From Synergistaceae bacterium (lineage in GTDB: Bacteria > Synergistota > Synergistia > Synergistales > Aminobacteriaceae): a stretch of DNA of 64,000 nt. Location: NCBI GenBank assembly GCA_017451025.1, contig JAFSSM010000051.1, positions 1-64,000 on the forward strand, given 5' to 3'. The notes beneath the pieces are model-generated. The model searched no databases and was not told the DNA's origin. It saw nothing but the letters and a program-made list of their open reading frames with translations. The stretch's first letter is position 1; each line of letters begins with the position of its first letter. Shown here one piece after another: positions 1 to 64,000 of this stretch. The position numbers were made by a program, and so were the translations under genes.

Positions 1-146
1 AATTCGCCGCGTAAATAGTAAAGGATGATGAGCCAGGATCTGCCCCCCCCCCCCCCCTCCCACCACCAGCTATCTGCTGCCAACGCACCAGGACACATAA
101 CCGCCAGCACAATAATACTGAACAGTACCGCCAAACATCTCTTCAT
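1..146 (-). CDS. Secreted protein, N-terminal part only (runs off window), with poly-G tract
   Basis: An ATG at 146 preceded by a GGGAGG ribosome site (about 155-160) opens a frame that runs off the left edge. The first 24 or so residues are a classic signal peptide: MKR, a hydrophobic core (LAVLFSIIVLAVMC) and a PGALAA cleavage region. The mature protein begins DSWWWE and is followed directly by a 15-base G run (43-57 on the plus strand). As written the frame continues as GGGGGRSWLIILYYLRGE. With one G fewer it would read GGGGADPGSSSFTIYAAN, which looks more like an exported, polar protein, but only about 40 bases are left so I cannot decide. No family can be named. It follows recX on the same strand (41-base gap). 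Confidence 0.6.
   Translation of the reverse strand, partial: MKRCLAVLFSIIVLAVMCPGALAADSWWWEGGGGGRSWLIILYYLRGE
43..57. repeat. C15 (G15 on minus strand) homopolymer tract
   Basis: Fifteen consecutive C on the plus strand. On the minus strand it lies about ten codons after the likely signal-peptide cleavage region of the partial secreted protein, so any length change switches the frame of almost the whole mature protein. Confidence 0.9.
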
Positions 147-187
147 AACTACATTACCTCCCTGTAAATATAATTCTAGAGTTAGGC

Positions 188-598
188 TCAATTCCCGCTC
201 ATCGCTGAACGTACAGCCCTGCTCGTAAAACCACGCCCCGCTAACCTCGACGCTATCTTCCTCTCCTCTATCCCCGACTTCCTCCATCCCGCCGCAATCT
301 CTCTAGCCCTCTCTACCTCGTCCTCCGCCTCGTCCAACGCTTCCTCGATGTCCTCTCTACACAATCCCCTCATCCCAAGTTCATACGCTATCTTCAAGTT
401 CCCCCACCGCAAATGACCGTCCACAAACAGCCTCGCAAATGCCTCATCATCGATTAATCCCATTTCCTCAGCCTCACTCATCAATGAGGCTATCTCCTCT
501 TCGCCTGCGTGCGACCTCACCAAAAATTCACGAGCCTGCTTCCTCGTGCTTGGCCGCTTCAACATCGCATTCATAAACTTTTCCCGCAATTCACTCAT
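188..598 (-). CDS. recX: RecX family regulatory protein
   Basis: RecX binds RecA filaments and restrains recombinase activity. The 136-residue product has the small, charged, all-helical RecX make-up: repeated three-helix units such as RKQAREFLVRSHAGEEE, then IDDEAFARLFVDGHLRWGN (the D-D-x-x-F-A/x-x-F/Y-V-x-x-R pattern of the family) and a final repeat containing RKIASRLAGRGFTSRAV. Length matches short RecX proteins. Its ATG overlaps the recG stop by four bases (ATGA, 595-598), so it is probably translated by coupling. Pairing of recX with recG fits a DNA-repair role. Confidence 0.85.
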   Translation of the reverse strand: MSELREKFMNAMLKRPSTRKQAREFLVRSHAGEEEIASLMSEAEEMGLIDDEAFARLFVDGHLRWGNLKIAYELGMRGLCREDIEEALDEAEDEVERAREIAAGWRKSGIEERKIASRLAGRGFTSRAVRSAMSGN

Positions 599-2667
599 GA
601 TGTCGCCGCCAATTCCAAGACTCCCCCGAGCCGTCTCACTATCTCGCTCCTCAATGCTGGCTCACTCCTCAATTCAGGGTCTCTCTCCAAAAGTTCCTTC
701 GCCTCATCACGCGCAAGCGCAAGTATCTTCTCGTCCCGCAAAAAGTCTGCCACACGAAAATCCGTAACCCCGTGCTGGTGAGTCCCGCAAATTTCCCCTG
801 CTCCCCTCTGCCGCAAATCCTCCTCCGCTAACTCGAACCCGTCGCTGTTCTCCACAAGCGCATTCACCCTCTCGCGTCCCTCAGGTGTTATGTCCTGATT
901 CTCCAGCAAAACACACACGCTCGCCGCTTTTCCTCTGCCGACTCTTCCTCTCAGCTGGTGAAGCTGTGCAAGCCCGAACTGCCCCGCGTCCTCAATCACT
1001 ATCATCGTCGCGTTCGGAACGTCAACTCCGACCTCAATCACCACCGTAGCAACAAGTACATCGATATTTCCCGCCGCAAATTCCTGCATAACCGCAGACT
1101 TCTCCTCGACAGGAAGACGACCGTGCAGAACCGCTATCCTCGCCTCAGGCAAAATCTCCCTCAGACGTTCGCAGGTGTCGTTGACGCTGGCCAAGTCCCG
1201 CTCTCCTTCGTCAATCATCGGGCAAACCCAATACACTTGTTCGCCGCGCGAAATGTGCTCATGAATCATTTTTGGCACTTTGCGGAATCCCGAAGGTTTC
1301 AGTGAAATTGTGCGTATCTTCTGGCGGCCCGGAGGAAGCTCATTCAGAACTGAGACCTCCAAATCTCCATAGACCGACAAAATCAGCGTTCGCGGGATTG
1401 GCGTTGCGGTCATGGTCAGAACGTGAGGCATCTTGCCCTTCGCGATTAACGCACCCCTCTGCAGAACTCCGAACCTGTGCTGTTCGTCAACAATAACCAG
1501 CGCAAGATTCAGGAAGTCCACGTCCTCAGAGAATATTGCGTGCGTCCCGACAACTATGTTTACATTTCCGCAATATATCTCGTCGAGAAGTCTCTTGCGC
1601 GCAGAAGTTTTGAGGCTCCCTGTCAGAAGCGCAACTTTCAGACCAAGAGGAGCAAGCAATTTCTCAAGCTTCAAGTAGTGCTGCTGTGCGAGAATTTCTG
1701 TAGGTGCCATGAACGCCGCCTGTGCATTAGAATCGCACGCTGCTAGCATCGCAATCACTGCCACAATCGTTTTTCCTGAGCCTACGTCGCCCTGCAACAG
1801 CCTGTTCATCGCTTTTGGCTTCTGCATATCCGCAATAATCTCACCGCAAGCTCTTTCCTGTGCACCGGTCAGCCCGAACGGAAGGCTCCGCATGAATAAT
1901 CCGGACTTCTCGCCGGGCACAAGAATCTGTGCTTTTTCCTGCCCGTCCTGAGAGTTTCTGCGCATAATCACTCCGGCCTGAAGCAGGAAAAATTCATCGA
2001 ACGCAAGACGATTCCGCGCCTTCACGAACGATAGCTCATCACTTGGCCCGTGAATCTGAGTAATTGCCTCACGAAAACTCATCATGCCGTAACGTTCAAG
2101 CACCCTTTGGGGCAAAAATTCCTTCAGGCATTGCTCGGAATATTTGTCCAGTGTAAGCGCAACAAACTTCTTGATGATTTTCTGGGTAAGTTCTGCTGTG
2201 CCGGGATAGATGGGAAAGATTTTGCCGATAAGTTCAGGAATTGCACCGCGCTTCAGTATTTCGAACTCCGGGTGCGTAAATTTCGGGACTATGTACCTGT
2301 CGCTTAACTGGCCGTAAACCGCAATGCGCATACCTTCGTGCAGGAAATGCCCTATCTTGTCGGTGAACCAGACGATGCCCGCGCTGCCTGTGCTGTCGGT
2401 GATTTCTGCCTCAGTTTTGCCGTAACTTGTGGCTATTTCGCTCACTGTGCCTGTCGTGCAGTCCGTTGTGCCAGGCATGAGTGAAGCTATTGGCTTGGGA
2501 TTGCGCCTGTCCTCGTAGCGTCTGGGCATCAGGAAGAACATATCTTCCAGCGTAAAAACCCCAAGCCTTGCGAATGCTTCAACTCTTTTCGGCCCTAGTC
2601 CCTCAATCAGCGATATGGGCGATGACAGAGTTACGTTATTCCCCTTTTTCCGTCGTGTCTGGGTCAT
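595..2667 (-). CDS. recG: ATP-dependent DNA helicase RecG
   Basis: RecG is a monomeric double-strand translocase that reverses stalled forks and remodels branched DNA. The 690-residue protein has the expected order: N-terminal helix-hairpin-like GLGPKRVEAFARLGV, an OB 'wedge' domain (about 60-150), Walker A GDVGSGKT, DEQHRFG (DExH box), motif III TMTATPIPRTL, and the C-terminal helicase motifs (QLRGRVGRG). Length is normal for the family. The ATG at 2667 lies 32 bases inside the end of divIVA and has no clear ribosome site, so coupling to divIVA is likely; no better in-frame start is seen downstream. Confidence 0.95.
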   Translation of the reverse strand: MTQTRRKKGNNVTLSSPISLIEGLGPKRVEAFARLGVFTLEDMFFLMPRRYEDRRNPKPIASLMPGTTDCTTGTVSEIATSYGKTEAEITDSTGSAGIVWFTDKIGHFLHEGMRIAVYGQLSDRYIVPKFTHPEFEILKRGAIPELIGKIFPIYPGTAELTQKIIKKFVALTLDKYSEQCLKEFLPQRVLERYGMMSFREAITQIHGPSDELSFVKARNRLAFDEFFLLQAGVIMRRNSQDGQEKAQILVPGEKSGLFMRSLPFGLTGAQERACGEIIADMQKPKAMNRLLQGDVGSGKTIVAVIAMLAACDSNAQAAFMAPTEILAQQHYLKLEKLLAPLGLKVALLTGSLKTSARKRLLDEIYCGNVNIVVGTHAIFSEDVDFLNLALVIVDEQHRFGVLQRGALIAKGKMPHVLTMTATPIPRTLILSVYGDLEVSVLNELPPGRQKIRTISLKPSGFRKVPKMIHEHISRGEQVYWVCPMIDEGERDLASVNDTCERLREILPEARIAVLHGRLPVEEKSAVMQEFAAGNIDVLVATVVIEVGVDVPNATMIVIEDAGQFGLAQLHQLRGRVGRGKAASVCVLLENQDITPEGRERVNALVENSDGFELAEEDLRQRGAGEICGTHQHGVTDFRVADFLRDEKILALARDEAKELLERDPELRSEPALRSEIVRRLGGVLELAATS

Positions 2668-3445
2668 TCACGGAACGGGGCGGGAGTTCTGGTTCGGGAA
2701 TATCAAACGCGTCGTCGGGAAGAACTGCATTATTCAGGGCTTCGTCTGTTTCTTCCTGTGCGTCCTCGATTATTTTTCCGAAGTCAATCAGCATCGCCAC
2801 AGTGTCCTTCAAGAACTGCTGCTTCTTCAGGCTCAAGAACTGAATCTCCTTGTCGTAGTCTTCCGCCTCTCTGCGGGCATCTGCTGTCAGCTTGCGGGCT
2901 TCACCGCGTGCCTGCGCAATAATATCCTGCGCTTCCTCTTCGGCCTTCTGCCTGCGTTCGGCTATCTCCTGCTCAATTCCTGCGAGGGTCTGTTCCGCCT
3001 TCGCTCTCTTGTCCTTCGAGACCTGCACTGCCTCTGACGCTGATATTTTGGCCTGCGCGAGAATCTCTGACGCTTTCCTCTCGGCATCGTCGACTCTGGC
3101 CTGAACATCTGCTTTTGCTTCTGAGAGTATGCGGTCTGCTTCAGCCTGTGCCGCTGAAATTATGCTCTCGCGTTCGGACTGGGCTTTGTCCTCCATCTCT
3201 TTGGCGGCCTGCCGTGCCTGAATCAGCGCGTCCTTGATTGCGTCGGTCATGTCATCCTGCTTCTTGACGTAGGACTCCAGTTCGGAAATACGTGCATCCT
3301 TCTCGTCAATCTGGATCGCATAAGCCTCCAGATCATCGGCCACCTGATTCAAAAAGTCCTCAACTTCGGGAATAGCATAGCCGCCGAAACGTGCCTTCTT
3401 GAACTCCTTGACCTCTACATCTTTTGCTGTGAGTAACTCGCTCAT
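2636..3445 (-). CDS. divIVA: DivIVA domain protein
   Basis: The N-terminus (LLTAKDVEVKEFKKARFGGY, then EVEDFLNQVADDLE) is the DivIVA/Wag31 membrane-curvature-binding domain; the remaining 200 residues are a long heptad-rich coiled coil (about 30-215) followed by an acidic/proline tail. DivIVA proteins mark negatively curved membrane at poles and septa. It overlaps sepF by four bases (3442-3445), the same neighbour pair as in the ylm/divIVA region of Gram-positive bacteria. It is longer than typical DivIVA of about 160-230 residues because of the coiled coil. Role in this diderm is inferred as division or polarity. Confidence 0.9.
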   Translation of the reverse strand: MSELLTAKDVEVKEFKKARFGGYAIPEVEDFLNQVADDLEAYAIQIDEKDARISELESYVKKQDDMTDAIKDALIQARQAAKEMEDKAQSERESIISAAQAEADRILSEAKADVQARVDDAERKASEILAQAKISASEAVQVSKDKRAKAEQTLAGIEQEIAERRQKAEEEAQDIIAQARGEARKLTADARREAEDYDKEIQFLSLKKQQFLKDTVAMLIDFGKIIEDAQEETDEALNNAVLPDDAFDIPEPELPPRSVNDPDTTEKGE

Positions 3446-3861
3446 TCCTGATCACTTTCCTCCGGCCAAGCCTCGAACATATCAGCACGCGGAGATAACA
3501 GGAATTGTGCCGGTTTGATTTGTACTATTTCGCCGCCTCTTGCAAACGCTACGCCGCCCATGAACGTAACAAAATCACGTCCGCTTTCCTCATATTCGCG
3601 ATTATCGAGATTGTTAAGGTCTATCAGGACAAACGCTCCTTCGTTGAAGGCTTCGCGGAGTCTGCGCCTGTCGTTGTCAGGAGCTACTCCCTTGTAGAGT
3701 ATCAGCCTTCCTGCCGCGCCGGAATTGCCCTGCGAAGATGAACGTGGTGTTCCTTCGCGCCTTCCGGTTCCTCTTTTGGGTGTGCGCCTTTCTTCCTGGT
3801 AATCGTCGTCGTCGTAATCGTCATCATCACTCTCGAACCCGAAAAACTTCATTATGTTCAA
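3442..3861 (-). CDS. sepF: Cell division protein SepF
   Basis: SepF tethers FtsZ to the membrane and aligns Z-ring polymers. The product starts MNIMKFFGFE (short amphipathic membrane-binding N-terminus), has an acidic linker (DDDDYDDDDY) and basic patch, and a C-terminal SepF domain (about 50-135) with the family elements DRRRLREAFNEGAFVLIDLNNL, GRDFVTFMGGVAFARGG and FLLSPRADM. Start is TTG at 3861, nine bases after GGAGG; the in-frame ATG three codons later lacks the spacing. Likely transcribed from the promoter at 4239-4247 that lies in the element relic upstream. Confidence 0.9.
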   Translation of the reverse strand: MNIMKFFGFESDDDDYDDDDYQEERRTPKRGTGRREGTPRSSSQGNSGAAGRLILYKGVAPDNDRRRLREAFNEGAFVLIDLNNLDNREYEESGRDFVTFMGGVAFARGGEIVQIKPAQFLLSPRADMFEAWPEESDQE

Positions 3862-3896
3862 GAATAACCGCCTCCATCGTGAAAATGTTTGTTTAT

Positions 3897-4300
3897 CTGG
3901 ATGGGAGTGAACTACTCCGCCTATAGAGGCTGGAGCTTCCTAATTCTACGAGGCTGCAATATTCATCTTGCGAATCATATTGTCTTATGTCCTCTCCAAA
4001 GGCGTTAATTTCCTGCGTTCCACAGGTATTTTGTCTTTGAGTGCTTTCTTCCTTCGTCGACGGTGCGTTCTGCTGTCCTAGCGGCTGGCTTGCGGGGTTC
4101 GGGCATCTCCAGAAGCGTCAATTCCCTTGCTCACTCAGTGGTATTTGGGGTATTGCTCTCTTGTCTTTGTTTCTGTCCTATCCAAATATTTCTGTACGTG
4201 CCGCCCCGTATATCTGGTCTACAACGAACATTGTAAGAATTATAGCACTACTATATTAAATTAACGCAATTCCTCTCCCACCTGCAGAGATGGGAGTCTT
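3897..4300 (-). mobile_element. Relic of an IS200/IS605 TnpB-type element (right-end hairpin and tnpB tail)
   Basis: This 475-base gap between yggS and sepF has no intact gene. On the minus strand a frame ending at 4005 reads ARELTLLEMPEPRKPAAR and onward to KTKYLWNAGN, resembling the variable C-terminal tails of TnpB proteins; an in-frame TGA at 4131-4133 and no catalytic core show decay. After its stop comes a hairpin at about 3912-3937 (CTCCAGCCTCTATAGGCGGAG followed by TAGTTCAC), a layout I associate with right ends of TnpB-type elements. A second similar hairpin in the same orientation lies at 4274-4296. Same-direction subterminal hairpins are expected for this family because it transposes as single strands. 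Homology of the tail is from memory and needs a search. Confidence 0.5.
4239..4247 (-). promoter_or_regulatory. Extended -10 promoter upstream of sepF-divIVA-recG-recX
   Basis: Minus strand reads TGCTATAAT, a perfect -10 with the TGn extension, so a strong -35 is not required; none is clear. It lies inside the TnpB-type relic, about 380 bases upstream of the sepF start, so the element may supply the promoter of the division/repair operon. Confidence 0.5.
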
Positions 4301-4336
4301 CTTGCGCGTTACGATAAATATATCATGAATCTGCGT

Positions 4337-5020
4337 TTAGTGTTTGGTGTAATCTCTTTGCCCGAAAAGCAGAGTCCCTATTCTCACCATAGTACTGCCC
4401 TCGCGAATCGCTATCTCGAAATCGCCGCTCATTCCCATTGAGAGCACAGGAAGAGTGAGTCCCGTCTGAACTCTGGCCTGCTCCGAAAGTTCACGCAGGC
4501 TCGCAAACGCCGCCGCAATTTCGCGTTCGCTGTCAGTTATCGGCCCGACAGTCATTAAGCCTTCAAGCCTGAGATTGGACAGCGTTAATATTTTGTCCGC
4601 AAGCTCCGAAAAATCCTCCCTGTCAATTCCTGATTTGCTGGCCTCACCCGAAGTGTTCACCTCAATCAAAACCGGCATAACCTTTCCCAGTTCTCCGGCT
4701 ATCCTGTCCACGCGAACGGCCAGGTCAACGCTGTCTATGCTGTCTATGCTGTCGAAAAGCTCAACTGCTTTGCGCGCCTTGTTGCCCTGAAGATGCCCGA
4801 TAAGCCGCCACCGAAGACGCGAAGCTCCGTAAATTTTTCTCTTGGCCTCTGCTTCCTGGACTCTGTTCTCGCCAAAAAAGTCTATGCACGAGAACTTTTC
4901 GGCCTCCTGCATCTCCTCAACGGTACGGGTCTTGCTCACAGCAACAAATGCCGTTTTATCCTTGCGCCCTGCACGTTCCAGCGCATTCTGTATCCTGCCG
5001 TAAATTTCGTCTGCGTTCAT
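4337..5020 (-). CDS. yggS: YggS/PROSC family PLP homeostasis protein
   Basis: YggS-family proteins bind pyridoxal phosphate and buffer its level; they have the alanine-racemase-like TIM barrel but no known racemase activity. The 227-residue protein carries the PLP lysine in FVAVSKTRTVEEM (about residue 30), the conserved FGENRVQEA, WRLIGHLQGNK (signature W-H-x-I-G-x-L-Q-x-N-K), LIEVNTSGEASKSG and the C-terminal MGMSGDFEIAIREGSTMVRIG (phosphate-binding). Length is standard. It follows the HlyD-like gene by seven bases and in the ylm cluster of Gram-positive bacteria it is also next to sepF. Confidence 0.92.
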   Translation of the reverse strand: MNADEIYGRIQNALERAGRKDKTAFVAVSKTRTVEEMQEAEKFSCIDFFGENRVQEAEAKRKIYGASRLRWRLIGHLQGNKARKAVELFDSIDSIDSVDLAVRVDRIAGELGKVMPVLIEVNTSGEASKSGIDREDFSELADKILTLSNLRLEGLMTVGPITDSEREIAAAFASLRELSEQARVQTGLTLPVLSMGMSGDFEIAIREGSTMVRIGTLLFGQRDYTKH

Positions 5021-5027
5021 TTCGTCA

Positions 5028-5966
5028 TCACCATATCCTGATATTCTCGTTACCTAAATTCTGGCTGAGGCTGTCAGCGTTCAGAATTAACTTGCTGCCC
5101 GGCTCAACACCCTTCTCGATGAAGAAATTGCGCTCATCTGCTGGAAAGCCTTCAACCGAGCGTAATTCGGGGCTGTTCCCCTGCACAACGAACACCATGT
5201 TTTTCCCTCCGCGAGTTATCACCGCAGTATCAGGCACCATAACTCCCTTCTGAATGTCAGTTACTACGCTTGCGGTGAATCCTCTGGACTTCAGGACACT
5301 CGGCGGGAAGAACGGCAGACGCAGATAAACTTTCAGCTTTTGGCCGCTGGACTTCACCGCCACAACATCAGCCTTGCGTTCTTTTCCCTCAAACTCTGTA
5401 CGAATCCTGATTACTGCGTTCTCCCTGTTGCGGAGTGCCCGTTCAAGCGAAGGTGTTTTGTCCAGATAGGCAATGCACCGCAGAACTTGAGGCTGTGGGA
5501 CAAGTTTTCCGATAGGGTCCCCGCGTTTTAGCTTGGTACCGTTCTCGATGAGGGGGGTATCTCCAAATTCCGGGAACGGGGCAAAATCCGGCCACAATTT
5601 TGGGTAAACCCAGCTGCCTTCGTTGCCATCAAGGCCAGGATAAAAATATGCTGGGTACGGTGCACGCACAGGAGAACCGTCGAGTGCGGCGAGTACTTCA
5701 CCCTTAGCGACCATGTGGGGACGGGGCGAAGGGTAGCTCAGGAAGCCGTCCTGCGGAGCGTATATCAGCTGTTCGTCCCACAAGAGAATACCGTCGAGGG
5801 GCTGTTCCTCGTTGTAGTTCGTGGTCATGGCCTCGATTATCTGGGGATGCGATACCCTGTAGGTCTCGTACCACCCACGATAAACACGGTAGCCTATCAT
5901 GAAGATAATCACTACCAGCGAGTACAGCAGAAGCCTCTGGAAAATATTGCTGCGTCTGCGCCTCAT
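5028..5966 (-). CDS. HlyD-like single-pass membrane protein
   Basis: The 312-residue product begins with a basic RRRRSN and one strong membrane helix (about 10-27, LLLYSLVVIIFMIGY), with the rest predicted outside the membrane. The body has barrel-sandwich-like segments (GFLSYPSPRPHMVAKGEVLAAL near 75-95; GTKLKRGDPIGKLV near 140-155) and a C-terminal beta-rich part (DTAVITRGGKNMVFVV, then KGVEPGSKLILNADSLSQ) that resemble membrane-fusion/periplasmic adaptor proteins. No partner transporter is adjacent. It shares a four-base overlap with folE2. Related proteins occur beside yggS/sepF genes, so a role in envelope or division is possible; this is inference. Confidence 0.6.
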   Translation of the reverse strand: MRRRRSNIFQRLLLYSLVVIIFMIGYRVYRGWYETYRVSHPQIIEAMTTNYNEEQPLDGILLWDEQLIYAPQDGFLSYPSPRPHMVAKGEVLAALDGSPVRAPYPAYFYPGLDGNEGSWVYPKLWPDFAPFPEFGDTPLIENGTKLKRGDPIGKLVPQPQVLRCIAYLDKTPSLERALRNRENAVIRIRTEFEGKERKADVVAVKSSGQKLKVYLRLPFFPPSVLKSRGFTASVVTDIQKGVMVPDTAVITRGGKNMVFVVQGNSPELRSVEGFPADERNFFIEKGVEPGSKLILNADSLSQNLGNENIRIW

Positions 5967-6733
5967 CGTTTGTCCCGCTCAATTTCCGCGAAGGCATCGT
6001 GCCCGTGAATGCTCTCGTAGCTCGTTACGTTCACCCTGTACCACAAGATTCTTGATTCTGCGTCAAGTTTCCCTGCAAGTTCGCGCAGAACGTCCTCAAC
6101 GAAACGCGGTCTGCTGTAGGCTAATTCAGTGATGAATTTTTCGTCCTCGCGCTTCAGGAGCGTATATATCGGTGCTGAAGCGGAAGCCTCAATCATCGCA
6201 ATCATCTCCTCGAACCACAATAACCCCCTGCTCCTCACTGACAGCTCAACTAGTGCACGCTGATTATGTGCTCCGAAGTCCGAAATTTCCTTTGAGCACG
6301 GGCACAAGGTCTGAACGTTCAGGCCAAGACCAATTACCATGTCGAAATCGGGGCCGTAACTTGCCTGAAGGGTAATATCGCACTTGGAGAAGCTCTCGAT
6401 TTTTGAGACCGGAGCCTGCTTGCGGAAATAGTAGGGGAATGCGAATGACACTGAGGCTTCGGGGGCGCTGAGCTTTTCACACAGTCTGCGGGTGAAGGCT
6501 TCGAGGTTGTGGGGGGAGACTCTGCCGCGATATTCCTCGAGGGTCTCGATGAAGCGGCTCATGTGGGTACCGCGATATTCGTGCGGAAGCATTACGCTCA
6601 TTGAGACTTGGGCAATTGTGCTTTGGGTTCTGTTTTCGTGGTCGAGGGCAATTATGGGATAACTTACGCCTTTAACTCCTACGCGGTCAATCTGGATATT
6701 TCGGGAGTCGCGTTCTTTCTGTACGTCCTTCAT
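5963..6733 (-). CDS. folE2: GTP cyclohydrolase FolE2 (type IB)
   Basis: FolE2 converts GTP to 7,8-dihydroneopterin triphosphate, feeding folate and queuosine. The product has the family elements KGVSYPI, the PHEYRGTHMSRF block (which supplies conserved His/Glu/Arg residues), the LNVQTLCPCSKEI segment holding the conserved metal-site cysteine, and the terminal RVNVTSYESIHGHDAFAEI. I start it at the ATG at 6733, giving 256 residues, because that ATG overlaps the queD stop as ATGA; an upstream in-frame ATG at 6790 would add 19 residues inside queD without a ribosome site. Neighbouring queD suggests supply of the queuosine precursor. Confidence 0.92.
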   Translation of the reverse strand: MKDVQKERDSRNIQIDRVGVKGVSYPIIALDHENRTQSTIAQVSMSVMLPHEYRGTHMSRFIETLEEYRGRVSPHNLEAFTRRLCEKLSAPEASVSFAFPYYFRKQAPVSKIESFSKCDITLQASYGPDFDMVIGLGLNVQTLCPCSKEISDFGAHNQRALVELSVRSRGLLWFEEMIAMIEASASAPIYTLLKREDEKFITELAYSRPRFVEDVLRELAGKLDAESRILWYRVNVTSYESIHGHDAFAEIERDKR

Positions 6734-7104
6734 GATTTCTGAGCAATATCGCTCCTTCTCAGTGTTACACTGCTCGTCGATGTCTCCCACACTCTCACTT
6801 CATAGAGGCTGCAATTCTCGCGCTTCACTCTGTCCGCAAGTTCATTCCAGACCCACAGCGCAATATTCTCCGCGCTCGGCTGGGGGATTATGTCGTTGAG
6901 GTAAGCGTGATCCAGCCGTGAGAGCACATGCTCCTTCACAATTTCCTTCAGCTCTATGAAGTCCATAATCATACCCTCAGAATCAGGCCATCCCTCAAGC
7001 ACAACTTGCAGCCTGTAGGTGTGTCCGTGAAGACGCTCGCATTTGCCGTGATAGTGCACCAGATTATGGGCCGCGTCAAACGTAAAATCCTTGCTCAATA
7101 ACAT
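6730..7104 (-). CDS. queD: 6-carboxy-5,6,7,8-tetrahydropterin synthase QueD
   Basis: QueD turns dihydroneopterin triphosphate into 6-carboxytetrahydropterin, the first dedicated step towards queuosine. The 124-residue protein shows the zinc histidines (DAAHNL, then CERLHGHTY), the catalytic Cys in CERLHGH, MDFIELKEIV and the late PSAENIALWVW block with the conserved Glu. Length fits QueD rather than eukaryotic PTPS. It sits between folE2 (four-base overlap) and lpxL-like (six-base gap) in the tyrS-led run; tRNA-Tyr is a queuosine-modified tRNA, an intriguing but unproven link. Confidence 0.9.
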   Translation of the reverse strand: MLLSKDFTFDAAHNLVHYHGKCERLHGHTYRLQVVLEGWPDSEGMIMDFIELKEIVKEHVLSRLDHAYLNDIIPQPSAENIALWVWNELADRVKRENCSLYEVRVWETSTSSVTLRRSDIAQKS

Positions 7105-7110
7105 TTTTCT

Positions 7111-7977
7111 CTATGGCCTCCATCTTTTATGAAGCCAGAACCATAATTCCGGCCTTTTCCTGATAAACCGCTCTATCGCCTCGTTGCACTCAAGAATAAT
7201 TGCCTTCATGCGTTCCTCGTGGCTTAACGATGCATCGGGCATTTTCACCGGCTCGAAGAACTCCACCTCGTGCTCAAACGGTGCATTCCTGTAAATCGCA
7301 ACCGGCACTATCGGCACACCTGACAGCATCGACATCACCGCAGGGCCTGCCATGTTTGTGGCATTATGTCCCATGAACGGCACCATAATTTCGCCGACAC
7401 CTGCAATGTCATTCAGCAGGGCGATATGCGCTCCGCCCTTGAGCATATGAGCGTACTTCATCACGGATACTTCCTTAGGAATAAGCTCAATCCCGACATT
7501 CCGCCGTATCTCCTCAATGTAGCGCGTAATGTCCTTGTCGCTCTGTTCCTGCGTAACTATGTAGAACTTTTCACCCCGCCTCAGCGAATACTGCGCATAC
7601 CATCCCGCCAGCAGCTCCCAGTTCCCGAAATGACCAGACAGAAAAATTGCTCCCCTGCCTTCCCTGCGCAGATTATCCGCTATCTCCAGATTGTGCACAT
7701 TCTTCACCCAAGTGAACACCTGCTCAGGATTTCTCTGCAGTGCTAAAAGTTCCGTAACTGTCCACGCAATATTTTCGTAGACTCTTCTCCGAATATCCTT
7801 GCGCCACTCTTCAGAACTGTCCGGGTAACCGATTTTCAGGTTGTCGTCGATTACTTTTGCGCGCGGGTGAATCAGCTTCAGCAGGCCGGACAAAAATCCT
7901 GCTGTCATTTTTCCGCGCAGGCCAGTATCCGCAAATGCCTGAAGTGCACGTATCGCTCCGACTGCCGCCTTGCTCAT
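7111..7977 (-). CDS. LpxL/HtrB-type lipid A acyltransferase
   Basis: Members transfer secondary acyl chains to lipid A at the inner membrane. The 288-residue protein has the LPLAT core HX4D/E-like motif GHFGNWELLAGW (about residue 115), GIELIPKE, VPFMGHNATNMAGPAVMS and the family C-terminus ELWFWLHKRWRP (the W-x-H-x-R-x-K/W element). The N-terminal membrane anchor is weak. It overlaps the glycosyltransferase-like gene upstream by four bases, which supports an LPS function and a diderm envelope. Exact acyl specificity cannot be read from sequence. Confidence 0.85.
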   Translation of the reverse strand: MSKAAVGAIRALQAFADTGLRGKMTAGFLSGLLKLIHPRAKVIDDNLKIGYPDSSEEWRKDIRRRVYENIAWTVTELLALQRNPEQVFTWVKNVHNLEIADNLRREGRGAIFLSGHFGNWELLAGWYAQYSLRRGEKFYIVTQEQSDKDITRYIEEIRRNVGIELIPKEVSVMKYAHMLKGGAHIALLNDIAGVGEIMVPFMGHNATNMAGPAVMSMLSGVPIVPVAIYRNAPFEHEVEFFEPVKMPDASLSHEERMKAIILECNEAIERFIRKRPELWFWLHKRWRP

Positions 7978-8744
7978 TGCGCAATAACCTTCCGGTATAA
8001 CGTGATTAACGAGTCGGTACAGCGTTCGTGCGAGCGTCTGGACTTCAGGAAATGTCTGGCAGAAATTGCTACATGCTTTCCTCTGTCGCCAAGTCCCTGA
8101 CGAATAATTTTCGGGAGGTCTGCTTCGTCATGCATCACAAAGTATCCGTCCGGGCCAAGTATCTCGTCCAGATAGCCGGACTTCTCCGACGCAATCGCAA
8201 GCCCCCTCATCGTGAGGATACCTGCCCTCATGGCTTCGCGAGGGCCTGTGTCGTTAGCAATGTACACCCCGCTCAACGCTTCCGGCCTCAAAACCTGCTC
8301 GCTTATGTCCAGAACGTCATAATCTCCCTTAGGAACTTTGCGCCCGTCCCGGACAAACACAGCCTTCTTCCCTTCTCCGCCTGCACTGCTCAACGGATCG
8401 AACACAGGGAAAATCACGCTTTCGCCAGTTTTCGCGCCCTCTGTGAAGAAGCGGGTCGGCCATCCCGCAAAATTGCTCTTCTCCAGCAGTGAGTGAACAG
8501 TCCGCGAATGAATACGCACTATCCTCCACCAGAAAGGGGCGCGTCCGAACAAATGCCATATCTCTTTTTTCGCGAAAATGTTGCGGATTCTTTCGTAGCC
8601 TGCCTTGTACTGGAAATCCTTTGCGCTGATTACCTGAAGGTCTATATCCCTTGAATGACTCCGCAATGCGTTGGCCATATCCTTTATGACCTGAGCAAGC
8701 ACATCACTCACAGAATCCGAAATATACCAATTAAGAGTATGCAT
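7974..8744 (-). CDS. Glycosyltransferase-like (GT-B) protein, probably envelope sugar assembly
   Basis: The 256-residue protein lacks a clear signature but shows a GT-B-like second half: VYIANDTGPREAMRAGILTMRG (the position where GT4/GT9 enzymes carry a donor-binding acidic residue followed by 'EAMAAG'), then GYLDEILGPDGYFVMHDEADLPKIIRQGL, typical of the region that follows the EX7E-like motif. The first half (IWHLFGRAPFWWRIVRIHSR) fits an acceptor domain. It is shorter than usual (350-400) so may be a divergent or reduced enzyme. Position between tyrS (12-base gap) and lpxL-like suggests LPS. Confidence 0.6.
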   Translation of the reverse strand: MHTLNWYISDSVSDVLAQVIKDMANALRSHSRDIDLQVISAKDFQYKAGYERIRNIFAKKEIWHLFGRAPFWWRIVRIHSRTVHSLLEKSNFAGWPTRFFTEGAKTGESVIFPVFDPLSSAGGEGKKAVFVRDGRKVPKGDYDVLDISEQVLRPEALSGVYIANDTGPREAMRAGILTMRGLAIASEKSGYLDEILGPDGYFVMHDEADLPKIIRQGLGDRGKHVAISARHFLKSRRSHERCTDSLITLYRKVIAQ

Positions 8745-8756
8745 ATCTCACTCTCG

Positions 8757-10031
8757 CTAAAACTCTGCCATGTGGAACTTCTTGCGGCCGATTCTCACGA
8801 AGGCATACTTTCCGTTCACCAGAGCTTCACGGCCAAGTTCTGCCTTCTCGTCGGAAATTTTTGTGCCGTTGATTGACACTCCGCCCTGACGTATCGCGCG
8901 TTTTGCCTCACCGTTCGATTCACACGCTCCGCTCCCTGCAAGAACGCTCACTACTCCTGCCGGGAAATTCACTCCGTCGAGTTTTGTGTAGGGGACTTCT
9001 TGCTTGAGCATCTCGCAGGTTTCCTCGCTGACATTCCCGAAATCTATCGACGGGTTGAAGAGTATTTCGCTTGCAGTTACTACGCTCTTGGCCGTGTCAG
9101 AACCGTGAACTGTCAATGTAACCTCGAAAGCTAATCTCTTCTGGGCAATGCGTCTTTCGGGGTGCTCGCTGTGTTCGGACATTATGGAGGTTATTTCCGC
9201 AACAGGGATGAACGTGTAGAGCTTGAGGAGTTTTTCTACGTCCCTGTCGTCCGTGTTGAACCAGAACTGATAGAACTTGTAGGGGCTGGTCTTTTCGGGA
9301 TCAAGCCAGACTGCTCCGGCCTCAGTCTTTCCGAATTTCGTGCCGCTTGACGTGAGCAGAAGGGGCTGTGTCAGTCCGAAGACTTCATTCCCGGAAGTTC
9401 TGCGTATGTAGTCGCTCCCGGCTAACAGGTTGCCCTGCTGATCGTTGCCTCCCATCTGAAGACGGCATCCGTAGTGTTCGTTGAGGTATTTGAAGTCCAT
9501 AGCCTGAAGCAGGACGTACGAAAACTCGGTGTAGCTTATGCCCTTTTCGGGGTCTTCGAGCCTGGAACGGATATATTCGCGTGCAATCAGGTTGTTGATG
9601 GAAAAATATTTGCCCACATCGTGCAGGACTTCCAGGAAGCTAATCTTGCTGAGCCAGTCGTAATTGTTGAGCAGAAGCGCAGAGTTTTCACCGCAGTCGA
9701 AGTTCAGGAATTTAGCGAGCTGTTTTTTCACGCCATCTATGTTGTGCATGACCGCCTCAAGCGTAATAAGGTTGCGTTCCTTGCTCTTTCCGCTTGGGTC
9801 TCCAATTAATCCTGTGCCTCCTCCTGCCAGAGCAATGGGTCTGTGCCCTGCCCTCTGGAGCCATCCCAGAGCCATAAGGGGGATCAAGTGTCCGACGTGA
9901 AGGCTGTCCGCAGTCGGGTCAAAGCCTACGTAGGCGGTAACCATCTCTTCGTTCATGACCTGAGAGAGTCTCTCTTCGTTGGTGCACCACTCAAAATATC
10001 CGCGTTCCTTCAGAACGTCAAATGCATTCAT
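8757..10031 (-). CDS. tyrS: Tyrosyl-tRNA synthetase
   Basis: Class I synthetase charging tRNA-Tyr. HIGH-type motif HVGHLIPLMALGW near residue 47, substrate-pocket segment QAMDFKYLNEHYGCRLQMGGNDQQGN, KMSKS-type KFGKTEAGAVW, and a C-terminal S4-like RNA-binding domain (EAKRAIRQGGVSINGTKI). I start at the ATG at 10031 (MNAFDVLKERGYFEW, 424 residues, the normal length); a longer reading to 10112 adds 27 residues without family support. It is the first gene of the minus-strand run to yggS. Confidence 0.95.
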   Translation of the reverse strand: MNAFDVLKERGYFEWCTNEERLSQVMNEEMVTAYVGFDPTADSLHVGHLIPLMALGWLQRAGHRPIALAGGGTGLIGDPSGKSKERNLITLEAVMHNIDGVKKQLAKFLNFDCGENSALLLNNYDWLSKISFLEVLHDVGKYFSINNLIAREYIRSRLEDPEKGISYTEFSYVLLQAMDFKYLNEHYGCRLQMGGNDQQGNLLAGSDYIRRTSGNEVFGLTQPLLLTSSGTKFGKTEAGAVWLDPEKTSPYKFYQFWFNTDDRDVEKLLKLYTFIPVAEITSIMSEHSEHPERRIAQKRLAFEVTLTVHGSDTAKSVVTASEILFNPSIDFGNVSEETCEMLKQEVPYTKLDGVNFPAGVVSVLAGSGACESNGEAKRAIRQGGVSINGTKISDEKAELGREALVNGKYAFVRIGRKKFHMAEF

Positions 10032-10344
10032 GTTATGCCGTATTCCGCTGCCGGGTAAATTGTTGTGATAAGATATGTGCACACTCCAATTTTTCAGAAG
10101 AACCAGCCGCATTTTTCAACTACATTTACAACTACAAAAACAGCTCGTAGTTTTCGATGCTGACAATGTTTATGTGAGGTGTCCTAAAAATTAGAATCGC
10201 ACCTTTTTTTCATGACAGCCAGACCTCAGCAGCAGATTAACCCTCCTCAAAAAATTTGCCTAGCTGTCCGCAAAAATGTCCGTGATTTGCGGTTATTATA
10301 TAATACCCGTTAAATCTCTCACATTAAGGAGTCTACATTCAACA
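10032..10344. other. Divergent intergenic region between tyrS and lytic transglycosylase gene
   Basis: This gap must hold promoters for both directions. A plus-strand TATAAT occurs at about 10299-10304 ahead of the transglycosylase gene, with an AAGGAG ribosome site near 10326. Two short inverted repeats are visible (AACTAC...GTAGTT at about 10130-10157, and AGGTG...CACCT followed by a T run at about 10176-10210). I looked for a T-box leader before tyrS and did not find its conserved elements. Confidence 0.4.
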
Positions 10345-12291
10345 ATGAGAAAAATTATTTTGTGCACAATGATATTTTCGCTGCTTATGCCTTCAGCTTC
10401 GCACGCAGCTCAAAATCTCAAAGATTTATTTTGGGCGCGCAACTGGACGCAAATGGAAATGCAGTACAAATCCCAGAAGGTCAGGACGGCAAAAGATCAC
10501 GGACTTATGGCTAATGCCTACAGGTTCCAGGAAAAATGGCCGGAAGCCCTCAGCATAATTGAGGGCCAGTCGAAAAATTTTCCCGCCTCAGTGAAACCTT
10601 ACGCCGAAATGATGCGCGTGCTTGGCTACGAAAAGATGGGCCAGCCGCAGAAAGCATTGACCCTCGCGGAAAATCTCTACAAGACTGCTCCGGCGGACCT
10701 GAAATATTACGTCGCGCTTGCACAGCACAGAATTTGCAGCTCACGCAATGACCAGCGCGGAAGCATCAACGCCTTAACCCGAATGCTCGCGAACGCCGGA
10801 ACTGACGAGCGCAAAATCTACACCCTCAAGCAATTAGTACCGCTGACCGGAAATTCGGAACATGCCCTGCAATTGCTGGAGCTTCAGGCAGGCAGCAAGG
10901 AAGCCGCACAAGTTCTGTCGGGCATCAAGAAGCCCAGCAGCAGCATACGTGTAGCAATGGGTGTGTACCATCATTCTGCGGGCAACAATCAGGCGGCCCT
11001 AGAATGGCTGAACGGTGCAACGGGCCGCAAAGCGCAGTACTATCGTGCGTGGGCGAACTCCCGGCTCAAGAACAACGACGCGGCCCTGAATTTATGGGGA
11101 AGCCTCGCAATTTCCGGAAACTCTTACGCGCAGAGTGCAGTAACCAGAATCGCGAATTTGGCGAAAGATAAAGGTATGCGCGACAAGAGCATGAAGGTTT
11201 TAGAACGAATCGCGAGGGAAAGACGCGGAAATGTTCAGGCCCGTGCACTGCAATCACTGGTCAGTCTTTACGGCAAGGCGAACACAAATCTCCGGGACAC
11301 TTACGAGGCGCAGATACTACGCTCCTTCCCGAACACGAACTATGCGCAAAAAGTTCTGTGGGAGCGTGCCTGGCGAAATATTGACGCTGGGAATTTTGCT
11401 GAAGCTGTGAGGCTGTTCCGGCAGTGCGACGCTCCGGGAGTCGCTGCGTACAAGCGCGGACGTATACTCTACTGGCTGGAATATGCACAGAGAAGAGCAG
11501 GACAGACCGCCGAAGCCGACGCTACCCTTGCCCTCCTGAAACGCAAATACCCCCTCACGATTTACGGCATATTGTCCGGAGCACCCATCAAGATAATTGA
11601 CGGCACTAACCCGAATCTCACGCTGAAACCTACGGAGCTTGAGGAGTTCGGGTTCATCAACAATGCCTACATCAAGCTCACGCGCCCGAAGGCAAGCACC
11701 AGAGAACTTTACAGGGCAATACATCTTTCACGGTGGCTTGGACTGGACGAAAGTTATGATGCCGCCAAAAGAATGGAAAACATGATGACCTCGAACACGA
11801 CAATGTACCGCCAGGACCTCGAGGCACTTTATCCGAGACCCTACAAGGCAATTGTGGACGCGGCGGCGAAACAGTACGGGACCGAAAATAATTTTGTGTG
11901 GGCAATCATGCGTCAGGAGAGCGCGTTTAAGCCGGATGCCCGGAGCTACGTCGGAGCGGCGGGATTGATGCAGTTCATGCCTGCTACAGCAAAAGAGGAA
12001 GCCAAACGTGCGGGCCTTGCGCATTACGACCTCTACAACCCCAGCGACAGCATCAGGCTCGGTGCATCACACCTTGCAACGTTGAGCAAATCATTCGCGC
12101 GTCCCGAGTACGTCATGGCGGCCTACAACGCAGGGAGCGGCAATGCCCGAAAATGGCTTAAGGACGGCGGCGACAGAATGGACCTTGCGCGCTGGATCGA
12201 GAACGTGTCATTCACCGAGACTAACGGCTACGTCCAGAGGGTAAGCGCAAATCTTGAGATTTACCGGCGGCTCTACAATGACAGAAAGTAG
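10345..12291 (+). CDS. Soluble lytic murein transglycosylase (Slt70-like)
   Basis: Cleaves the MurNAc-GlcNAc bond of peptidoglycan in the periplasm. The ATG at 10345 follows AAGGAG and gives a signal peptide (MRKIILCTMIFSLLMPSASHA). Residues about 25-500 are helical TPR-like repeats forming the Slt doughnut; the C-terminal SLT domain has the catalytic Glu in IMRQESAFKPDARSYVGA (about residue 525), GLMQFMPATA and AYNAGSGNARKW. At 648 residues it matches Slt70. An upstream in-frame ATG at 10276 would mask the signal peptide. It overlaps tilS by 14 bases. Confidence 0.92.
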   Translation: MRKIILCTMIFSLLMPSASHAAQNLKDLFWARNWTQMEMQYKSQKVRTAKDHGLMANAYRFQEKWPEALSIIEGQSKNFPASVKPYAEMMRVLGYEKMGQPQKALTLAENLYKTAPADLKYYVALAQHRICSSRNDQRGSINALTRMLANAGTDERKIYTLKQLVPLTGNSEHALQLLELQAGSKEAAQVLSGIKKPSSSIRVAMGVYHHSAGNNQAALEWLNGATGRKAQYYRAWANSRLKNNDAALNLWGSLAISGNSYAQSAVTRIANLAKDKGMRDKSMKVLERIARERRGNVQARALQSLVSLYGKANTNLRDTYEAQILRSFPNTNYAQKVLWERAWRNIDAGNFAEAVRLFRQCDAPGVAAYKRGRILYWLEYAQRRAGQTAEADATLALLKRKYPLTIYGILSGAPIKIIDGTNPNLTLKPTELEEFGFINNAYIKLTRPKASTRELYRAIHLSRWLGLDESYDAAKRMENMMTSNTTMYRQDLEALYPRPYKAIVDAAAKQYGTENNFVWAIMRQESAFKPDARSYVGAAGLMQFMPATAKEEAKRAGLAHYDLYNPSDSIRLGASHLATLSKSFARPEYVMAAYNAGSGNARKWLKDGGDRMDLARWIENVSFTETNGYVQRVSANLEIYRRLYNDRK

Positions 12292-13306
12292 GCACACAAA
12301 CATTCCCTTCGAGCTGTCCGACTACGTACTTGGCCGGAAATTCCGGGAGATAGGCGAAGCTCAGGGCTGGCTTGACGATTCTCACGCGGCAGTCGCGTTG
12401 TCCGGCGGGGGAGACTCGGTTGCGCTGTTGTGGATGTGCTCAAAATTCTTCTCCGGAAAAGTTACAGCTATCCACGTCAATCACGGAATACGCGGCCAAG
12501 AATCCGACGAGGACGAAGATTTTTCGCGCCAGCTATCGCAGAATCTCGGGGCTGATTTCCTGAGCGTAAAGGTCAGCGTCCCGAACGAACAGCGCACCGG
12601 AGAATCCCTCGAAACCGCCGCCCGAAGACTCCGAATACAGGCTCTCCGAAATTCCGCCGCCTCGCTAAACATTCACACAGTCCTCCTTGCGCACAACAGG
12701 GACGACCTCGCCGAAACCGTACTGTTCAACATTTTGCGCGGGACTGGTATTCGCGGGGCAGTTGGCATCACGGAAAGTTCGGACTATGGCGGAATAAGAT
12801 TCTGCCGTCCGCTTTTGGGAATGAGGCGGGAATTTTTGCGGGATATTTTGAGGGTCAGGGGCATATCGTGGCGCGAGGACAGCTCGAACAACGACAATTC
12901 CTACACCCGCAACTACATTAGAAGTGTCCTTTTTCCGGAAATTTCTTCACGCATAAACGCTTCAGCAGTAGAGCACTTAGCGCAATTCGGCTCGGACATG
13001 AGGCCAGTGCGTGAACTGGAGGACGAACACAGCCGGGAACTTTTCGCGTCGTGCATTGTCAGCGATTCGGTGCTGGACTGGCGGAAACTCCGCACTCTCT
13101 CTCTCGACGATACGGCCTTAGTGATTCGCGAGGCAGGAAGGCGGCTCGGACTGCGTACACTTTCGCGCAGAAGGTGCGATGAACTCGCAGGCTTGATGTC
13201 AGGGGAAAAGGGCTTCACGTTCCAGTGGTGCGGAGGTGTAACAGTAACAGGCAGGAAAGGCAGGATAGAGATTCATGGACATACAGGAATTGACAGCACA
13301 AATTGA
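12278..13306 (+). CDS. tilS: tRNA(Ile)-lysidine synthase
   Basis: TilS attaches lysine to C34 of the minor tRNA-Ile so that it reads AUA. The N-terminal PP-loop ATPase motif SGGGDSVALL lies near residue 43, followed by TAIHVNHGIRG, ARRLRIQAL and LLAHNRDDLAETVLFNILRGTG (family signature), and RPLLGMRREFLRDILR; the C-terminal part contains the RRRCDELAGLMSG region. 342 residues is on the short side of the family. I start at ATG 12278 (MTESRHTN), inside the end of the previous gene; the frame extends upstream to 12254 without support. Confidence 0.92.
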   Translation: MTESRHTNIPFELSDYVLGRKFREIGEAQGWLDDSHAAVALSGGGDSVALLWMCSKFFSGKVTAIHVNHGIRGQESDEDEDFSRQLSQNLGADFLSVKVSVPNEQRTGESLETAARRLRIQALRNSAASLNIHTVLLAHNRDDLAETVLFNILRGTGIRGAVGITESSDYGGIRFCRPLLGMRREFLRDILRVRGISWREDSSNNDNSYTRNYIRSVLFPEISSRINASAVEHLAQFGSDMRPVRELEDEHSRELFASCIVSDSVLDWRKLRTLSLDDTALVIREAGRRLGLRTLSRRRCDELAGLMSGEKGFTFQWCGGVTVTGRKGRIEIHGHTGIDSTN

Positions 13307-15758
13307 GGAGTTTCGTGTTGTGCTTGAGCATAAGGCAGAAGAATTACGCCTGCAGGAACTTTTGAAGGATATTGACGCAAAGCGGGCGGACTGGGAAAGG
13401 CGGACTGCGCTGTTTGTGCCGTCGAAGCAGAGGCTTGAACGCGGAGGCAGGGCACTTGAACTTGGAGAGGCTTACGAGACCATCAAGGACTTGCGGATTC
13501 AGCGGGATAAATGGCGAATTCGTCAGGGAAGTTTGCGTGATGACCTGGCAGAGGCACGTACTAACCTACAGAATGCGGAGGAAGCATTAACTCTGATTGA
13601 GGCAGAATACCGCACGAAGCTCACCGAACAGGCAAAGCTGGAGACGCTTGCGCAGAAGGTGAAGGCACTCGACGCACAGGCAGAGGACAGACAGGAAGCG
13701 GCGGCGGCGGTTAATGCGGAGTTTGTCGAGGCGGAACGAAAGCTCAAGGAATGCAGTGCACGTGTTGAGACGGAACAGAAGGCACTGGAGAAAATCGAGG
13801 TAGCACTTCGAGAAGCGCGAAAATTTCTGCAGCTTCATGCTTCGGACGAAAAATTAGCTTCAGGTCTTAGCGGAATACAGAAGTGCTTTACGATGTACAG
13901 CCAGGCCGAAGAAAAACGTGTTGCCCTCAAAGAATCTTGGGGAAAGTCCATCCAGAAAAAACAGCAGGCACAGAGCGTTCTGAATGACCGAGCGGCGATG
14001 CTTTCTGATGTAATGCAGAGATTTTCTGCGGCGGAGAAGAATTATGTGCGGGCGCGTTCGTTTTTCGAGAGCACGCTTAAGGGCAAGAGCATAGTCGAGT
14101 GGCACGAGATATGTGATCGCAGTATAAAGCGTCTTGCGGAACTTGATGAACTGTACAAGAAATACCAAGAGCTGGCCAGTCTCGAGGGGAGGCTCAAAAA
14201 TTTGCAGGAGGCCAAGCTGAGGATTCAGCAGGAGGCCCGCAGTCTGAACATCAGGGACGTTGAACAGTCCGGAAAGATTCTCGAGATGCAGGAGGATGTT
14301 GCGAAACTGGAGAAGCGTGTAGCGTTGCTGCGCAGGATCGAAGACTTGGATGCTGTGCGCGAACTTCTGCAGGATAACACGCCCTGCCCCCTTTGCGGAG
14401 CGATGACTCACCCGTACACTTCCGGAGCGATTGTGCCTGACCCTGAGGAGATACACGCCCAGCTCGCGGAAGCCCAGAAGAGACTCGACGAACTGCGCGA
14501 CGAATTGACAGAACGCCAGGCCAGAACCGGCAAGCTCAACAGTGAAGCGGCCTCGATTGGACTGAATGAGGCAGTACTGCGTGAACAGATTAACACCCTC
14601 AACGCAGAAATTTCGTCTCGTGTGTCGACACTTGGCATCAGGATGGGGGCGGGAATATCTCCGTTCGAGGAGCTTGACCGTTCACGCCAGAAGACCAGAG
14701 ACCAGTTGCAGCTTTCCCGCAACGCCGCCGACACAGCCGAAGCCGCCGAACGCGACATGAAGGCCGCCGCCGATGAACTGGAGAAGATTCGCGAGACCAG
14801 GACGGAGGTCAGCCGGTTCCATCAAGATGCACTTTTTGCCCTGCAGTCGGAAAAATCAGAGGAGGAACGTTTCAGCAGTGAGGGCAAGACTCAGGAAGAA
14901 ATAGTGAACAGCCTGAAGCGTGAATTAATTTCGCAGATTATGCCCTATGGCTACAAGACTCTTCCCGACAAGAATCCCGGTGAAGTCGTCAAAATTCTTG
15001 CGGCTAGGCTTGAGGCTTGGCAGGAAGGCTCGCGGAAATGCGATGAACTGGAGCGTGAACTCTCAGTAGCTCATACCCGAATGACAGCCTTGAAGAAGGA
15101 GCGTGAGCTTATGCGCCAGAAGCGTGAAGAGCTTGCGAGCCGGACGAAGACTACGGAGTCGGAGCGGGACAGCGTGAAACAGCAGAGGATAATCCTGTTT
15201 GAGTCGCGGGACCCTGATTCGGAATTGGCGAGAGTGGCTAAGGACGTAGAGGCACTCCGTGCACAGCTGAATGAACGCCGCGAAAACCGGAACGACAAGG
15301 CGGCGGAACTGGACCGTGTGCAGACATCGGTGCACACCCTCGAGACAGAAATGGCGACCGGGCGCGAGGAACTGCAGAAGCACGAAATAGCCTTCAGCAA
15401 GAAATTATTGGCACTGGGTTTCAGGAATGAGGATGATTATGCGGCGGCACTGCTTACTCCGGAGGAACGGCGGGATCTGCAGGGAAAACTCCGTGAACTG
15501 AATCAGACTGACTTTGACCTTACGACCGAACGCGAGAACGCGAAGGCCCGGCTTCTGGAGCTTGGTGCGGAAAAATTGAGCATACCTTCCGACAAACTTA
15601 ATGCCCGCGCACAAGAACTGAAGAACGGGTTAATTTCTGTTCAGGCACAGGCTGTGAATGATGCAGATGAAGCGATTTTCAGGGAGAAGCTGAGGGGGGA
15701 AATTATCCCTGCGGTGAAGGAACTGATGCTGACTTGCGGACTTGAGGAGGTGTTTTAG
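13275..15758 (+). CDS. SbcC/Rad50-like zinc-hook coiled-coil protein lacking ATPase heads
   Basis: The 827-residue product is almost wholly coiled coil with a single zinc hook, TPCPLCGAMTHP, at about residue 371, exactly as in SbcC/Rad50. The segments beside the hook (DAVRELLQDN before, PDPEEIHAQLAEAQKRLDEL after) are SbcC-like. However, the protein has no N-terminal Walker A and no C-terminal signature/Walker B: it starts MDIQELTAQIEEFRVVLEHK inside the tilS end (32-base overlap) and ends at EVF one codon before the GNAT start. SbcC is normally about 1000 residues or more. No sbcD or separate ATPase half is in the window. It may be a headless derivative that bridges DNA or membranes, or a truncated gene; intact frame and coupling favour expression. 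Confidence 0.75.
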   Translation: MDIQELTAQIEEFRVVLEHKAEELRLQELLKDIDAKRADWERRTALFVPSKQRLERGGRALELGEAYETIKDLRIQRDKWRIRQGSLRDDLAEARTNLQNAEEALTLIEAEYRTKLTEQAKLETLAQKVKALDAQAEDRQEAAAAVNAEFVEAERKLKECSARVETEQKALEKIEVALREARKFLQLHASDEKLASGLSGIQKCFTMYSQAEEKRVALKESWGKSIQKKQQAQSVLNDRAAMLSDVMQRFSAAEKNYVRARSFFESTLKGKSIVEWHEICDRSIKRLAELDELYKKYQELASLEGRLKNLQEAKLRIQQEARSLNIRDVEQSGKILEMQEDVAKLEKRVALLRRIEDLDAVRELLQDNTPCPLCGAMTHPYTSGAIVPDPEEIHAQLAEAQKRLDELRDELTERQARTGKLNSEAASIGLNEAVLREQINTLNAEISSRVSTLGIRMGAGISPFEELDRSRQKTRDQLQLSRNAADTAEAAERDMKAAADELEKIRETRTEVSRFHQDALFALQSEKSEEERFSSEGKTQEEIVNSLKRELISQIMPYGYKTLPDKNPGEVVKILAARLEAWQEGSRKCDELERELSVAHTRMTALKKERELMRQKREELASRTKTTESERDSVKQQRIILFESRDPDSELARVAKDVEALRAQLNERRENRNDKAAELDRVQTSVHTLETEMATGREELQKHEIAFSKKLLALGFRNEDDYAAALLTPEERRDLQGKLRELNQTDFDLTTERENAKARLLELGAEKLSIPSDKLNARAQELKNGLISVQAQAVNDADEAIFREKLRGEIIPAVKELMLTCGLEEVF

Positions 15759-16550
15759 GTGAAAAATATGATATGGCGGGATTTGGGCTTTTTTGTTGAG
15801 AGGCTCTCGGAATTGAGCGTGAGCAGGAGCATCTTGCTGGAATCCGGGCTCAGTCTTGGGTATGGGTTCTGCGTGTCGGTGGGGTCTTACGCGGAAAACT
15901 GGGTATATTTTCCCGGACGTATAACTTCTCTGGATTATGTGGTGAAGGCCAAGAAATTCTTTGAGGAGCGCGGAGAAACGTTTATGTGGCCTGTGTACGA
16001 CGGAGGAACTGAATTTCTGGAGGAGGCGGGGCTGGTTTACGCCGGGGATATTACGGCGATGAGCCTTGACCCGAAAAATGCGCGGCTCTCGCGGGTGAAT
16101 CCTGATCTTGCAGGTGTCAGGATTGAGCACTTAATGTGTGATTTTTATGCGAAGGAGTGGGCAGAGACTGCTTGGCGTGTTTTTGGCGGTGAAGGTGATG
16201 TGCCGGAAGAGTATTGCAGGTTTGTTGATGCACTGAGACGTGAGGGGGAGAGTCTTTCTCGCGGCGGTGATGGTATCTCTCTGCACTGGATCATGGTTGA
16301 CAAAAAAGTAGCAGGGACTTTTGCGCTGACTGAGGAGGCGGAAATGATTGGTGTGTATTACTTTGGGACATTGCCGGAATGCAGGAGGATGGGAGTAGCT
16401 TCGGCGATGATGAACAAGATATGCAGTATTGCAGGAGAGAGGAGGATAGTGCTGCAGTCAACGCCTATGGGATTAGGTTTTTATCGCAGCTTTGGGTTCA
16501 CGGAGCACTTCAAGATACCTGTGTACTCGACGGACAAAGATATTCTGTAA
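15759..16550 (+). CDS. GNAT family N-acetyltransferase
   Basis: Starts with GTG directly after the preceding TAG (or ATG at 15768). Residues 1-130 are a divergent N-terminal GNAT-like half; the C-terminal half has the acetyl-CoA-binding pattern IGVYYFGTLPECRRMGVASAMMNKI (R/Q-x-x-G-x-G/A motif A, about 205-225) and a motif-B-like LQSTPMGLGFYRSFGFTEHFKIPVY. Such double-GNAT proteins acetylate small molecules or protein N-termini; the substrate is unknown. Immediate coupling to the hook protein upstream suggests one transcript from 10345 onward. Confidence 0.8.
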   Translation: MKNMIWRDLGFFVERLSELSVSRSILLESGLSLGYGFCVSVGSYAENWVYFPGRITSLDYVVKAKKFFEERGETFMWPVYDGGTEFLEEAGLVYAGDITAMSLDPKNARLSRVNPDLAGVRIEHLMCDFYAKEWAETAWRVFGGEGDVPEEYCRFVDALRREGESLSRGGDGISLHWIMVDKKVAGTFALTEEAEMIGVYYFGTLPECRRMGVASAMMNKICSIAGERRIVLQSTPMGLGFYRSFGFTEHFKIPVYSTDKDIL

Positions 16551-16564
16551 GGGAGGTACTACTA

Positions 16565-19500
16565 ATGAAGAAGTATTTTGCGGCTGTAATTATTGTGCTT
16601 GGCATGATTTCGTGTGCGTACGGTGATGTGCCTGTTGACGCGGAGCATTTCCCAGATTATGCGTTCAGGCAGTATATGCAGAGTGTCGATGTTGACAGCA
16701 ATAAAATCTTGAGCGACGCAGAGATTGCCAGCGTAATAAGCCTTGATGTCAGAGGCAGGCCTTACGTGATAGAGACGATCAAGTCCCTGAAAGGAATTGA
16801 ATATTTTACGGAACTGCGTAGGCTGGATTGCGCTTACAACATGCTTAACGATGAGCTGGACTTGAGCAGCAACACGAAGCTGGAATACCTGAATTGCGAC
16901 AGAAATAACATCAAGGCTCTGAACGTCAGCACCTGCAACAATCTTACCTACTTATCCTGTTACAGCAATAACATCGAGAAACTTGACGTAGGGCATTGCA
17001 GAAATCTTCAGTACTTGTTCTGCAACGCGAATAATTTAGCTGAAATCAACCTGAAGAATTGCGCTGAATTAATCTCTTTATGCTGCGACTCTAACCAGCT
17101 GACCGCACTTGATGTCAGCACCTGCAAAAAATTGGTCCGCATCCAAGCCTTCAATAATCAGTGTGAAGGTTCTCTTGATGTCAGCAATTTCACGTCATTG
17201 CAGCACTTAGATGTAAGCCGCAACAAATTTACGAGCCTTAATGCCTCAAACTGCACATCTCTGACATACCTTAGCTGCTACGCTAACAATATTACGGAAC
17301 TCAATGTGCATGGCTGTACATCGCTCGACGACATTTCATGCGAGAGAAATGATATTACCGTTATGGACTTCAGCAGCCTTACAGCGATTAAGGACCTGTA
17401 TTTACGTGAATGCCCTGTAACGGAAGTTAATGTTAGCGGCTGTACCTCCCTGTCATCTCTGATTTGCTCATTTGTGGACTTGGTATCGCTTGATGTAAGC
17501 GGATGTACATCTATGGTTTCTCTGAAATGCTCGGGCGGCAAGCTGACAGAACTTGATGTTAGCGGCTGTCCTGCATTAACTACGTTAGATTGTTCCTATA
17601 ATCCGCTCGTAAAGCTGGACGTGAGCCGTAATACTGCGCTGAAGTTTCTGACCTGCTCCGAAATACAAGCCACAGAACTTGACCTGAGCCGCAATAAAGA
17701 GTTGAAGCAACTGATTTGCTTAAAGAATCAGCTGACCACTCTCGACTTGCGTCATAATCCAGGACTGCAAGAACTGAACTGCTCCAACACCGGGCTGGCA
17801 TTCCTAGATGTGAGTCATAACACAGATTTGAGGAAACTGGACTGTTTTGATAATGAGCTTACTGCTCTTGATGTCAGTGCCTGCAACGAATTAAGGGAGT
17901 TGAACTGCTACAACAATAAATTAACTCTCCTTAACGTAAAAGGATGTGAAGCTCTAGCCACGCTGAGATGCTACAAGAATCAGCTGGAAGAACTTGACGT
18001 TAGCGGCTGTTCTGCTCTGGCACTTCTGAACTGTGATAACAACCAGCTAGCCAAACTTGATGTTAGCGGCTGTTCTGCTCTGGAAATGCTGAGCTGCACC
18101 AACAATCAGATAACAGAACTCGATATTAGCGGCTGTCCTGCTCTAGCGAATCTGAACTGCACCAACAACCAGATAACAGAACTCGACGTTAGCGGGCTTA
18201 CTGCTCTGGCGACTCTGAACTGCACCAAGAATCAGATCACTCAACTCGACACAAGGGAATGCGTATCACTAGAAAGGTTATACTGCGACGATAACGTCTA
18301 CCTTCTGGAGAACGAGGTAGTCGTCAGCATTGATGCGGTTAATTTTCCCGATAAAATTTTCCGCTCATATATCATGGACAATGTGGACAAAAATGGAGAC
18401 GGTGCTTTGTCTTACAGGGAGATCATAGACTTTGATGTTATAGATGTCAGGAATATGAACATCTCTTCTCTTGTCGGAATAGAACACTTCACTCCGTTGA
18501 AGAGACTCTACTGCCAAACCAATAACCTGACAGAACTTGATGTGAGCAAGAATACCGCTCTGCAAAGGCTGCTTTGCGGCAAAAACCCTCTAACGGAGCT
18601 GGACGTAACCAACAATGTCAAGCTGACTACGTTAAACTTCTTCGATGATCTGATAACATCAATCGACCTCAGCAAGAATACAGCACTGGTATATTTGAAT
18701 TGCCAGCAAAACAGGCTGTCATTTCTCGATGTAAGCAGCTGCACCCTTTTGGAAACATTTTACTGTTTCAGCAATGATATTGAGGAGCTTGACGTAAGCG
18801 GATTAACAGCACTGCAAACCTTCAACTGCGGCAGAAACAGGCTGAAAGAACTTGATGTTAGCACTAATACCGCTCTGTTCTCCCTGTCATGTGCCAGAAA
18901 CCAGCTGAAGGAACTTGACGTAACACATAATCGCGGACTGCATCACCTGTATTGCCATAATAACCAGCTCCGGGCATTGGACTTAACGAACAATGTGAAT
19001 CTTGAGCGTCTTTCATGTACCAATAATGTACTTGGAGAACTTGACGTTTCAACGTGCATTTACCTTAAAGAACTTGACTGCGGAGCGAATTACCTTGCGG
19101 ACCTTGACGTTAGAGGCAGCAACTATCTCCGAAGCCTTTACTGCAGCGGTACAACCTTGCGTAAAGTTGACGTTACTAAAAACCTCAGGCTAATATCCCT
19201 CGACTGCATAAGCACGGACATTACTATTCTGGAACTTGAACCCAATACTTCATTGAGGGCTGTAAACTGCTACGGCAATTCCCGCCTCGAATCCCTCTAC
19301 ATCACATCAAACGATAATCCTGCTTATCCGTACAAGACTAACCTCCGGGAATACACGGACTACCACTTCGACAACATCACCTCCGTAAAAGCGTTCGGCC
19401 CTAAGGACGCGCCCATATCTGTATTGTTCTCTCAGGGGCAAACCGAAGCACTCTTCGCACAGCTCCCCAACTACATTATCTACGATTACAGCACAGGCTA

Positions 19501-19930
19501 CGCCGGAGAAGCGAGTCCTGACGACGTTCCACGCACAATGTCCGTCAAAATGAGCGTCCCTACCCTCAACTTCACCTATCTTCCCAAAGTCGAGTCTAAG
19601 GTCGTCAGCGTAGACTCTAAGGTAGTGAGTCTCGACGAGGCCGTGAACTTCTCAGCGTCAAGCCCTATCACCCTAACAGAGTCGGATGACATAACAGAGT
19701 CGGACGACATTTCGGAGCCGGACCTTATTCCGGAAAGCGATGATGAAGCTGTTTATGATGAGCTTGGTTCTTCTGGAGGAGGCTGTGATTCCGGCTGTGG
19801 CTTATTGCCCCTAACTGTAGCATTAAGCCTGATTATCAGCCGCAATCATTGTTGTGCGTGTTCTCGCAAAGTTTTTCGTGCACGGAGTCGAAACAGACAT
19901 CAAGCACGAAGCCGTCTTCTTAGAGACTAA
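16565..19930 (+). CDS. Internalin-J-like LRR surface protein with EF-hand-like modules and Synergist-type C-terminal sorting signal
   Basis: ATG at 16565 follows GGGAGG. Signal peptide about 1-20 (KKYFAAVIIVLGMISCAYG; the Cys makes a weak lipobox). Two modules follow, each starting with a VDAEHFPDYAFRQYM-like block and a calcium-loop-like DVDSNKILSDAEI or DKNGDGALSYREI, then 21-residue LRRs of the pattern L-x-x-L-D-V-S-x-C/N-x-x-L-x-x-L-x-C-x-x-N, about 25 in the first block (to 18290) and about 20 in the second. The regular Cys at one position is the 'cysteine ladder' of internalin J. Near the C-terminus: acidic SESDD repeats, then GSSGGGCDSGCG and a hydrophobic stretch, the Synergist-type sorting signal. 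The last 30 residues are Arg/Cys-rich and odd (see findings). Probably a cell-surface adhesin or binding protein. Confidence 0.88.
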   Translation: MKKYFAAVIIVLGMISCAYGDVPVDAEHFPDYAFRQYMQSVDVDSNKILSDAEIASVISLDVRGRPYVIETIKSLKGIEYFTELRRLDCAYNMLNDELDLSSNTKLEYLNCDRNNIKALNVSTCNNLTYLSCYSNNIEKLDVGHCRNLQYLFCNANNLAEINLKNCAELISLCCDSNQLTALDVSTCKKLVRIQAFNNQCEGSLDVSNFTSLQHLDVSRNKFTSLNASNCTSLTYLSCYANNITELNVHGCTSLDDISCERNDITVMDFSSLTAIKDLYLRECPVTEVNVSGCTSLSSLICSFVDLVSLDVSGCTSMVSLKCSGGKLTELDVSGCPALTTLDCSYNPLVKLDVSRNTALKFLTCSEIQATELDLSRNKELKQLICLKNQLTTLDLRHNPGLQELNCSNTGLAFLDVSHNTDLRKLDCFDNELTALDVSACNELRELNCYNNKLTLLNVKGCEALATLRCYKNQLEELDVSGCSALALLNCDNNQLAKLDVSGCSALEMLSCTNNQITELDISGCPALANLNCTNNQITELDVSGLTALATLNCTKNQITQLDTRECVSLERLYCDDNVYLLENEVVVSIDAVNFPDKIFRSYIMDNVDKNGDGALSYREIIDFDVIDVRNMNISSLVGIEHFTPLKRLYCQTNNLTELDVSKNTALQRLLCGKNPLTELDVTNNVKLTTLNFFDDLITSIDLSKNTALVYLNCQQNRLSFLDVSSCTLLETFYCFSNDIEELDVSGLTALQTFNCGRNRLKELDVSTNTALFSLSCARNQLKELDVTHNRGLHHLYCHNNQLRALDLTNNVNLERLSCTNNVLGELDVSTCIYLKELDCGANYLADLDVRGSNYLRSLYCSGTTLRKVDVTKNLRLISLDCISTDITILELEPNTSLRAVNCYGNSRLESLYITSNDNPAYPYKTNLREYTDYHFDNITSVKAFGPKDAPISVLFSQGQTEALFAQLPNYIIYDYSTGYAGEASPDDVPRTMSVKMSVPTLNFTYLPKVESKVVSVDSKVVSLDEAVNFSASSPITLTESDDITESDDISEPDLIPESDDEAVYDELGSSGGGCDSGCGLLPLTVALSLIISRNHCCACSRKVFRARSRNRHQARSRLLRD

Positions 19931-19943
19931 CCCGTAAAAAAAT

Positions 19944-19975
19944 TCCCCCGTCATTTTCCGGCGGGGGATTTCTGT
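19944..19975 (+). terminator. Rho-independent terminator, usable from both strands
   Basis: Stem CCCCCG/CGGGGG flanked by an A run on the left and T-rich sequence on the right, between the LRR gene and the convergent nhaC-type gene. Confidence 0.75.
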
Positions 19976-19987
19976 TGTTTGTTGTCT

Positions 19988-21574
19988 TTATTCAGCGATT
20001 GCCGCAGTATCTGGAATGAATACCTGTCCGGCCGCGGCTTCCTCATTCTTCCAGACTATACCCAGCCCGAAAGCTGTCATAGCCAGCGCAACAATCGGGT
20101 TGAGCCAGTTCATGAAGCAGTAGGGCAGGTAATCCAGAGTCGCCACTCCCAAAACTGAGCTTACGTACACTCCGCAGGTGTTCCACGGAACTAATACGCT
20201 GGTCATTGTCCCTGAATCTTCCAGCGAACGCGACAGCATTACAGGAGCTAACTTTTTCCCGTTGGGCCAGGTGCGCTCGTCGAATGCCCTCTTGAACATT
20301 CTGCCAGGAACTATTATCGAGAGGTACTGCTCACTCAGAAATACGTTTGCCATGAATGCCGACGCAAGCACTGACCCGATAAGTCCCGTAACGGATTTCA
20401 CGTGCCTCATCAGCGCGTCGAGAATCACGTCAAGGAATCCGCAGACCTCCATTATTCCGCCAAGAGACAGCGCAACAACGATAAGGCAGATCGTCTCGAG
20501 CATTGATGTCATTCCTCCGCGCGTGAACAGCTGAGTTAAGAGTCCTCCTACTTTCCCGAAAATGTCCGGCGTAACGCTCAGAGCGGGGCTTCCTGCTGTG
20601 AATGCCTCCGTGAACGCTCCGGTTACCGCCGTCATTGCCTCCGGAGCCGCAACTTCTGCGAATACACCCAAATGTTCAGGCACATATCCCGAGAAAAGAA
20701 CCTCTAGTGCCTCGTGAGCACCTGAACCCCTTATGAGGCTGAGTACCAGGCTTGCGCAAATTCCTGCGACTATTCCGGGAATTGCGGGTATCTTCATGAA
20801 CGCCATCACAATTATTGTAAGCGGCGGTATGAACGCCCACATTGAAATGTTGAACTCTGCGCGCATCATGCTCTGAATTAGCGCAATTCTTCCGCCGTCC
20901 GAACCCTGCGCGGAATCTCCCATCATGAAGGCAATTATCGCGGTGATTACGAGTGTCGGGATTGTTGACCACATCATTGCGCGCACATGGTCGAAAAGTT
21001 CTGAGCCTGCTACTGCCGGAGCGAGGTTAGTCGTGTCTGAGAGGGGAGAAATCTTGTCGCCGAAATATGCTCCGGAAATTACGAAGCCTGCGGTTATCGG
21101 CAGAGGAAGGCCGAGTCCTGCGCTTATTCCGATTAATGCAACGCCGACGGTTGAGCTTGTCGTCCAGCAGCAGCCCGTAGCGATCGCGACGACCACGCTG
21201 ATGATAAGTGCGGCCAAGTAGAAATATCGCGGTGTCATGACTTCGAGGCCGTAATATATCATAGTGGCGACAACTCCGCTCTGAATCCACGAACCTACGA
21301 GGCATCCGACCAGCACGAGAATCACTATTGCCTGAATGGACACCTGAATTGCTCCGGCCATGCCTTTTTCGAGGTCAGACCATGAACGTTTGAGGTAAAG
21401 AGCACCGACGATTGCGGCAAAGATTGTTGCGAAAAGAAGGGGAACCTGAGCGGGAAGTCCAAGCCCGAAATGAGAGCCTGACTCCAATTCGACATCGACG
21501 ACACCGAACGTAACGATGAGTGCGCTAACAAGGAGCACAGAAATCGACAGCAAAAGACTGGGACGCTTGCACAA
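19988..21574 (-). CDS. nhaC: NhaC family Na+/H+ antiporter
   Basis: A membrane protein of about 528 residues with 11-13 hydrophobic segments. Family blocks include WTTSSTVGVALIGISAGLGLP, GAYFGDKISPLSDTTNLAPAV (ion-path aspartates/asparagine) and VLVPWNTCGVYVSSVLGV. It exports Na+ in exchange for protons at the inner membrane. The frame opens with TTG at 21589, but GGAGG at about 21580-21585 would sit within it; the TTG at 21574 (LCKRPSLLLS) is eight bases downstream of GGAGG and is the better start. The 150 bases upstream show no RNA element I can name. Confidence 0.88.
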   Translation of the reverse strand: MCKRPSLLLSISVLLVSALIVTFGVVDVELESGSHFGLGLPAQVPLLFATIFAAIVGALYLKRSWSDLEKGMAGAIQVSIQAIVILVLVGCLVGSWIQSGVVATMIYYGLEVMTPRYFYLAALIISVVVAIATGCCWTTSSTVGVALIGISAGLGLPLPITAGFVISGAYFGDKISPLSDTTNLAPAVAGSELFDHVRAMMWSTIPTLVITAIIAFMMGDSAQGSDGGRIALIQSMMRAEFNISMWAFIPPLTIIVMAFMKIPAIPGIVAGICASLVLSLIRGSGAHEALEVLFSGYVPEHLGVFAEVAAPEAMTAVTGAFTEAFTAGSPALSVTPDIFGKVGGLLTQLFTRGGMTSMLETICLIVVALSLGGIMEVCGFLDVILDALMRHVKSVTGLIGSVLASAFMANVFLSEQYLSIIVPGRMFKRAFDERTWPNGKKLAPVMLSRSLEDSGTMTSVLVPWNTCGVYVSSVLGVATLDYLPYCFMNWLNPIVALAMTAFGLGIVWKNEEAAAGQVFIPDTAAIAE

Positions 21575-21738
21575 ATAACATTCCTCCAATGAACAGAATA
21601 ATAATGTAAATTACTACTCCTCCGACTATTCCCGACAGTGTCCTCCAGGAGGAATGTAATATTTGCCTATTGGTCTTACCGGCTTAATTCGGATTGCGCA
21701 AATTCTAGACCATTTCCCTCAAATTGCAACACAAAAAA

Positions 21739-22573
21739 TCAATCCGAACGCAACATGACCCAGTTCTTGGGAAAACTGCGGGATTTATTTTGTGCTATGC
21801 GGTCGGGCCGCCATTTTTGAGGATAGATTACTATTTTGGAAGGGTTGGGGTTAAGCCAGGCTCCCCAAGTTGAAAAGGTACTGTTTGCCATGATGTTATG
21901 CTTGCAGCAGCTCATGAACTGCATATCGAAAGCGTCGCCGCCTTCAGGACAATCAATGAATCTTAGTCCCCCCCCCCCCTAAGGTATTTCTGCAGAAGTC
22001 TATATCGTCAGACACGCAGAAGAATTTTGCGTCGGGGACCCGTTCCTGAATGTAGCGCATTGCTCTGCGGTAATAAGACTCCGGCAGAAGATACCAGCCC
22101 AACCCCACATAATCCCCGCGTCTGACATGAAGGCACACAGAGTTGCAGCTTCTTGCTTCGTCGAGAAGGTCGTTGCATTCTTGAGGAAGCGGACGCTTGA
22201 ACGTGAACTCTTTGCGCAGAATTTCCTCCATGCCTGTGAAGTACTTGAAGCTGCCCCAATAACCATTGAGGATTGCGTGCCTGAAGTTCAGGACTTCGGG
22301 ACAGAAGCCGCGTTCAACGTAGTTAGGCATAAGGCGGAGCTTTCGCATTGCTCTGGCGATGAACCATCCGGTTTTGCCGAGCACGCGTTCCCTGATGTTG
22401 AACAGAGTGTGAAGCTGGTATATTCTGGCCGGGATAATCGGGTGATTCTGATGCTCATAGAACGATAAATTCATCCAGACATTGCGCCCGCGTTCCAGAA
22501 GGGTCCTGTACATTGAGTAGCCGTACATCTGGTTTCCCAGTCCTCCGACAATGTTGACTATAATCAAAAACAA
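21739..22573 (-). CDS. GT11 family (alpha-1,2-fucosyltransferase-like) glycosyltransferase, out of frame at a poly-G tract
   Basis: The N-terminal part (22573 to the tract) has the GT11 start VNIVGGLGNQMYGYSMYRTL and the donor-binding CLHVRRGDYVG near residue 150. After TLGGGG the present frame stops (TKIH, stop at 21953). In the frame reached by removing one C from the 12-base tract (21968-21979) the protein continues LRFIDCPEGGDAFDMQFMSC and then KHNIMANSTFSTWGAWLN, the conserved GT11 C-terminal motif, and ends at 21739. So C11 or C14 gives the full enzyme (about 277 residues) and C12 a truncated one. Start is TTG at 22573 or 22567. Likely decorates LPS or another surface glycan. Confidence 0.85.
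21968..21979. repeat. C12 (G12 on minus strand) tract inside GT11 gene
   Basis: Twelve C on the plus strand at the exact point where the two GT11 half-frames must be joined by a shift of minus one (or plus two) base. Confidence 0.9.
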
Positions 22574-22603
22574 TCACTCTCACTTTCGTTGAAGTATGAT
22601 ACC

Positions 22604-22636
22604 AGAAAAAAAGAGACCCGCTTTCACATCGGGCCT
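22604..22636 (-). terminator. Terminator of MATE gene
   Basis: Minus strand: CCCGATGTGAAAGCGGG hairpin followed by TCTC and a run of seven T, located 20-50 bases after the MATE stop. Confidence 0.7.
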
Positions 22637-22653
22637 ATGCTTAATTTTTCTGT

Positions 22654-24039
22654 TCAGGCAAGTTCTGTGTGAATGCTCCGCTCAAAATGCCAGTACACGA
22701 GCATTGATACCACAGTCATCATGATATCCGCTACAACCTGCGTCCAAACTATCCCGTACATCCCAAATATATAGTTCATCACGAAAAGCAGAGGAATGTT
22801 GAACACAACCCAGCGTGCCGATCCCAGTGCTAATGCCCTTCCGCCATAACCCACAGCCTGAAAGAAATTCACGAGGTGGAAGCACATGAACATAAAGGGA
22901 GTCGCAAGAGACCTCGCCCTCAAGAAATGAGTCCCAAGTTCTACTGTCCGTGCATCAGCAATGAATATTCTCATGATGTAGGGAGCACAAAGCTCATACA
23001 CAGCTACAGCCGCAAAACCAATCACTAACCCCACAAGACGCGAATAGTTCACAACTTCACGCATCCTCTTGAAATTTCCAGCAGAATAATTGTAGGCAGC
23101 AAGAGGCATCATTCCCTGACACAGTCCAATTCCGACGTTGAGGGGGAGTCTTTCTGCCTTTAGGACTATTCCGACGGCGGCGAGGGGAATATCTCCGTAA
23201 CTTGAGGCTAATTTGTCGATGACGATGTATGTGATGTCGAAGAGGGTTACTGAAATTGCGGCAGGTATTCCTACGGCGAAAATAGACTTGATATTTTCCA
23301 GCGATGGCAGAATATTTTTGATTGATAGGGAAAGTGCAGGGTTCTCATCCCTGAACAGGTATATAGTTGTCAAAAAATACGCACAGCTTATGAAGTTTGA
23401 CATCATGGTTGCGAGTCCTGCACCGAGAACTTCAAGCCCTTCCGGCATTATCACGAACATGAACAGAGGATCGAGCACAATGTTGATAACTCCGCCCATT
23501 GAGATACCGAAGCCAGCCTGCTTTGCGTAGCCTGTACTGCGCAGAAAGTTGCTCAATGTCATTGATAGTATTGTGGGGACGGCACCGAAGACTATAACGC
23601 AAAAAGTGTACTGTTCAGCGTAAATTATGGTCTCGATGCTTGCGCCTAACATCAGAAGTACGCGCCCCATATTCAGGTAAATCGAGATGGAGAATATTCC
23701 TGCGGCAATGATAGTCATGTAGAAGCTGAAGGCAGATACGGTCTTGGCCTCGCTCTCACGACGTGCACCCATAAGTCGGGAAATGAGAGTACCTCCGCCG
23801 ATACCGAAAAGGTTGGCGAAAGTGATAGAGATGTTGAAGACCGGGAGGAGTAACGAGACTCCTGCGACCATAAGGGGGTTATTTGTGCGGCCAATGAAAA
23901 AAGTATCAGCGAGATTGTAGACGAGAATGATGAGCTGGCCGAAGATCATGGGCAGGGCTAACTCTGTGAGAGCTTTCGGTATGGGCCAGGACTCGAAAAT
24001 TTCGCGGTTGTTGTTACGAGATAGTTTCATGTGTTTCAC
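22654..24039 (-). CDS. MATE family efflux transporter
   Basis: 461 residues with 12 hydrophobic helices in two similar halves. The MATE start PIPKALTELALPMIFGQLI and the helix-1/2 pattern LVYNLADTFFIGRTNN are present, with the second-half counterpart IPAAISVTLFDITYIVIDKLASSYG, typical of the DinF/NorM-like branch. Exports cationic drugs or envelope metabolites using H+ or Na+ gradients. It has its own downstream terminator and lies between two glycan-modifying, tract-bearing genes, but contains no long homopolymer itself. Confidence 0.9.
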   Translation of the reverse strand: MKHMKLSRNNNREIFESWPIPKALTELALPMIFGQLIILVYNLADTFFIGRTNNPLMVAGVSLLLPVFNISITFANLFGIGGGTLISRLMGARRESEAKTVSAFSFYMTIIAAGIFSISIYLNMGRVLLMLGASIETIIYAEQYTFCVIVFGAVPTILSMTLSNFLRSTGYAKQAGFGISMGGVINIVLDPLFMFVIMPEGLEVLGAGLATMMSNFISCAYFLTTIYLFRDENPALSLSIKNILPSLENIKSIFAVGIPAAISVTLFDITYIVIDKLASSYGDIPLAAVGIVLKAERLPLNVGIGLCQGMMPLAAYNYSAGNFKRMREVVNYSRLVGLVIGFAAVAVYELCAPYIMRIFIADARTVELGTHFLRARSLATPFMFMCFHLVNFFQAVGYGGRALALGSARWVVFNIPLLFVMNYIFGMYGIVWTQVVADIMMTVVSMLVYWHFERSIHTELA

Positions 24040-24258
24040 GCTCCTTCAAGGTAATGATAACAGCATGGCAGAATGATTTGCAAAGGAGAGTGATTGAACA
24101 ACGGCGATTGAGGATATTGATGTGGGCAAAGATGAACGCTTAATCCTCCTCTCGCCAGAATAGGGGGCAGTGCAAACTTCCAAGAACTACTGATTTTGCC
24201 TATGTTAAAATGTTCAGTGCTTGACGAGCAAAATTCATAATGGAAAGGCAGGATAATA

Positions 24259-25367
24259 ATGCAGAGCTTGAGAAGTCTTTTGCAGCTTGACAGAGACAAA
24301 CAGCGGTTGCCGATTACTGAGCAGCTGAAGCGGGACGGCCTTCCAGTTGTCATGTGGGGAGCCGGAAATGTAGGGCACAGCGTCAAAGCCATTCTGGAGA
24401 ATGCCGGTGTTAAGTTAAACGGCATATGGGTTGACGGCGAACACCCTGACAATATGGACGGTATACCCATCAGGAGCTATGAGCAGACAGCAGATACATT
24501 CGGCAAATTCAACGTAGTATGCGGGCATTCCAGATATGACATTGTGGCCGAAGCAGAGAGAAGCCGCCCCAAGATCAACAAGATATACTGCTTCAGCAAT
24601 GTAGTGTACGGACAATTCGAAGGTATCTCATCGGATTTTATAGAGGAGCACTTCGGCGAATACGAGGAAGCCTTCAATCTCCTTGAGGACGATTTTTCGA
24701 GGAAATGTTTCGCTGCTTACCTCAACTGCAGGAACAACGACGACTATACTTTTCTTCTGCCCTATTACGTAAATACTGTAGGGGGGGGGGGGGGAGAAAG
24801 TATTTCGTTAATCCCTTCTTCACTGTAGGCGGCCAGGAAGTATATTTAGACGTTGGAGCATATGACGGTGATACGGTCAGGGAATTTCTCAATGCTTCAA
24901 ACGGAAAGTACCGCAAGATTCTGGCATTAGAACCTGCAAAAGGTAACTTCGAGGCTCTCAAAAAATACGTTGAGGACAGCAAGCTCCCGAATATTGAGAT
25001 ATTCAGGAACGGATGCGGCGACAAAAACGGAGTTGCACACTTAGCTTCCGGACTCTTTAAAGAAAGTTTCAGCGTTGGCGACAGTGCTTCAGGTGATGCA
25101 ATCGAAATAAAGCGCATTGATGACCAGTTCGCCGCCGAAGAAATAACGCTCATCAAGATAAGTCTCCTCGCTGGTGTAGTAGAGACACTCAGAGGCGCGG
25201 AGAAAACACTTCAGCAAAAACACCCTAATCTGGTAATAACAGTAGGCTTCAATGCAAGAGGCATTATAGACATTCCCAAGACAATTAAGGAGCTAAATCC
25301 GAACATAAAATTGTCGTTGAGGTATGCTTACCACATGCCGGCCCGGTTAATTCTGTACGGATATTAG
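24259..25367 (+). CDS. FkbM family SAM-dependent methyltransferase with N-terminal domain, out of frame at a poly-G tract
   Basis: ATG at 24259 follows AGGA. Residues 1-170 form an N-terminal domain with a Rossmann-like start (LPVVMWGAGNVGHSVKAILE). At 24781-24794 lies a 14-base G run; the present frame then stops at 24828 (GGGGGESISLIPSSL). In the next frame, reached with G15 or G12, it continues GRKYFVNPFFTVGGQEVYLD, then VGAYDGDTVREFLNAS (SAM motif I) and LALEPAKGNFEALKKYV (motif II) to a stop at 25367, giving about 370 residues. FkbM enzymes O-methylate sugars or polyketides; with GT11 and MATE nearby a surface-glycan substrate is likely. The present tract length predicts no methyltransferase domain. 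Confidence 0.85.
24781..24794. repeat. G14 tract inside FkbM gene
   Basis: Fourteen G codon-aligned as glycine repeats between VNTV and RKYF; changing the length by +1 or -2 fuses the two halves of the methyltransferase. Confidence 0.92.
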
Positions 25368-25376
25368 GCGACAAAA

Positions 25377-25419
25377 AAGCGCAGGACCCTAGAAAAACTC
25401 CAAACCCTGCGCCTTTTAT
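25377..25419. terminator. Bidirectional terminator between FkbM and Gfo/Idh genes
   Basis: GCGCAGG/CCTGCGC stem, T-rich on the right (plus strand) and an A run on the left (T run for the minus strand). Confidence 0.8.
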
Positions 25420-25422
25420 TAT

Positions 25423-26382
25423 CTAGCATGCTCGCCTTACACTTTTAGCGTTTCCCTCGTGTATCTGCCTCAAAATTTCTACAGCTACTTCCAGTGCCCT
25501 CTTGCCCTCATTCCCTCCTACAACTGGCCTTCCGTGCTCACGAACACACCTCACAAAATCCGCAAGCTCCAGTTTAAGCGGCTCGCTCTTCGGGAAAACC
25601 GGAGTCTCCCGAATCTCAACCTGCCCGTCAGGATTATTCACGCAACGGGAAATCTGCACCGTCTGCTGTTCGTAGTTGATGGTGATCTGGCGTTCGCGCT
25701 CAACTATCTCGAGCTGTCTGCACTTCTTCTCCGCGCACCTGCTCACCAGAATATGCGCCAATACTCCGTTCTCGAACGTAATCTGTGCATCCGCAATGTC
25801 CTCATAGTCCGTGAAGACACATGCTCCGGTTGCGGCAATTCGGGCTATCGGAGAGTTTACGAGGGACATCACAATATCTATGTCGTGAATCATCAGGTCA
25901 AGCACAACACCTACATCATTAATTCTGCCGGTGAACGGACAAGTTCTGCGGCTGTCCAGATAAACCGGCTCGCACTTTATCCCGGAAATATAGCGTATTG
26001 CGCTGTTGAAGCGTTCAATGTGTCCGACCTGAAGCACAAGGTTTTTCCTCGCGGCCAAGTCCAAAAGTTCGCCGGCCTCTTCCGGACGAATCGTTACGGG
26101 CTTCTCGACCAGAACGTGAAGTCCTGCCTCAAGTGCCGTCTTGGCGATTGCGTAATGCTGGCTCGTCGGAACTACAACCGAAATTGCATCGGGAGATTTC
26201 CTGCGGATAAGCTCCTCAAGCGACGAATAGGCAGGCACCCCTAAGTGTTCGCCGATAAAGCGCGCACGGTCAATATCGCTGTCAGCAACTCCGACCAGAT
26301 TCGCGTCGAGAAGTTCCGTGTAGATTCTTGCGTGGTGCTGTCCTAAATGCCCTACTCCTATAACTCCGATTCTAGCTGTCAT
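25423..26382 (-). CDS. Gfo/Idh/MocA family NAD(P)-dependent oxidoreductase
   Basis: 319 residues with N-terminal Rossmann motif IGVIGVGHLGQHHARIY, then VADSDIDRARFIGEHLG, the family catalytic-lysine block HVLVEKPVTIRPEEAG (about residue 95) and the C-terminal beta-sheet domain with DLMIHDIDIVMSLV (the H-D pair of the family). These enzymes oxidise or reduce sugar hydroxyls, often in nucleotide-sugar or inositol pathways; here the neighbours suggest envelope sugar metabolism, though the substrate is unknown. It is divergent from the next gene. Confidence 0.85.
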   Translation of the reverse strand: MTARIGVIGVGHLGQHHARIYTELLDANLVGVADSDIDRARFIGEHLGVPAYSSLEELIRRKSPDAISVVVPTSQHYAIAKTALEAGLHVLVEKPVTIRPEEAGELLDLAARKNLVLQVGHIERFNSAIRYISGIKCEPVYLDSRRTCPFTGRINDVGVVLDLMIHDIDIVMSLVNSPIARIAATGACVFTDYEDIADAQITFENGVLAHILVSRCAEKKCRQLEIVERERQITINYEQQTVQISRCVNNPDGQVEIRETPVFPKSEPLKLELADFVRCVREHGRPVVGGNEGKRALEVAVEILRQIHEGNAKSVRRAC

Positions 26383-26482
26383 TGTGAAAAATATCCTTCC
26401 CCGTGAAATATTTTCTATACATACTTATCACGCAATACGTAATTTTTGTGGCATAATAATACGAAATTTTTCGGGAGGTTTT

Positions 26483-26826
26483 GTGAAATATAACAAAGCA
26501 GGAAATTATCGCGAAAGTCAACGAACTTATTGCTGCACCTATGTGCAATGCGGAACTCAGAGCTGCGGCAGAAGCATACCTGAAAGCTCAGGACAAGGCC
26601 AGTGCTGACGTTTTGGTCAAGGCACTCGAGGCAACTGTGAGTACCATTGACGAGACGATAGGCTTTGCCGAGTCAGATATGGGCAAGCAGGTTTTCGGTG
26701 CTGATGCAGCCGCAGAAATGGCCAAGAAGGGACACGAGTTTAAGGCGGCTGGCGGGAAAATATTGTTTCTGCCCGGCGTGTCAGGCTGGTGCATCAATTT
26801 GGGAGAACAGGGCAGATTTGGCGTAA
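26483..26826 (+). pseudogene. Small cysteine-motif protein (family sometimes labelled 'molecular chaperone Hsp90'), two frame breaks
   Basis: Three frames must be joined. GTG at 26483 follows GGGAGG; removing one base near 26488 gives VKITKQEIIAKVNELIAAP, which runs into the open frame from 26541 (NAELRAAAEAYLKAQDKASA through GFAESDMGKQVFGADAAAEM and KKGHEFKAAGG). Removing one more base near 26754-26760 gives GKYCFCPACQAGASIW then ENRADLA and a stop at 26826, matching the CxCPAC ending I remember for this family. As written the last part reads instead to 26894 with no such motif. Function unknown. Either a decaying gene or two single-base insertion errors. Confidence 0.6.
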
Positions 26827-26913
26827 CTATCTGCGCAAATCAAAGGGCGTTGGGCGGCCGCTCTAACTTCTGCAAAAAACTCTTTGCCGCCTAAGAAATA
26901 TCCCGCTCAATGC

Positions 26914-26942
26914 TTGACAAAAAATCAATCACACCGTAAAAT
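26914..26942 (+). promoter_or_regulatory. Sigma-70-type promoter of the NCS2 permease gene
   Basis: TTGACA (26914-26919), a 17-base spacer, then TAAAAT (26937-26942), about 45 bases before the start codon. No purine riboswitch structure fits in the short leader. Confidence 0.8.
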
Positions 26943-26987
26943 CCCCCGCTTGGAATTAAAATCTAGTTCATGGAGGTTTTTTCACAC

Positions 26988-28400
26988 ATGGCCAGACAAA
27001 TGGTTTATGGCATAAACGACAAGCCGCCCTTCCTGATAATGCTTCTCTCGGGAGCACAGCATGTATTAACTCTTTTCGGTGCGACAACTCTTGTTCCTTT
27101 GATATTCGGTCCGGCAATGGGGATGACCCCGCTGCAAATAGCTTCATTAATCTCCTGCGTATATTTCGGAATGGGAGTAGCAACATTAATTCAGACAAGC
27201 AAAAAGCTCGGTTCAGGACTACCAATCGTTCAGGGATCGAGCTTTTCTTTTATCCCTTCAGTTATGACCGTCGTAGCTCTCTACAAGGCGCAGGGAGCAG
27301 AGACAATCATGCAGTACATGGCCGGAGGCTTAATCGTCGGCGGAATTATTCTCTCAGTGATAGGCTACAGCAGAATCGTCGGAGTTATCCGCAAGGTAAT
27401 CACTCCCGTAGTTATCGGGCCTGTGATTATGGCAATAGGCTTCTCGCTGTACGACACAGCAATTAGCGGCAACGCGGCGAAGTACTGGCCTGCATCGCTG
27501 GGAGTTGTGCTGTTGATATTCATGTTCAGCCTTATCATCAGGAACAAGTACATAAACATCTTCGCAATCCTTCTCTCGATAGTTCTGGTCTATTGTGCCT
27601 GCCTTGCCCTATCAATGAACGGCGTGTTTACACCAGGACATCCTGCATACGTAAGCCTCGACACAGTAAACCAGGCTTCATGGCTCAGGTTCTCCAGTTT
27701 CGAGGACTTGAAGAACCTCATAATTCCGTGGGGAGCACCGAAGTTCAGCATGATGGCAATCACTGCACTGCTTGCTGGTTTCTTCGCGACAATGATCGAG
27801 AGCATCGGCGACTATCACTCGGTATCTTACGCCTCCGGAGTTGCTGACCCGGACACAGCCACCATCAGCAGAGGTATCGGTGCGGAAGGACTTTGCTGTG
27901 CGCTTTCGGGACTGTTCGGCTCAGTCGGAACTACGTCATACACCGAGAACATAGGCCTAATCGGTTTAACCGGAGTTGCATCTAGGGTAGTTGTGAGGAC
28001 TGGTGCAGTAATTCTCATCCTCATGAGCTTTGTCGGAAAGCTGAGTGCACTTATTGCGACGATGCCCTCACCGATAATCGGCGGAGCGTACATTGCGCTG
28101 TTCGGAACGATCGGAGCGATGGGTATTCAGGTTTTGATGAGAGCAGACATGTCGAGCCAGAGGAATATTCTTATAGTAGGATTTGCTTTCCTGATGGCAC
28201 TCGGGCTTCCTGGCTGGGTTGAGGCTAATCAGGCAATATTCATGAACCCTGAGAGCTCACAGCTGATGCAGACGCTCGGCGGAATGGTCTGGGCAGTGCT
28301 GAAGACACCGATGGCAGTTGCGGGACTTTGCGCGGCAATTTGCGACTCGCTGGTGCCAGGCACGGACGAGGAACGCGGGATAAACGTTCAGCCCGAATAA
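26988..28400 (+). CDS. NCS2 family uracil/xanthine permease
   Basis: Nucleobase:cation symporter of 470 residues with 12-14 hydrophobic segments. Family blocks: PPFLIMLLSGAQHVLTLFGA, GSGLPIVQGSSFSFIPSV (the helix-3 QGSSF region), helix-8 to -10 elements GFFATMIESIGDYHSVSYAS, and GTTSYTENIGLIGLTGVASR (the N-E-N/S-T-G-like substrate motif, here TENIGL). Start is ATG 26988, eleven bases after GGAGG; the in-frame ATG at 26970 overlaps that site. Uracil versus xanthine preference cannot be decided with certainty. Confidence 0.9.
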   Translation: MARQMVYGINDKPPFLIMLLSGAQHVLTLFGATTLVPLIFGPAMGMTPLQIASLISCVYFGMGVATLIQTSKKLGSGLPIVQGSSFSFIPSVMTVVALYKAQGAETIMQYMAGGLIVGGIILSVIGYSRIVGVIRKVITPVVIGPVIMAIGFSLYDTAISGNAAKYWPASLGVVLLIFMFSLIIRNKYINIFAILLSIVLVYCACLALSMNGVFTPGHPAYVSLDTVNQASWLRFSSFEDLKNLIIPWGAPKFSMMAITALLAGFFATMIESIGDYHSVSYASGVADPDTATISRGIGAEGLCCALSGLFGSVGTTSYTENIGLIGLTGVASRVVVRTGAVILILMSFVGKLSALIATMPSPIIGGAYIALFGTIGAMGIQVLMRADMSSQRNILIVGFAFLMALGLPGWVEANQAIFMNPESSQLMQTLGGMVWAVLKTPMAVAGLCAAICDSLVPGTDEERGINVQPE

Positions 28401-28410
28401 CTGAGACATA

Positions 28411-28443
28411 ACACCCCTGCTGTTACGGCGGGGGTATTTTTTT
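28411..28443 (+). terminator. Terminator after NCS2 permease
   Basis: ACCCC...GGGGT hairpin with loop around TGTTACGG followed by a run of seven T. Confidence 0.85.
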
Positions 28444-28487
28444 GTGTGCTACAATTGGAACATCCTAATCATAGAGGTGAACTGTTT

Positions 28488-29042
28488 ATGAAGACAGCGG
28501 CAGTATTTTTGATTAACGGTTTCGAGGAGACAGAGGCATTAACGACCGTAGATATTCTGAGGCGCGGCGGAGTGATGGTTACGACGGTATCGCTTATGTC
28601 CGGGCAGGAAGTTATCAGCAAGAACAAGATTCCCGTGAGGGCAGATGCAATGTTCGACGCGGTGAAGGGTGAGAAGTTCGACATGATAATACTTCCTGGC
28701 GGGACACTGACGATCAAGGATCACGACGGTCTGCAGGAACTCATCAAGAAGTACCACGTTGAAGGTAAGCTGATTGCGGCGATATGCGCTGCACCTGCGG
28801 CACTTGGCCGTGCCGGCGTACTGGCCGGGAAAACTGCGGTGTGCTACCCCGGGCTCGAGAAGCATCTTGAGGGAGCGCGGATAGGGACTCACATTGTGGA
28901 GACCGACGGAAACATCACGACGGGGAAAGGGCCAGCAATAACGCCGTTTTTCGCGCTGAAGCTGCTTGAGATTCTGGAAGGTAAGGCTATGGCGGATGAG
29001 GTAGCTGAAGGCTTCTTAATCCCGATGGTGTATAAGGGCTAG
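28488..29042 (+). CDS. DJ-1/PfpI family protein (DJ-1/ThiJ branch)
   Basis: 184 residues with the flavodoxin-like DJ-1 fold: FLINGFEETEALTTVDILRR (acidic residue hydrogen-bonding the cysteine), DMIILPGG, and the nucleophile-elbow AAICAAPAAL (Cys about residue 103), then VCYPGLE and GNITTGKGPAITPFFAL. Members act in protein/nucleotide deglycation or oxidative stress. I start at ATG 28488 behind AGAGGTGA; the upstream in-frame ATG at 28446 lies in the leader. Confidence 0.9.
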   Translation: MKTAAVFLINGFEETEALTTVDILRRGGVMVTTVSLMSGQEVISKNKIPVRADAMFDAVKGEKFDMIILPGGTLTIKDHDGLQELIKKYHVEGKLIAAICAAPAALGRAGVLAGKTAVCYPGLEKHLEGARIGTHIVETDGNITTGKGPAITPFFALKLLEILEGKAMADEVAEGFLIPMVYKG

Positions 29043-29049
29043 TGCACAA

Positions 29050-29089
29050 TAAATCCCCCGGCTGTTACGGTCAGGGGGAAATTTTTTTC
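29050..29089 (+). terminator. Terminator after DJ-1 gene
   Basis: TCCCCC...GGGGGA hairpin followed by AAATTTTTTT; lies at the convergent junction with the minus-strand gene ending at 29091. Confidence 0.8.
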
Positions 29090-29090
29090 T

Positions 29091-30452
29091 TCACACAGGC
29101 AGTAATTCTACGTCATGTTCAAGCTCATCAAGTGCAGATATTGTATTTTCGAGCCGTGTTAGTTCCTTGCGTTCAAAAGTCTTCCATAAGAGAAAGTGTT
29201 TATCAAGCAATGCCCATTTCAGTGCGTGAAATCCATTCCAGATAAGACCCATCCACGCCGCATAATTCAGATTCAGGATGTCATTAGTTACGCAGATTTT
29301 CCCTGCATTCATTGCGCACAAAACACCGTAAGAAGCTGCCGTAATCATCCTAAACTTTTTGTGCATATTTCCCGGAGCTGTCTGTGATAATGCCGTCCAT
29401 AACGTTTTGCCCTCAAGGTTCACGCCTTTGATGACCCAGCAGGCGCGCAAAAGAACTTCCATTATTGCGACAGGCACTGACGAGACGACGAACTGCCGCA
29501 TATCGTAGCCGTTGAGGTACATGTACTCAATATTTGTGCCGACGCTTTCACCGTTGATATTCACGCCTCGAAGCATAGTCAGCAGTCCCATGAACGGAGC
29601 AGGCAGTCCCATTCCCCTGTTGCCGGCCGCAGAAGGAGCATTAACATCCGACGCAAGATGACCGCACATTCTGCCCAGAGCATAAAATACATTTTCGTTG
29701 AAGTCGTTAGCATGAACAGAGTTATACGACGTGATTTTTCCGTTCTCTATAATTGTGCAGGAATTATTCATCATGTCATACACTCCGAATATGAAGCCGA
29801 GTACGGGATCATGTGATAACTCTTTCAGCCTGTGATTGTAGGGGCTTAATTTTCCCGAATACGATAACAATCTACCCTTCATGCTTGTATCTGCCGAACC
29901 TATCTTGAAACTTTCGCTAAGCTCATGGCTCAAATCCGGCGGCAATATCTTATTGAATGCACTCTGCACGGAACGGTTGAATACGCCGTCAAGAGGAGTA
30001 TCGAATTTCGCAGATGTTGACCTCACAGGGGATTTCACGCACATGAAATCAAGCATTCCCGCAACAAGGCCGCAAGTTCCGGCAATCGCATAGTCCCAAC
30101 CATCAAGCGAATATTCCCTGTTGAACTCCTCGATGTGCTGTGCAACCCGAGAATCTACTTCTTTGATGTCATCTTCTGTCAGAATGTCGTTGATAGTTAC
30201 TGTGCGTTTTATGCTCTGTTCTGCCTCGCGCGAAATTTCCTCGAATGTCTTGCGTTCAAGCGGCACTCTTTCGGGAGTAACGCTTCTCTCATGCTCAAGG
30301 GCTGACTGGTATTCTCCTTCATCAAAGGCACCGAGAGACATCAATTTACGTTTCAGCTCATCAATGCCTCTCCCGATGTCATCATGTGCATTCTGTGTTT
30401 CTTCGGCCATGTCCTGAATATATTTCACGGCCTTAATCTGCTTCCCGAACAT
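29091..30452 (-). CDS. Unrecognised 453-residue protein with several hydrophobic segments
   Basis: I do not recognise a family. The N-terminal 130 residues are charged and helical (VKYIQDMAEETQNAHDDIGR onward), followed by a glycine-rich hydrophobic stretch (WDYAIAGTCGLVAGMLDFMC, about 140-160) reminiscent of a membrane or membrane-proximal helix. The middle is mixed; the C-terminal half has further hydrophobic helices (VVSSVPVAIMEVLLRACWVI; NLNYAAWMGLIWNGFHALKW) and ends in a coiled-coil-like segment. It follows the next gene upstream by four bases and both share the poly-C promoter, so they form one unit. Confidence 0.6.
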   Translation of the reverse strand: MFGKQIKAVKYIQDMAEETQNAHDDIGRGIDELKRKLMSLGAFDEGEYQSALEHERSVTPERVPLERKTFEEISREAEQSIKRTVTINDILTEDDIKEVDSRVAQHIEEFNREYSLDGWDYAIAGTCGLVAGMLDFMCVKSPVRSTSAKFDTPLDGVFNRSVQSAFNKILPPDLSHELSESFKIGSADTSMKGRLLSYSGKLSPYNHRLKELSHDPVLGFIFGVYDMMNNSCTIIENGKITSYNSVHANDFNENVFYALGRMCGHLASDVNAPSAAGNRGMGLPAPFMGLLTMLRGVNINGESVGTNIEYMYLNGYDMRQFVVSSVPVAIMEVLLRACWVIKGVNLEGKTLWTALSQTAPGNMHKKFRMITAASYGVLCAMNAGKICVTNDILNLNYAAWMGLIWNGFHALKWALLDKHFLLWKTFERKELTRLENTISALDELEHDVELLPV

Positions 30453-30456
30453 GACG

Positions 30457-30903
30457 CTAGAGTTTGCGTTTCTTCGTCAGCAATGCATCAACGAGTGCGT
30501 TCAACGCTCCGAGTTCTTCACGGTAATGGTTAGCGTTTTCCTGCAAGCGTCTCTGTATCGTGTAGAGCTTCTCGATCGCGACGTTCAGGGCCGCCAGCAT
30601 ACGGGACTTCTTGCGTCTGTTAGCGAGTGCATACCCGCCAATACCAAGAAGCGCAATCGGAGCCGCAAGTACCCCTATTCCCGCAACCATTCCTCCGCCG
30701 ACGAGTGCTCCTGCTGTGGCAAGCCCGGAAGTTATGCCCGCCGCCGACAGTCCTGCATATCCCAAAGATGACAATGCCGCAAGTGCTCCTGCTCCGCCGA
30801 TGCCCGAACCGATTAACGCGCCGAGTCCTTCAGTTACACCGGGTGCATCATCCTCAAGCTGTTTCATGATGTTTTTGATTTCGTTTCCGACTTGTGCATC
30901 CAT
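30457..30903 (-). CDS. Unrecognised 148-residue glycine-zipper membrane protein
   Basis: ATG at 30903 behind AAGGAGG. Residues 1-25 are polar; about 25-110 form Gly/Ala-rich hydrophobic helices with glycine-zipper spacing (GLGALIGSGIGGAGALAAL, ATAGALVGGGMVAGIGVLAA), followed by a basic RRKKSR and a coiled coil (LNVAIEKLYTIQRRLQENAN). Such features occur in pore-forming or membrane-anchoring proteins. First gene of a two-gene unit with 29091-30452, controlled by a promoter with a homopolymer spacer. Confidence 0.65.
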   Translation of the reverse strand: MDAQVGNEIKNIMKQLEDDAPGVTEGLGALIGSGIGGAGALAALSSLGYAGLSAAGITSGLATAGALVGGGMVAGIGVLAAPIALLGIGGYALANRRKKSRMLAALNVAIEKLYTIQRRLQENANHYREELGALNALVDALLTKKRKL

Positions 30904-30935
30904 CTAATAACAGCCTCCTTAAACAAATTTCCGTT

Positions 30936-30968
30936 ATTTTAGCGTAAGGGGGGGGGGGGGCATGTCAA
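30936..30968 (-). promoter_or_regulatory. Candidate phase-variable promoter with poly-C spacer
   Basis: On the minus strand: perfect -35 TTGACA (30968-30963), then TG, thirteen C, TTACGC, then -10 TAAAAT (30941-30936). The spacer is 21 bases, four longer than optimal; nine C would give 17. The start codon is 33 bases further on. A terminator lies just upstream, so this is the only visible promoter for the unit. Confidence 0.75.
30948..30960. repeat. G13 tract (C13 on minus strand) in promoter spacer
   Basis: Thirteen G on the plus strand lying between the -35 and -10 elements of the promoter for the minus-strand unit. Confidence 0.92.
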
Positions 30969-31007
30969 GAAAAAAGCACCCTCTTCCACACAAGAAAGGG
31001 TGCTTAT
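30969..31007 (-). terminator. Terminator of the gene ending at 31016
   Basis: Minus strand: AAGCACCCT/AGGGTGCTT stem followed by TTTTC, immediately before the TTGACA of the next unit. Confidence 0.85.
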
Positions 31008-31015
31008 GCTGGAGA

Positions 31016-32215
31016 TTATATCACGAAGTTTTTTGCGCGTTCAAGCATTTTTTCGCGGTCAAGAGCCTTCACGTTCTTCACGATCCATTCACGCATATCC
31101 TGACCTTCCGGCGTATCCTGCGATGCCGACAAGAACTCAAGCTCAATACCCAAACCTTCCGCCACATCGTGCGCAATCACCGGCCACACCTTCCCGATGT
31201 CCCCGACAATCGGAATACTCCCCTCATGGCGGGCAAATGCACTCATCTCCATTCGGAACGGAATCTTTGCGGCCTTCGTCTTAGGAAGTCCCTTATCGAT
31301 TGCTTCCTGCACAGTCTGGTTAAGCTCGACGGCCTTCCGCAGATTCTCGTCCAGGTCAATCCGGATTAAGCTCTTCTCGCGGAGGTTGTAGGTGTTCTGA
31401 CCGCTCCACCAAGCCCAGATACCGTGCCCCGTGTAGCATTCAAACGGCCCGTCGTGGATTTCCTGAGTGAGTGCAACCGCCGACTCGATAATCACATCGC
31501 ACGAGGCAAGCATCCTCGAAATTCTCATTGAGCGTTGCGATACAGGAATTGAGTCGCCGATCGACATTCCTACTGCTCCGCCGCCTACAAGCTGAGGTAT
31601 CGTTACGAGCACAGGAATGTTTTTGCGGGCAGCAGCACCCAGCATTGTGTGTTCATCGCAGCCCCAGCCCGCCACCGTCTCGAACGGCAGGCCGTACATT
31701 CTCGCCAGGCCAAGCACCTCGTGAGCTAGCCTCTCTGTCCTCAGTCCCATAGGGTAGGCCATGTTTCCGGCGGCCTTGATGATCTCGTTGACGTGGGGCA
31801 GAGCTTCTCCGCGAGCAAGCAGTTCGTCGTCAAGGGGCATTTCGCGTTTCAGAGCAGTAATTTCCTCGTCGCTAAGGCACGTGAACTCGAACACATCCCC
31901 GCGCGGCATTTTTCCCTTGTCCATTCCGAGAGCGTCAGAATCAACACGAAAAACCCTGTCCAGAGATCCCGCCATCTCGTGCGCAATTACCGCCGAACTT
32001 GTGGAAACTGCATCAACTATCCCCGCGCGAATCAGCTCCGCAATCAGCGTCGTAACTCCCTCGTGAATGTTGGGGCCTGAGCCAGTTACGACCATTACGC
32101 GGCCTCCGCGCTTCTTCACTTCTATGATTCTCTGAACGGCAGAAGCCAGTCCGTCCCGTGAACGTTCATCGAGTGATGCCCGGAAATTTCCGAGCTGTGG
32201 TAGTCCGAATAACAT
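31016..32215 (-). CDS. Deoxyhypusine-synthase-like protein of unknown function
   Basis: 399 residues, soluble. I cannot assign it firmly. A Rossmann-like first part (GGRVMVVTGSGPNIHEGVTT) leads to AGIVDAVSTSSAVIAHEMAG, similar in layout to the 'G-x-VD-x-x-V-T-T...HD' region of deoxyhypusine synthase-like enzymes, then GWGCDEHTMLGAAARKNIPV and VGGGAVGMSIGDSIP (glycine-rich, NAD-binding-like). No eIF5A substrate exists in bacteria, so a different amine or NAD-dependent reaction would be expected. It has its own terminator and lies downstream of the hydrogenase module, with a terminator between. Confidence 0.45.
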   Translation of the reverse strand: MLFGLPQLGNFRASLDERSRDGLASAVQRIIEVKKRGGRVMVVTGSGPNIHEGVTTLIAELIRAGIVDAVSTSSAVIAHEMAGSLDRVFRVDSDALGMDKGKMPRGDVFEFTCLSDEEITALKREMPLDDELLARGEALPHVNEIIKAAGNMAYPMGLRTERLAHEVLGLARMYGLPFETVAGWGCDEHTMLGAAARKNIPVLVTIPQLVGGGAVGMSIGDSIPVSQRSMRISRMLASCDVIIESAVALTQEIHDGPFECYTGHGIWAWWSGQNTYNLREKSLIRIDLDENLRKAVELNQTVQEAIDKGLPKTKAAKIPFRMEMSAFARHEGSIPIVGDIGKVWPVIAHDVAEGLGIELEFLSASQDTPEGQDMREWIVKNVKALDREKMLERAKNFVI

Positions 32216-32265
32216 TACACATCACCTCTTACATGAATATTATCACCAAAATGCAGCCCTATAAT

Positions 32266-32302
32266 GACAAAAAAAATTCCCCCGCCATAATGACGAGGGA
32301 TG
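32266..32302 (-). terminator. Terminator after hydrogenase operon
   Basis: Minus strand: TCCCTCGTCATTATGGCGGGGGA hairpin followed by AATTTTTTTTG. Confidence 0.75.
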
Positions 32303-32317
32303 ATTGCCTTCACAAAA

Positions 32318-34051
32318 TTACTTCCACAGTTCCCATTTGGTCTGGTCGGTGTGGAGGAGGTGATGCGATTTCTCACCGAGAGGTGCACCCAGATATTCAG
32401 CGTAGCACTGCTTTATCGATGGGTTCTCGTGGGAGAATCTCAGGTTCATTGCGCGGTCCATATCGAGGAGGATTCTTCCTCTGCCTTCGCCGAGCTCCTG
32501 GCCTTCCTCGATGGGCTGGCCGCCGCCGCCTGCACACCCCGTCGGGCAAGCCATGCACTCGATGAAGTCATACTGAGCTTTGCCGCTCTGTACGTCCTCG
32601 CAGAGTTTGCGGATGTTTCCGAGACCGTGAACTACCGCTATCTTCAGCTTCGTCCCGGCAATCTCGAACGTCGCTTCCTTGAAGCCGTCATAGTCGCGCA
32701 CATAACGGAACGCGTTCGGGTCAGGATTATTGCCCGTAACAAGGTAGTACGCCGTGCGCAACGCTGCTTCCATAACGCCGCCGGTAGTGCCGAAGATGTG
32801 TCCTGCTCCTGACGCTGTGCCAAGAGGCGCATCGAACTCCGACTCCTCGAGGGCCTTAACGTCAATTCCCTCTGACTTGATGAGGCGGTCTAACTCCCTC
32901 ACCGTCAGGACAACATCAACATCACGCGCGCCGGAGCTGTTCATGCACTCAACATCGCACTCGTACTTCTTAGCCGTGCAGGGCATGAATGACACGTGAT
33001 AAATCTTGTCCGGCTCAACTCCCAGAATCTGGGCATACCACGATTTGATGATAGCTCCGAACATCTGCTGAGGTGATTTCGCGCTTGAAAGCTGGGGCAC
33101 AAGGTCAGGGAACTCCATCTTTATGAATCTTACCCAGCCCGGACAGCATGACGTGAACATCGGGAACTTCACGGGCTTTCCTGCAAGAGAAGCCTTGAGT
33201 TTCTCGACGAACTCGCTGGCTTCCTCCATTATCGTAAGGTCAGCGGAGAAGTCCGTATCAAACACGTAATCGAACCCTACGGCACGTAACGCACTGGCTA
33301 GCTTGTTCTGCGTTGCTTCCTCGTGTGAAAGTCCGAGTTTCTCGCCCCATGAAGTCCTCACTGCCGGAGCGACTGAGGCTATCATTATCTTGTCCTTCGA
33401 CGCGAAGGCATCACGTACCTTCTGCGTGTCGTCGCGTTCAACGAGTGCGCCAACAGGGCAGTGTGTTATGCACTGTCCGCAGACCGTGCAGTCTGCCTTA
33501 GTGATGTCCTGTCCGCCCGCAACATCAACTGTCGTGCGCGAGCCTGTCTTCGCGATGTCCCAGACGTGCATAGCCTGTACCTTGTCGCAGATCTGTACGC
33601 AGCGCATACACTTGATGCACTTGCTGGCGTTCCTGATGAGCGGAAAATCATTGTTCCAGTCGAACGCCGCAATGTCCTCATGATACGGGAATGTGTTAAT
33701 CCCTAAGTCATTGGCCGTCGTCTGAAGCTCGCAGTTCCCGGAACGTACGCACTCTGCACAGCGGGCGTTGTGCTGTGAAAGTATAAGCTCGACGTTAATG
33801 CGCCTGGCCTGGCGGGCTTTGGGGCTGTTCGTGAGAATCTTCATGCCCTCCTGCACGATTGTGTTGCAGGAAGATACAAGCCTGTCCTGCCCCTCAATCT
33901 CGACAACGCAGACACGGCACGCGCCTATCTCGTTAATCTTCTTGAGGTAGCACAGGTGAGGTATTGTTATGTGGTTGAGCTTCGCGGCTTCAAGTATCGT
34001 CGTGTTCTCCGGGACCTGAATCGCTTTTCCGTTAATCGTCGCGTTTACCAT
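32318..34051 (-). CDS. hydA: [FeFe]-hydrogenase catalytic subunit (HydA/HndD type)
   Basis: Makes or consumes H2 at the H-cluster. Order in the 577 residues: N-terminal [2Fe-2S] domain (CYLKKINEIGACRVC), His/Cys [4Fe-4S] site (SQHNARCAECVRSGNCELQ), two-cluster ferredoxin domain (CIKCMRCVQICD and CTVCGQCITHCPVGAL), then H-domain motifs L1 TSCCPGW, L2 MPCTAKKYE and L3 MACPTGCAGGGG, ending with a small-subunit-like tail (SIKQCYAEYLG). The L3 Thr replaces the usual Gly of ACPGGC. NADH/NADPH-linked type by its domain set. Overlaps its partner gene by seven bases. Confidence 0.93.
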   Translation of the reverse strand: MVNATINGKAIQVPENTTILEAAKLNHITIPHLCYLKKINEIGACRVCVVEIEGQDRLVSSCNTIVQEGMKILTNSPKARQARRINVELILSQHNARCAECVRSGNCELQTTANDLGINTFPYHEDIAAFDWNNDFPLIRNASKCIKCMRCVQICDKVQAMHVWDIAKTGSRTTVDVAGGQDITKADCTVCGQCITHCPVGALVERDDTQKVRDAFASKDKIMIASVAPAVRTSWGEKLGLSHEEATQNKLASALRAVGFDYVFDTDFSADLTIMEEASEFVEKLKASLAGKPVKFPMFTSCCPGWVRFIKMEFPDLVPQLSSAKSPQQMFGAIIKSWYAQILGVEPDKIYHVSFMPCTAKKYECDVECMNSSGARDVDVVLTVRELDRLIKSEGIDVKALEESEFDAPLGTASGAGHIFGTTGGVMEAALRTAYYLVTGNNPDPNAFRYVRDYDGFKEATFEIAGTKLKIAVVHGLGNIRKLCEDVQSGKAQYDFIECMACPTGCAGGGGQPIEEGQELGEGRGRILLDMDRAMNLRFSHENPSIKQCYAEYLGAPLGEKSHHLLHTDQTKWELWK

Positions 34052-35904
34052 TCAACTTCACGCCCCTCTCTGAATTTTCCGAAGCCGTAATAGTCGCACC
34101 GCAAGCACCTGTTCGACTCCTGCTCCATCTCTTCCTGGCTCATGCCCTGTTCCACGAGCTTGAAGTCGTGAATACGCTGGTCTATCGGACGTTCGCGCAT
34201 CTTGACGCGTCCGCAGGCTGGCCTGTTGTGAGGTACAGGATCAGGAATTTCTACGGGAAGCGTAATCGGGTGGTGGAAGCCGAGATACTCGTCAATGTTT
34301 GCCGCCGCGACTTTCCCTGCCGCGATTGCACGGATGACTGTTGCGGGGCCTGATACGCAGTCGCCGCCGGAAAATACTCCGTCCATCTTTTCGCCCTTGA
34401 CTGCCTCGCTCTCGAAGGCCTCAATGCATCCCCACTTCACGGCAATACCTGACTGCTCGAAGTTGTAGCTGTCTATGCCCTGACCGATTGCGACGACGAT
34501 AATATCTGCCTCGATGCGGATAGGTTCTGCGCTCGCGTCTTTGGGTGCGGGACGGCCGCCCTTGATGTTGCTGATCATCTGCTGCTTCACCCAGAGTGCT
34601 TTGGCTTTTCCGTCCTCGCCGACTTCAACCTTTAACGGTGCGGCAAGTTCCAGAATCTCGCAGCCCTCAACCTCTGTTGCCTCGACTTCTTCAGCAAGTG
34701 CAGTCATGTCGTCCTTGCGCCTTCTGTAGGCTAACGTAACCTTGTCTGCGTTGAGCCTTAATGATGAACGTGCGCAGTCCATAGCGACGTTTCCGCCGCC
34801 TACCACTACAACCTTTTTGCCCTTGAAGTCCGGGAAATCCTCATCGCCGATTCTCCGCAATAACTGTACTGCGGACATTACGCCCTCCGCTTCTTCTCCT
34901 GGTATCTTGAGGCGTTTATCGGTGTGTGCTCCGATTGCGATATATACTGCGTCGAACTCTTCACGGAGTTTTGACAGGGGGAAGTCCTTTCCGCCTACGG
35001 ATACTTCTCTGTGAACCTTAATATCGCCGGCAGTGAGGAGGGTCTCGATTTCGTCATGGAGAATCTCTCTCGGCAGACGGTATGACGGGATTCCATAACG
35101 TAACATTCCGCCGAGATGCTTGCGCTGTTCGAAGACTTCGACGGTGTGGCCCATCATTCCGAGATAGTAGGCCGCAGAAATTCCGCTCGGGCCTCCGCCG
35201 ATTACTGCTATCTTCTTGCCGGTTGCTGGTGCGGGCTTTTCGCCGTCGCGATATACCGGCACGTGTCCTGAATGGTCAATCGCGTAGAGCTTGAGTCCTC
35301 TGATGTTGATTGCGTCGTCAACCATTCTTCTGCGGCACTTGTTCTCGCAGGGGTGCTCGCAGACCATTGCGCACACGCTCGGGAAGGGGTTATCTTTGCG
35401 GATAAGCCTTACCGCGTCGGCGTAACGTCCTGCGTTGACGAGCGCGATGTAGCCAGGAATGTCGACATGTGCAGGGCACAGACTAACACACGGAACTGCG
35501 TGGAAGCCGTCTGCTGTGCAGTGGTGGCCTTCTGATGCGTGAGCCACATAGTCATCACGGAATCCCTTAACTCCCTTCAAGACCATGTTAGCGGCCTCGT
35601 AACCGATCGCGCAGTCTGCGGAGTCAGCGATGGTCTCTGCTGTTTTCTCGATGGTCTCGACGGTCTTCATGCTGCCTTTGCCGTCAATCAGGTCATCGAT
35701 TAAGCGTTCGAGCTGCGGGAGGCCTACGCGGCAGGGCACGCATTTTCCGCAGGTCTGTGCTGAACATACTTTCAGGTAACTGCTCGCAAGGTCTAGGGGA
35801 CAGAGGCCGGGGGGTGCTCCCGTAACTCTGCGTTCAAGATCCTTGTGAAGCGATTCAACGGTTGCCTGAGCTTTAGTCTCATTAATAATGCTGAGGCGAC
35901 TCAA
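34045..35904 (-). CDS. NuoF-tail/GltD-like flavoprotein fusion, hydrogenase partner
   Basis: The 619-residue protein fuses an N-terminal NuoF-type C-terminal iron-sulfur domain (CSAQTCGKCVPCRVG near residue 47 with a later CAIG, N3-like cluster; no FMN domain) to a complete GltD/NfnB-like NAD(P)H:ferredoxin unit: LCPAHVDIPGYIALVNAGRY, CEHPCENKCRR ([4Fe-4S] ligands), FAD motif VIGGGPSGISAAYYLG, NAD(P) motif VVGGGNVAMDCARSS, GDCVSGPATVIRAIAAG. It ends CLRCDYYGFG. Four bases or so of overlap and same strand as hydA imply one complex passing electrons between NAD(P)H and the H-cluster. Such fusions are known around electron-bifurcating enzymes; no NuoE-type subunit is present here. Confidence 0.88.
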   Translation of the reverse strand: MSRLSIINETKAQATVESLHKDLERRVTGAPPGLCPLDLASSYLKVCSAQTCGKCVPCRVGLPQLERLIDDLIDGKGSMKTVETIEKTAETIADSADCAIGYEAANMVLKGVKGFRDDYVAHASEGHHCTADGFHAVPCVSLCPAHVDIPGYIALVNAGRYADAVRLIRKDNPFPSVCAMVCEHPCENKCRRRMVDDAINIRGLKLYAIDHSGHVPVYRDGEKPAPATGKKIAVIGGGPSGISAAYYLGMMGHTVEVFEQRKHLGGMLRYGIPSYRLPREILHDEIETLLTAGDIKVHREVSVGGKDFPLSKLREEFDAVYIAIGAHTDKRLKIPGEEAEGVMSAVQLLRRIGDEDFPDFKGKKVVVVGGGNVAMDCARSSLRLNADKVTLAYRRRKDDMTALAEEVEATEVEGCEILELAAPLKVEVGEDGKAKALWVKQQMISNIKGGRPAPKDASAEPIRIEADIIVVAIGQGIDSYNFEQSGIAVKWGCIEAFESEAVKGEKMDGVFSGGDCVSGPATVIRAIAAGKVAAANIDEYLGFHHPITLPVEIPDPVPHNRPACGRVKMRERPIDQRIHDFKLVEQGMSQEEMEQESNRCLRCDYYGFGKFREGREVEW

Positions 35905-35961
35905 AATTTATCACTCCCTCGTTTCTATTTGCTTGTAGATTTTTACCCCTTGGATTGGAGT

Positions 35962-35967
35962 ATTATA
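35962..35967 (-). promoter_or_regulatory. -10 element for the hydrogenase operon
   Basis: Minus strand AAGGTATAATACTCC, 58 bases before the start codon; the -35 is weak. Confidence 0.5.
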
Positions 35968-36023
35968 CCTTATTAGTGCCGCAAAAAAGCAGTGGTAGTG
36001 AAATTAATCACAAGCCCCTGCGC

Positions 36024-36059
36024 TGAATAACAAAGAGCCCGCCAATTTAGCGGACTCTC
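36024..36059 (-). terminator. Terminator of tRNA-Val
   Basis: Minus strand: GAGTCCGCTAAATTGGCGGGCTC hairpin followed by TTTGTTATT, downstream of the tRNA gene. Confidence 0.75.
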
Positions 36060-36093
36060 AGTATTCTTTCAAATTTTTATATGTAGGTATCAA

Positions 36094-36168
36094 TGGTGGG
36101 TGATAGAAGAATCGAACTTCTGACCTCTTCCGTGTCAAGGAAGCGTTCTACCTCTGAACTAACCACCC
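36094..36168 (-). tRNA. tRNA-Val (GAC)
   Basis: Minus strand GGGTGGT acceptor paired with ATCACCC, discriminator A and encoded CCA (75 bases). Anticodon arm CTTCC-TTGACAC-GGAAG gives anticodon GAC. T arm carries the TTCGATT loop. The 3' encoded CCA is complete. Confidence 0.95.
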
Positions 36169-36238
36169 AAAAGCAAAACGCGAAACATGATACCAAAAAT
36201 TACCCTTTTGTCAAATTCCAATCTAGAGTGAGTCCCGT

Positions 36239-36265
36239 TAAAGTCTGTCCAAGCGTAACCGATAA
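36239..36265 (+). promoter_or_regulatory. Sigma-28 (FliA) promoter of flagellin
   Basis: TAAAGTCT, an 11-base spacer, then ACCGATAA: one mismatch in each half to the flagellar sigma-28 consensus. It lies about 135 bases before the flagellin ATG. Confidence 0.85.
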
Positions 36266-36398
36266 GTAACCTGTGAGGGCAGGGAAGCCATTTATCTGCA
36301 ACGGACTGCAGCACAAACATTTACACATAACACCCAAATTTTTGAGAGACTAGGATTTTGATTAACACAATCCAGTTTGCAGGAGGCTGAAATACACA

Positions 36399-38903
36399 AT
36401 GAGGATTTATCACAACATACCGGCACTCACAGCCTATAATTCGCTGAACTCAACGAATAAGGCTATGGAGAAGACCATTCAGAAATTATCGACCGGTCTT
36501 CGCATCAACAGCGCAGCAGATGACGCGGCAGGCTTTGCAATTTCCGAGAAGATGCGTTCGCAGATTTCCGGCCTTGAAGTCGCAATCCGCAACGCCCAGG
36601 ATGCAACGTCAATGCTCCAGACAGCAGAAGGCGCGCTCGGTGAGACCAACTCAATGCTGCAGAGAATGCGCGAACTTGCAGTCCAGGCCAGCAATGACAC
36701 ACTGACCAGCCAGGACAGAAGCTACATCCAGCTCGAAATTGACCAGCTCGCCGACCAGATAGACCGTATCGCCAACACCACCCAGTTCAACAAGAAGAGG
36801 CTTCTCGACGGTTCAAGCGCAGGCATCACCACATCAAGCAACCTCAGCGTCAAGGCTTACGTCAAGGGTTCACTGCGTTCAATCGACCAGTTCGGACAGA
36901 AGAAGTCCTTCGAGGGCAACTACAAGATTACGGTGAACGTTGACCCGAGCCAGACAGGTACCGGCCAGGTGCAGAAGTCATCTATCATGACCATCAAGCA
37001 CCCCAACGTAATCACTGACGTTACGCTCAATTCTGACGACGGCATCTCTAAGGCCGCAGTGGACAATGTTCCTGCAGGAGACTACGAGCTTGTGGCCGGA
37101 GATGCTGACGGAGCAAGCGCGACAATCGTCGGCACATACGGCTTCAAGAACACGGCAGAAGACGCAGAAACTGATACTCTGCTTTCGGAAGATGTAGCAA
37201 GCATCTTCGACGTTCAGGTGGGCGAGGCCATGAACAACGCCAGCATCCTCTTCGAAGTAACCAACCTGTCGAAGGACGATGACGGCAAGATTACCAGCGT
37301 AACCCTGAAGGCACAGTCGAGCATACTGAAAGTTGACGGCACTGTAGATAACTTCGTGAAGGAGAATATTCTTCTCAGCGGCGGCGACGATGCAACTGAA
37401 GTCAACCTTTCAGATCTTATCGGCCAGCCTTTAGCCGATGAAGACGGTGCGGCTACAGACTTCCTTACTATGCAGTACGCAACGCCAGATGAGGCGACAT
37501 TCTCAGTAGGTGCAAAGTTCGTAGTGAACGTTACGGGAGCAGGCGGAGATATCGACGGCGACGAAAATACTGATGATATAGAGCCTGATATGGCCGTAGT
37601 CGTAACCGGCAAGGTCGACAAGAACTGGCCGGATGCATGGACAGGAGAAGTTGATGATCCTGATGCAGACGATCCTGTGGCTCTTGTCTCACAGCCTCTT
37701 ACGTACAACCTGAATGCTGATGCGTGCCAGAACAAGGACCTGCATTTCCGCAACTTCTTCATCAACAGCGAGAACGGCACAGTCTACGAGGGCGACGTTA
37801 TCCTTACGACGAACGACAAGTTCTCGACCGACAACATCAGCACCGACGACACTCTGACCAAGTTCACGGCGGCCTATATCGGCAAGACAGCGACAGGCGA
37901 CACCAAGCTCCGCGACCTCAATACATTCTGGAACAGCTCGGGTGTGTTTATGCTCGAACAGCCCCAGACCATCACGATCACTCAGGGCGACGGCAAGCAG
38001 GCAAGCGTAACTCTCTACGCAACCGACACGATCAATGAGCTTCGCGCGAAGTTCAACGAGGCAATCGGCGTTCAGCTCGGACAGGGCCAGTATGTTGACG
38101 GCGAAGGCGCGGGCAAGTTCTGCACGTTCGTTGAGCCTGCTGATACAGATACTCAGGGGCTCGAGACTGTCGGCGGTACGTTCCTGTTCAGGTCAATCCT
38201 GCCTGGCACAAGAGGCAACCTGACATTCACAGGCGACGAAGACCTCATCAACACGTTTGCTATGAACGTTGTGCAGGAGAGTTCTACGGCGGCGTTCCAG
38301 GTGTCAATCTATGACGCACACTCGCAGACACCGGTAGCTACGAACGTCAAAGTTGCAGACAACAGGCTTATCGGCATTCTTCATCCGAACGTAGACCTCG
38401 AGTTCGACGCGAACGCTGACATCAAGGCAGTATGGAGCGAGGAAGAGAAGAACTTCATCCTTGAGCCTAAGGAGGGCGCATATGAAGCCATCGTTCACAT
38501 TGTGGACAGCTCAACGGTCTTCCAGATCGGCGCAAATGAGGGCGAGGACATCGCAATTGACATCGGCAACATGTCGGCAGGTGCACTTGGTGTTACGAAC
38601 ATCAACGTATCAACCCGCGAAATGGCCTCGAAGGCAATCGGACAGATCGACTCGGCCATCAACAAGGTATCAACCCAGCGCGCGAAGATCGGTGCGTACC
38701 AGAACGCAATCGAGTACACCAGCGAGAACCTGTCAACGACAATGACCAACCTGACAGCGGCAGAGTCCAGAATCAGGGACGCAGACATGGCGGCGACGAT
38801 GATGGAGTTCGTGAAGCTCCAGATCCTCAACCAGAGCGGTACATCAATGCTCGCTCAGGCAAACCAGCTCCCGCAGTCAGTACTCAGCCTCCTTCAGGGC
38901 TAA
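36399..38903 (+). CDS. fliC: Flagellin with large variable insert
   Basis: Filament subunit. Starts MRIYHNIPALTAYNSLN behind GCAGGAGG. Conserved D0/D1 N-terminal helices (about 1-150: QKLSTGLRINSAADDAAGFA, then LQRMRELAVQASNDTL and DQLADQIDRIANTTQFN) and C-terminal helices (about 735-834: ESRIRDADMAATMMEF, SMLAQANQLPQSVLSLLQ). Between them lie nearly 600 residues of acidic, beta-rich D2/D3-type domains, so at 834 residues it is far longer than the 270-500 of most flagellins. It has its own terminator and is the only flagellar gene here, consistent with late-class control by sigma-28. Confidence 0.95.
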   Translation: MRIYHNIPALTAYNSLNSTNKAMEKTIQKLSTGLRINSAADDAAGFAISEKMRSQISGLEVAIRNAQDATSMLQTAEGALGETNSMLQRMRELAVQASNDTLTSQDRSYIQLEIDQLADQIDRIANTTQFNKKRLLDGSSAGITTSSNLSVKAYVKGSLRSIDQFGQKKSFEGNYKITVNVDPSQTGTGQVQKSSIMTIKHPNVITDVTLNSDDGISKAAVDNVPAGDYELVAGDADGASATIVGTYGFKNTAEDAETDTLLSEDVASIFDVQVGEAMNNASILFEVTNLSKDDDGKITSVTLKAQSSILKVDGTVDNFVKENILLSGGDDATEVNLSDLIGQPLADEDGAATDFLTMQYATPDEATFSVGAKFVVNVTGAGGDIDGDENTDDIEPDMAVVVTGKVDKNWPDAWTGEVDDPDADDPVALVSQPLTYNLNADACQNKDLHFRNFFINSENGTVYEGDVILTTNDKFSTDNISTDDTLTKFTAAYIGKTATGDTKLRDLNTFWNSSGVFMLEQPQTITITQGDGKQASVTLYATDTINELRAKFNEAIGVQLGQGQYVDGEGAGKFCTFVEPADTDTQGLETVGGTFLFRSILPGTRGNLTFTGDEDLINTFAMNVVQESSTAAFQVSIYDAHSQTPVATNVKVADNRLIGILHPNVDLEFDANADIKAVWSEEEKNFILEPKEGAYEAIVHIVDSSTVFQIGANEGEDIAIDIGNMSAGALGVTNINVSTREMASKAIGQIDSAINKVSTQRAKIGAYQNAIEYTSENLSTTMTNLTAAESRIRDADMAATMMEFVKLQILNQSGTSMLAQANQLPQSVLSLLQG

Positions 38904-38942
38904 AGGCATCAGACGTTTTCACACATATAAACTCCAACCCGC

Positions 38943-38980
38943 AAAGACCCGGTGCAGAAAAACGCCGGGTCTTTCTTGTT
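38943..38980 (+). terminator. Terminator after flagellin
   Basis: AAGACCCGG/CCGGGTCTT stem followed by TCTTGTT. Confidence 0.85.
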
Positions 38981-38995
38981 GCGCATAAAGTGTTG

Positions 38996-39001
38996 TATAA
39001 T
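38996..39001 (+). promoter_or_regulatory. -10 element of the gap gene
   Basis: TATAAT ending 43 bases before the start codon and just after the flagellin terminator; no strong -35 is visible. Confidence 0.5.
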
Positions 39002-39044
39002 AGCCTCACACATTCAAATCATTCACAAACTGGAGGAATTTATC

Positions 39045-40058
39045 ATGGCTGTACGTGTTGCTATCAACGGCTTCGGACGTATCGGCAGGCTTGCTTTCCG
39101 TCAGATGTTCGATGCTCCCGGCTATGAAGTCGTCGCAATCAATGACCTTGTCGCCCCTAAGATGCTTGCTCACCTGCTCAAGTTCGACACTACTCACGGA
39201 CGTTATGGCAAGAAAGTAGACTTTGACGACGAGAAAGGCACAATTACTGTAGACGGAAAAGTCATCACCATTTACGCAAAGCCCAAAGCAGAAGAGCTTC
39301 CCTGGGGCGAACTCAAAGTAGACGTAGTCCTTGAGTGCTCAGGGTTCTATGCGTCAAAGGCAAAGGCCGAAGCCCACATCAAGGCCGGTGCACGCAAAGT
39401 AGTCATCTCCGCACCCGCAGGCAATGACCTTCCCACAGTCGTCTTCAACGTCAACCACAAGACACTGAAGCCCACCGACACAATCATTTCCGCCGCAAGC
39501 TGCACCACTAACTGCCTCGCTCCTATGGCTAAGGCACTGAATGACCTTGCGCCGATTCAGTCAGGCTTCATGACCACAGTACACGCTTACACCGGCGACC
39601 AGATGATTCTTGACGGCCCGCACCGCAAGGGCGACCTCAGAAGGGCACGCGCAGCAGCTTGCAACATCGTTCCCAATTCGACCGGCGCAGCAAAAGCAAT
39701 CGGCCTCGTAATTCCGGAACTGGCAGGCAAACTTGACGGCGCAGCTCAGAGAGTCCCGACACCGACAGGCTCAACCACAATCCTTGACGCTGTCGTTAAG
39801 GGCACAGTAACTAAGGAGCAGGTCAACGCACAGATGAAAGCTGAGGAGACCGAGTCCTTCGAGTACAACACCGATGAGATAGTCTCCAGCGACATCATCG
39901 ACAGCACTGCAGGCTCAATCTTCGACGCAACTCAGACAAAGTGCAAGCCCGTAGGCGACGATATGACACTTGTTCAGGTTGTATCCTGGTACGACAACGA
40001 GAACAGCTACACCAGCCAGATGGTACGCACCATTAAGTACTTCTCAGAGCTGAAGTAG
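39045..40058 (+). CDS. gap: Glyceraldehyde-3-phosphate dehydrogenase (type I)
   Basis: Glycolytic/gluconeogenic NAD-dependent enzyme. ATG at 39045 behind TGGAGGAA; 337 residues. NAD-binding [15 protein letters not shown], catalytic [12 protein letters not shown] (Cys about 153), phosphate-site [20 protein letters not shown], and C-terminal [16 protein letters not shown]. The upstream extension of the frame to 38952 lies in the leader and terminator. Monocistronic, with a terminator on each side. Confidence 0.96.
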
Positions 40059-40072
40059 TCATCATGAAATGT

Positions 40073-40109
40073 TGCTCCTGTCCCTGAAAACGGGGCGGGA
40101 GTTTTTTTG
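40073..40109 (+). terminator. Terminator after gap
   Basis: CTCCTGTCCC...GGGGCGGGAG hairpin followed by seven T. Confidence 0.85.
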
Positions 40110-40130
40110 TAGAAGGAGGATTAGGTTACG

Positions 40131-41243
40131 GTGAAAAGGTTTTTGTGTGTAATGCTTGTTGTGTTTTGCGCTTGCGGGTTCGCTTTCGCCGAAGAGGAAG
40201 AGGCTGAACCGGTACGGCTCGGAATTATGAGATTCACGAGCAAGACTTATGACGTACCCGACGCTATGGCCGCAGTTATCGGCGACTTTTTCGGCAGGAT
40301 GCTCTTCAAGTCCGACAATATACAGCTCCTTGAACGCGAACGCCTCGAAGACGCAGGAGCAGAACTGAATCTCGGAATGTCCGGCCTCGTCAACGACAAG
40401 ACCGCCGCAAAAGTAGGCAGGCTCGCAGGATGCCAGTATATCCTTCTGGGATCAATCACTAACCTTGCGCGCGGAGCTTCCGGAATGGCCGTGCCGATAT
40501 TCGGTCTGCCGGTAGGTGTAGGCAACGCTAAGCAGAAGGTAAAGGCCGAACTCGATGTAAGAGTGATTGACGTTGAGACAGGGACGGTTGTTTTTGCGGA
40601 CAGCGCAGAAGGTGAAGCCTCAAAGTCCGACAACCTGACTACGTTTTACGGGATAAGTTTTGCTGATTCGGAGTTCGGAGGGATTGAGAACGTAGCCATT
40701 GCTCAGGCCGCGTCGAAACTATCACCCAAAATTGAGGAAGCATTAACCGGAAAAGATACCCTGAGCGAGATTCTCAACCCTCAGCCCAAGAAAGCGAAGA
40801 AGTCAGCAAGCGATAAAACTCCCGCAAAATCCACGAAGTCCAAATCACGCTCGAAGAAGAAGACAGAGCAGGAAGAAAAACCCTCAGAATCAGTAAGTGC
40901 ATCCGAAGTTTCAGCGTCAGGCAGTACCGCGAAAACAGCACTGGAGAATCAATCAACTGACCCTGCCAAAGTCATCAAGTCCTATGGTCTGTCTTCCGGT
41001 GAGGCAAATACCTTGAGGATTAAGCACCTGAATGCGGCCAAGCTCAAAAATGCAAAGAAGGCATACGAAGCCTACGTCAAGCTCTCCGAAGAAAATGCAG
41101 ATGACTACCTGGCGGCATTCAAGGCAGGGGAATTTGCCAAGAAGCTCAAGAAAAACGATGACGCGAAGGAATGGTTCACGAAAGCTCTGAATGCTAATCC
41201 GTATTATGTCCCGGCACGCAAGGCACTCGAAAATTTACAGTAG
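40131..41243 (+). CDS. Secreted CsgG-like/TPR protein
   Basis: GTG start at 40131 behind AAGGAGG. Signal peptide KRFLCVMLVVFCACGFAFA. Residues about 25-205 resemble the CsgG/TolB-N-like domain: RLGIMRFTSKTYDVPDAMAA, QLLERERLEDAGAELN, CQYILLGSITNL, ELDVRVIDVETGTVVFADSA. A lysine/serine-rich low-complexity linker follows (KKAKKSASDKTPAKSTKSKS), then a C-terminal TPR pair (NAKKAYEAYVKLSEENADDY; NDDAKEWFTKALNANPYYVP). CsgG-like domains form outer-membrane secretion pores or act in assembly of surface structures; here a periplasmic role is likely but unproven. Confidence 0.7.
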   Translation: MKRFLCVMLVVFCACGFAFAEEEEAEPVRLGIMRFTSKTYDVPDAMAAVIGDFFGRMLFKSDNIQLLERERLEDAGAELNLGMSGLVNDKTAAKVGRLAGCQYILLGSITNLARGASGMAVPIFGLPVGVGNAKQKVKAELDVRVIDVETGTVVFADSAEGEASKSDNLTTFYGISFADSEFGGIENVAIAQAASKLSPKIEEALTGKDTLSEILNPQPKKAKKSASDKTPAKSTKSKSRSKKKTEQEEKPSESVSASEVSASGSTAKTALENQSTDPAKVIKSYGLSSGEANTLRIKHLNAAKLKNAKKAYEAYVKLSEENADDYLAAFKAGEFAKKLKKNDDAKEWFTKALNANPYYVPARKALENLQ

Positions 41244-41246
41244 TGA

Positions 41247-41292
41247 CTAACGCAAGCTCCTGCCTGATTCACGAGGACAGGGGCTTTTTTTG
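41247..41292 (+). terminator. Terminator after CsgG-like gene
   Basis: AAGCTCCTG...CAGGGGCTT stem followed by seven T. Confidence 0.8.
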
Positions 41293-41339
41293 TGCGCTAT
41301 AATAACTTTATCCAGAATTAAGGAGCTGATAACGTCATC

Positions 41340-42458
41340 ATGAAAACCCTTCTCGGCCTATTGGGCTTCCTGTCCGCAATTGCCCTCTGTTCTGTTCTGC
41401 ACATAGCCAGCAGTGTATTTATTCCCCTAGTGATTGCGTGGTTCATCCTTCAGGTCTTGAGGCCGGTCCTCAAAATCGGAAATGTCCTGAAGCTCAACGC
41501 ATGGCTCAACGTTGCGCTGGTCTTCGCGATTCTCACGATTGTGGGGCTTGCCGGGTTCAGGTTCCTCACTGTTCAGGTCGTGGAGTTCGGCGAGGTCTAC
41601 AGTCTGTATTCCGACAAGCTCACTGAATGGGTAGTGCACGTGATGGAAGTGCTGGGAGTTCCGCCTGAGGCCGTGAAGAATATTGACTGGCTCGGCATAC
41701 TCAAGGACAACGCAAAGAACATCTCCTCGCTGATTATCGCGCTGTCCAGCAAATTCGTGCTGACGTTCGTATTTTTGATGTTCATGCTGGTTGAAGCTCC
41801 GTATATGGACGACAAGATCAACAAGGCTTTTGGGAGAAATTCAGGGCGTGTGCGCAAAATTCTCTCGACAATTTCCGAACAGGTCAGCCAGTATTTAGGG
41901 ACACTCGCGCTAATCAGCCTGGCTACAGGTGTGTGTGCGTGGATAGTGCTCACAATTTTGGACGTAAAGCTCGCCGCCGGATGGGGAGTGCTTACGTTCC
42001 TGCTAAACTTCATTCCGACCGTAGGCTCAATCATCGCTACAATTCCGCCTGTGGTCATGGCAATAATCCAGTTCTCGCCCGGACTGTTCAAGCCGTTTCT
42101 GGTTCTCGTTCTGCTGACGAGCATACAGGTAACGATCGGCAATATCATTACGCCGAAAGTCGTCGGGGACAGATTAGGAGTGAGTCCGGTGATGATTCTG
42201 CTCTCTCTTCTGCTCTGGGGCATGATCTGGGGAATACCGGGAGCACTGCTCTCAACACCGATAATATCCATCATAAAAATAGTCTGTGAAAATATTCCGG
42301 TGATGCACCCCATCGCTGTACTTATCGGGAGCGGTGAATCGGTCAGGAAAATTCCGGTTAAGACTCCTGCAATGGATGAAGTGGTAGCCACAGTAAAGCA
42401 AAAGTTCTCCGAGACAGCAAAGAAGGTTCATTCGCAGGCGGTGAGCAAGACGAAATAA
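41340..42458 (+). CDS. AI-2E family (PerM/YdiK) membrane transporter
   Basis: 372 residues, about eight membrane helices. Family features: N-terminal paired helices (VLHIASSVFIPLVIAWFILQ), a mid-protein amphipathic stretch (WVVHVMEVLGVPPEAVKN), the TGVCAWIVLTILDVKLAAGW-like motif, and the C-terminal DRLGVSPVMILLSLLLWGMI with PGALLSTPI. Members export small molecules or act as Na+/H+ antiporters; the substrate is not evident. ATG at 41340 behind AAGGAG. Confidence 0.9.
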   Translation: MKTLLGLLGFLSAIALCSVLHIASSVFIPLVIAWFILQVLRPVLKIGNVLKLNAWLNVALVFAILTIVGLAGFRFLTVQVVEFGEVYSLYSDKLTEWVVHVMEVLGVPPEAVKNIDWLGILKDNAKNISSLIIALSSKFVLTFVFLMFMLVEAPYMDDKINKAFGRNSGRVRKILSTISEQVSQYLGTLALISLATGVCAWIVLTILDVKLAAGWGVLTFLLNFIPTVGSIIATIPPVVMAIIQFSPGLFKPFLVLVLLTSIQVTIGNIITPKVVGDRLGVSPVMILLSLLLWGMIWGIPGALLSTPIISIIKIVCENIPVMHPIAVLIGSGESVRKIPVKTPAMDEVVATVKQKFSETAKKVHSQAVSKTK

Positions 42459-42513
42459 TTCCGGCTTGACGAAACATTAATCACTCACTAAAATATCTCC
42501 GTTTCCAAACGAA

Positions 42514-42587
42514 GGCGGTATAGCCAAGTGGTAAGGCAGAGGACTGCAAATCCTTTACCCCCAGTTCGAGTCTGGGTGCCGCCTCCA
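42514..42587 (+). tRNA. tRNA-Cys (GCA)
   Basis: GGCGGTA acceptor pairs with TGCCGCC; anticodon loop CTGCAAA gives GCA; T loop TTCGAGT; discriminator T and encoded CCA, 74 bases. A run of six T follows directly and probably ends transcription. Confidence 0.96.
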
Positions 42588-42733
42588 TTTTTTTACCCTA
42601 TTTCTTTATCCTCCCACACAATTATTCACGTAAACTAATTCATTTCCGCAAAGCTGTTGTGCGTGTTAGAATGTAGGTAATACATTTCCATAATATTACA
42701 CACAATCTATTACCCTAAGGAGAGATGAGTTTT

Positions 42734-43636
42734 ATGAAGCTCGGATTTATCGGACTGGGAATTATGGGCAAACCTATGGCACTTAACCTGCTCAAGGCTA
42801 AGGATCAGCCAGGCTCTGAACTTCTCGTTGCTGACCTCAACAAGGAAGCCGTTAATGCTCTTGTTCAGGCCGGAGCACGTGAGGCATCGTATGCGGAAAT
42901 CGGCAGGGAATGCGAGATAATCATCACTATGGTCCCCAACGGAAAAATTGTGCAGGATATTCTGTTCGGTCAGGACGGAGCAGCCTCAACCATCAAGGCC
43001 GGCTCGCTCGTGTGCGACATGAGCTCGGTTACACCGGTTGAGTCGAAATTCTGCTACGACAAGCTCAAAGCTCAGGGAGTAGGCTTCATCGATGCACCGG
43101 TGAGCGGCGGCGAACCTGGAGCAATCAACGCAACACTGGCTATTATGTGCGGCGGCGACAAGGCGGACTTCGACAGGATGAAACCCTTCTTCGACATTTT
43201 GGGGAGTTCTGCGTTATTGATTGGGCCTTCAGGGAGCGGAAGCACGGCCAAGCTCGCCAACCAGATGATCGTCAACAACACGATTGCCGTAGTTAGTGAG
43301 GCATTTGTGTTCGCGGCGAAGGCAGGAGCAGACCCCGCAAAAGTCTATCAGGCAATCAGAGGCGGCCTCGCAGGAAGCGCAGTGCTCGACGCGAAGATAC
43401 CTATGATAGTTGAGCGCAACTTCAAGCCCGGCGGCCCCATCAGGATTAACCACAAGGACATCAAGAACTGTGTGGAGAGCGCACACGCAATCGACGTACC
43501 GATCCCCTACACGGCCCAGCTCTACGAGATTCTCCAGACCCTCAAGATTCACGGACACATGAACGACGATCACGGCGGAATTGTGCAGTATTTCGAGAAA
43601 CTTGCGGACGTTGAGGTGAAGAAGCATGAGGCTTAA
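42734..43636 (+). CDS. garR: 2-hydroxy-3-oxopropionate (tartronate semialdehyde) reductase-like, HIBADH family
   Basis: Reduces tartronate semialdehyde to glycerate with NAD(P)H. Beta-hydroxyacid dehydrogenase signatures: FIGLGIMGKPMALNLLKA (NAD motif; family signature), DAPVSGGEPGAINATLAIM (substrate loop) and the catalytic Lys in GSGSTAKLANQMIVN (about 170). About 300 residues, normal. I prefer ATG 42734, nine bases after AGGAG; the ATG at 42725 is too close to that site. It overlaps the DUF1537 kinase gene by 11 bases, a pairing typical of four-carbon or glycolate-type acid-sugar breakdown. Confidence 0.85.
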   Translation: MKLGFIGLGIMGKPMALNLLKAKDQPGSELLVADLNKEAVNALVQAGAREASYAEIGRECEIIITMVPNGKIVQDILFGQDGAASTIKAGSLVCDMSSVTPVESKFCYDKLKAQGVGFIDAPVSGGEPGAINATLAIMCGGDKADFDRMKPFFDILGSSALLIGPSGSGSTAKLANQMIVNNTIAVVSEAFVFAAKAGADPAKVYQAIRGGLAGSAVLDAKIPMIVERNFKPGGPIRINHKDIKNCVESAHAIDVPIPYTAQLYEILQTLKIHGHMNDDHGGIVQYFEKLADVEVKKHEA

Positions 43637-45050
43637 GGCTGAAATTCTGGGTTCTTTCCCCAAAATTGACGAAGTACGTGTGAATGAGCTGCTCAATCAG
43701 GAAATCGCCGCAAACACCACGAAAATCGTCGTGCTCGACGATGACCCGACAGGTGTCCAGACCGTTCACGATATTCACGTCTATACGGGCTGGAGCCATG
43801 ACGAGATTCTTGCGGGCTTTCAGGAGAAGAACAACCTGTTCTACGTCCTCACTAACTCGCGCGGCTTCACTCAGGAGCAGACAATCAAGGCTCATCACGA
43901 GATAGCCAGCGTAGTGAATGACGTTGCGAAAGAGACAGGCAGGGAATATATCTTCATAAGCAGGAGCGATTCAACACTCAGAGGGCATTATCCGCTCGAG
44001 ACCAGAATCCTCAAGGAGGACTACGAAAAATACACCGGCAAGATTATTGACGGCGAGATACTCTGCCCGTTCTTCAAGGAAGGCGGAAGATTCACGGTTG
44101 ATGATGTGCATTACGTCAAGTATGGCGACGAATTAGTCCCCGCTAATGAGACGGAATTTGCGAAGGATAAGACTTTCGGCTATTCCGCTCCGAATATGCC
44201 CGCGTACATTGAGGAGAAAACCGGCGGAGAGTTCAAGGCCGACAGCGTAACGTGTATATCGCTCGCCGACATTCACGCAATGAATTTCGACGCAATCGAG
44301 GCTAAATTGCTGGCCGTCAAGAACTTCAACAAGATAATCGTGAACGCTGTGGACTACGCTGACGTGAAGGTGTTCTGCGTGGCTCTCTACAGGGCAATGC
44401 GCAAAGGAAAAGTCTTCATGTTCAGGACTGCGGCCTCAATCGTTAAGGTGATGGGCGGCGTAACGGATATTCCCCTTCTTACGCGCAAGGACATGGTTAC
44501 GCTCAAGAGCAACAACGGCGGCGTAATTGTTGTCGGTTCGCACACGGACAAGACCACAAGGCAGGTTGAAGCACTGAAGACTCTTGCTGGAGTTGAGTTC
44601 ATAGAGCTTGACGCAAGGCTGGTGAAGGATGATGCGGCTTTCGCTAAGGAAGTGCAGAGATGCCTTGACCTCGAGGAGAAGGCAATTTCTGCCGGAAAAA
44701 CCGTATGCTGCTACACGACGAGGGCGTTAATCACCGCAGATACCGGCGACAAGGAGGACGAGCTTAGACTCTCCGTGAAAATATCCGACGCTGTGCAGTC
44801 TCTTGTGGGAAAACTGAAGGTTACTCCTGCGTTCGTGATAGCTAAGGGCGGAATTACGTCAAGCGATGTCGGGACGAAAGCTCTTGCGGTCAAGAGAGCA
44901 CTGGTACTTGGCCAGATAAGGCCCGGTATTCCTGTGTGGCAGACCGGCAGCGAGAGCAGATTCCCCGGAACGCCTTACGTAATATTCCCGGGAAATGTCG
45001 GTGAGGATTCTACGCTCAAAGAGGCCGCCGAAATATTGATGACACATTAA
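43626..45050 (+). CDS. Four-carbon acid sugar kinase family (DUF1537; OtnK/DtnK-like)
   Basis: Family members phosphorylate D-threonate, D-erythronate or 3-oxo-tetronates. N-terminal sugar-binding domain: VLDDDPTGVQTVHDIHVYT (D-D-D-x-T-G signature near 37), TNSRGFTQEQT, and ISRSDSTLRGHYPLET. C-terminal nucleotide-binding domain: GGVIVVGSHTDKTTRQVEAL, AFVIAKGGITSSDVGTKAL and the final VIFPGNVGEDSTLKEAAEIL. 474 residues, full length. Coupled to the reductase upstream; together they would feed glycolysis from an acid sugar, though no isomerase/decarboxylase partner is in the window. Confidence 0.9.
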   Translation: MRLKAEILGSFPKIDEVRVNELLNQEIAANTTKIVVLDDDPTGVQTVHDIHVYTGWSHDEILAGFQEKNNLFYVLTNSRGFTQEQTIKAHHEIASVVNDVAKETGREYIFISRSDSTLRGHYPLETRILKEDYEKYTGKIIDGEILCPFFKEGGRFTVDDVHYVKYGDELVPANETEFAKDKTFGYSAPNMPAYIEEKTGGEFKADSVTCISLADIHAMNFDAIEAKLLAVKNFNKIIVNAVDYADVKVFCVALYRAMRKGKVFMFRTAASIVKVMGGVTDIPLLTRKDMVTLKSNNGGVIVVGSHTDKTTRQVEALKTLAGVEFIELDARLVKDDAAFAKEVQRCLDLEEKAISAGKTVCCYTTRALITADTGDKEDELRLSVKISDAVQSLVGKLKVTPAFVIAKGGITSSDVGTKALAVKRALVLGQIRPGIPVWQTGSESRFPGTPYVIFPGNVGEDSTLKEAAEILMTH

Positions 45051-45065
45051 CTTGGAGATGATGCA

Positions 45066-46361
45066 ATGAGCAATTACCTGGATATTCTGCAGAAAATAGA
45101 AGAGAACACAGGGATGCGGGCATGGATAGTAGGCGATACAGCCCGTATGATCGAGATGGGAATACAGCCTGATGTTATTACGCTGGCTATAGACTCTCAG
45201 GACATGTACCAGGTTGCGCGCTCGCTTGGGACAGGTACAGTTGACGCAAGAGGGCCTTACCCGGCACTTAGAGGCGAAATTCTCGGCGAAAAGTTCCGTG
45301 CTTTCGGTCTGAGGGGCGAAACGATAGAGGATGACTTGGCCTGCAGGGATATTAGCATCGAGGCAATAGCGATACGTTCTGACGGCGGAGTAGTTGACCC
45401 GTTCGGAGGGCGTTTCGACATCAGGAACAGAGTGATACGTCTGACTGGCGACAATGTTGACCTGATAGACGCTGACCCGCTGAGAATTTTGCGTATGCTG
45501 AGATTTTCGGCGGAGTTCGAGATGGATATATTCTGGAAGAGTGAATCTGACGTGCGCAAATTCCTCGAGGTTCAGGCCGACAGAATGAATAATATTCCCG
45601 CTGAACGCTGGGGAAGAGAAATTCTGAAGGGGCTTCACCGCCGTCCGTTCAGGTTCATTGAGCTGTGTGATGACTATGACTTAATCCCGTATTTCCTGCC
45701 TGAGCTGAACGAGCTTAAGTCCGTCTACGATGAGAGCTACAAGGCAAAAAATCTTTACGACCACATACTCGGAGTACTTGAGGTAATCGAGCATAGGCTT
45801 GATACCAGCAAGATTATGCATAGTGATGCTTTCGTTCTTGCCGGCCTGCTCTGCATGCTGGGTACTCGCACGCTTGACGGCAGGGACAGGACGAAAATTG
45901 CTGACCATCTGGTGAACGAGTACCTGACTCGCTGGAATGTCCCGTCAGAAACTATTGATGAGGTTATCGCGATAATCAACGGCTACAGGAAGTTCTACAA
46001 GCCCGTTGACGAGGAATATTTCTGCAAGGATGTCCTTGAGTATTCGGCTGATGCGGTGGAAATAGCACTTGAGTTTGCGTTGTGCGTTGCCAAAGCAGAG
46101 GGTTTCATGGAAGAGGTGCGTGAAATTCTCGAAAATAACCGCTGGAATCTTGATCAGGTGCTGCGTAGATTCGAGAACGTGAGGCTTCAGACGGAAGGGG
46201 CTACGCGCTACATGACAGGCCGCGAAGTAATGACCCTTCTGCACATGAAGCCGGGCAGAAGAATCGGCGAGCTGCTCGAGGGGCTTGATATGGCGGTCGG
46301 AACAGGAAAAGTCTCAAGCCGCGCAATGGCTGAAGACTGGTTAAGGGCACAGGTTGGCTAG
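45066..46361 (+). CDS. CCA-adding enzyme/poly(A) polymerase-like protein with degenerate catalytic motifs
   Basis: The overall order matches class II tRNA nucleotidyltransferases: N-terminal nucleotidyltransferase head, neck with DADPLRILRMLRFSAEFEMD and PAERWGREILKGL, and an HD-like C-terminal body (YDHILGVLEVIEHRL, LAGLLCMLG). But the key residues are missing: the usual GGxxRD + DxD metal site reads VGDTARMIEMGIQPDVITLA (no second G, no R-D pair, no DxD), and the HD dyad of LLHD(I/M)G reads LLCMLG. It is 431 residues and intact. So it may bind tRNA without adding CCA, or be a relic. Starts ATG 45066; its end overlaps mnmE by eight bases. Confidence 0.75.
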   Translation: MSNYLDILQKIEENTGMRAWIVGDTARMIEMGIQPDVITLAIDSQDMYQVARSLGTGTVDARGPYPALRGEILGEKFRAFGLRGETIEDDLACRDISIEAIAIRSDGGVVDPFGGRFDIRNRVIRLTGDNVDLIDADPLRILRMLRFSAEFEMDIFWKSESDVRKFLEVQADRMNNIPAERWGREILKGLHRRPFRFIELCDDYDLIPYFLPELNELKSVYDESYKAKNLYDHILGVLEVIEHRLDTSKIMHSDAFVLAGLLCMLGTRTLDGRDRTKIADHLVNEYLTRWNVPSETIDEVIAIINGYRKFYKPVDEEYFCKDVLEYSADAVEIALEFALCVAKAEGFMEEVREILENNRWNLDQVLRRFENVRLQTEGATRYMTGREVMTLLHMKPGRRIGELLEGLDMAVGTGKVSSRAMAEDWLRAQVG

Positions 46362-47679
46362 TTCCGGAACTATAGCGGCAATTTCTACGGCATTGGGGCA
46401 TTCTGGAATCGCAGTAGTGAGAATTTCCGGCCCTGATGCCGTTTTTGTTGCGAAGAGGCTTCTGGTTCGCAAGGAGTTTCCTGAAGCTGGCAGAATGTAC
46501 CTGACGAGCCTTCTTGATGCTGACGGCAAAATGATTGACCGCGTGCTCGCTGTAAGGTTTGCCGCCCCTAAAAGCTACACCGGTGAAGACGTTGTTGAAG
46601 TTCACACGCACGGGGGGAGCCTGATTGCGCGGACATGTCTTGAGCTTGCGGTTAAGAACGGAGCCAGACTCGCACAGCCTGGTGAATTTACGCTCAGGGC
46701 ATTTCTGAACGGCAGGATAGATTTGGCGCAGGCAGAGGGAGTTTTAGGGGTAATTCAGGCCAAGAGCAGCGAGGCACTCCACGCCGCCGCAAGGACTCTT
46801 TCGGGTGAATTGTCGCGCAAAGTGCAGAAAATTCACGACGAAATTCTCAGGCTTCAGGGGAATCTGGAGATACAGCTAGATTTTCCGGAGGGAGAGGCTT
46901 TCGTCGGGGACTTGGCCGAAGAGCTTCAGAGTGTGAGGCATGAATTGACGGAACTGGAGAGCCGGTGCAGGGCAGGAATGCTCCTGAACGAAGGGGTGCG
47001 TGCGGTGATTGCCGGCCGTCCTAACGCAGGGAAATCGTCGTTGATGAATGCGCTTCTCGGCAGAAACAGGGCAATAGTTACGGAAATTCCGGGCACGACA
47101 CGAGACATTATCGAGGAAGGAATCATTATCGGCGGAGTACCTGTGAAATTGATGGATACTGCAGGACTTCGTGAGGCTGATGATGTTATCGAGGCCGAAG
47201 GGGTCAGGCTTGCGCGCCAGGCAGTGAGTGAAGGGGATGTGTGCCTTTACGTGATAGACGCTTCGTGCGGGCTGTCTGATGAGGACGAAGAATATCTTGC
47301 AGGGCTGGCTGGAAAGAAAGTTATCGTCGTGCTGAACAAGTCGGATTTGCCGTGCAAGGTCAACAATAACAATATACCCTTCCCGAAAATTCATGTGTCT
47401 GCGAAAAATCACACAGGTCTCGATGACTTGAGGAATATGCTGTACGGAATTTGCTGTGATGATTCTGCTCTGAGCGAGGGGCTGAATGTGTCGGTGAGTC
47501 AGCTCGAAGAGATTCATTCGGCACGTGAGGCAGTGAGTGATGCCCTCGTGAGTGTGAGTGAGGACATCACTGCGGGACTGCTTGGAAGCGCGAGAATGTG
47601 CCTATTGCGCGTCTTGGGAGTCGATGCCGGAGACGAACTGCTCGACTCCATGTTCAGCAGGTTCTGCGTCGGCAAGTGA
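46354..47679 (+). CDS. mnmE: tRNA modification GTPase MnmE
   Basis: With MnmG it installs the (carboxymethyl)aminomethyl group on U34. TTG start at 46354 overlapping the previous stop. N-terminal folate-binding domain (GHSGIAVVRISGPDA; YTGEDVVEVHTHGG; PGEFTLRAFLNGRIDLAQAE), helical domain, G domain with GRPNAGKSSLMNALLG (P-loop), GTTRD, DTAGLRE, NKSD, and the C-terminal FCVGK (FC[I/V]GK, catalytic Cys). 441 residues, standard. Its last 78 bases overlap the end of the gene on the other strand. Confidence 0.95.
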   Translation: MASSGTIAAISTALGHSGIAVVRISGPDAVFVAKRLLVRKEFPEAGRMYLTSLLDADGKMIDRVLAVRFAAPKSYTGEDVVEVHTHGGSLIARTCLELAVKNGARLAQPGEFTLRAFLNGRIDLAQAEGVLGVIQAKSSEALHAAARTLSGELSRKVQKIHDEILRLQGNLEIQLDFPEGEAFVGDLAEELQSVRHELTELESRCRAGMLLNEGVRAVIAGRPNAGKSSLMNALLGRNRAIVTEIPGTTRDIIEEGIIIGGVPVKLMDTAGLREADDVIEAEGVRLARQAVSEGDVCLYVIDASCGLSDEDEEYLAGLAGKKVIVVLNKSDLPCKVNNNNIPFPKIHVSAKNHTGLDDLRNMLYGICCDDSALSEGLNVSVSQLEEIHSAREAVSDALVSVSEDITAGLLGSARMCLLRVLGVDAGDELLDSMFSRFCVGK

Positions 47680-50268
47680 TGCCATCGCGTCAACAATTAC
47701 GCTCACAGCTTCGCCGCGCGTCATGCCCTCGCGGAAAACAGGCACACTTAACTTTTTGCCGCCTAGTGCCTCTTCCGCACGCGATAACATCTCCGCAAAT
47801 TCTTTCACGGTTACACGCGTGTTTACCCCGAATCTTCCCTGCACTCTCTTGTTCTTCGAGGGAGTGCTTATTCTTTGTTTAGGATATACAGGATACTTTT
47901 CCGGCTCAACGAGTTTGTAGAGCGTCGCGATCTGCACAGCAGGATAATACCCGCTCCTCTCCGGAACGTCCGCATATTCTGCCAGCGAGAGCATCACCCC
48001 AGAATCCGCAAGCACCTTCTGCACGCGCACAGGGTGAACTTCACGCGGAGCTACTCCCTCATGGAGAGCAATTGCCGCAAGTGCACCGACAGCCTGGCCC
48101 GTCATCATGCACACGGGCTGAAGCCTGAGAGCACCGGAGGCCAGCCGCGACATCGACAGGTTCTTTTCCGCCGCCAAAAAGCTGTCATCGCTCGCCGGAA
48201 TAAGTATTTTCATGGGAACCTGAAACGCTCCGGCGGGTTCATGTTTTCTGATTGCGGCCTGATTTTCGCCGAGTTCATGTTCAAAATCGTCGTCATCGTC
48301 CCCCGCGTGAAGGTCAAGAATGTAGCCGCCGATAGCAATTGCGTCGTAAAGCTCCTGATTCTTTTTGCCGTCCCTGTAGCTCTCGGAATTTTTGTGAATT
48401 GCCTCTGAATTGTAGGTATATTCCCCCAAAATTCTGCGGCACTCTCTGACGTAAGGGATTGGCGGCATGTGTCGGGCGATGTTCTGCCATTCTTCGGGGA
48501 GGTCTTTTGCGGCACTAGGAAGGTCTCCGTATTCGTTCTCATCGACGCTCCATGATTCGCCAAGCTCATTTTGCATGTAGTAGATGAAGTGCAAGGTCTT
48601 GATGAGTGCTTTGCGGTCGATGTCCGCCCTGAAGTCCGGACTCTCCAGATACGCGATAGGCAGTCCGAATTTCTCGTCCCAGCCGTATTGTCCCGGGTAA
48701 TCATTGCCCCAGTTCACGCCGGTTTTGGTTATGCGCTTCCAGTCCTTGCGCGCTCCTGTGTAGTTTCCGGGCAGGAACGAGTCCGGAATTGCCCTGTATG
48801 CGTTGTGCGCGGAGAACTCTGCAGGAAGAGTGAAGGGAGATTTTTTCCCAGCGCCGAACTCGTTACGTGAGACATAGCTGCGATAATTTTTGCGGGCTTT
48901 TTCCCAGCCGGGAAGAGGAGTTTTTGGACGCAAGTGTTCCGGTATTCCCTTCGGGTATTTCCTGATTACGGCAGTCCAGGTTATGTCCTGAATCATCGAG
49001 TCGGGATTCATGTCAGGGTACAGCGAATTTCCGGACCTGTAGCGCAGACCAGCCAGCTGGATAACATCTCCGTATTCGCTCGCGTCAATGAGCATACGGC
49101 AGTAAATATCCTTCGGGCCTTCGAGTGAGGTTACGGTTATGCGTTTGCCCCCGTCCGCTGAAACAGCGCTTGTTATCTGTGCGTGAAAGAGGACATCCGC
49201 GCTCGCACTCATATCCAGAAGGATTTTGTGCCCTGCAGACGGTTCAAATGCTTTGCCGTCAGTCTTCCAGTATGACGTAGCTATGGATTTTCGCAGTTTG
49301 GCGTAATGTTCTCTCACCTTGTCCATGAACTCACGGTATATTCCGCTCTCGCGAAGCCTGCTCATGTCGTCCATAGTGCTAACCCCTGCGGCTGTAGACT
49401 GTCCGCCCAGCATATTTGTGGGTTCAACAATAAGGACTCTTGCACCGAGTCTGGATGCCTGAATCGCCGCCGCACTTCCTCCCATTCCCCCGCCGGCAAT
49501 CACTACATCGTACGAGACGCTCAGAGGCACGTAGCGTTCACCGAAAGCAGAAGGAGGCATATCTTCCACAAATTCCTTAAGGTTCACTCCTCCGCCCATG
49601 TACACACGCGGTATCCTGAACTTTTCAGGGACTCCTGCAATGTGTCTGTCGTCCACCGCAAACGCAATCCTGTACCCTGCTTTTTCTGCCTCTACCGCAA
49701 TTTCCTCGTTGTAATTCCCGTAAGGATAGGCCAGAACGTCAACGCTCCTGCCCGTCATTTCAGCGAGCACCCTTCGCGATCCCGAAAGTTCCGATGCAAT
49801 TTGCTCTCGGCCAAGTTCCTCGAGGTTAGGGTGGCTCATCGTGTGAGAGCCTATTGAGAACAGATCATCGCTCGCAATTTCCCGTAACTCTTCCATTGTG
49901 ATGTGAGGGTAATATGAATCTAGAATTCCTACCGTATTTGCCACAACGAAAAAGACAGCCTTCATTCCACGCTTTTTGAGTTCGGGAAATGCATACCTGT
50001 AAATTCCCCTGTAGCCGTCGTCAAACGTAATCACCACTGACTTGGCCGGAAGGTCTGCGGAATTCAGCAGGTCCTCGAGGTTCAGGGTAGTGTAGCCTTC
50101 GGACTTGAGCCAGTCGAGATGTGCGCAGAACTCCTTGACGCTCACGTCTAAGCCGTTCACCGGGACTGCCTTTATGTCGTGGTACATCAGCACCGGCGGA
50201 AAAGAATGTGCCTGTTCTGGAACAACCAGCATACACAGCACCAGCAAGAGCATTAATTTCTTCTTCAT
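47602..50268 (-). CDS. Secreted fusion: polysaccharide deacetylase + FAD-dependent oxidoreductase + SLH-like tail
   Basis: Signal peptide KKKLMLLLVLCMLVVPEQAHS. Residues about 25-245: NodB-type deacetylase (PPVLMYHDIK; metal motif TFDDGYRGIYRYAF; HTMSHPNLEELG with the two metal His; YPYGNYNEE). Residues about 255-760: FAD oxidoreductase of the PF12831 type (DVVIAGGGMGGSAAAIQASR FAD motif; GGQSTAAGVSTMDD; DASEYGDVIQLAG; ALRLQPVCMMTGQAVGALAA). Residues about 770-880: SLH-like repeats (YADVPERSGYYPAVQIATLY; GVNTRVTVKEFAEMLSRAEE; EGMTRGEAVSVIVDAM). 888 residues in one uninterrupted frame. Probably an envelope enzyme acting on glycan; substrate unknown. C-terminal 25 codons lie antisense to the end of mnmE. 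Confidence 0.85.
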   Translation of the reverse strand: MKKKLMLLLVLCMLVVPEQAHSFPPVLMYHDIKAVPVNGLDVSVKEFCAHLDWLKSEGYTTLNLEDLLNSADLPAKSVVITFDDGYRGIYRYAFPELKKRGMKAVFFVVANTVGILDSYYPHITMEELREIASDDLFSIGSHTMSHPNLEELGREQIASELSGSRRVLAEMTGRSVDVLAYPYGNYNEEIAVEAEKAGYRIAFAVDDRHIAGVPEKFRIPRVYMGGGVNLKEFVEDMPPSAFGERYVPLSVSYDVVIAGGGMGGSAAAIQASRLGARVLIVEPTNMLGGQSTAAGVSTMDDMSRLRESGIYREFMDKVREHYAKLRKSIATSYWKTDGKAFEPSAGHKILLDMSASADVLFHAQITSAVSADGGKRITVTSLEGPKDIYCRMLIDASEYGDVIQLAGLRYRSGNSLYPDMNPDSMIQDITWTAVIRKYPKGIPEHLRPKTPLPGWEKARKNYRSYVSRNEFGAGKKSPFTLPAEFSAHNAYRAIPDSFLPGNYTGARKDWKRITKTGVNWGNDYPGQYGWDEKFGLPIAYLESPDFRADIDRKALIKTLHFIYYMQNELGESWSVDENEYGDLPSAAKDLPEEWQNIARHMPPIPYVRECRRILGEYTYNSEAIHKNSESYRDGKKNQELYDAIAIGGYILDLHAGDDDDDFEHELGENQAAIRKHEPAGAFQVPMKILIPASDDSFLAAEKNLSMSRLASGALRLQPVCMMTGQAVGALAAIALHEGVAPREVHPVRVQKVLADSGVMLSLAEYADVPERSGYYPAVQIATLYKLVEPEKYPVYPKQRISTPSKNKRVQGRFGVNTRVTVKEFAEMLSRAEEALGGKKLSVPVFREGMTRGEAVSVIVDAMASLADAEPAEHGVEQFVSGIDSQDAQ

Positions 50269-50361
50269 AAAAGTATTCTCCTTTGCGTCTTAATGTCTGA
50301 TATTCTACATTGACTGTGCTACAATCTTACGAAAATTTTTCACACGGGGGGAAATCCTTTC

Positions 50362-52101
50362 TTGAACAACACCACCAGAAAACTTAACGGCTCAGAGATA
50401 CTCATTCAGTGTCTTCTTGAACAAGGAGTAGATACTATATTCGGCTATCCTGGCGGAGCGATTCTCAACGTTTACGACAGGCTTTATGCCCATCCCGAAA
50501 TCCGCCACATACTCACAGCCCACGAACAGGGAGCGTCCCACGCCGCAGACGGCTATGCGCGTTCAACCGGAAAAGTCGGAGTGTGTTTCGCGACATCAGG
50601 ACCGGGTTCCACTAACCTCACAACCGGAATCGCTACTGCATACATGGACTCGTCGCCCGTCGTCTTCATCACCTGCAACGTGAACAGCGACTTAATCGGC
50701 CGCGACTCATTCCAGGAAGTGGACATCACCGGAGTATCCCTGCCCATCACTAAGTGCAGCTACACCGTAAGCAACGTCAACAACCTTGCGGACACAGTTA
50801 GGGAGGCGTTCACGATTGCGAGGTCTGGCCGTCCCGGTCCGGTCCTGATTGACATTCAGAAGAACGCCACAGCCGACGAATGCATATACTCGCCGATGAC
50901 TCCCGAAGAATTTTTCGAGAGCAAGGGCACAAGGATAGAGAGGCTCAGGACTACGCGTCATCCAAGCATGGGCTATCCAGACATAAATATTTCGGCAATA
51001 GACCAGCTCGCGGAAATGCTCGGCCAGTCCGAAAAACCACTGCTGATTTGCGGCGGCGGAGTAGTCAGGGCCGGAGCCTCGAAGGAGTTACAGACTCTTG
51101 CAGAGAGACTCGATTCTCCCGTAGCTATAACCGTAATGGGAGGCGGAGCAGTTTACGGCAGGCACCCTCTCGCTACTGGAATGATAGGTATGCACGGCTC
51201 GCAGGCAAGCAACATGGCGTGTGATGCCTGTGATCTGCTGCTGGCTGTGGGGTGCAGATTTTCGGACAGAGTTACCCTGAATCCTGCGGGCTTCGCCAAA
51301 AATGCAAAGATAGTTCACATTGACATTGACCCGTCGGAGATAGACAAGAACATTAAGTCTGACCTGCACATCATCGGCGACGCAAAACGCATTCTTACCC
51401 TTCTTCTCGACAGACTCAGAGGACACGTTGACCATACTGAATGGAAAAATTACGTATTCTCTTTCCCGCGCGAGACCGAGTACGACGATCCGGAAGACGG
51501 CACGCTCACCCCGAAGGAGATACTTTCTGCGGCGGCGGAGATTCTCCCGCAGGATACGATGGTTACTACGGATGTAGGACAACATCAGATGTGGGCAATA
51601 CAGCACTTCAAGTTCGACTATCCCGGCCAGCTGATGACCTCCGGAGGATTTGGCACAATGGGCTTCGGATTGGGGGCGGCAATCGGCGTTCAGGTCGGCA
51701 ACCCCGAAAAAACAGTCCTGCACGTTACCGGCGACGGAAGTTTCCGCATGAACTGCAACGAGCTGGCCACAGAAGAGTACTACAAGCTCCCGATAATCAC
51801 CCTGCTGTTCAACAACTCGACGCTGGGAATGGTGAGGCAGTGGCAGCACCTGATCTACCACGAGCATTATTCGCAGACGACGCTGGATCGCGGGCCGGAC
51901 TTCGTGAAACTTGCTGAGGCATACGGCATTCACGGCAGGAAGGTTACTGACGAGGGCACACTGAGGAGCGTACTCACTGAGGCTGTGAACTCGCGCTCTG
52001 ACGGATTGGGCTGGGTCATCGACTGCCGGATCGACATTGACGAAATGGTGAGGCCGATGGTCGGCGGTAACAGCTTTATCACGAACTTCATGCTGTACTA
52101 G
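50362..52101 (+). CDS. ilvB: Acetolactate synthase large subunit
   Basis: ThDP enzyme of branched-chain amino acid synthesis. TTG start at 50362 behind GGGGGG. Catalytic Glu in LTAHEQGASHAADGYARSTG (about 55), GPGSTNLTTGIATAYMDS, FAD-binding middle domain, and the ThDP/Mg motif GDGSFRMNCNELATEEYYKLPI-type block (GDGS...N). 579 residues. Four to twelve bases ahead of the small subunit gene, one operon. Confidence 0.95.
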   Translation: MNNTTRKLNGSEILIQCLLEQGVDTIFGYPGGAILNVYDRLYAHPEIRHILTAHEQGASHAADGYARSTGKVGVCFATSGPGSTNLTTGIATAYMDSSPVVFITCNVNSDLIGRDSFQEVDITGVSLPITKCSYTVSNVNNLADTVREAFTIARSGRPGPVLIDIQKNATADECIYSPMTPEEFFESKGTRIERLRTTRHPSMGYPDINISAIDQLAEMLGQSEKPLLICGGGVVRAGASKELQTLAERLDSPVAITVMGGGAVYGRHPLATGMIGMHGSQASNMACDACDLLLAVGCRFSDRVTLNPAGFAKNAKIVHIDIDPSEIDKNIKSDLHIIGDAKRILTLLLDRLRGHVDHTEWKNYVFSFPRETEYDDPEDGTLTPKEILSAAAEILPQDTMVTTDVGQHQMWAIQHFKFDYPGQLMTSGGFGTMGFGLGAAIGVQVGNPEKTVLHVTGDGSFRMNCNELATEEYYKLPIITLLFNNSTLGMVRQWQHLIYHEHYSQTTLDRGPDFVKLAEAYGIHGRKVTDEGTLRSVLTEAVNSRSDGLGWVIDCRIDIDEMVRPMVGGNSFITNFMLY

Positions 52102-52113
52102 GGGGTGAAGGAT

Positions 52114-52626
52114 ATGCAGGCAAAAGAAGATAACCAGAACTTGAAGCGTTACACGATAATTACGGCGATGGACAACGAGGCCGGAGTGCTCTCGCAGTTG
52201 GCGCACCTGTTCTCGCGCAAGGGATATAACATTGAGACAATTGCGGCGGGATGGACGGTTGACCAGAACGTTACGCGCTTCACCATCGAGATATATTCGG
52301 ACGAGGCACGGGTGAAACTGCTGTGCAGTCAGCTCCGGAAACTTGTGCCGATTCACTACGTGGAGATACTTGACCCGTCGAAGAGCATTAGGCGTGAATT
52401 GATGCTTGTGCGTGTGAAGGCGGAGGACAGGGCGGCACGCAACGAGATAATCCAGATAGGGAATATCTTTCGCGGTTCAGTGGTTGATATTACGCCGGAC
52501 AGTATCACGCTGTCGGTAACGGGAGATGACCAGAAGACGCAGGCTTTCGAGGAACTGCTCAAGGAGTTTGGGATTCTGGACTTGGCCAGGACTGGAATAG
52601 TAGCGATTGAACGCGGAGAGATGTAG
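52114..52626 (+). CDS. ilvN: Acetolactate synthase small (regulatory) subunit
   Basis: ACT-domain subunit that confers valine feedback on IlvB. N-terminal ACT domain TIITAMDNEAGVLSQLAHLF then KGYNIETIAAG, and C-terminal domain RRELMLVRVKAEDRAARNEI, FRGSVVDITPDSITLSVTG. I start at ATG 52114, eight bases after GGGGG; a GTG at 52105 overlaps that site. About 170 residues, normal. Confidence 0.93.
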   Translation: MQAKEDNQNLKRYTIITAMDNEAGVLSQLAHLFSRKGYNIETIAAGWTVDQNVTRFTIEIYSDEARVKLLCSQLRKLVPIHYVEILDPSKSIRRELMLVRVKAEDRAARNEIIQIGNIFRGSVVDITPDSITLSVTGDDQKTQAFEELLKEFGILDLARTGIVAIERGEM

Positions 52627-52635
52627 ATACGCAAA

Positions 52636-52674
52636 AGAAATCCCCTGCTGTGAAAAGCGGGGGATGTTTTTTTA
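52636..52674. terminator. Terminator between convergent ilvN and thioredoxin genes
   Basis: ATCCCCTGCT...AGCGGGGGAT hairpin followed by a run of seven T on the plus strand; A-rich on the left flank for the other strand. Confidence 0.8.
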
Positions 52675-53019
52675 TGCGGTAAGCTCCTCAATTTTTGCAG
52701 TAATTGCCTCAATACTGACAGCACCTCCGCTGAGCCGTGCTGCCTCCTTGCCATTCTTGCAGAACAGGAACACAGGCAGAGACATTACCCTAAAACTAAC
52801 GGCTATCCTTCTGTTCTTCGAGGTATCTACCGAACAGAACTTTACCTTTCCCGCGTACTTGGGGTTCTCCGCAAGCTCATGGTACTTGGGCATAAGAGAA
52901 AGACACGGCCCGCAGTTCGGCCCCCAGAAGTCCAGAACTACAGGAAGTTCGCTATTCATTATCTCTGCGTCAAAATTATCCTTGCTTATCTCGATTACCG
53001 GCAAATCAATCACCTTCAT
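52672..53019 (-). CDS. trxA: Thioredoxin
   Basis: Small disulfide reductase, about 115 residues. Active site NCGPC in VVLDFWGPNCGPCLSLMP (CGPC retained; the preceding Trp of WCGPC is Asn here), cis-Pro motif VMSLPVFLFCKNG. I start at 53019 (MKVIDLPVIEIS); an ATG at 53040 is an alternative. A minus-strand TATAAT lies only about 25 bases upstream, so the leader is short. Divergent from trxB, which gives a natural reductase partner. Confidence 0.85.
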   Translation of the reverse strand: MKVIDLPVIEISKDNFDAEIMNSELPVVLDFWGPNCGPCLSLMPKYHELAENPKYAGKVKFCSVDTSKNRRIAVSFRVMSLPVFLFCKNGKEAARLSGGAVSIEAITAKIEELTA

Positions 53020-53093
53020 GTTAATCTGTATAACTAACATGGTATTATAACCGCAAAAATTCCCAAACACACAGAACGGAGGCATAAATCATT

Positions 53094-54296
53094 ATGGAGA
53101 AGCATGAACTTGTAATTATCGGAGCAGGCCCGGCAGGAATGAGCGCGGCAATTTACGGCAGGCGTGCAGGGCTTGATGTGCTTGTGCTTGAACGCGGAGC
53201 AACCGGCGGACAGATTAACAGCACAGACGAAATCGAGAACTATCCGGGAATAGCGCACGCTACCGGCCCGGAAATCGGAGACATGCTCAAGAATCACGCT
53301 ATGAAGTTCAACACCGAGTTCCGGATGATCGACAACAGCAAGGTAGAACTTCGCGGCGACAAGAAGATAGTTATCACGAAGAAGGGCCAAGAAACCAGCG
53401 AGATAGAGGCCGAAGCAGTAATCGTTGCGACAGGTGCGCACTTCCGCAGGCTCGGCTGTGATGGCGAAGCTGAACACATCGGGCAGGGAGTGAGTTTCTG
53501 TGCAACTTGCGACGCAATGTTCTACGAGGACCTTGAAGTTGCAGTAGTGGGCGGCGGCAACACAGCAATTGAGGAGGGAAATTACCTCACCAAATTTGCC
53601 TCTAAGGTGTACATCATTCACCGCCGTGATGAGTTCCGCGCGGACAGGTCAGCAATTGAGCAGGCACTCTCCAACCCCAAAATTGTGCCAGTCTATAACA
53701 CTGTCGTCGAGAAAATCGAGGGTAACGGCATGGTCGAGAACTTGGTGCTCAAAAACGTTAAGACCAGCGAAACATCTAACCTTCCTGTTGCCGGAGTGTT
53801 TATGTTCGTGGGACAGGAGCCGGATAATGACTGCGTGAAGGGACTCGTTGAGACGGAAAAAGGCGGCTGGATAATCACTAATGACCGCATGGAAACTTCG
53901 GTCGAGGGAATTTTCGCGGCAGGGGACGTTCGGAGCAAGTATCTGCGTCAGGTAATTACTGCGGCATCTGACGGAGCGGTTGCGGCTATGGCGGCAAGTT
54001 CATACATCAACGAACAGCTGCATTTCCGCTCTACACTGTTTGAGCCTGATTTTGTGGCGGCGTTGTTCTATTCGAGCATTGATGCTGTCCAGGTGAGACT
54101 GGCGGACCGCGTGGAGAAATTCACGAAATCACACGGCCTGAACATTCCTGTTATTGACGGCTACAAGAATGCGAGAATGACGGAGAAGCTCGGCCTTCTG
54201 GAGAAGATGCCCGCAATAGTAACATTGAGGAAGGGCGTTGTTGAGAAAGTCAGCCCGCTCAAAGACGAAGCAGATATTGCTAGTACGCTGGCATAG
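53094..54296 (+). CDS. trxB: Thioredoxin reductase with C-terminal thioredoxin-like domain lacking CxxC
   Basis: Flavoenzyme reducing thioredoxin with NADPH. FAD motif VIIGAGPAGMSAAIYGRRAG, redox site FCATCDAMF (CATC about 141-144), NAD(P) motif VAVVGGGNTAIEEGNYLTK, GIFAAGDVRSKYLRQVITAA. The usual protein ends about residue 312; here about 85 more residues follow (FVAALFYSSIDAVQVRLADR; IPVIDGYKNARMTEKLG; MPAIVTLRKGVVEKVSPL) that resemble a thioredoxin fold but have no cysteine pair where CGPC would be. Two domains in one 400-residue frame. Confidence 0.9.
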   Translation: MEKHELVIIGAGPAGMSAAIYGRRAGLDVLVLERGATGGQINSTDEIENYPGIAHATGPEIGDMLKNHAMKFNTEFRMIDNSKVELRGDKKIVITKKGQETSEIEAEAVIVATGAHFRRLGCDGEAEHIGQGVSFCATCDAMFYEDLEVAVVGGGNTAIEEGNYLTKFASKVYIIHRRDEFRADRSAIEQALSNPKIVPVYNTVVEKIEGNGMVENLVLKNVKTSETSNLPVAGVFMFVGQEPDNDCVKGLVETEKGGWIITNDRMETSVEGIFAAGDVRSKYLRQVITAASDGAVAAMAASSYINEQLHFRSTLFEPDFVAALFYSSIDAVQVRLADRVEKFTKSHGLNIPVIDGYKNARMTEKLGLLEKMPAIVTLRKGVVEKVSPLKDEADIASTLA

Positions 54297-54299
54297 ATA

Positions 54300-54350
54300 C
54301 ACTGCAGGACGGAAGGAGCTGTGAAAATCTTCTGTCCTGTTTTTGTTTGC
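54300..54350 (+). terminator. Terminator after trxB
   Basis: CAGGACGGAAG/CTTCTGTCCTG stem followed by TTTTTGTTT. A TGCTATAAT promoter element for the next gene follows at about 54357-54365. Confidence 0.8.
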
Positions 54351-54356
54351 AACAAC

Positions 54357-54365
54357 TGCTATAAT
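54357..54365 (+). promoter_or_regulatory. Extended -10 promoter of the DUF3798 ABC transporter operon
   Basis: TGCTATAAT, a perfect -10 with TGn extension, 39 bases before the TTG start. Confidence 0.6.
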
Positions 54366-54403
54366 ATTTCACATCCCCAAAAAATCGAAGGAGGACTAAT
54401 CCC

Positions 54404-55630
54404 TTGAAGATCAAGACAGTATTAGCAGTAGTGCTTGCGTGCGCACTGACAGCCGGAGCGGTCTGGGCAGCAGAGCCTGCGAAATTCCACATCGGAGTCA
54501 TGACCGGAACGGTCTCCCAGAGCGAAGACGACCTCAGAGGCGCAGAACTCATGATCAAGATGTACGGCGACACTAAGGACGGCGGAATGATCACTCACGT
54601 AACTTATCCCGACAATTTCCCGTCTGAACAGGAGACAACGATCAGCCAGATAGTCGGCCTTGCAGACGATCCATTGATGAAGGTTATCGTCGTGAACCAG
54701 GCAGTGCCCGGCACAGCAGAGGCTTTCAGGCGAGTCCGCGAGAAGAGGAATGATATTCTGCTTCTTGCCGGCGAACCCCACGAAGATCCCGGCGTAATCA
54801 GTGAGGCGGCGGACATCGCTACCCACACTGACCACATCGGACGCGGCTACACTATTCCTCTGGGAGCTAAGAGAATGGGCGCAAAGACTTTCGTGCATAT
54901 CTCCTTCCCGAGACACATGAGCTACGAGACACTTGGCCTTAGACGTGCAATCATGGAGGAAGCCTGCAAGGATCTGGGCATCAAGTTTGTGTTCGAGACA
55001 GCCCCGGACCCGACAAGCGATGTCGGCATGGCCGGAGCACAGCAGTACATCCTCGAGAACATGCCCGCGTGGATCGAGAAGTACGGCAAGGACGCAGCGT
55101 TCTTCTGCACCAACGACGGACACACTGAGCCTCTGCTTCGTCAGGTTGCGAGACTCGGCGGGTTCTTCGTCGAGGCAGACCTTCCCTCGCCGCTGATGGG
55201 CTATCCCGGAGCACTGGGAATTGACCTCTCTGCAGAGCAGGGAGACTGGCCCGCAATCCTCAAGAAGGTTGAGGACGCAGTTGTGAAGGCCGGAGGCGGC
55301 GGACGTATGGGCACTTGGGCGTATTCTTGGGGCTATACCACAACAGCAGCTCTTGTTGAGTACGGCAAGCGTTACGTTGAAGGAACATTCACCAACAAAC
55401 TTGGAAGCGCACAGGCACTCAGGGAAATGCGCGAGGCTTATGATCAGTTCTGCCCCGGCGCGCATTGGGGTGCAAGCTACTTCATCGATGCGGTCAGCGG
55501 CGTGAAGAACCCTCACTTTGTGCTGCTAAGGCAGGATACTTATGTTCTCGGCGGAGACTATCTCGGACTCGCTGATGTCGAGATCCCCGAAAAGTACTTC
55601 CAGATCCGCATGACACCTGCCGCTCAGTAA
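54404..55630 (+). CDS. DUF3798-type substrate-binding protein of an ABC importer
   Basis: TTG start at 54404 behind GAAGGAGGA. Signal peptide KIKTVLAVVLACALTAGAVWA. The mature 385 residues have the two-lobed periplasmic-binding-protein pattern (FHIGVMTGTVSQSEDDLRGA; VTYPDNFPSEQETTISQIVG; ILLLAGEPHEDPGVISEAAD; AAFFCTNDGHTEPLLRQVAR), which I recall as DUF3798, common in Synergistota and Fusobacteria. First gene of the transporter operon; a hairpin terminator after it probably gives excess binding protein over membrane parts. Substrate unknown. Confidence 0.85.
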   Translation: MKIKTVLAVVLACALTAGAVWAAEPAKFHIGVMTGTVSQSEDDLRGAELMIKMYGDTKDGGMITHVTYPDNFPSEQETTISQIVGLADDPLMKVIVVNQAVPGTAEAFRRVREKRNDILLLAGEPHEDPGVISEAADIATHTDHIGRGYTIPLGAKRMGAKTFVHISFPRHMSYETLGLRRAIMEEACKDLGIKFVFETAPDPTSDVGMAGAQQYILENMPAWIEKYGKDAAFFCTNDGHTEPLLRQVARLGGFFVEADLPSPLMGYPGALGIDLSAEQGDWPAILKKVEDAVVKAGGGGRMGTWAYSWGYTTTAALVEYGKRYVEGTFTNKLGSAQALREMREAYDQFCPGAHWGASYFIDAVSGVKNPHFVLLRQDTYVLGGDYLGLADVEIPEKYFQIRMTPAAQ

Positions 55631-55647
55631 GAACCAGCTAAACCAGC

Positions 55648-55697
55648 AAGTCAGGGAGTGCGCAGAGCTTTAATCTGACGCATTCCCTTTTTTTATA
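55648..55697 (+). terminator. Partial terminator between binding-protein and ATPase genes
   Basis: AGGGAGTGCGCAGA...TGACGCATTCCCT hairpin followed by seven T; since no new promoter is clear, read-through probably feeds the downstream genes. Confidence 0.75.
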
Positions 55698-55713
55698 GCA
55701 AGAGGTGATTCAT

Positions 55714-57363
55714 TTGTTGTTACAGCTCGAACATATAGGCAAAGAGTTTTACGGCAACCGAGTCCTGGCGGATATATCCTTCGGGATAGAGCCGGGCGAA
55801 ATTATAGGGCTTGTCGGTGAAAACGGTGCCGGCAAGTCAACGCTCCTTAATATTCTGTTCGGAATGCCGGTTATTTCGTCAACAGGAGGCTATGAGGGAG
55901 AAATTCAGCTTGACGGCCATCGTGTGCACTTCACTTCGCCGAATCAGGCACTCGAAGCGGGTATCGGTATGGTGCATCAGGAATTTTCGCTGATACCCGG
56001 CTTCACAGCAACGGAGAACATACTTCTTAACCGTGAAGTCCTCAACGGCTCATCGATGAGCTATGTCTTCAGCGATAGGGTGTCGACGCTGAACCGCGAG
56101 GCGATGCGCCAGAGGGCAAGCGACGCTATCCACACGCTGGGTGTGAACATCAGCCCCGATATGGTGGTAAGCGAAATGCCGGTAGGCTACAAGCAGTTCA
56201 TCGAGATTGCCCGCGAAATCGACAGGAAAAACACGCGTCTTCTCTTCCTCGATGAACCTACAGCAGTCCTCACGGAACAGGAGGCGGAAATTCTGCTGAT
56301 TGCACTCCAGAAACTGGCCAGACAGGGAATAGCAATTGTGTTTATCTCCCACAGATTGAGCGAGGTAAAAACTCTATGCAGCAGAATTATCGTGCTCAGG
56401 GACGGAAGACTCATAACAGATTCTCCGGCCGAAACGCTCACGACGCGCGAGATAGCCTCACTGATGGTTGGACGCGAGAGCACCCGCAAGGAGGAAGTCC
56501 CGGAAATTTCTGATGCTCCGGTTGAGACTGGGAGCGTTGACGATACCCTGAACGCCGCCCCCAAAAAGAAGAAGAAGCCCAAGCCCGCGCTTAAGGTCGA
56601 ACATCTTTGGGTGGACATGCCCGGCGAGACGGTGCGTGATGTTTCGTTTGAGGTGAAGAAGGGAGAAATTTTCGGTATAGGCGGACTTGCTGGGCACGGC
56701 AAGCTCGGAATCCCCAACGGAATTATGGGGCTGTATCCTGCTGGCGGAAAAGTCAGGCTGTTCGGACGCAGGCTCACCCTCAACAAGCCCAGAGCAGCAC
56801 TTGGCCGGAAAATGGCGTTTGTATCTGAGGACAGAAGAGGAGTCGGGCTTCTGCTCGATGAGCCGCTCGACTGGAACATTACGTTTACGGCGATGCAGAC
56901 ACAGGGAAGGTTTTTGCTGGGTATTCCGTTTATCTTCCAGATGAGGAACGAGCACGCGATGGCGAAGGAGACCAAAAAGTTCATCGAGTCACTTGGCATA
57001 AAGTGCACCGGCCCGAAGCAGAAAGCAGGAGAACTTTCCGGAGGTAACCAGCAGAAAGTATGTTTAGCGAAGGCATTTGTGCTCAGGCCCGATATTTTGT
57101 TGATATGCGAGCCGACAAGAGGAATCGACATCGGCGCAAAGACCCTAGTTCTGGACACTCTCAGGGAGTACAACAAGGAGCACGGCACAACGATAATCAT
57201 TACCAGTTCCGAGCTTGAAGAATTACGTTCTGTGTGCGACCGCGTGGCGATTGTCGATAAGGGAGAAATTGCCGGAATACTGCCCGCGTCAAGTCCTGCT
57301 GAGGAGTTCGGAATGCTCATGATGGGCGAAAAAATGCGGGTAGCTCTTGCCGCGACAGAGTAA
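55714..57363 (+). CDS. ABC transporter ATP-binding protein (two-NBD, RbsA/MglA-like)
   Basis: Couples ATP hydrolysis to import. First domain: GLVGENGAGKSTLLNILFG (Walker A), signature replaced by MPVGYKQFIEIAREI, LLFLDEPTAVL (Walker B). A lysine-rich linker (PKKKKKPKPALK) precedes the second domain: degenerate Walker A GIGGLAGHGKLG (usual for this family), signature ELSGGNQQKVCLAKA, LLICEPTRGIDIGAK. GAGGTG at about 55705 is the ribosome site, so I choose TTG 55714 rather than the GTG within it. Confidence 0.9.
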   Translation: MLLQLEHIGKEFYGNRVLADISFGIEPGEIIGLVGENGAGKSTLLNILFGMPVISSTGGYEGEIQLDGHRVHFTSPNQALEAGIGMVHQEFSLIPGFTATENILLNREVLNGSSMSYVFSDRVSTLNREAMRQRASDAIHTLGVNISPDMVVSEMPVGYKQFIEIAREIDRKNTRLLFLDEPTAVLTEQEAEILLIALQKLARQGIAIVFISHRLSEVKTLCSRIIVLRDGRLITDSPAETLTTREIASLMVGRESTRKEEVPEISDAPVETGSVDDTLNAAPKKKKKPKPALKVEHLWVDMPGETVRDVSFEVKKGEIFGIGGLAGHGKLGIPNGIMGLYPAGGKVRLFGRRLTLNKPRAALGRKMAFVSEDRRGVGLLLDEPLDWNITFTAMQTQGRFLLGIPFIFQMRNEHAMAKETKKFIESLGIKCTGPKQKAGELSGGNQQKVCLAKAFVLRPDILLICEPTRGIDIGAKTLVLDTLREYNKEHGTTIIITSSELEELRSVCDRVAIVDKGEIAGILPASSPAEEFGMLMMGEKMRVALAATE

Positions 57364-57375
57364 GGAGGCTGAAGC

Positions 57376-58512
57376 ATGATAAAGAGGTTTATTCAAAATG
57401 CAGGGTGGCCAAGAATAATTATTGCGCTGTTCCTGCTGGCATTGTTCATAGCTGCTCCGTTTGTTGGCGTGAGGGTTGATACGTCGCTGTCAAATACCCT
57501 TGTGCGCTTCGGCATGAACGGAGTTATGGTTTTGGCGATGATCCCGATGGTGCAGGCGGGCTGCGGCTTGAACTTCGGCCTTCCTCTGGGAATAATCGCC
57601 GGACTTTTGGGAGCAACACTCTCGATTGAGTGGAACGTAGAGATTTTGAGCTGGCTTGTCGGTATGGCCGGAAAGTACAATATTTCGTGGCTGACGCAGG
57701 AGTTCGCGGACACTTGGCGCGAGCCGATAGGTTTGGCCAGCGCAATAATTATCGCTGTACCGATTGCGGCGATACTCGGCTGGTTCTACGGAAAGCTGCT
57801 GAATCGCGTTAAGGGCGACGAAATGATGATTGCTACGTATGTTGGGTTCTCGTCGGTGTCGTTCATGTGCATTGCGTGGCTGTTGTTGCCCTACAAGCAC
57901 CCGACGATGGTATGGGGTTACGCCGGAAGAGGACTCAGGACAACAATCAGCGTCGAGGGTTATTGGCTTCACGTACTGAATGACTCGCTGGCGGTAAATC
58001 TCGGTGATTACTCGTCAATGCCGGAGTGGATTAATCACCTGTATATTCCGACGGGAATGCTGATATTTTTTGCGGTTATGGCAGTCATCGTGTGGATATT
58101 CATGCGCACAAAAACAGGTACGGCTATGACCGCTGTAGGCTCCAACCCTGAATTTGCGCGGGCAAGCGGCGTGAATGTCGACAAGATGCGCACGATAAGC
58201 GTAGTGCTCTCAACAGTTCTGGGAGCAGTCGGAATTATCGTCTACGAGCAGAGCTTCGGGTTCATTCAGTTGTATATGGGACCGTTCTACATGGCACTTC
58301 CTGCGGTTGCTTCGATTCTGCTGGGAGGAGCGAGCGTCAACAAGGCAAGCATTCTCAATGTAATTGTCGGTACGTTCCTGTTTCAGGGCATTCTGACCAT
58401 GACACCGAGCGTGATAAACAGTTATTTGCAGACGGACATGTCCGAAGTCATCAGGTTAATAGTGAGCAACGGAATGATTCTCTACGCTCTCACGAGAAAG
58501 GTGCGTGGCTAA
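57376..58512 (+). CDS. ABC transporter permease 1
   Basis: 378 residues with about nine or ten hydrophobic segments, of the sugar/nucleoside (RbsC/BPD_transp_2) type: NFGLPLGIIAGLLGATLSIE, AIPIAAILGWFYGKLLNRVK-type loop, TAVGSNPEFARASGVNVDKM (EAA-like contact segment with the ATPase) and LLGGASVNKASILNVIVGT. Starts 13 bases after the ATPase stop; ends overlapping permease 2 by eight bases. Confidence 0.88.
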   Translation: MIKRFIQNAGWPRIIIALFLLALFIAAPFVGVRVDTSLSNTLVRFGMNGVMVLAMIPMVQAGCGLNFGLPLGIIAGLLGATLSIEWNVEILSWLVGMAGKYNISWLTQEFADTWREPIGLASAIIIAVPIAAILGWFYGKLLNRVKGDEMMIATYVGFSSVSFMCIAWLLLPYKHPTMVWGYAGRGLRTTISVEGYWLHVLNDSLAVNLGDYSSMPEWINHLYIPTGMLIFFAVMAVIVWIFMRTKTGTAMTAVGSNPEFARASGVNVDKMRTISVVLSTVLGAVGIIVYEQSFGFIQLYMGPFYMALPAVASILLGGASVNKASILNVIVGTFLFQGILTMTPSVINSYLQTDMSEVIRLIVSNGMILYALTRKVRG

Positions 58513-59689
58513 AATGATGCGCAAACTTTTTGACATAATCGCCGGAAATGCAGTACCTGCGGTGTTCATACTCATATCCGCCTTCGCAATTCCGTTGAGC
58601 GGGTATTCTGCGACGTATCTTGTTCAGGAATTATTGACGAGGATCGGGCGCAACTCCTTCCTGATACTCTCGCTGCTTATCCCGATAATGGCAGGAATGG
58701 GCCTTAACTTCGGAATGGTTCTCGGAGCGATGGCCGGACAGATTGGTCTGCTGTTCATCTATGACTGGGGAGTAGTCGGGCTTCCGGGAATGATTCTTGC
58801 GTGCCTGATAGGGACTCCGATCGCAATAGTGCTCGGATTTTTCTGCGGAGCCGTGCTTAATCGCGCAAAGGGCCGCGAAATGGTTACGAGCTACATTCTG
58901 GGCTTCTTCATCAACGGTGTATACCAGATGTTTGTGCTCTATCTAATGGGCTGGGTAATCCCCATCACTAACCCTACTCTGCTTCTCTCGAGAGGCTACG
59001 GTGTGCGTAATGCGGTCAGCCTTGTGGGAATAAGAGGAGTGCTCGACAACCTGATACCGACGATTATTGCCGGCACAGACAGCGCAAAGCAGTTCATCAA
59101 CATTAACGGTGCAGGCACATTCATAGCGGTGCATGTCCCGTACCTGAATGGTGCAATCAGAATCCCGCTCGGTACGCTAATCGTGATTGGTCTGTTCTGC
59201 CTGTTCATCGTGTGGTTCAGGAAGACAAAGCTCGGCCAGGATATGCGCGCAATCGGTCAGAATCAGGCGGTAGCTGACAGCGCGGGAATAGCGGTGAACC
59301 GGACGAGAATAATCGCTATCGTAATTTCGACGGTGCTTGCGTGCTACGGGCAGATAATCTACCTGCAGAACATGGGCACGCTGAACACCTACAACAGCCA
59401 CGATCAGGCCGGAATGTTCTCGATAGCGGCACTGCTTATCGGCGGGGCGAGCGTCTCCCGTGCGAGCATCGCGAATGTATTTGTGGGAGTGATTCTGTTT
59501 CACCTGATGTTCATAGTTGCGCCGATGGCCGGAAAGAATCTCGTGGGTGAAGCGCAGATCGGAGAATATTTCCGCGTGTTCGTGTCCTACGGGATAATAG
59601 CGATTGCGCTTGTGCTTCACGCGTGGAAACGCAACAGGGAACGCGAGGCCGCAAGAAGGAGTCTTCGCGGGAACAAGGGAGGCGAGTAA
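58505..59689 (+). CDS. ABC transporter permease 2
   Basis: 394 residues, paralogous to permease 1: NFGMVLGAMAGQIGLLFIYD, VLGFFCGAVLNRAKGREMVT, RAIGQNQAVADSAGIAVNRT, LLIGGASVSRASIANVFVGV. GTG start at 58505 inside the permease 1 stop region. Together they form the heterodimeric membrane channel of the importer. Confidence 0.88.
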   Translation: MAKMMRKLFDIIAGNAVPAVFILISAFAIPLSGYSATYLVQELLTRIGRNSFLILSLLIPIMAGMGLNFGMVLGAMAGQIGLLFIYDWGVVGLPGMILACLIGTPIAIVLGFFCGAVLNRAKGREMVTSYILGFFINGVYQMFVLYLMGWVIPITNPTLLLSRGYGVRNAVSLVGIRGVLDNLIPTIIAGTDSAKQFININGAGTFIAVHVPYLNGAIRIPLGTLIVIGLFCLFIVWFRKTKLGQDMRAIGQNQAVADSAGIAVNRTRIIAIVISTVLACYGQIIYLQNMGTLNTYNSHDQAGMFSIAALLIGGASVSRASIANVFVGVILFHLMFIVAPMAGKNLVGEAQIGEYFRVFVSYGIIAIALVLHAWKRNREREAARRSLRGNKGGE

Positions 59690-59691
59690 TT

Positions 59692-60189
59692 ATGTACGAG
59701 GAATATCTGAATGAATTTATGCTCCAGTTCCAGAAGATGCCGGAAGTGTTTATCGGCGGAGGAGCAGTTATTCTCTTTGTCCTGCTCTTCCTTTTGCGGG
59801 GAATAGGCTTCTTCAGGTTCTTCTTCAGGTGGTATCAGCGGCTTATAGTTATTGCGGCACTGTGCGCTTTGGGGCTGTGGATGTTCTGGATAGGCCGTGA
59901 ACATCAGATCTTTCTGGACAACAAGACGCTTGGCGATTTCAGGGCACTTGAGCAGGTGAACGTGAGGATAAACGGCGGGGAACCTGCGGAGCTGATGGCA
60001 CGAGAACGCGACGTACGAAAAGTTGTCGGGCCGTCGTTTGAGCTTCAGGCGGAGGTGTTTGACGCTGACGGCGAGGTAGTGAATCACATTACGAGGATAA
60101 TTCGTCCTGGATGCAGCAAGGACATAATGATTAGCCTTCCAGTTCTGGCTGGAGGGGCCGAAGGATTCGTAGTGCCTGCTCCTAGATAA
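59692..60189 (+). CDS. Small membrane protein of the ABC operon
   Basis: 165 residues; ATG at 59692 behind GGGAGG, two bases after the permease 2 stop. Two membrane helices (about 20-37 FIGGGAVILFVLLFLLRGIG and about 45-67 YQRLIVIAALCALGLWMFWI), then an extracytoplasmic beta-rich domain (NVRINGGEPAELMARERDVR; RIIRPGCSKDIMISLP). I do not recognise it; the fixed place in the operon suggests an accessory transporter subunit. Confidence 0.75.
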   Translation: MYEEYLNEFMLQFQKMPEVFIGGGAVILFVLLFLLRGIGFFRFFFRWYQRLIVIAALCALGLWMFWIGREHQIFLDNKTLGDFRALEQVNVRINGGEPAELMARERDVRKVVGPSFELQAEVFDADGEVVNHITRIIRPGCSKDIMISLPVLAGGAEGFVVPAPR

Positions 60190-60199
60190 AGAGGACGCT

Positions 60200-61030
60200 A
60201 TGAGTGTAATCACTAACGAGGAAATACTTGCGGAACTTCAGCCGTTGACACTGATGGATGATCTGTTCATGCGCATATTCTTCAAGGACAATATTCCGTG
60301 TGCGCAGATTATGCTTCGAGTTATTCTGAACAAGCCCAAACTGATTGTGAGATCTGTGAAGGTTCAGTACGTGCTGAAGGGAGGAGACGACTCGCATTAT
60401 GTCCGGCTGGATATGTGGGCTGATGATTACGACGGGACGCAGTATGACACTGAATTTCAGAACGTATCATCAGGAGCGAGTCCACAGCGTGCGAGGTACA
60501 ACAGCGCAATACTTGATGCCAATATTCTGAAGCCGAAGGAAGATTATTCGGTGCTGAAGAAGCGTGAGAGTGTAGTAATTTTCATCACGGATAAGGATGT
60601 TTTGGGTGAGGGAGAGCCGATATATTTTATCGACAGGGTAATTCTGAAGTCCGGTAAGAAGTTTAACGACGGCTCTCACATAGTATACGTGAACACATCG
60701 CATCAGGATTTGTCGACTGAATTGGGAAGGCTTGTGCATGATTTGAAGTGTGTCAAGCCTGAGGAAATGTTGGATCCTGTCTTTGCGGAGAAGGCAGAAG
60801 AGACGAAAGGAGGTACTGTTATGGGAGTCTGGGAAGAGATGGAAAGCGAGGCCGAAGCACGAGGTGAGGCACGAGGCGAAGCACGAGGTGAGGCACGAGG
60901 CAAAGCCATAGCCGCCGAGAATATCGCACTGAACTTCATCAAGGCAGGGAAGGCAGCACTTGATGAAGTAGCGTCTATATGCGGCCTAACCCTCCAGCGT
61001 GTAGAGGAACTCGCCAATACTGTGCGGTAG
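60200..61030 (+). CDS. Rpn/PD-(D/E)XK nuclease family transposase-associated protein
   Basis: 276 residues of the recombination-promoting nuclease / 'PD-(D/E)XK nuclease family transposase' type. Typical start LTLMDDLFMRIFFKDN, then VLKGGDDSHYVRLDMWADDYDGTQ split as VRLDMWADDYDG...YDTEFQNV (the D...E-x-Q nuclease core), RARYNSAILDANILKPKEDY, SVVIFITDKDVLGEGEPIYF. Near the C-terminus a four-fold EARG repeat (60849-60903) precedes a helical tail. Members are DNA endonucleases linked to RecA-independent recombination. It ends the ABC operon, with its own terminator. Confidence 0.85.
   Translation: MSVITNEEILAELQPLTLMDDLFMRIFFKDNIPCAQIMLRVILNKPKLIVRSVKVQYVLKGGDDSHYVRLDMWADDYDGTQYDTEFQNVSSGASPQRARYNSAILDANILKPKEDYSVLKKRESVVIFITDKDVLGEGEPIYFIDRVILKSGKKFNDGSHIVYVNTSHQDLSTELGRLVHDLKCVKPEEMLDPVFAEKAEETKGGTVMGVWEEMESEAEARGEARGEARGEARGKAIAAENIALNFIKAGKAALDEVASICGLTLQRVEELANTVR
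60849..60903 (+). repeat. Tandem 12-base repeats coding EARG
   Basis: About four and a half copies of a 12-base unit (GARGCACGAGGY) giving Glu-Ala-Arg-Gly repeats inside the Rpn-type gene; length changes would keep the frame. Confidence 0.85.
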
Positions 61031-61040
61031 CTCAATAATT

Positions 61041-61084
61041 TTCACGGAAGGTTTCAGGCTGTCATGCCCGGCCTTCCGTTTTTA
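61041..61084 (+). terminator. Terminator after Rpn-type gene
   Basis: ACGGAAGG...CCTTCCGT stem followed by TTTTATTG; overlaps the end of the convergent LysR gene. Confidence 0.8.
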
Positions 61085-62057
61085 TTGTGCTTATTCTCGC
61101 TAGCTTCTCCCCGCCTATCACCGAAAACTGCTCCTCCATCAAATCAATAAAATACCTGCAATGATGGTTCAGGTACCTCTGCTTGCTGAATATTACGCAG
61201 ATTTTCAGGAGAATCGGCTGTCCCTTATAGCATAGAGGAAAAATGTTTACGTCATCGTTCATCTGGTAGTGCCACCGCGCCAAATTCATGTGCGACGTGA
61301 AACACCCCGCTAAAGCCCCGTTACACAGCGGAGCCATTATCGTCGTATATCCGGCCTTCAGGTAGGTCTTAGGCTCATATCCGGCATAAGCAAAACACTG
61401 CGCAATCCTCCTTCCCATCCGGCCAAGCGGCGAAACTATCAGGAACGGCAGCTCCGAAAAATCCTTCAGGTCTGCCCCATCACTAAATGCCTTCTCCTTC
61501 AGTGCCTCCGTACTTTCTCCGTAATATCTGTACAGCAGTTTATCCGACACACAGAAATACACAGGATCATCGTACACCGCCCTGACGTTCACCCTGAGTT
61601 TTTGGGCTTCCGTGTCAACAGTTACCGCAAAATCCACCTGATTCTTCTGCACCAGCATTTCCGAGTCGTCGCTCGTCCTGTCGATTAAGTCTATCGTTAC
61701 GTTCGGATACTTGGCCGAAAATTTCTCCAGCACATTCGGCAGGTAATAGTTGAAGCGCGGAGAACTTGCACTAAGCGTTATTTCACCTGTGTCGCTCTGG
61801 AGAGTGTCGACCAGTATTGCCTTGAGGTTGCGTTCTTCCTGATAGACCTTGCGGGCAAAGTTCAGGACTTCCTTTCCTGCGCTGGTCAGCTGGAGCGCGG
61901 GATACCTGTAGAATAATTTTGCTCCGTAGTAATCCTCAAGCCTCATTATGTGGTTGCTCAAAGTCTGCTGGCTCAGGTGAAGCCTCTGCGCCGTCCGCGT
62001 AATGTGCAGGTCTCTGGCCGTCTCCGCAAAATAGTACAGGCTCTCTATGTCCATCAC
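61062..62057 (-). CDS. LysR family transcriptional regulator
   Basis: 331 residues. N-terminal winged helix-turn-helix MDIESLYYFAETARDLHITR then TAQRLHLSQQTLSNHIMRLE (recognition helix about 28-47) and the LysR linker; C-terminal periplasmic-binding-protein-like effector domain (GEITLSASSPRFNYYLPNVL; YPNVTIDLIDRTSDDSEMLV; VDFAVTVDTEA). The effector and target are unknown; the divergently placed genes to the right may be targets. Confidence 0.9.
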   Translation of the reverse strand: MMDIESLYYFAETARDLHITRTAQRLHLSQQTLSNHIMRLEDYYGAKLFYRYPALQLTSAGKEVLNFARKVYQEERNLKAILVDTLQSDTGEITLSASSPRFNYYLPNVLEKFSAKYPNVTIDLIDRTSDDSEMLVQKNQVDFAVTVDTEAQKLRVNVRAVYDDPVYFCVSDKLLYRYYGESTEALKEKAFSDGADLKDFSELPFLIVSPLGRMGRRIAQCFAYAGYEPKTYLKAGYTTIMAPLCNGALAGCFTSHMNLARWHYQMNDDVNIFPLCYKGQPILLKICVIFSKQRYLNHHCRYFIDLMEEQFSVIGGEKLARISTIKTEGRA

Positions 62058-62120
62058 TATATCCTCCCGTGAATTTTTCCTGAAAGTATATCAAGAATTG
62101 CGCTCTTGTTTCAGCTTCCC

Positions 62121-62350
62121 TCAGGCCTCGTAATTCATGGCGTAGAACTCTTCGCGCGTCATCTTGTCCCGGAAGAATGCCTCGTACATCGCATTAACAT
62201 TGCAGACCACAGGCCTAGAGCCGTAAATTGTACACAGGTTCTCTTCGCGGTCAAGTATATGCAGGCTCCCATTCCGTCGTCGAACGCCTCGAGCATAGTT
62301 ATTCCCCTGATGTGCCGGCAGCATATACCGCAGCAGTCGCACTTGAACAT
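62121..62350 (-). pseudogene. YkgJ-type cysteine-cluster (zinc/iron-chelating) protein, frameshifted
   Basis: ATG at 62350 behind GGAGGG. First half reads FKCDCCGICCRHIRGITMLE and GMGACIYL, the Cys-rich start of the YkgJ/CxxCxxCC family. At about 62250-62256 the frame must change by one missing base; then DREENLCTIYGSRPVVCNVN, YEAFFRDKMTREEFYAMNYE completes the family pattern and stops at 62121. As written neither half is complete. Function of the family is poorly known (metal-cluster binding). The break is not at a homopolymer. Confidence 0.65.
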
Positions 62351-62372
62351 CCCCTGATAATCCCTCCGTGTA

Positions 62373-62381
62373 TGATATAAT
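62373..62381 (+). promoter_or_regulatory. Extended -10 promoter before the HNH-like gene
   Basis: TGATATAAT, 38 bases before ATG 62419, with GAGGTG ribosome site at 62406-62411. Confidence 0.6.
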
Positions 62382-62418
62382 CTCGGCATCCCAATAATAC
62401 ACTAGATGAGGTGATAAC

Positions 62419-63818
62419 ATGTCAGCCGCAAGAAGGAGCTTGACAGAATACGTTGATGCTGATAAAGGGGGGGGCATGATGACGAGTCTTCTCCGCTGAC
62501 CGCCGCAGAACTCGCCGCGACACAGTCAGCAGGAATTTCCGCAGACATAGCCGCAAAGGCTTACGCGCCTCCATCGGAATACAGCCGGGCAATGTACGAG
62601 GACAAAGCCGCAATGTCAGCCTTCAAGGCACGTGTATTCGAGGGCGTAAGAGTCATAGATCCAGCAACAGGACTCGAGCTTGTCGCCACACAGGCCGAAG
62701 CAAAAGCACGATGGGGTGATGACTTGGCAAAACACTGCATGGAAACAGACCATGTTATCCCGGCAAAAGAAGTACACAGACAGCTCCAAGACAGACCTTT
62801 CCTTACAGACCAAGACCGCCTGGAACTCGCTAATGATTAGTCAAACTTTCAGGGGCTCTCAAAACAAGTCAACGCCTCCAAAAGAGACCAGAGCAACACA
62901 GACTTCGTAAACAATCCCAACAGGAAACCAACGATTACACGCAGAGGAGCAAAGAACCTCACACGACAGCAGGAAGCCTCACAGTCAGCATTAGACTCCC
63001 GCGTTCTGGGCAGGCAAGTACGCAACGCTGCTCACACTTTCCACAGTGCAGGGACTAAGGCAGCACAATACGAAGGAATCGCCTCGCTCACAGCGTCAGG
63101 CATCAAGGGTGAGAAGTCCGCAGGAGATGCATTAGCCGATACGGTCATAAACACCGGCAAGGGAGTAGCAGCAAGCTACGTAATGGGAGGAGGACTCACA
63201 ACACTTGCGGAAACCTTCTCGCATTCGAAGTCGACAATCATTAAAGCGTTCATAGAATCCAACGTGGCCGGATCAATCATCACAGGCATCATGACCTTCG
63301 GCGGTGCGCTCAAACGTTTTGCCGCAGGAGAGACCAACGTCGGCGAATTTCTGAACGAGATCGGCGAAAAGGGAATGAACTTCGGAGTGATGAGCTACAG
63401 TTTCGCTGTGGGGCAGACACTTATACCCATTCCCGTAATAGGCGGAATTATCGGCTCGCTCGTGGGAAGCGCACTGACCAGCGGACTCATCTCGAGCATC
63501 GCGGAGGCACTGCACAAAAGTGAGCTTGAGCATCAGGAGAGATTGAGGCTTATGGCTGAGTACGAGGAGGCAAAGCGTCAGGAACGAACCTTCAGGGCGG
63601 AGCTTGAGGAGTATCTGCGTGAGTGGTTCAGGGGTTACCGGGAATGCTTCACTTCGGCGTTGTCGGGAATGCAGGAGGCTTTTGCGTCGGGTGATGCTGA
63701 CGGAGTAATCGCCGGCGGAGCAAATGCCATCACCCGGAAACTTGGCGGAAATGTTCAGTTTGAGACAGTCGCGGAATACAGGCAGCTTTTGGCCAGCGGT
63801 GCCGCGTTTTCATGGTGA
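62419..63818 (+). CDS. HNH-endonuclease-like protein with membrane domain; out of frame at poly-G and with in-frame TAG
   Basis: ATG 62419 (MSAARRSLTEYVDADK) runs into a G8 tract and would stop soon after. One extra G joins it to GGGHDDESSPLTAAEL... and on through YEDKAAMSAFKARVFEGVRV to an HNH-like centre: KHCMETDHVIPAKEVHRQ (D-H-x-x-P) and LTDQDRLELAND. There a TAG (62838-62840) interrupts, after which the same frame continues SNFQGLSKQVNASKRDQSN (HNH-type N...N-x-x-K end), a Gly-rich hydrophobic domain (about 63180-63520: MGGGLTTLAE; IPIPVIGGIIGSLVGSAL) and a coiled-coil tail (HQERLRLMAEYEEAKRQE) to 63818. Overall about 466 residues. Possibly a DNA-targeting or membrane-acting defence or antagonism factor; function unproven. 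Confidence 0.65.
62467..62474. repeat. G8 tract inside HNH-like gene
   Basis: Eight G at codons 17-19; nine would restore the frame. Confidence 0.85.
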
Positions 63819-63833
63819 AAAGGAGGAATAATT

Positions 63834-64000
63834 ATGCCGCTGCCGTTTTTAGCGTGGGCAGCAATCGCCGCAGTCGGAGGAATGGGTGCAGTAGGTCATG
63901 CGGTCGCGAGAGAGGATCAGGAAGAGGCCGAAAGGATAGCCAGACGTGCGAAAAGGACTTACGAGGACGCGAAGAGTTCGCTTATGTCTGCGGCCAAGAA
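63834..64000 (+). CDS. Membrane-anchored coiled-coil protein, N-terminal part (runs off window)
   Basis: ATG 63834 behind AAAGGAGGA. Begins MPLPFLAWAAIAAVGGMGAV (one hydrophobic Gly/Ala-rich helix) then charged helix GHAVAREDQEEAERIARRAK and RTYEDAKSSLMSAAK, cut by the window end. It follows the HNH-like gene by 15 bases and has the same helix-plus-coiled-coil style as 30457-30903, so the two gene sets could be of similar type. No function can be named. Confidence 0.6.
   Translation, partial: MPLPFLAWAAIAAVGGMGAVGHAVAREDQEEAERIARRAKRTYEDAKSSLMSAAK

What the first reader, a model, noticed from the sequence alone, without database searches (positions are those of the whole stretch)
30930..30970. 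Promoter with a 13-C tract as its -35/-10 spacer
TTGACA and TAAAAT are separated by 21 bases, 13 of which are C. Nine C would give the optimal 17. Length slippage would thus tune transcription of the two-gene unit, like Neisseria porA/opc promoters. A terminator immediately upstream isolates it, so it is the sole visible promoter.
Basis: partly seen in the sequence, partly recalled or inferred. Interest (0 to 1): 0.8.

Follow-up and report, generated by a model that had tools for sequence, protein, structure and literature searches.

The report
Slippable poly-C promoter of defence-like genes
A run of 13 C's really does sit inside the promoter of a two-gene unit that resembles half of the Bunzi anti-phage system, and related gut bacteria carry dozens of promoters of the same design, whose overall length centres on 20 bases rather than the usual 16-18.

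Summary
In detail: minus strand 30968-30936 reads TTGACA-TG-C13-TTACGC-TAAAAT, spacer 21. It is a real promoter, not a chance match. In four related species the same two-gene unit keeps TTGACA and TAAAAT unchanged while the spacer diverges. Three of the four carry a C10-C13 tract; the fourth has an interrupted C-rich spacer. The organism is a Fretibacterium-like Synergistaceae with 56 C tracts of 9 or more.

Forty-five promoters of this design were found in the genus (29 families). Their spacers centre on 20 (15 of 29 family representatives; about 83% at 19-21). Tract-less TTGACA/TATAAT promoters of the same genus sit at 16-18. Total spacer length is tighter than random pairing of tract and non-tract lengths, and promoters with interrupted tracts also sit at 19-20. 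By this rule twelve C, not nine, is the expected working length.

The unit encodes a glycine-rich 148-aa protein and a BnzB homologue (PADLOC E 3e-55), without a recognisable BnzA. More distant BnzB units also have a C tract just upstream.

Switching within a population and the effect of length on expression could not be tested. I call this a new variant of porA-type promoter phase variation.

The parts
30963..30968 (-). -35 hexamer TTGACA
   Evidence: invariant in five orthologous loci
30948..30960 (-). C13 tract inside the -35/-10 spacer
   Evidence: orthologues have C13, C10, C11 and one interrupted C-rich spacer
30942..30962 (-). whole spacer, 21 bases (TG-C13-TTACGC)
   Evidence: orthologues 21, 22, 20, 19
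30936..30941 (-). -10 hexamer TAAAAT
   Evidence: invariant in five orthologous loci
30457..30903 (-). first gene, 148 aa, glycine-rich, probably membrane-associated; weak match to the C-terminal part of BnzA (E 0.0096)
   Evidence: orthologues 75-84% identical
29091..30452 (-). second gene, 453 aa, BnzB homologue (PADLOC PDLC03834, E 2.9e-55)
   Evidence: orthologues 79-81% identical
30970..31005 (-). hairpin plus U-run (intrinsic-terminator-like), directly upstream of the -35; kept in all five genomes although the upstream gene differs
31015..31044 (-). second promoter-like sequence upstream of the hairpin: TTGAAC-18-TATAAT with TG; TGATATAAT conserved in five genomes

Best explanation
This is a sigma-70-type promoter for a two-gene, BnzB-containing, probably defence-related unit. 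Its -35/-10 spacer holds a slippable C tract, so gain or loss of C during replication changes the spacer length and hence the transcription of both genes in a heritable but reversible way. It is one member of a genus-wide set of such promoters. In that set the total spacer length, not the tract length, is held near 20 bases, so the favoured state here is most likely about 12 C (the window has 13, one step away), with longer or shorter tracts weaker. Shown: the promoter, its conservation, the tract, the genus-wide set and the 20-base preference. Inferred: slippage in living populations, the effect on transcription, 20 being the well-expressed state, and a role in phage defence.
For: Orthologous loci in G032, G030, G003 and G065 keep TTGACA and TAAAAT while the spacer sequence diverges (C13, C10, C11, interrupted; totals 21, 22, 20, 19). 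Pattern search in 43 same-genus genomes: hits in 20, giving 45 distinct tract promoters against about 7 reversed-control matches; nearly none in other genera. Spacer distribution: 15 of 29 family representatives at exactly 20, about 83% at 19-21; tract-less TTGACA/TATAAT promoters 67 of 102 at 16-18 and 2 at 20; one representative per family, 25 of 27 versus 9 of 80 at 19 or more, Fisher P about 1e-14. Total length varies less than random pairing of tract and non-tract lengths (permutation P about 0.001 after one-per-family choice). Interrupted tracts, which should slip little, also show 20, 20, 19, 20 and 19 in G065. Ribosome-binding site and start codon follow at about 30 bases. BnzB match E 2.9e-55; distant BnzB units also have C8-C13 upstream.
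Against: No reads from one population were available, so length variation is shown only between species. No expression data. In E. coli spacers of 20-23 are suboptimal (PMC8695583) and Neisseria porA, with a poly-G spacer, is best at 17 (PMC7864442), so 20 could be a mostly-off state. A crude helix estimate shows that A-like geometry could absorb much of the extra length but not the extra twist. Many of the genomes are fragmented metagenome assemblies, in which homopolymer lengths can be wrong by a base.
Confidence: 0.62

Rival explanations
1. Standby-off model: 17 is the optimum as in porA, and 20-21 is the nearest fully silent length. Most cells keep the costly genes off, and loss of 3-4 C switches them on.
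For: E. coli data on spacer length and porA; many genes behind these promoters are small glycine-zipper or membrane proteins that may be costly; G-tract promoters show a minor group at 15-16 besides the main one at 19-20.
Against: Off states of 21-25 should be as common as 20, yet the peak is sharp; promoters with interrupted tracts, which can hardly slip back, keep intact hexamers at 19-20; hardly any C-tract promoter is at 16-18 (3 of 29 families at 18 or less).
Confidence: 0.25
2. Static architecture: the C-rich spacer is a structural promoter element (stiff, A-like DNA or a binding site for a regulator) with a fixed 20-base length; slippage is incidental.
For: Interrupted C-rich spacers keep the length; total length is constrained.
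Against: Long perfect C tracts are kept in most cases and the genome is full of out-of-frame coding tracts typical of phase variation; tract lengths at orthologous loci differ.
Confidence: 0.1
3. Chance: TTGACA and TAAAAT happen to flank a C tract that has no promoter role.
For: The genome has 56 tracts of 9 or more C, so some will lie near hexamer-like sequence.
Against: Invariant hexamers in five species with a divergent spacer; strong excess over the reversed pattern in the genus.
Confidence: 0.03

Closest known systems
Neisseria porA and fetA (frpB) promoters
   Same: A G or C homopolymer lies between -35 and -10; length changes alter spacer length and transcription (PMC2791445, PMC5320596).
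   Different: porA is best at 17 (PMC7864442); here the set centres on 20. Those are outer-membrane proteins of a pathogen; here a BnzB-type unit in a gut/rumen Synergistaceae, and dozens of such promoters across the genus.
Neisseria opc promoter
   Same: A C tract covering the -35 region upstream of the -10 controls transcription (PMC7864442); the distant BnzB units (L135, L136, L139, L140) look like this, with no TTGACA.
   Different: The window promoter has a full TTGACA, so it is of the porA type, not the opc type.
Bunzi anti-phage system (BnzA + BnzB)
   Same: The second gene is a BnzB homologue over most of its length.
   Different: The partner is a 148-aa glycine-rich protein, not the 544-position BnzA; no TerB domain was found.
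Poly-G/C contingency loci of Campylobacter and Helicobacter
   Same: Many G/C tracts genome-wide, most inside genes and often out of frame.
   Different: Here a DNA motif (TTACGTA) stands at a nearly fixed distance from many tracts; I know of no such flank in those genera (own knowledge).

Membership tests
porA-type spacer-length phase variation | homopolymer between genuine -35 and -10 elements | tested here: met
porA-type spacer-length phase variation | tract length differs between strains or species at the same promoter | tested here: met
   C13, C13, C10, C11, interrupted in five species; within one population not testable
porA-type spacer-length phase variation | optimum near 17 bases | tested here: inconclusive
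   comparative data centre on 20 rather than 17; expression not measured
porA-type spacer-length phase variation | expression depends on tract length | not testable with these tools
   needs reporters or RNA-seq
Bunzi defence system | BnzB protein | tested here: met
   PADLOC PDLC03834 E 2.9e-55, residues 55-412
Bunzi defence system | BnzA partner; TerB-type domain in the system | tested here: not met
   148-aa partner with a weak C-terminal match only; no TerB in Pfam scan; no BnzA found in the genome (though that search rang in no control genome either); TerB link of Bunzi from PMC10952713
Bunzi defence system | protection against phage | not testable with these tools
   needs a plaque assay in a laboratory strain

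The most novel reading that the evidence does not exclude
A genus-wide class of sigma-70 promoters in which a G/C homopolymer spacer shifts the working -35/-10 distance from 16-18 to about 20 bases, giving a length-tunable family of promoters that governs defence-like and membrane-active genes.
Probability: 0.4. Interest if true: 0.75.

Novelty: new variant of a known kind. Interest (0 to 1): 0.6.

Why it matters
Promoter-spacer phase variation is best known from a few Neisseria genes. Here it appears as a genus-wide device in gut and rumen Synergistaceae, with about 29 promoter families, one of them driving a BnzB-type unit, so a defence-like system may be switched stochastically in sub-populations. 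The consistent 20-base spacer makes an old question directly testable: does the sequence of the spacer change the length that RNA polymerase prefers?

Tried and rejected
Considered whether TAAAAT is only part of the TTACGTA motif found beside many tracts: rejected for this locus, because in the orthologues TAAAAT stays while the rest of the flank changes. Considered translational control: the tract lies outside any gene. The 'terminator of the upstream gene' reading was weakened, because hairpin and TGATATAAT travel with the downstream unit while the upstream gene differs. An AlphaFold2 model of the 453-aa protein failed (mean pLDDT 34.6, four sequences) and was not used. The scan of genome contigs gave three named relatives only. 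A phage-record search found nothing. Van der Ende 1995 was not held; it and Warne & deHaseth 1993 are known to me here only through other papers. My own table lists L109 twice (46 rows for 45 promoters) and gives L093 a wrong spacer; one search corrects both. A search of papers for phase variation in Fretibacterium found none.

Full report
Observation. The minus strand from 30968 to 30936 reads TTGACATGCCCCCCCCCCCCCTTACGCTAAAAT: TTGACA, a 21-base spacer with 13 C, TAAAAT. After the -10 come 32 bases with a ribosome-binding site and the ATG of a 148-aa gene, followed by a 453-aa gene.

Is it a promoter? The 453-aa protein has orthologues 79-81% identical in four same-genus genomes. Aligning the upstream regions gives TTGACA and TAAAAT unchanged in all five. 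The spacer diverges: TG-C13-TTACGC (21), G-C13-TCCCTGT (21), GA-C10-TCCTTTGTTG (22), GAAT-C11-TATTG (20) and, in G065, the interrupted GATCACCCCTCCTCTGTTG (19). Conserved hexamers round a freely changing spacer are the mark of a working promoter; a long C tract is kept in four of five.

The genome. The window lies in a 2.35-Mb genome whose relatives are Synergistaceae and uncultured Fretibacterium from goat reticulum and other sources. It has 63 C tracts of at least 8 and 56 of at least 9, with mode 12. Most lie in genes with G on the coding strand, and most of those are out of frame. This is a contingency-locus genome; all 37 same-genus genomes counted carry at least two such tracts, some more than 50.

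A class of promoters. TTGAC-(1-10)-C8-(1-22)-TANNNT matched in 20 of 43 same-genus genomes, far above the reversed control, and almost never in other genera of the order. Reading the flanks gave 45 distinct tract promoters in 29 families by downstream protein and DNA similarity. The spacer was not fixed by the search (about 9-39 allowed), yet one representative per family gives 11, 16 and 18 once each, 19 four times, 20 fifteen times, 21 five times, 23 and 25 once each. Tract-less TTGACA/TATAAT promoters from five genomes of the genus give 16-18 in 67 of 102 and 20 in two. With one representative per family, 25 of 27 versus 9 of 80 have 19 or more. Tract length (8-15) and non-tract length compensate each other (r = -0.60), and total length varies less than under random pairing (P about 0.001 with families thinned). 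Tracts broken by another base still give 20, 20, 19, 20. G tracts in the other orientation give mostly 19-20 with a few at 15-16.

Reading. What seems to be selected is a total spacer of about 20. The proposal that nine C (17) is optimal therefore has no comparative support; twelve C is the better guess and the window (13 C, 21 bases) is one step away. Two readings remain. Either 20 is the working distance for G/C-homopolymer spacers, or 20 is the nearest silent length, a standby state. The sharp peak and the interrupted tracts favour the first; E. coli data (20-23 suboptimal) and porA (best at 17) favour the second. Crude geometry says that A-like DNA could absorb much of the extra length but not the twist, so I give no physical mechanism with confidence.

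What it drives. The 453-aa protein matches PADLOC BnzB with E 2.9e-55. Bunzi is a two-gene anti-phage system, BnzA and BnzB, in which a TerB domain has been noted. The partner here is a 148-aa glycine-rich protein with only a weak match to the C-terminal part of BnzA, so I call the unit BnzB-type, not Bunzi. More distant BnzB units in G010, G032, G030 and G004 again have a glycine-rich gene in front and a C10-C13 tract just upstream of it, without TTGACA, the tract covering the -35 position as in opc. Other tract promoters precede glycine-zipper proteins, a DUF697-like family, a LeoA/LeoBC-like GTPase, an LRAT protein and glycosyltransferase-like proteins.

Upstream hairpin. The hairpin with U-run folds stably in all five genomes. 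With TGATATAAT before it, it is conserved although the upstream gene is different (a deoxyhypusine-synthase-like gene in two, a PgpA-like gene, named by eye, in three). So it belongs to the downstream unit. The TGATATAAT may start a short RNA ending at the hairpin; this is inference.

Limits. No reads from one population, no expression data, many fragmented metagenome assemblies, no usable structure. Slippage, its effect and the defence role are inferred from established knowledge of homopolymer tracts and from homology.

Noticed in passing
window 24766-24794 and many coding tracts of the genome (L009-L063): A DNA motif, TTACGTA (often as an imperfect inverted repeat TACGYAA-w-TTACGTA), stands about 7-11 bases after the 3' end of the C tract: 45 matches in 16 genomes against 1 for the reversed pattern. 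It occurs in and out of genes and in different reading frames, so it is a DNA-level feature. It looks like the site of a dimeric protein next to slippable tracts; unexplained.
   Followed up: partly
window 24258-25367: An FkbM-type methyltransferase gene split by a G14 tract (24781-24794) into two overlapping frames, i.e. a phase-variable gene presently out of frame.
   Followed up: partly
window 21952-22573 (tract 21968-21979) and 1-287 (tract 43-57): Two further long tracts in the window: C12 (G on the coding strand of a minus-strand gene) and C15 near the window start.
   Followed up: no
L135, L136, L139, L140 (and L138): Distant BnzB-type units with a C tract over the -35 position and no TTGACA (opc-like), in contrast to the porA-like window promoter. 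One more unit (L137) has no tract.
   Followed up: partly
window 30970-31044: A conserved extended -10 (TGATATAAT) directly before a terminator-like hairpin could give a short RNA of about 40 bases that travels with the BnzB-type unit.
   Followed up: partly
G048 (other family of the order): One 1.8-Mb genome of the same order has 165 C tracts of 8 or more, far more than any other genome in the list, yet no tract promoter of this kind.
   Followed up: no
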